From an archaeon (lineage in GTDB: Archaea; Asgardarchaeota; Hermodarchaeia; Hermodarchaeales; Hermodarchaeaceae), in NCBI GenBank assembly GCA_016550425.1, contig JABXGS010000231.1, positions 1 to 8,469 of the forward strand: a stretch of DNA of 8,469 nt, in the 5' to 3' direction. The notes under the pieces are model-generated. The model did not search any database. It was not told the DNA's origin and worked only from the letters and a program-made list of their open reading frames with translations. The position numbers and the translations under genes are program-made. Positions 1-8,469 of the stretch are shown piece after piece (the stretch's first letter is position 1; every line of letters begins with the position of its first letter).

Positions 1-486
1 ACCCATTCCTGAGCCTTTATAGTGTTCAAATAATTCAGTTGTGATTGTGTCAAGTGAAACAGCGACTCTATCAACGCCCAAGTTGTAAAAATCTTGGAAG
101 TCATTTGTACTTAGAGGTGGTAACGCAAGGGAGAGGGGAATAGTGGGTAAATAGTTCTTGAAGAACGCAATGAGGTACTTCAGATCTTTAACAAGGGTTG
201 GATAACAAATAGTTTGAATACATAGGCGGTTAAAAGGGAAATTGATACCATTCTGGGTTATGCTTTCAATAAATTGGGTGAGGGTATAAGTAGGCCATGT
301 CACACGAGAAAGCTGGCTAGCTTTTGCACTACTTTCTCGTGCTTGAGCACAAAACGCACAATTGGCACTGCAACGTGATTTTGTGAACATCATTGTGTAG
401 GCGGTTTTAGGCTGGGCATCTAATCTACATTGAACAAGTCCAAGAAGTGCCGCTGTTCCAACTGAAAGCCTAATAAATTTCGACAA
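1..486 (-). CDS. BioB-like radical SAM protein, 5' part (runs off left edge)
   Basis: The first 162 codons are present; the C-terminal part lies beyond position 1. The radical SAM cluster motif CxxxCxxC is visible as C39-SAN-C43-AF-C46, followed by AQAR, as in biotin-synthase-related archaeal proteins. The preceding stretch RLSVGTAALLGLVQC (6-20) and KTAYTM (27-32) also fit that family. It should bind a 4Fe-4S cluster and S-adenosylmethionine to start radical chemistry. The product cannot be fixed: true biotin synthase, one half of the archaeal two-protein lipoyl synthase (LipS1/LipS2, also BioB-like) and an uncharacterised relative are all possible. An in-frame TAA lies 11 codons upstream of the start, and no ATG occurs before residue 32, which would cut off the conserved N-terminal segment. 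The start is therefore the TTG at 486-484, preceded by GGTGAGG (501-495) with an 8-nt spacer. It may be cotranscribed with the geranylgeranyl reductase 104 bp upstream. Confidence 0.85.
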   Translation of the reverse strand, partial: MSKFIRLSVGTAALLGLVQCRLDAQPKTAYTMMFTKSRCSANCAFCAQARESSAKASQLSRVTWPTYTLTQFIESITQNGINFPFNRLCIQTICYPTLVKDLKYLIAFFKNYLPTIPLSLALPPLSTNDFQDFYNLGVDRVAVSLDTITTELFEHYKGSGMG

Positions 487-492
487 GAATCC

Positions 493-507
493 TTCCTCAC
501 CGAGGAA
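493..507 (-). promoter_or_regulatory. Small hairpin enclosing the Shine-Dalgarno of the radical SAM gene
   Basis: On the minus strand TTCCTC and GAGGAA form a perfect 6-bp stem around a 3-nt GGT loop. The ribosome-binding sequence GGTGAGG (501-495) lies in the loop and 3' arm, so the folded RNA would partly hide it. The gene starts at the unusual codon TTG 8 nt later. The pairing is seen directly; a regulatory role is inference. A 6-bp stem with a tight loop could also be chance, because an SD sequence only needs a nearby pyrimidine run to pair. Confidence 0.35.
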
Positions 508-541
508 TTACTGAAACCTTCTGTTATGTTAGATAGCAGGT

Positions 542-555
542 AAACAAGAAAAATT
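542..555 (-). terminator. Possible oligo-T terminator after the geranylgeranyl reductase gene
   Basis: The minus strand reads AATTTTTCTTGTTT from 36 nt past the stop codon. Archaeal RNA polymerase ends transcription at such T-rich stretches. The remainder of the 487-590 gap holds no gene and no convincing TATA box for the radical SAM gene, so readthrough into that gene is equally possible. Confidence 0.3.
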
Positions 556-590
556 AGGCTTTCGGGTTTATGATTTTCGGATATTATCAA

Positions 591-1802
591 TTATTCAAGG
601 GAAATTGCTCGTTTGAACCGCTGCCAAAGGTAAAAGGGAATAGTACGTAATATGGTGTCTCTATAAGGTCGTATTCCTACAATGAGATCAGCGGCAAGTT
701 TGAGGAACCGCTGATTTGATGCCAGCCCAGAACTTACGTCTAGAGAGGTTAAACTTCGATAGAAATAATTGCGGAGACGAAGACCCCATTTGAGATCACT
801 CCCAAAAAGCTGTTGCCAACGGTTCTCGTACTGCTGCAAGTATCGAGTACTAGTGTCACCTTTGTCCAATGCTTTTGTTGCTATTTCACCTGCAAGCATG
901 CCTGCCATTAAAGCATAATGGATTCCCTCGCCAGTAATCGCACTACAGTGTCCTGCCGCATCTCCGACTAATAGAACTCCGTTTGCAATGGATGGACGTT
1001 CGAAAGTTAGTGGCACTAACGCCCTTTCTTTCATCTGAAGCGTACCACCAGCAAGCTGAATTTTTCCTCTGGGATGGGCTTCAATGAATCGGTCTAGATA
1101 TCGTTCTAACCGATCAGTCACAGCACTAAGTAGAGAACCAACGCCTACATACACTACATTGCGTTTGGGAAAAATCCAAAGATAACCGTAGGGACACACA
1201 TCTCTTCCATAATATAGTTCCATGCGCTCTCCGAATCGTTTGGTAATCTCTTCCTCAGGTAAAGCAATATGCACCTGAACTGTAAGACCGAGTTGGTCCT
1301 TCCTAAACCGGGGTCGTATTCCGACCTGCCGAGCAACTGTTGAGTTGACGCCATCAGCCCCAATAAGCAGTGTGCCTTGAAGTTCTTCTGTTCTTCCCCT
1401 ACTGATTATCCGCCATAACCCATCCTCTCTTAGACAATTGATTACCTGATGCTGAAGAAGGACCTTCGCACCGACAGCCTCAGCCCGTTGACATAGATGA
1501 CGACCGAGTGCTTCTCGAGTAATTTGAATTCCAACGGGAGTCGGATAATCAACATGATATATTGGAGAATAAGGTATTACGAGAGAAATTCCCCTTGTAA
1601 TCCTTTCAGCATGGCTAATTGGAATTTGACCCTCTTGTACACCCTTTAAGGTAAGAAATCCACCACACGGTTTGTCTTTCCCTGGAATTTGATCTTTTTC
1701 GAGGACGACCACATTTTTTCCTTGTTTTGCAAGGGTTTCAGCTGCTAGAAGACCTGAAGGACCAGCGCCTACGATTATTACATCATATGTTGTATCAGCC
1801 AT
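591..1802 (-). CDS. Geranylgeranyl reductase family FAD-dependent oxidoreductase
   Basis: A 403-residue flavoprotein of the archaeal geranylgeranyl reductase family, which saturates the isoprenoid chains of digeranylgeranylglycerol lipids at the membrane. Seen in order: the N-terminal dinucleotide-binding GAGPSG (12-17) ending in acidic E35; the family motif PCGG (45-48), whose cysteine lies near the flavin in known structures; LIGADGVNS (146-154); the substrate-cavity signature YxWxFPx7GxG, here Y207-L-W-I-F-P212 then G220-V-G222, an exact fit; and the second FAD motif GDAAGH (280-285) followed by ITGEGIHYA (289-297). The length is normal for the family. The start is the ATG at 1802-1800; no Shine-Dalgarno is visible, and a TATA-like element about 30 nt upstream suggests a leaderless transcript. 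It is divergent from the DUF2148 gene. The exact substrate (phospholipid, free geranylgeranyl diphosphate or a quinone side chain) cannot be read from sequence, so no symbol is given. Confidence 0.92.
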   Translation of the reverse strand: MADTTYDVIIVGAGPSGLLAAETLAKQGKNVVVLEKDQIPGKDKPCGGFLTLKGVQEGQIPISHAERITRGISLVIPYSPIYHVDYPTPVGIQITREALGRHLCQRAEAVGAKVLLQHQVINCLREDGLWRIISRGRTEELQGTLLIGADGVNSTVARQVGIRPRFRKDQLGLTVQVHIALPEEEITKRFGERMELYYGRDVCPYGYLWIFPKRNVVYVGVGSLLSAVTDRLERYLDRFIEAHPRGKIQLAGGTLQMKERALVPLTFERPSIANGVLLVGDAAGHCSAITGEGIHYALMAGMLAGEIATKALDKGDTSTRYLQQYENRWQQLFGSDLKWGLRLRNYFYRSLTSLDVSSGLASNQRFLKLAADLIVGIRPYRDTILRTIPFYLWQRFKRAISLE

Positions 1803-1895
1803 CGGTTAGGAGTCATGGATGAATCTGCATATAATCCTAGCCGTTGAAGGTAAAGCCTAAAATTAGAATACGCCCCAGGATGAGCTGGTGTTTCC
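1803..1895. promoter_or_regulatory. Divergent promoter region between reductase and DUF2148 genes
   Basis: This 93-bp gap separates two divergent genes. The minus strand reads ATTATATG at 1835-1828, 26-33 nt before the reductase ATG. That is the distance expected between an archaeal TATA box and a transcription start at or next to the start codon. On the plus strand the same bases read CATATAAT and could serve the DUF2148 gene with a leader of about 40 nt. A shared core promoter is an inference; no BRE or operator repeat is evident. Confidence 0.45.
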
Positions 1896-2444
1896 ATGCG
1901 AATTACTGGCTCAGAAGAAGAAACTAAAGCAGTCTTAGATGTTGCTCGACTTATGTTATTGGCAGCACGTACGGCACCAAAGGGTCGTGGAATAGATGAT
2001 CTAGAATCAATGATTCTGACAGGGAAAGACAAGGATGCTGTCGCCAAAGAAATGTATGAAATGGCCAAGAATCCTGATGATCATTGGACCCGTGACGCAA
2101 AGAACGTGGAAAAGTGTCCAGTCCTGGTTCTTATTGGACTCAAAGGACCCACAGCTGTAGATACACAATGTGGGGCTTGTGGGTTTGAAGATTGTGCGCA
2201 CATGCTTAAGGAGGGACGAAATGAAGGACGTTTCTTTGCTGGACCCAATTGTGTAATCAAGGCGATAGATATGGGGATTGCTTTGGGGAGTGCTGTAAAA
2301 ACTGCTCAAATCCATAATGTGGACAATCGTATCTTTTTCCGTGCAGGAGCAGCAGCTTATCGGTTGAAATTAATGCCTGAGTGCACAATCCTCATTGCCA
2401 TCCCTCTTGCAGCTACTGGAAAGAGTCCATTCTTTGATCGATAA
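1896..2444 (+). CDS. DUF2148 ferredoxin-domain protein
   Basis: A 182-residue protein of the DUF2148 family, small iron-sulfur proteins of archaea and anaerobic bacteria with unknown reaction. The N-terminal helix region VARLMLLAARTAPKGRG (16-32) recalls the opening of nitroreductase-like proteins and is typical of the family. The cysteines that probably hold a cluster are C74, then CGACGFEDC (C92, C95, C100) and C119 in GPNC; C163 lies in a C-terminal MPECTILIAIPL segment. The CGACGxxxC arrangement resembles 4Fe-4S binding segments of corrinoid iron-sulfur proteins. The length is near the usual 180 residues. The start is the ATG at 1896, preceded by a modest GGTG (1887-1890). It is convergent with the tRNA gene, whose 3' end lies only 15 bp beyond the stop. 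Family assignment is firm; function is unknown, probably redox. Confidence 0.88.
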   Translation: MRITGSEEETKAVLDVARLMLLAARTAPKGRGIDDLESMILTGKDKDAVAKEMYEMAKNPDDHWTRDAKNVEKCPVLVLIGLKGPTAVDTQCGACGFEDCAHMLKEGRNEGRFFAGPNCVIKAIDMGIALGSAVKTAQIHNVDNRIFFRAGAAAYRLKLMPECTILIAIPLAATGKSPFFDR

Positions 2445-2497
2445 CATTGGAGAAGAGAGTGGTAGCCCGGCGCGGATTCGAACCGCGGTCCCAAGGT

Positions 2498-2523
2498 TTC
2501 TCTTCACAATGTAGGGATGTGAA
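2498..2523 (-). other. Canonical 37/38 tRNA intron with bulge-helix-bulge
   Basis: A 26-nt intron lies between G37 and A38. The splice site forms a complete bulge-helix-bulge: exon CTCT (positions 32-35) pairs with intron AGAG as the 4-bp central helix, the 3-nt bulges are GGT (5' site) and AAA (3' site), the outer helix is the anticodon stem, and the inner helix is TCAC/GTGA. Cutting after the second base of each bulge gives exactly this intron and restores a 7-nt anticodon loop. Confidence 0.9.
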
Positions 2524-2546
2524 CCAGAGCCTCGGATGATTGACCA

Positions 2547-2571
2547 AAGTGCATACTCAGCGGTGAGTTAT
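2547..2571 (-). other. Non-canonical intron in the D-loop of tRNA-Gln
   Basis: Removing 25 nt between GTGTAG and TGGTCAATCAT restores a normal D-arm. The proposed splice motif has a central helix GTGT/GCAC (one G-U) with 3-nt bulges AGA and TTT; cutting after the second base of each bulge gives these borders. The intron has its own hairpin CTCA-CCGC-TGAG. The outer and inner helices beside the bulges contain mismatches, so the motif is relaxed. A shifted helix, TGTA/TGCA, would move the borders by one or two bases. That an insertion exists here is certain from tRNA length; the exact ends are inferred. Confidence 0.75.
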
Positions 2572-2594
2572 CTACACTACCGGGCTTCCAGCGT

Positions 2595-2601
2595 AAAAAA
2601 A
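2595..2601 (-). terminator. T7 run ending the prs - small CxxC protein transcript
   Basis: Seven consecutive T on the minus strand begin 12 nt past the stop codon of the small CxxC gene and end 8 nt before the tRNA 5' end. Oligo-T is the usual intrinsic terminator signal in archaea. It lies upstream of the expected tRNA transcription start, so it would stop readthrough from the upstream genes without affecting the tRNA. Plausible, not proven. Confidence 0.5.
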
Positions 2602-2612
2602 GTTGAAGTGTT

Positions 2613-2620
2613 CTTATTTA
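2613..2620 (-). promoter_or_regulatory. TATA box of the tRNA-Gln gene, inside the end of the upstream CDS
   Basis: The minus strand reads TAAATAAG here, 27-34 nt upstream of the first tRNA base. This is the normal archaeal TATA position for a transcript starting at or near the mature 5' end. The element covers the stop codon and the last codon or two of the small CxxC protein gene, so one stretch serves as both coding end and promoter. Confidence 0.6.
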
Positions 2621-2865
2621 GTCTTTTTGCTCTTGGTTTTCTTTGTTGGTGCTGGAGTGGAGGTTGGTGTTGGTTCTTCTATACGGCTAATAAGTAATCC
2701 GGAATCAAGGAATATTGTAAAATTATGATCTTCGTGGATGACGTTAAAAGGTACTGGATATTGAGTTGCATCCTTCACTGCATCCATAGTGACATAGAAG
2801 ACGGCACGTTCACCACATATAGGGCATTTAAGGGCTTTCCAAAATTTGCGAGGAGGTTTTGACAT
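2614..2865 (-). CDS. Small CxxC (zinc-ribbon-like) protein
   Basis: An 83-residue protein with one CPIC knuckle (C14, C17) followed by G-E, a middle part with the sequence YPVPFNVIHEDHNFTIFLD, and a low-complexity tail from about residue 63 rich in Thr, Pro, Ser and ending in alternating Lys. The CxxC start and the P-V-P-F / H-x-D-H / F-L-D middle resemble small uncharacterised archaeal proteins with a half zinc ribbon. With only two cysteines, metal binding would need the two histidines (HEDH) or a dimer. I do not recognise a function. The start chosen is the ATG at 2865, with GGTGA (2878-2874) 8 nt ahead; a GTG at 2877 would add four residues but lies within that signal. It begins 15 bp after the prs stop, so the two form an operon. 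The basic tail could bind nucleic acid, which is speculation. Confidence 0.7.
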   Translation of the reverse strand: MSKPPRKFWKALKCPICGERAVFYVTMDAVKDATQYPVPFNVIHEDHNFTIFLDSGLLISRIEEPTPTSTPAPTKKTKSKKTK

Positions 2866-2880
2866 CCAGGATTTCACCAG

Positions 2881-3771
2881 TTACTTTAGCTTCTTTATAG
2901 CGTCAGCAATGACAGGCGCGACTGAAACGTGACTAATAGCTGAGGGTACAGTGTCTGTCCCGACAACATCAAGGGCCCCTGCGCTGTAAATTCGAACGAG
3001 TGCATTTAAGACAAGAAGGGGGTGCGTGCAAGCAACGTAGATGTTTTTTGCACCGTTTTTTTTCAGCACATCAATTGCTTTAATAATGGTATTACCTGTG
3101 CTGATGATGTCGTCGACAATTACTACGTCCCGTCCTTTGAGGTCTAGTTTTCGAGGCTTTATTTCTACTGTTTCTGCGTCGTAGCGTTTCTTTTCAAGAG
3201 CATCATAGTCAACAGAGAGTGCATCAGCTGCTATTTTTGCCCACGCCCCTGCTTCAGCGTCTGGTCCGATGACAGCCGGATTGTGAAGTGTGTGTTTATT
3301 ATTCATGTGTTGAGCTAATTCCCTCATTGCTGTAAGATCATGTAGCGGGACCGTTGTGAGATTATCTTGGTCAACAACCCGGTGGCGATGAGAGTCGATT
3401 GTGAAGATATAGTCGGAACCAGCGGCTTCAATGAGACGACTCACGGTTTTTAGGCTGACAGCTTCACCTGGCTTGAAGCGTTCATCTTGTCTAGCATAGG
3501 CAAAATATGGTAAGACTGTGATTACGCGTTTTGCTTTGAGGTCTTTGAGAGCATCGAGCATGAGAAAAAGTTCCATGAGATAATCATTTGGTTTTAGTGC
3601 CAGAGATTGGATTATGATTACCTCTTCTTTTGTTACCTCACCTTCAAATCGAATATAGGTTTCCCCATCGGGGAAATGCTTTACTTCAGTATTGAGATAA
3701 TTAGCCTTGAGTGATTGGGCAACATTCCAAGCGAGATATTTAGAAGGACTTCCACTTGTGACTATGACCAT
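2881..3771 (-). CDS. prs: Ribose-phosphate pyrophosphokinase (PRPP synthetase)
   Basis: A 296-residue cytoplasmic enzyme that transfers pyrophosphate from ATP to ribose 5-phosphate, giving PRPP for purine, pyrimidine, histidine and tryptophan synthesis. Family marks seen (numbered from the ATG): the N-terminal VTSGSPSKYLA; DGETYIR (35-41); the ATP-binding segment PYFAYARQDERFKPGEAVSLK (88-108) with R94-Q-D96; DSHRHR (126-131) in the place of the usual metal-loop sequence; the catalytic flexible-loop KKR (194-196); and the PRPP-binding loop VVIVDDIISTGNTI (216-229). The length is slightly short of bacterial enzymes, as usual in archaea. The ATG at 3771 is preferred because homologues begin just before this first strand and GAGG stands 9 nt ahead; a GTG at 3786 would add five residues. 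It leads an operon with the small CxxC gene. The 91 bp upstream holds only a weak AT-rich promoter candidate. Confidence 0.95.
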   Translation of the reverse strand: MVIVTSGSPSKYLAWNVAQSLKANYLNTEVKHFPDGETYIRFEGEVTKEEVIIIQSLALKPNDYLMELFLMLDALKDLKAKRVITVLPYFAYARQDERFKPGEAVSLKTVSRLIEAAGSDYIFTIDSHRHRVVDQDNLTTVPLHDLTAMRELAQHMNNKHTLHNPAVIGPDAEAGAWAKIAADALSVDYDALEKKRYDAETVEIKPRKLDLKGRDVVIVDDIISTGNTIIKAIDVLKKNGAKNIYVACTHPLLVLNALVRIYSAGALDVVGTDTVPSAISHVSVAPVIADAIKKLK

Positions 3772-3862
3772 GTCTATTGTCCTCACGTGGCGGTGATTCT
3801 TATCTTTAATTCAATACAAATAAGCTTAGTGGATACCAGTGGATTGAATAACCGTCTTTAGA

Positions 3863-4657
3863 TTACTTCGCAAGCATGTCCTCGAACCAGAGAACAAGTG
3901 CACGAAGGGCGTCATTAGAAAGACGGGGTGAATAAATCTGAACAGATCCTGTTTGATCTATTCGGCAAGAAAGTGATCGACCAACATCATCAATCATGGG
4001 AGTGACAAAACTGATTGCATGAATTATCGTAGCAGTCTTTTGAATATCCTTGTAGAGATCCACCTTGTTCAAATCACGCGCTCGAATATTTATTTCATCA
4101 AAGTAACTCCCATCGAACTCAATGTCTCGAAATATTGCACGAACTAATTCACCATGACCACCCTTTGTGGAATCGGTGAGATTTCGAATTACCTTTTGCA
4201 TTTTCTTGGTGTCAATTTCAAAGGGAGATAATCTTCCAGGATAGCCGAGAACCGCAGAGGACAATAGCCATGTTGCAGCTGAGACAGCACGGCTGGGAAC
4301 ATCCATTATGAAGCAAAATCCTGTTTCAGGACGCCAAAGGATTGGTGAAGTTACTGAGTATGGAACAAAACGGTAGCGCCTTTCACGTCCTCGTATTTCC
4401 GGAATTTTGATAATCCGATCATAAGAAAGAGTCAATTCGATAAAATTCGATGATGCCTTTTGACATTGTAAGACTGCATTGGGAAGCAGTTGTCCAATGC
4501 GTCGAGTGCTCATTCGACCACGTTTACCTGCTGAGTCTGCATCCTCATCACTAGATACAGCAGGTCCCGCAATATCATCCAAAGTATATCGCAGCTGCGT
4601 CAACTTTCGTGTAACTGGGACAATAGCTCGGGTTTCAGTAATATGAAAAGCCTGCAC
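3863..4657 (-). CDS. Protein of unknown function, 264 residues
   Basis: I do not recognise this protein. It is soluble: no signal peptide, and no membrane segment beyond one mildly hydrophobic stretch, SAATWLLSSAVLGYPG, about mid-protein. The first half is rich in strand-like segments with basic patches (KRGRMSTRRIG, RGRERRYRF), has an acidic linker SSDEDADSAG near residue 40, and two aromatic W/Y clusters. The second half is more helical (NLTDSTKGGHGELVRAIFRDIEFDG; LSNDALRALVLWFEDMLAK). A closing helix after a short strand, SVQIYSPRLSNDALRAL, looks like a domain end. It has no cysteine cluster or P-loop. The start is the GTG at 4657, which has a strong GGAGGT (4669-4664) 6 nt before it; the upstream GTG at 4675 precedes that signal. 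A TATA box at 4707-4700 completes a good promoter, so the gene is very probably real and expressed. Neighbours (prs, hypB) give no clear functional hint. Confidence 0.8.
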   Translation of the reverse strand: MQAFHITETRAIVPVTRKLTQLRYTLDDIAGPAVSSDEDADSAGKRGRMSTRRIGQLLPNAVLQCQKASSNFIELTLSYDRIIKIPEIRGRERRYRFVPYSVTSPILWRPETGFCFIMDVPSRAVSAATWLLSSAVLGYPGRLSPFEIDTKKMQKVIRNLTDSTKGGHGELVRAIFRDIEFDGSYFDEINIRARDLNKVDLYKDIQKTATIIHAISFVTPMIDDVGRSLSCRIDQTGSVQIYSPRLSNDALRALVLWFEDMLAK

Positions 4658-4808
4658 CAAAATACCTCCAACCACTCATTATGAAGTGCAACTTCTATAT
4701 ATTTAAAAAAGCCAAGATTTTAGTCGGTTTATTATCAGATTAATAGAGGAAAGGAAGAATTCAAAAGGCACAGATAATGGATAAGCCAACACACCAGGAG
4801 GTCTAACA
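4658..4808. promoter_or_regulatory. Divergent promoter region: unknown gene and hypB
   Basis: This 151-bp gap lies between divergent genes. The minus strand reads TTTAAATATATA (4707-4696), a textbook archaeal TATA box. A transcript starting about 25 nt on would have a leader of roughly 20 nt carrying GGAGGT before the GTG of the unknown gene. For hypB on the plus strand the best candidate is TTTATTAT (4728-4735), weaker, giving a leader of about 50 nt; the large AT block could also be shared. The hypB Shine-Dalgarno AGGAGGT is at 4796-4802, 6 nt before its ATG. Confidence 0.6.
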
Positions 4809-5567
4809 ATGGGACTAAAAGATGAAGAGAAAAAGCGAACAATCATAACACCCGACGAAGGGGAACACCATCATACTCATCCTCATGGACATAATCATGG
4901 ACATTCACACCCCCCAAGTTCAGATACTATTGATATCACTATAGAAGAAAATTTCATGGACCGAAATAAATCATTGGCTTTAGAAAATCTTCAGTATTTT
5001 GATGCCCACGGCATCCACGCAATTAACATTTTAGGTAGCGTTGGTTCAGGAAAAACTTCATTAGTTGAAGCCATTTCACAGAAACTTGCACACCGTCGAG
5101 ACGAGATATTGGTTATCGCAGGGGATGTTACAACAACCATTGATGCAGATCGTATTGCAAAACATGGTGTGAAAACAATTCAGGTCAATACGGGTGTTGA
5201 ATGCCACCTTGATGCAAAATTAATTAAGAAAGCCCTTGATTCGGTTGATCTTAGCTCAATCAAAATCATCATTATTGAAAATGTTGGTAACCTCATCTGC
5301 CCTGCTGATTTTCCCCTTGGAAGTCACCTTCGATTAGTTGTCGTTAGCGTAACAGAGGGACCATGGATGATTCAGAAGCACCCAGTCATGTTTCACGAGG
5401 CAGACATATTAGCAATTAACAAAATCGATTTAGCTGAAGTGATGGAAGTGGATGTTGATCAACTCGAACGCGATGCAAAACAGGTAAACCCCAATCTCAA
5501 AGTCTTCCGAACCAGCATTCGAAACGACAATGGAGTCGACGAAATAATTCAACATTTAGGATTCTAA
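4809..5567 (+). CDS. hypB: HypB, hydrogenase nickel-incorporation GTPase
   Basis: A 252-residue SIMIBI-class GTPase that helps insert nickel into [NiFe] hydrogenase, together with HypA. Residues 20-34 contain nine histidines in fifteen positions, a nickel-storing or -binding segment as in some HypB and UreE proteins; the CxxCGC motif of the E. coli type is absent. The G domain has the P-loop GSVGSGKT (76-83), GDVTTTIDADRI (105-116), Q-V-N-T-G (125-129), the metal-site pair C132-H133 in ECHLDA plus C164 in NLICPADF, the E157-NVGN switch, KHPVMFHEAD (190-199) and the guanine-specificity motif NKID (204-207). The length is normal. The start is the ATG at 4809 with AGGAGGT 6 nt ahead. No hypA or hydrogenase gene is in the window, so hypB stands apart from its partners here. 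It is convergent with the Roadblock gene, 17 bp apart. It implies the cell has a nickel enzyme, most likely [NiFe] hydrogenase. Confidence 0.96.
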   Translation: MGLKDEEKKRTIITPDEGEHHHTHPHGHNHGHSHPPSSDTIDITIEENFMDRNKSLALENLQYFDAHGIHAINILGSVGSGKTSLVEAISQKLAHRRDEILVIAGDVTTTIDADRIAKHGVKTIQVNTGVECHLDAKLIKKALDSVDLSSIKIIIIENVGNLICPADFPLGSHLRLVVVSVTEGPWMIQKHPVMFHEADILAINKIDLAEVMEVDVDQLERDAKQVNPNLKVFRTSIRNDNGVDEIIQHLGF

Positions 5568-5584
5568 GCAGCTACCCAAATTCA

Positions 5585-5980
5585 TTAACCAAAACTCAAC
5601 ATTTTTTCAAGACGAGCTGCAGTTCGTTTAAGTTCAAGCAGTAAAGGACCTAACCGGGCATTTTTTTCGGTAATGAATAAGATGACAGCTAAAGGCCCAC
5701 TATAACGAAGAAGAATATACCCACGATCACATTTCACATAGATGTTATCAAGTTCGCCTTTCTTGAGATTTTCCATTGCCGTTGATCCAATGGAGAGCAT
5801 GGAAGAAGCCAACGCGGCAAGTTCAGCCTCTTCAATTTTCCCATCAAATGCACTAGCCATTGGTAATCCATCAGTAGATACCACTGCTACACCTTGAATT
5901 CCATCTACACTTTGTTCTGCCTCCCGAAGAATCTGCATAATCGCTTCCATTGGGTCTTCAATGTCGGGTGGCTCAGTCAT
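5585..5980 (-). CDS. Roadblock/LC7 domain protein
   Basis: A 131-residue single-domain protein of the Roadblock/LC7 superfamily. These small alpha-beta proteins dimerise and often partner with Ras-like GTPases of the MglA/Rag type. Seen: an amphipathic N-terminal helix (MEAIMQILREAEQSV), the signature strand-turn-strand GIQGVAVVSTDGLPMASAF, the central helix EAELAALASSMLSIGSTAMENL, two strands (NIYVKCDRGYILLRYSG, LAVILFITE) and a C-terminal helix (LGPLLLELKRTAARLEKML). This is the full fold at normal length. Start: the ATG at 5980; no Shine-Dalgarno is visible, and AT-rich sequence about 20-30 nt upstream (CAATATCAAC) would suit a leaderless transcript. A GTG at 5989 is the alternative. No GTPase partner gene adjoins it. 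Such proteins are numerous in Asgard archaea but also occur elsewhere, so they are weak taxonomic evidence. Confidence 0.93.
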   Translation of the reverse strand: MTEPPDIEDPMEAIMQILREAEQSVDGIQGVAVVSTDGLPMASAFDGKIEEAELAALASSMLSIGSTAMENLKKGELDNIYVKCDRGYILLRYSGPLAVILFITEKNARLGPLLLELKRTAARLEKMLSFG

Positions 5981-6057
5981 AGACAACACAGAATAGCAGT
6001 TGATATTGGAATTAACACTTGATTCGACTGCCTAAAAATCTGCGCTAAGTATTAGGA

Positions 6058-6843
6058 TTAACCTATCCATCCTAAATTCTTCACAGTAAGCAATAACCGT
6101 TCAGTTATCGGGAGTGCAACCAAAATACCCATCATCACTTGCATGAAATTGATAGGCAATTCGGCGATGGCTGCATATTGAAAGATGAAAAATTCATAGA
6201 GAAAATAGCCAGCTATTATTATGACCCCACCCATCAGCATCGAGGTAATATTCCAAGCTACTTTGGGATCGTATCTAAGTGTAAGAAAAATGGTCATTGA
6301 TCCAAGAAAGATAGCTAGTATAAACCAAACCCAAGAGGGAAGGAGGAAGGGAATTTCCCACCAAGGACTTCCCCAAGAGGCAAGTTCTCCACCAAAACGT
6401 AAAACGCCAATAACTACCATGCACACAGCTAAACCTAGCCCCATTCCAATTCCAAGATAACGCAGTTGTTTTGGTGCAAACCGCTCTCTAAAAGCCCAAC
6501 TCAGATAACCAACAGTAAATCCTTCAAACCCTTTAATCAGGAGAGTTCCAGGAGCATAGAGTACATAGCCTGTCGCCAGATCAGCGATCATTGACCCGAC
6601 ACCCCCTGCTACACCTCCAATAATGGGACCAAATAAGAGGGCAGTAATATATACTCCAACTTCACCGAGGTTGAAGTACCCTTGAGTTGCAGGAACGGCT
6701 ATTTGAAATGAGACCGTCAAGACTGCGACTAAAGCGGTCATAAGGGCCGCAATTGAGAGGAGAACTGTTTTGGGCATTTGAGGAATAAAAATTGATGATT
6801 CACTCATAAGAATCCATCCCAAATAGTGGGAGAAAACCGTCAT
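6058..6843 (-). CDS. ECF-transporter-type substrate-binding (S) membrane component
   Basis: A 261-residue integral membrane protein with about six or seven hydrophobic segments; the first is at about residues 26-50 and the last near 235-250. The stretch GYFNLGEVGVYITALLFGPIIGGVAGGVGSMIADL (55-89) is typical of S components of energy-coupling factor vitamin transporters: aromatic-N-L-G before helix 2, then a glycine-rich helix ending near Asp. The region between helices has a WGSPWW segment (about 153-158). S components bind one vitamin or precursor and share an ATPase/T module encoded elsewhere; none is in the window. The substrate cannot be read from sequence. The ATG at 6843 directly follows the stop of the kinase gene (TAAATG), so coupled translation is likely. 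A second ATG at 6807 after GGGATGG would remove 12 residues and also fits. Its pairing with a pantoate-kinase paralogue hints at a CoA-related or other phosphorylatable substrate, which is inference. Confidence 0.85.
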   Translation of the reverse strand: MTVFSHYLGWILMSESSIFIPQMPKTVLLSIAALMTALVAVLTVSFQIAVPATQGYFNLGEVGVYITALLFGPIIGGVAGGVGSMIADLATGYVLYAPGTLLIKGFEGFTVGYLSWAFRERFAPKQLRYLGIGMGLGLAVCMVVIGVLRFGGELASWGSPWWEIPFLLPSWVWFILAIFLGSMTIFLTLRYDPKVAWNITSMLMGGVIIIAGYFLYEFFIFQYAAIAELPINFMQVMMGILVALPITERLLLTVKNLGWIG

Positions 6844-7770
6844 TTATCTATATCTTGGTCCAACCAAGGATAAACCGGAAACGAATAGAGAATTGGGAGG
6901 AAAAAGATGCATTACTGAATGCATCACTGAATCAATTGCGTCAACATCGACTAAGGCATGAAAGGCGTCCCCAATCATATTCTGCGTCGCCCCAAGTGCT
7001 CCAGCATCAAGGACGACCTTTAGTACCTTCGCAATTCGCTGAGAAAGAAAACCAATTTTTTTTGCAAACCCAGAACATAATCTCATGAATCGAACAGGAT
7101 CGGGATTACCTAAAATTTGCTTTAACACACCCTGGCCTTCTCGATTAACGGCGACTAATGTTTCCTTTGAAAAAATAATATCTTTCTTTGAGATTGGAGC
7201 GAAGCTTCCTGTTACTATCCGATAGGAGGCATCAAAGGGTAACCAATCTACTCGATCATATCCAGGTGCTCCCGCTTCCAAAATTAAGATCATGCCACCA
7301 CGAAGGACCCCGCTCACAGTTCCCAGTCCAGTTGCACAGCGGATTTCAGCAAAATGCGCAAACTGTCCAATCCGATTTAACGTAAGATTCATTCCGAGAA
7401 GGCGACTGAGGGTCATAGCGGTACTAACAGCCCCAGCGGCACTTGCCCCATAACCCGCCCCGATAGGGACTTCCACTTCGTGATCGATATGGATGCAGAA
7501 GTTTTCGTCCACTTGACTAAGAAGTAACTGGCATACTTCATGTGTTACCTTAGCATCGGGTGCTTTCTTACCATTAATTGTGACTTCTATTTGGTTAGAA
7601 TCAGCGGATTCAACTTGTGTATGTGTATAGACTCCTTTCTCTAATATGAAGCCTCCACCTTTAGCCCCAACTCTATATGCAGCCTCCATTTCTTGGGGAG
7701 GCATTTCAGGGGTAACCGCTTGAAAGAAACTAGATATTCCTGCTGGGCAGAAGGCAGATACACGCTTCAT
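6844..7770 (-). CDS. Divergent pantoate-kinase-like GHMP kinase
   Basis: A 308-residue GHMP-superfamily kinase, clearly homologous to the gene at 7951 on the other strand: MKxxxAFxPxxIxxFFQ, the ATP loop PIGAGYGASAAGA (102-114), TGLGTV (147-152) and GxxPG align without gaps at the N-terminus. Archaeal pantoate kinase phosphorylates pantoate for CoA synthesis. This copy differs from its neighbour at positions that copy keeps: P9-A-G11-I in place of P9-G-H11-I, E142-I-R-C-A in place of E137-V-E-N-R, and I163 in place of R158 after the GG turn. The catalytic-type Ser110 and Glu142 remain, and the C-terminal GATQNMIGDAFHALV and SGLSLVGPRYR segments are present, so it looks active and full length. 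Specificity may have changed. The start is the ATG at 7770 (TTG at 7782 is the alternative); no strong Shine-Dalgarno is visible. It abuts the S-component gene downstream (TAAATG), forming a two-gene unit. Confidence 0.85.
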   Translation of the reverse strand: MKRVSAFCPAGISSFFQAVTPEMPPQEMEAAYRVGAKGGGFILEKGVYTHTQVESADSNQIEVTINGKKAPDAKVTHEVCQLLLSQVDENFCIHIDHEVEVPIGAGYGASAAGAVSTAMTLSRLLGMNLTLNRIGQFAHFAEIRCATGLGTVSGVLRGGMILILEAGAPGYDRVDWLPFDASYRIVTGSFAPISKKDIIFSKETLVAVNREGQGVLKQILGNPDPVRFMRLCSGFAKKIGFLSQRIAKVLKVVLDAGALGATQNMIGDAFHALVDVDAIDSVMHSVMHLFPPNSLFVSGLSLVGPRYR

Positions 7771-7845
7771 ATACTCAAACAATTGACCAACTATTCTTCT
7801 TTAAGCTAGTGGCAAATGATGGTTTGTTCCGGGAGGAAAGCCGTA

Positions 7846-7870
7846 TGAAATTTAAATAATTTAAATTTCA
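7846..7870. repeat. Perfect 25-nt palindrome in the kinase divergent promoter
   Basis: The arm TGAAATTTAAAT, a single central A, then the exact reverse complement ATTTAAATTTCA. It lies 76 nt before the ATG of the left kinase and 80 nt before that of the right kinase, almost exactly midway. Both strands contain TTTAAAT; the plus strand at 7851-7858 reads TTTAAATA, a consensus archaeal TATA box. It may be a two-way core promoter, an operator for a dimeric repressor covering it, or both. The symmetry is exact in sequence; function is inferred. The rest of the 7771-7950 gap shows nothing else I can name, apart from an AT-rich ATTTATTT at 7881-7888. Confidence 0.75.
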
Positions 7871-7950
7871 GTTACAGAATATTTATTTTCTCAATAGACA
7901 CCACGCACATAAAAGCTCAATCCCAGCTGCACCGAAGGCAGGCTCCAAAA

Positions 7951-8469
7951 ATGAAGAATAGTCGCGCGTTTTCCCCTGGGCACATCACAGGTTTTTTTCA
8001 AATCTGCGATGATTTTGAGAAGCCAATGGAAAAAGGATCGCGTGGAGCAGGTGTCTCAGTGGGCAGAGGAGTCACAACCTCGGTTAAAGCCAAATTCTCA
8101 AAGTCCCCTGCCAGCCACATTGAAATCAATGGAAATCCTTCCGTCCAAGCTCCGGTTTCCCAGGGAGTCCTTACTCATTTTCTTGAGTTCAAAGCCGACC
8201 AAAATTATCTCATTCACATACATCATCAGGTTGATTTACCAATTGGTGCAGGATTTGGGACAAGCGGAGCCGCTGCGCTGAGTTTAGCGTTGGCTTTGAA
8301 TGACGTCTTGGAATGTGACTTAACTAAACTAGAAGCAGCACAAATTGCTCACCTAGTAGAGGTTGAGAATCGTACCGGATTAGGTACGGTGGTAGCGGAA
8401 ATGGTAGGAGGAATTGAAATTCGGACCAGTCCTGGGGGACCAGGTGTTGGTCAAGTACAAACTCTGCCT
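7951..8469 (+). CDS. Pantoate kinase, 5' part (runs off right edge)
   Basis: The first 173 codons of an archaeal pantoate kinase are present; the C-terminal 40% or so lies outside. The enzyme phosphorylates pantoate to 4-phosphopantoate with ATP, the archaeal route to CoA, ahead of phosphopantothenate synthetase. Seen: the N-terminal family motif AFSPGHITGFFQ (6-17), RGAGVSVGRGVTT (31-43), the GHMP ATP loop PIGAGFGTSGAAAL (97-110), AHLVEVENRTGLGTV (133-147), and GGIEIRTSPGGPG (153-165) with R158. All match the canonical family pattern better than the divergent neighbour does. The frame is open upstream to a TGA at 7846-7848 but has no other ATG, and the MKNSRAFSPGH start fits homologues. No clear Shine-Dalgarno precedes it. 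It is head to head with its paralogue, 180 bp between start codons, around a perfect palindrome. Confidence 0.9.
   Translation, partial: MKNSRAFSPGHITGFFQICDDFEKPMEKGSRGAGVSVGRGVTTSVKAKFSKSPASHIEINGNPSVQAPVSQGVLTHFLEFKADQNYLIHIHHQVDLPIGAGFGTSGAAALSLALALNDVLECDLTKLEAAQIAHLVEVENRTGLGTVVAEMVGGIEIRTSPGGPGVGQVQTLP

Follow-up and report, generated by a model that had tools for sequence, protein, structure and literature searches.

A predicted pantetheine kinase encoded head to head with a pantoate kinase-like gene in a Hermodarchaeota-like archaeon

In CoA synthesis, CoaBC leads to the substrate of phosphopantetheine adenylyltransferase (PPAT). The carboxylate of pantoate is free, whereas pantothenate and pantetheine have an amide in its place. 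In the archaeal pantoate kinase of T. kodakarensis (PDB entry 6jbc) we take positions 10, 28 and 155 (His10, Ser28 and Arg155) to form the pantoate pocket, with Ser28 and Arg155 presumably responsible for pantoate recognition. Bacterial CoaA is not a GHMP kinase. According to two reports, the CoaA enzymes of B. subtilis and E. coli act as both pantothenate and pantetheine kinases, and the pantetheine route bypasses CoaBC (PMC11487621, PMC12570885). The former report also describes PanU, an ECF transporter S component (ECF-S) of B. subtilis that imports a CoA precursor, pantothenate, for phosphorylation (PMC11487621).

Here we analyse an 8,469-nucleotide stretch of DNA (the window) in which two kinase genes diverge from a common intergenic region (Table 1). 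The left kinase differs from the T. kodakarensis enzyme in having G, A and I at positions 10, 28 and 155 (its own G11, A36 and I163) and in belonging to a separate clade. Like CoaA, it would phosphorylate pantetheine and so lead around CoaBC; in CoaA, however, this is a second activity, whereas in the clade of the left kinase it would be the chief function and would have a dedicated operon. The likeness to PanU lies in the import of a precursor for phosphorylation. PanU carries pantothenate, whereas the archaeal S components are putative precursor importers, and in relatives of the left kinase the kinase gene and the S gene are linked.

Table 1. Positions of the two kinase genes and adjoining features in the window.
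Feature	Position	Strand	Description
ECF-S (PF07155)	6058–6843	minus	Directly behind the left kinase gene, same strand
Left kinase	6844–7770	minus	GHMP kinase, 308 aa from ATG at 7770; G10/A28/I155 clade; predicted pantetheine kinase
Divergent intergenic region	7771–7950	none	180 bp, common to both kinase genes
Palindrome	7846–7870	none	Perfect, 25 nt, 12-bp arms, 1-nt centre; candidate operator or back-to-back promoter element
Right kinase	7951–8469	plus	Apparent canonical pantoate kinase (H10/S28/R155), first 173 residues; gene cut by the window end

The best match of both proteins is the pantoate kinase 6jbc (E = 4e-27 for the left kinase, which is a GHMP-fold protein closest to that structure, and 1.5e-25 for the right one), and they align with each other at 36% identity over 179 columns (E = 4e-29). 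Coordinates and alignment agree with the first-pass annotation, which had described two homologous GHMP kinases lying head to head across one intergenic region. The residues it quoted are correct as well (G11, R144, C145, A146 and I163 on the left; H11, E139, N140, R141 and R158 on the right), and the first 17 residues do align without gaps, a 6-residue gap coming next. The window's ribose-phosphate diphosphokinase shares 81–88% identity with its counterparts at four loci, two titled Hermodarchaeota, one Hermodarchaeum yapensis and one ‘archaeon isolate H03M_Hermod_104’, which places the window in or near that lineage. Positions 1–486 encode a partial LipS2-like lipoyl synthase (148.8 bits; the full-model cut-off is 270).

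Among 5000 simulated intergenic sequences, 2 contained a perfect palindrome with arms of at least 11 bp; with an AT-rich make-up the count was 24 of 5000. Elements resembling the palindrome of the window were found at loci L002, L004 and L028, the last of which has no left-type gene there, and L001 is without one. The element may act as an operator, or it may consist of two TATA-like boxes.

Column counts separate the two kinases clearly. At the column of left G11, histidine is found in all 120 listed homologs of the right kinase (out of 1710 matches), and glycine in 36 of the 37 close and 82 of the 83 more distant listed homologs of the left kinase, with one gap in each set. The column of A36, which the first-pass annotation had not mentioned, holds serine in 116 of the 120 right-type homologs and alanine in 37/37 close and 80/83 more distant left-type ones. 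I163 aligns with Arg155 of T. kodakarensis. By these alignments, the telling differences are G11, A36 and I163. A family pattern of H11, E139-N-R141 and R158 had been proposed for the right kinase. Its H11 is indeed conserved; E-N-R as a family motif was rejected by the counts in the same 120 homologs, where the aligned columns contain E in 62, C in 117 and K or R in 111. By these counts, N140 of the right kinase is the odd residue and C145 of the left kinase the usual one.

The equivalents of Ser104, His131 and Glu134 are present in the left kinase and, together with the ATP-loop glycines, identical in all 37 close homologs. The ATP loop and catalytic residues are kept, as had been stated, and the idea of an inactive or regulatory paralogue, for which this conservation leaves no support, was rejected. 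The only Pfam matches of the left kinase are GHMP_kinases_N and MVD-like_N. Against the NCBIfam models NF040725 and NF041122 it scores 122.8 and 109.2 bits (cut-offs 500 and 380), the partial right kinase also falling short, so that these cut-offs tell little here. It matches none of the CoaA/CoaW pantothenate kinase models in Pfam and NCBIfam, and the domain of the bacterial CoaX pantothenate kinase (PF03309) was found neither in it by Pfam nor in any of 40 Asgard genomes.

At positions 10, 28 and 155 the right kinase carries H, S and R. At loci L001, L003 and L004 the gene in its position heads a same-strand operon that continues with phosphopantothenate synthetase (PPS), ketopantoate reductase, PanB and CoaBC. 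By its residues and these operon signs it looks like an ordinary pantoate kinase. A typing of 146 Asgard genes from 143 genomes (out of 186 with a match; most but not all of the listed places were taken in and one duplicate locus was dropped) gave 93 genes with R155. H10 and S28 accompany it in 91 of them, the other two being cut off there; 91 of the 93 also come from PPS-bearing genomes, with PPS inside the fetched stretch for 89.

In a phylogenetic check with 75 rows, the left kinase was placed outside the canonical pantoate kinases (split support 100/99). Its side comprises nine Asgard homologs, the kinases of genomes G027, G042, G021, G036 and G048 and all 23 Thermoproteota-like rows; on the other side are 23 canonical kinases, Loki- and Odin-like kinases with Arg10 (R10 kinases), H10/G155 kinases and sequence P0202. 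An earlier 61-row tree had PGR kinases and one PHR kinase beside the left kinase, which leaves their placement unsure. The R10 kinases, too, are of unsure placement: the 61-row tree groups them with the left kinase, the 75-row tree with the canonical enzymes. Both trees unite the left kinase with G027/G042 and the distant homologs (100/98 in the 61-row tree), and some of the distant homologs listed are named Bathyarchaeia. The Asgard sequences of the left type form a long separate branch (0.61 in the 75-row tree). P0202, inside the canonical clade, combines A28 and T155 with a retained H10, so the residue changes may have arisen more than once. The H10/G155 kinases lie directly behind CoaBC at L163, L165 and L184–L189, in eight small genomes of another phylum; PPAT precedes CoaBC in five of these eight loci, and PPS was not seen in the fetched stretches.

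The Thermoproteota-like relatives were sampled as the best 40 matches of the left-kinase profile among 398 genomes of a phylum that appears to be Thermoproteota, 363 of which had a match. An ECF-S gene lies directly upstream of the kinase gene on the same strand in 38 of the 40, and PPAT immediately follows the kinase gene, again on the same strand, in 34, all of which also have the upstream ECF-S. Both neighbours were assigned by similarity to a few queries; all three downstream proteins tested exceeded the NCBIfam cut-off for PPAT (168–188 versus 104 bits), and all three upstream proteins tested exceeded the Pfam cut-off for ECF-S (29–37 versus 26.7 bits). The ECF-S of locus L220 had no match among PDB sequences. 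PPAT does not adjoin the kinase in G645, G413, G630, G427, G600 and G603; G630 and G600 also lack the upstream ECF-S, and the downstream side of G600 ends at a contig edge. Position 10 of the 40 kinases is G in 21 and A in 19, position 28 is A in 39 and S in one, and position 155 is V in 18 and T in 17, with S, I, A, L and Q once each. Ser104 and His131 are present in 40/40; at position 134, 36 kinases have E and four have D.

Gene content of the same genomes was compared with that of 40 same-phylum controls, chosen among genomes listed with a lower-scoring kinase match; CoaBC was searched in these two sets and in Asgard genomes, and PPS in Asgard genomes. A strong CoaBC match (PF04127) was found in two of the 40 genomes of the left kinase's clade and in 25 of the 40 controls (Fisher P-value 4e-8, for genomes that are related, mostly drafts and not independent). 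The positive pair, G645 and G630, are both without PPAT beside the kinase; G764 had a weak match (21.7 bits). Fifteen controls lack a strong match too, and the match of control G620 was weak. Among 195 Asgard genomes, 165 have PPS and 174 have CoaBC. Five Asgard genomes (G021, G036, G048, G027 and G042) have a listed strong match of the left kinase's clade without a canonical one, three of them having a further, weaker kinase match that was not listed. In all five, from at least two lineages, PPS and CoaBC were undetected (P-value 9e-6 for CoaBC), no PanB was found over the cut-off (18.9 bits in G036), and dephospho-CoA kinase is present. G027 and G042 have S rather than A at position 28. Stand-alone CoaC-family flavoproteins (PF02441) occur in G027, G042 and G048, as they do in many CoaBC-bearing genomes, so a split pathway may operate.

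That the left kinase has a changed substrate, as the first-pass annotation had suggested, is well supported by its position outside the canonical clade, by the ECF-S/kinase/PPAT operons of its relatives and by the rarity of CoaBC among them. The idea that loss of R155 suffices to mark a new function was rejected, and this loss proves nothing by itself: 42 Asgard genes that combine R10 with a missing R155 come mostly from PPS-bearing genomes. The case rests on positions 10, 28 and 155 jointly and on gene context. We consider the left kinase to be a catalytically active relative of pantoate kinase within the GHMP family and, with confidence slightly better than even, take pantetheine as its most likely substrate. 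The CoA steps visible in the genomes of its relatives come after CoaBC, which points to pantetheine. Phosphorylation of pantetheine would yield 4′-phosphopantetheine, the substrate of PPAT, and CoA would then be made from a scavenged precursor, with PPS and CoaBC bypassed. A longer, uncharged substrate tail would fit the combined loss of His10, Ser28 and Arg155, which would remove the seat for the pantoate carboxylate and make room for the amide tail. The ECF-S would bring the precursor in. In the Hermodarchaeota-like lineage, where the de novo operon is present too, the left kinase would serve a salvage branch with a promoter region in common.

A GHMP-family pantothenate kinase, converting imported pantothenate to 4′-phosphopantothenate for CoaBC and bypassing pantoate kinase and PPS, was our first choice until CoaBC turned out to be rare in the clade of the left kinase; we now place it second and regard it as unlikely. 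CoaBC is present in the lineage of the window (L001, L003 and L004), so the product would be usable there, and PanU offers a precedent for pantothenate import by an ECF-S in B. subtilis (PMC11487621). Further support comes from the Odin-like genomes G007 (one contig of 1,418,269 bases) and G017, in which an R10 kinase, ECF-S, an LpxC-like protein and CoaBC form a run, and PPS, PanB and CoaX were undetected; these R10 kinases are perhaps pantothenate kinases. However, they have Arg10 and lie outside the clade of the left kinase in the 75-row tree, sharing only a wider branch with it in the 61-row tree. The CoaBC counts given above (two of 40 Thermoproteota-like and none of the five Asgard genomes) and a neighbour that is PPAT in 34 of 40 operons, not CoaBC, also speak against this reading. 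The LpxC-like proteins beside the R10 kinases score 22.6 bits (L046:8753-9505) and 26.1 bits (L045:5635-6414), the Pfam cut-off being 27.

Within its own lineage the left kinase has a different setting. All three Hermod genomes carrying it also have the canonical kinase and PPS, and PPAT adjoins it neither in the window nor at the Hermod loci that were fetched. The ECF-S of the window belongs to another S subfamily than those of the distant relatives: its scores against the ECF-S of G042 and those of two Thermoproteota-like operons do not exceed 30 bits, with no match reported for the Odin-like one, whereas the G042, Odin-like and Thermoproteota-like proteins score 85–224 bits among themselves. 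Among solved complexes, the window's ECF-S does match the S protein of 4hzu (E = 2e-12). Proteins of the window type (51–68% identical) are encoded opposite the canonical operon without a left kinase in G013, G029, G037 and G054. For both reasons adjacency to this ECF-S was downgraded as independent proof. In G004 the left gene (L004, G004:C26:50041-50959) lies in three pieces in different frames with internal TGA and TAG codons, while the canonical copy and ECF-S read through; the break may be an assembly error. Together with the four genomes that have the ECF-S without the left kinase, it suggests that the left kinase is dispensable there. An open reading frame that by eye is of the TnpB/OrfB transposase type (L003:8926-9603) lies between the left gene and ECF-S in L003 and accounts for the 788-bp gap between them. 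Given this ECF-S and the broken gene of G004, we argue the function of the left kinase from its clade and not from its own neighbours.

The distinct ECF-S subfamily with its match to 4hzu, and the long Asgard branch, would also suit a kinase outside CoA metabolism that acts on another imported vitamin or hydroxy compound. We regard such a role as rather improbable: the left gene lies back to back with the CoA operon, the window-type ECF-S faces that operon even where the left kinase is missing, and positions 10 and 28 agree with the Thermoproteota-like copies adjoining PPAT.

It seems very improbable that the left kinase is a further pantoate kinase whose pocket has been rebuilt and which serves imported pantoate: a canonical pantoate kinase already adjoins the left one, no PPS for phosphopantoate was detectable in the five Asgard genomes of the left type, and the R10/L155 Asgard kinases that favour this reading, being the only typed copy in 42 genomes, of which 39 have PPS (so that a pantoate kinase without R155 seems possible), have Arg10 and Ser28, neither of which is found in the left kinase. 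Also in favour of this reading, added pantoate is reported to raise the growth of the Asgard isolate MK-D1 (PMC11316595). The 42 Loki-like loci with R10 and without R155 (for example, L061:6799-7764) perhaps encode pantoate kinases whose arginine now lies at another position.

Returning to pantetheine as the substrate, we give an even chance to a broader proposal: that a clade of archaeal pantetheine kinases together with an ECF transporter and PPAT makes up a minimal CoA salvage module, which in many archaea (Thermoproteota-like genomes and at least two Asgard lineages) would take the place of the pathway as far as CoaBC, and which Hermodarchaeota would keep beside complete de novo synthesis. 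A literature search over titles and the openings of abstracts, with subscription papers mostly outside its scope, returned no description of a GHMP-family pantetheine kinase or of such a module.

Proteins named ‘pantoate kinase’ comprise at least two groups, which probably differ in substrate and can be separated by three residues and gene context. A 2019 study lists as exceptions archaeal groups, including Bathyarchaeota and Korarchaeota, without homologs of pantoate kinase and PPS (PMC6650551). For some archaea the clade of the left kinase provides a testable answer: they may phosphorylate scavenged pantetheine rather than build CoA from pantoate. If this is true, such archaea need a CoA precursor from their neighbours, which bears on how they might be cultured.
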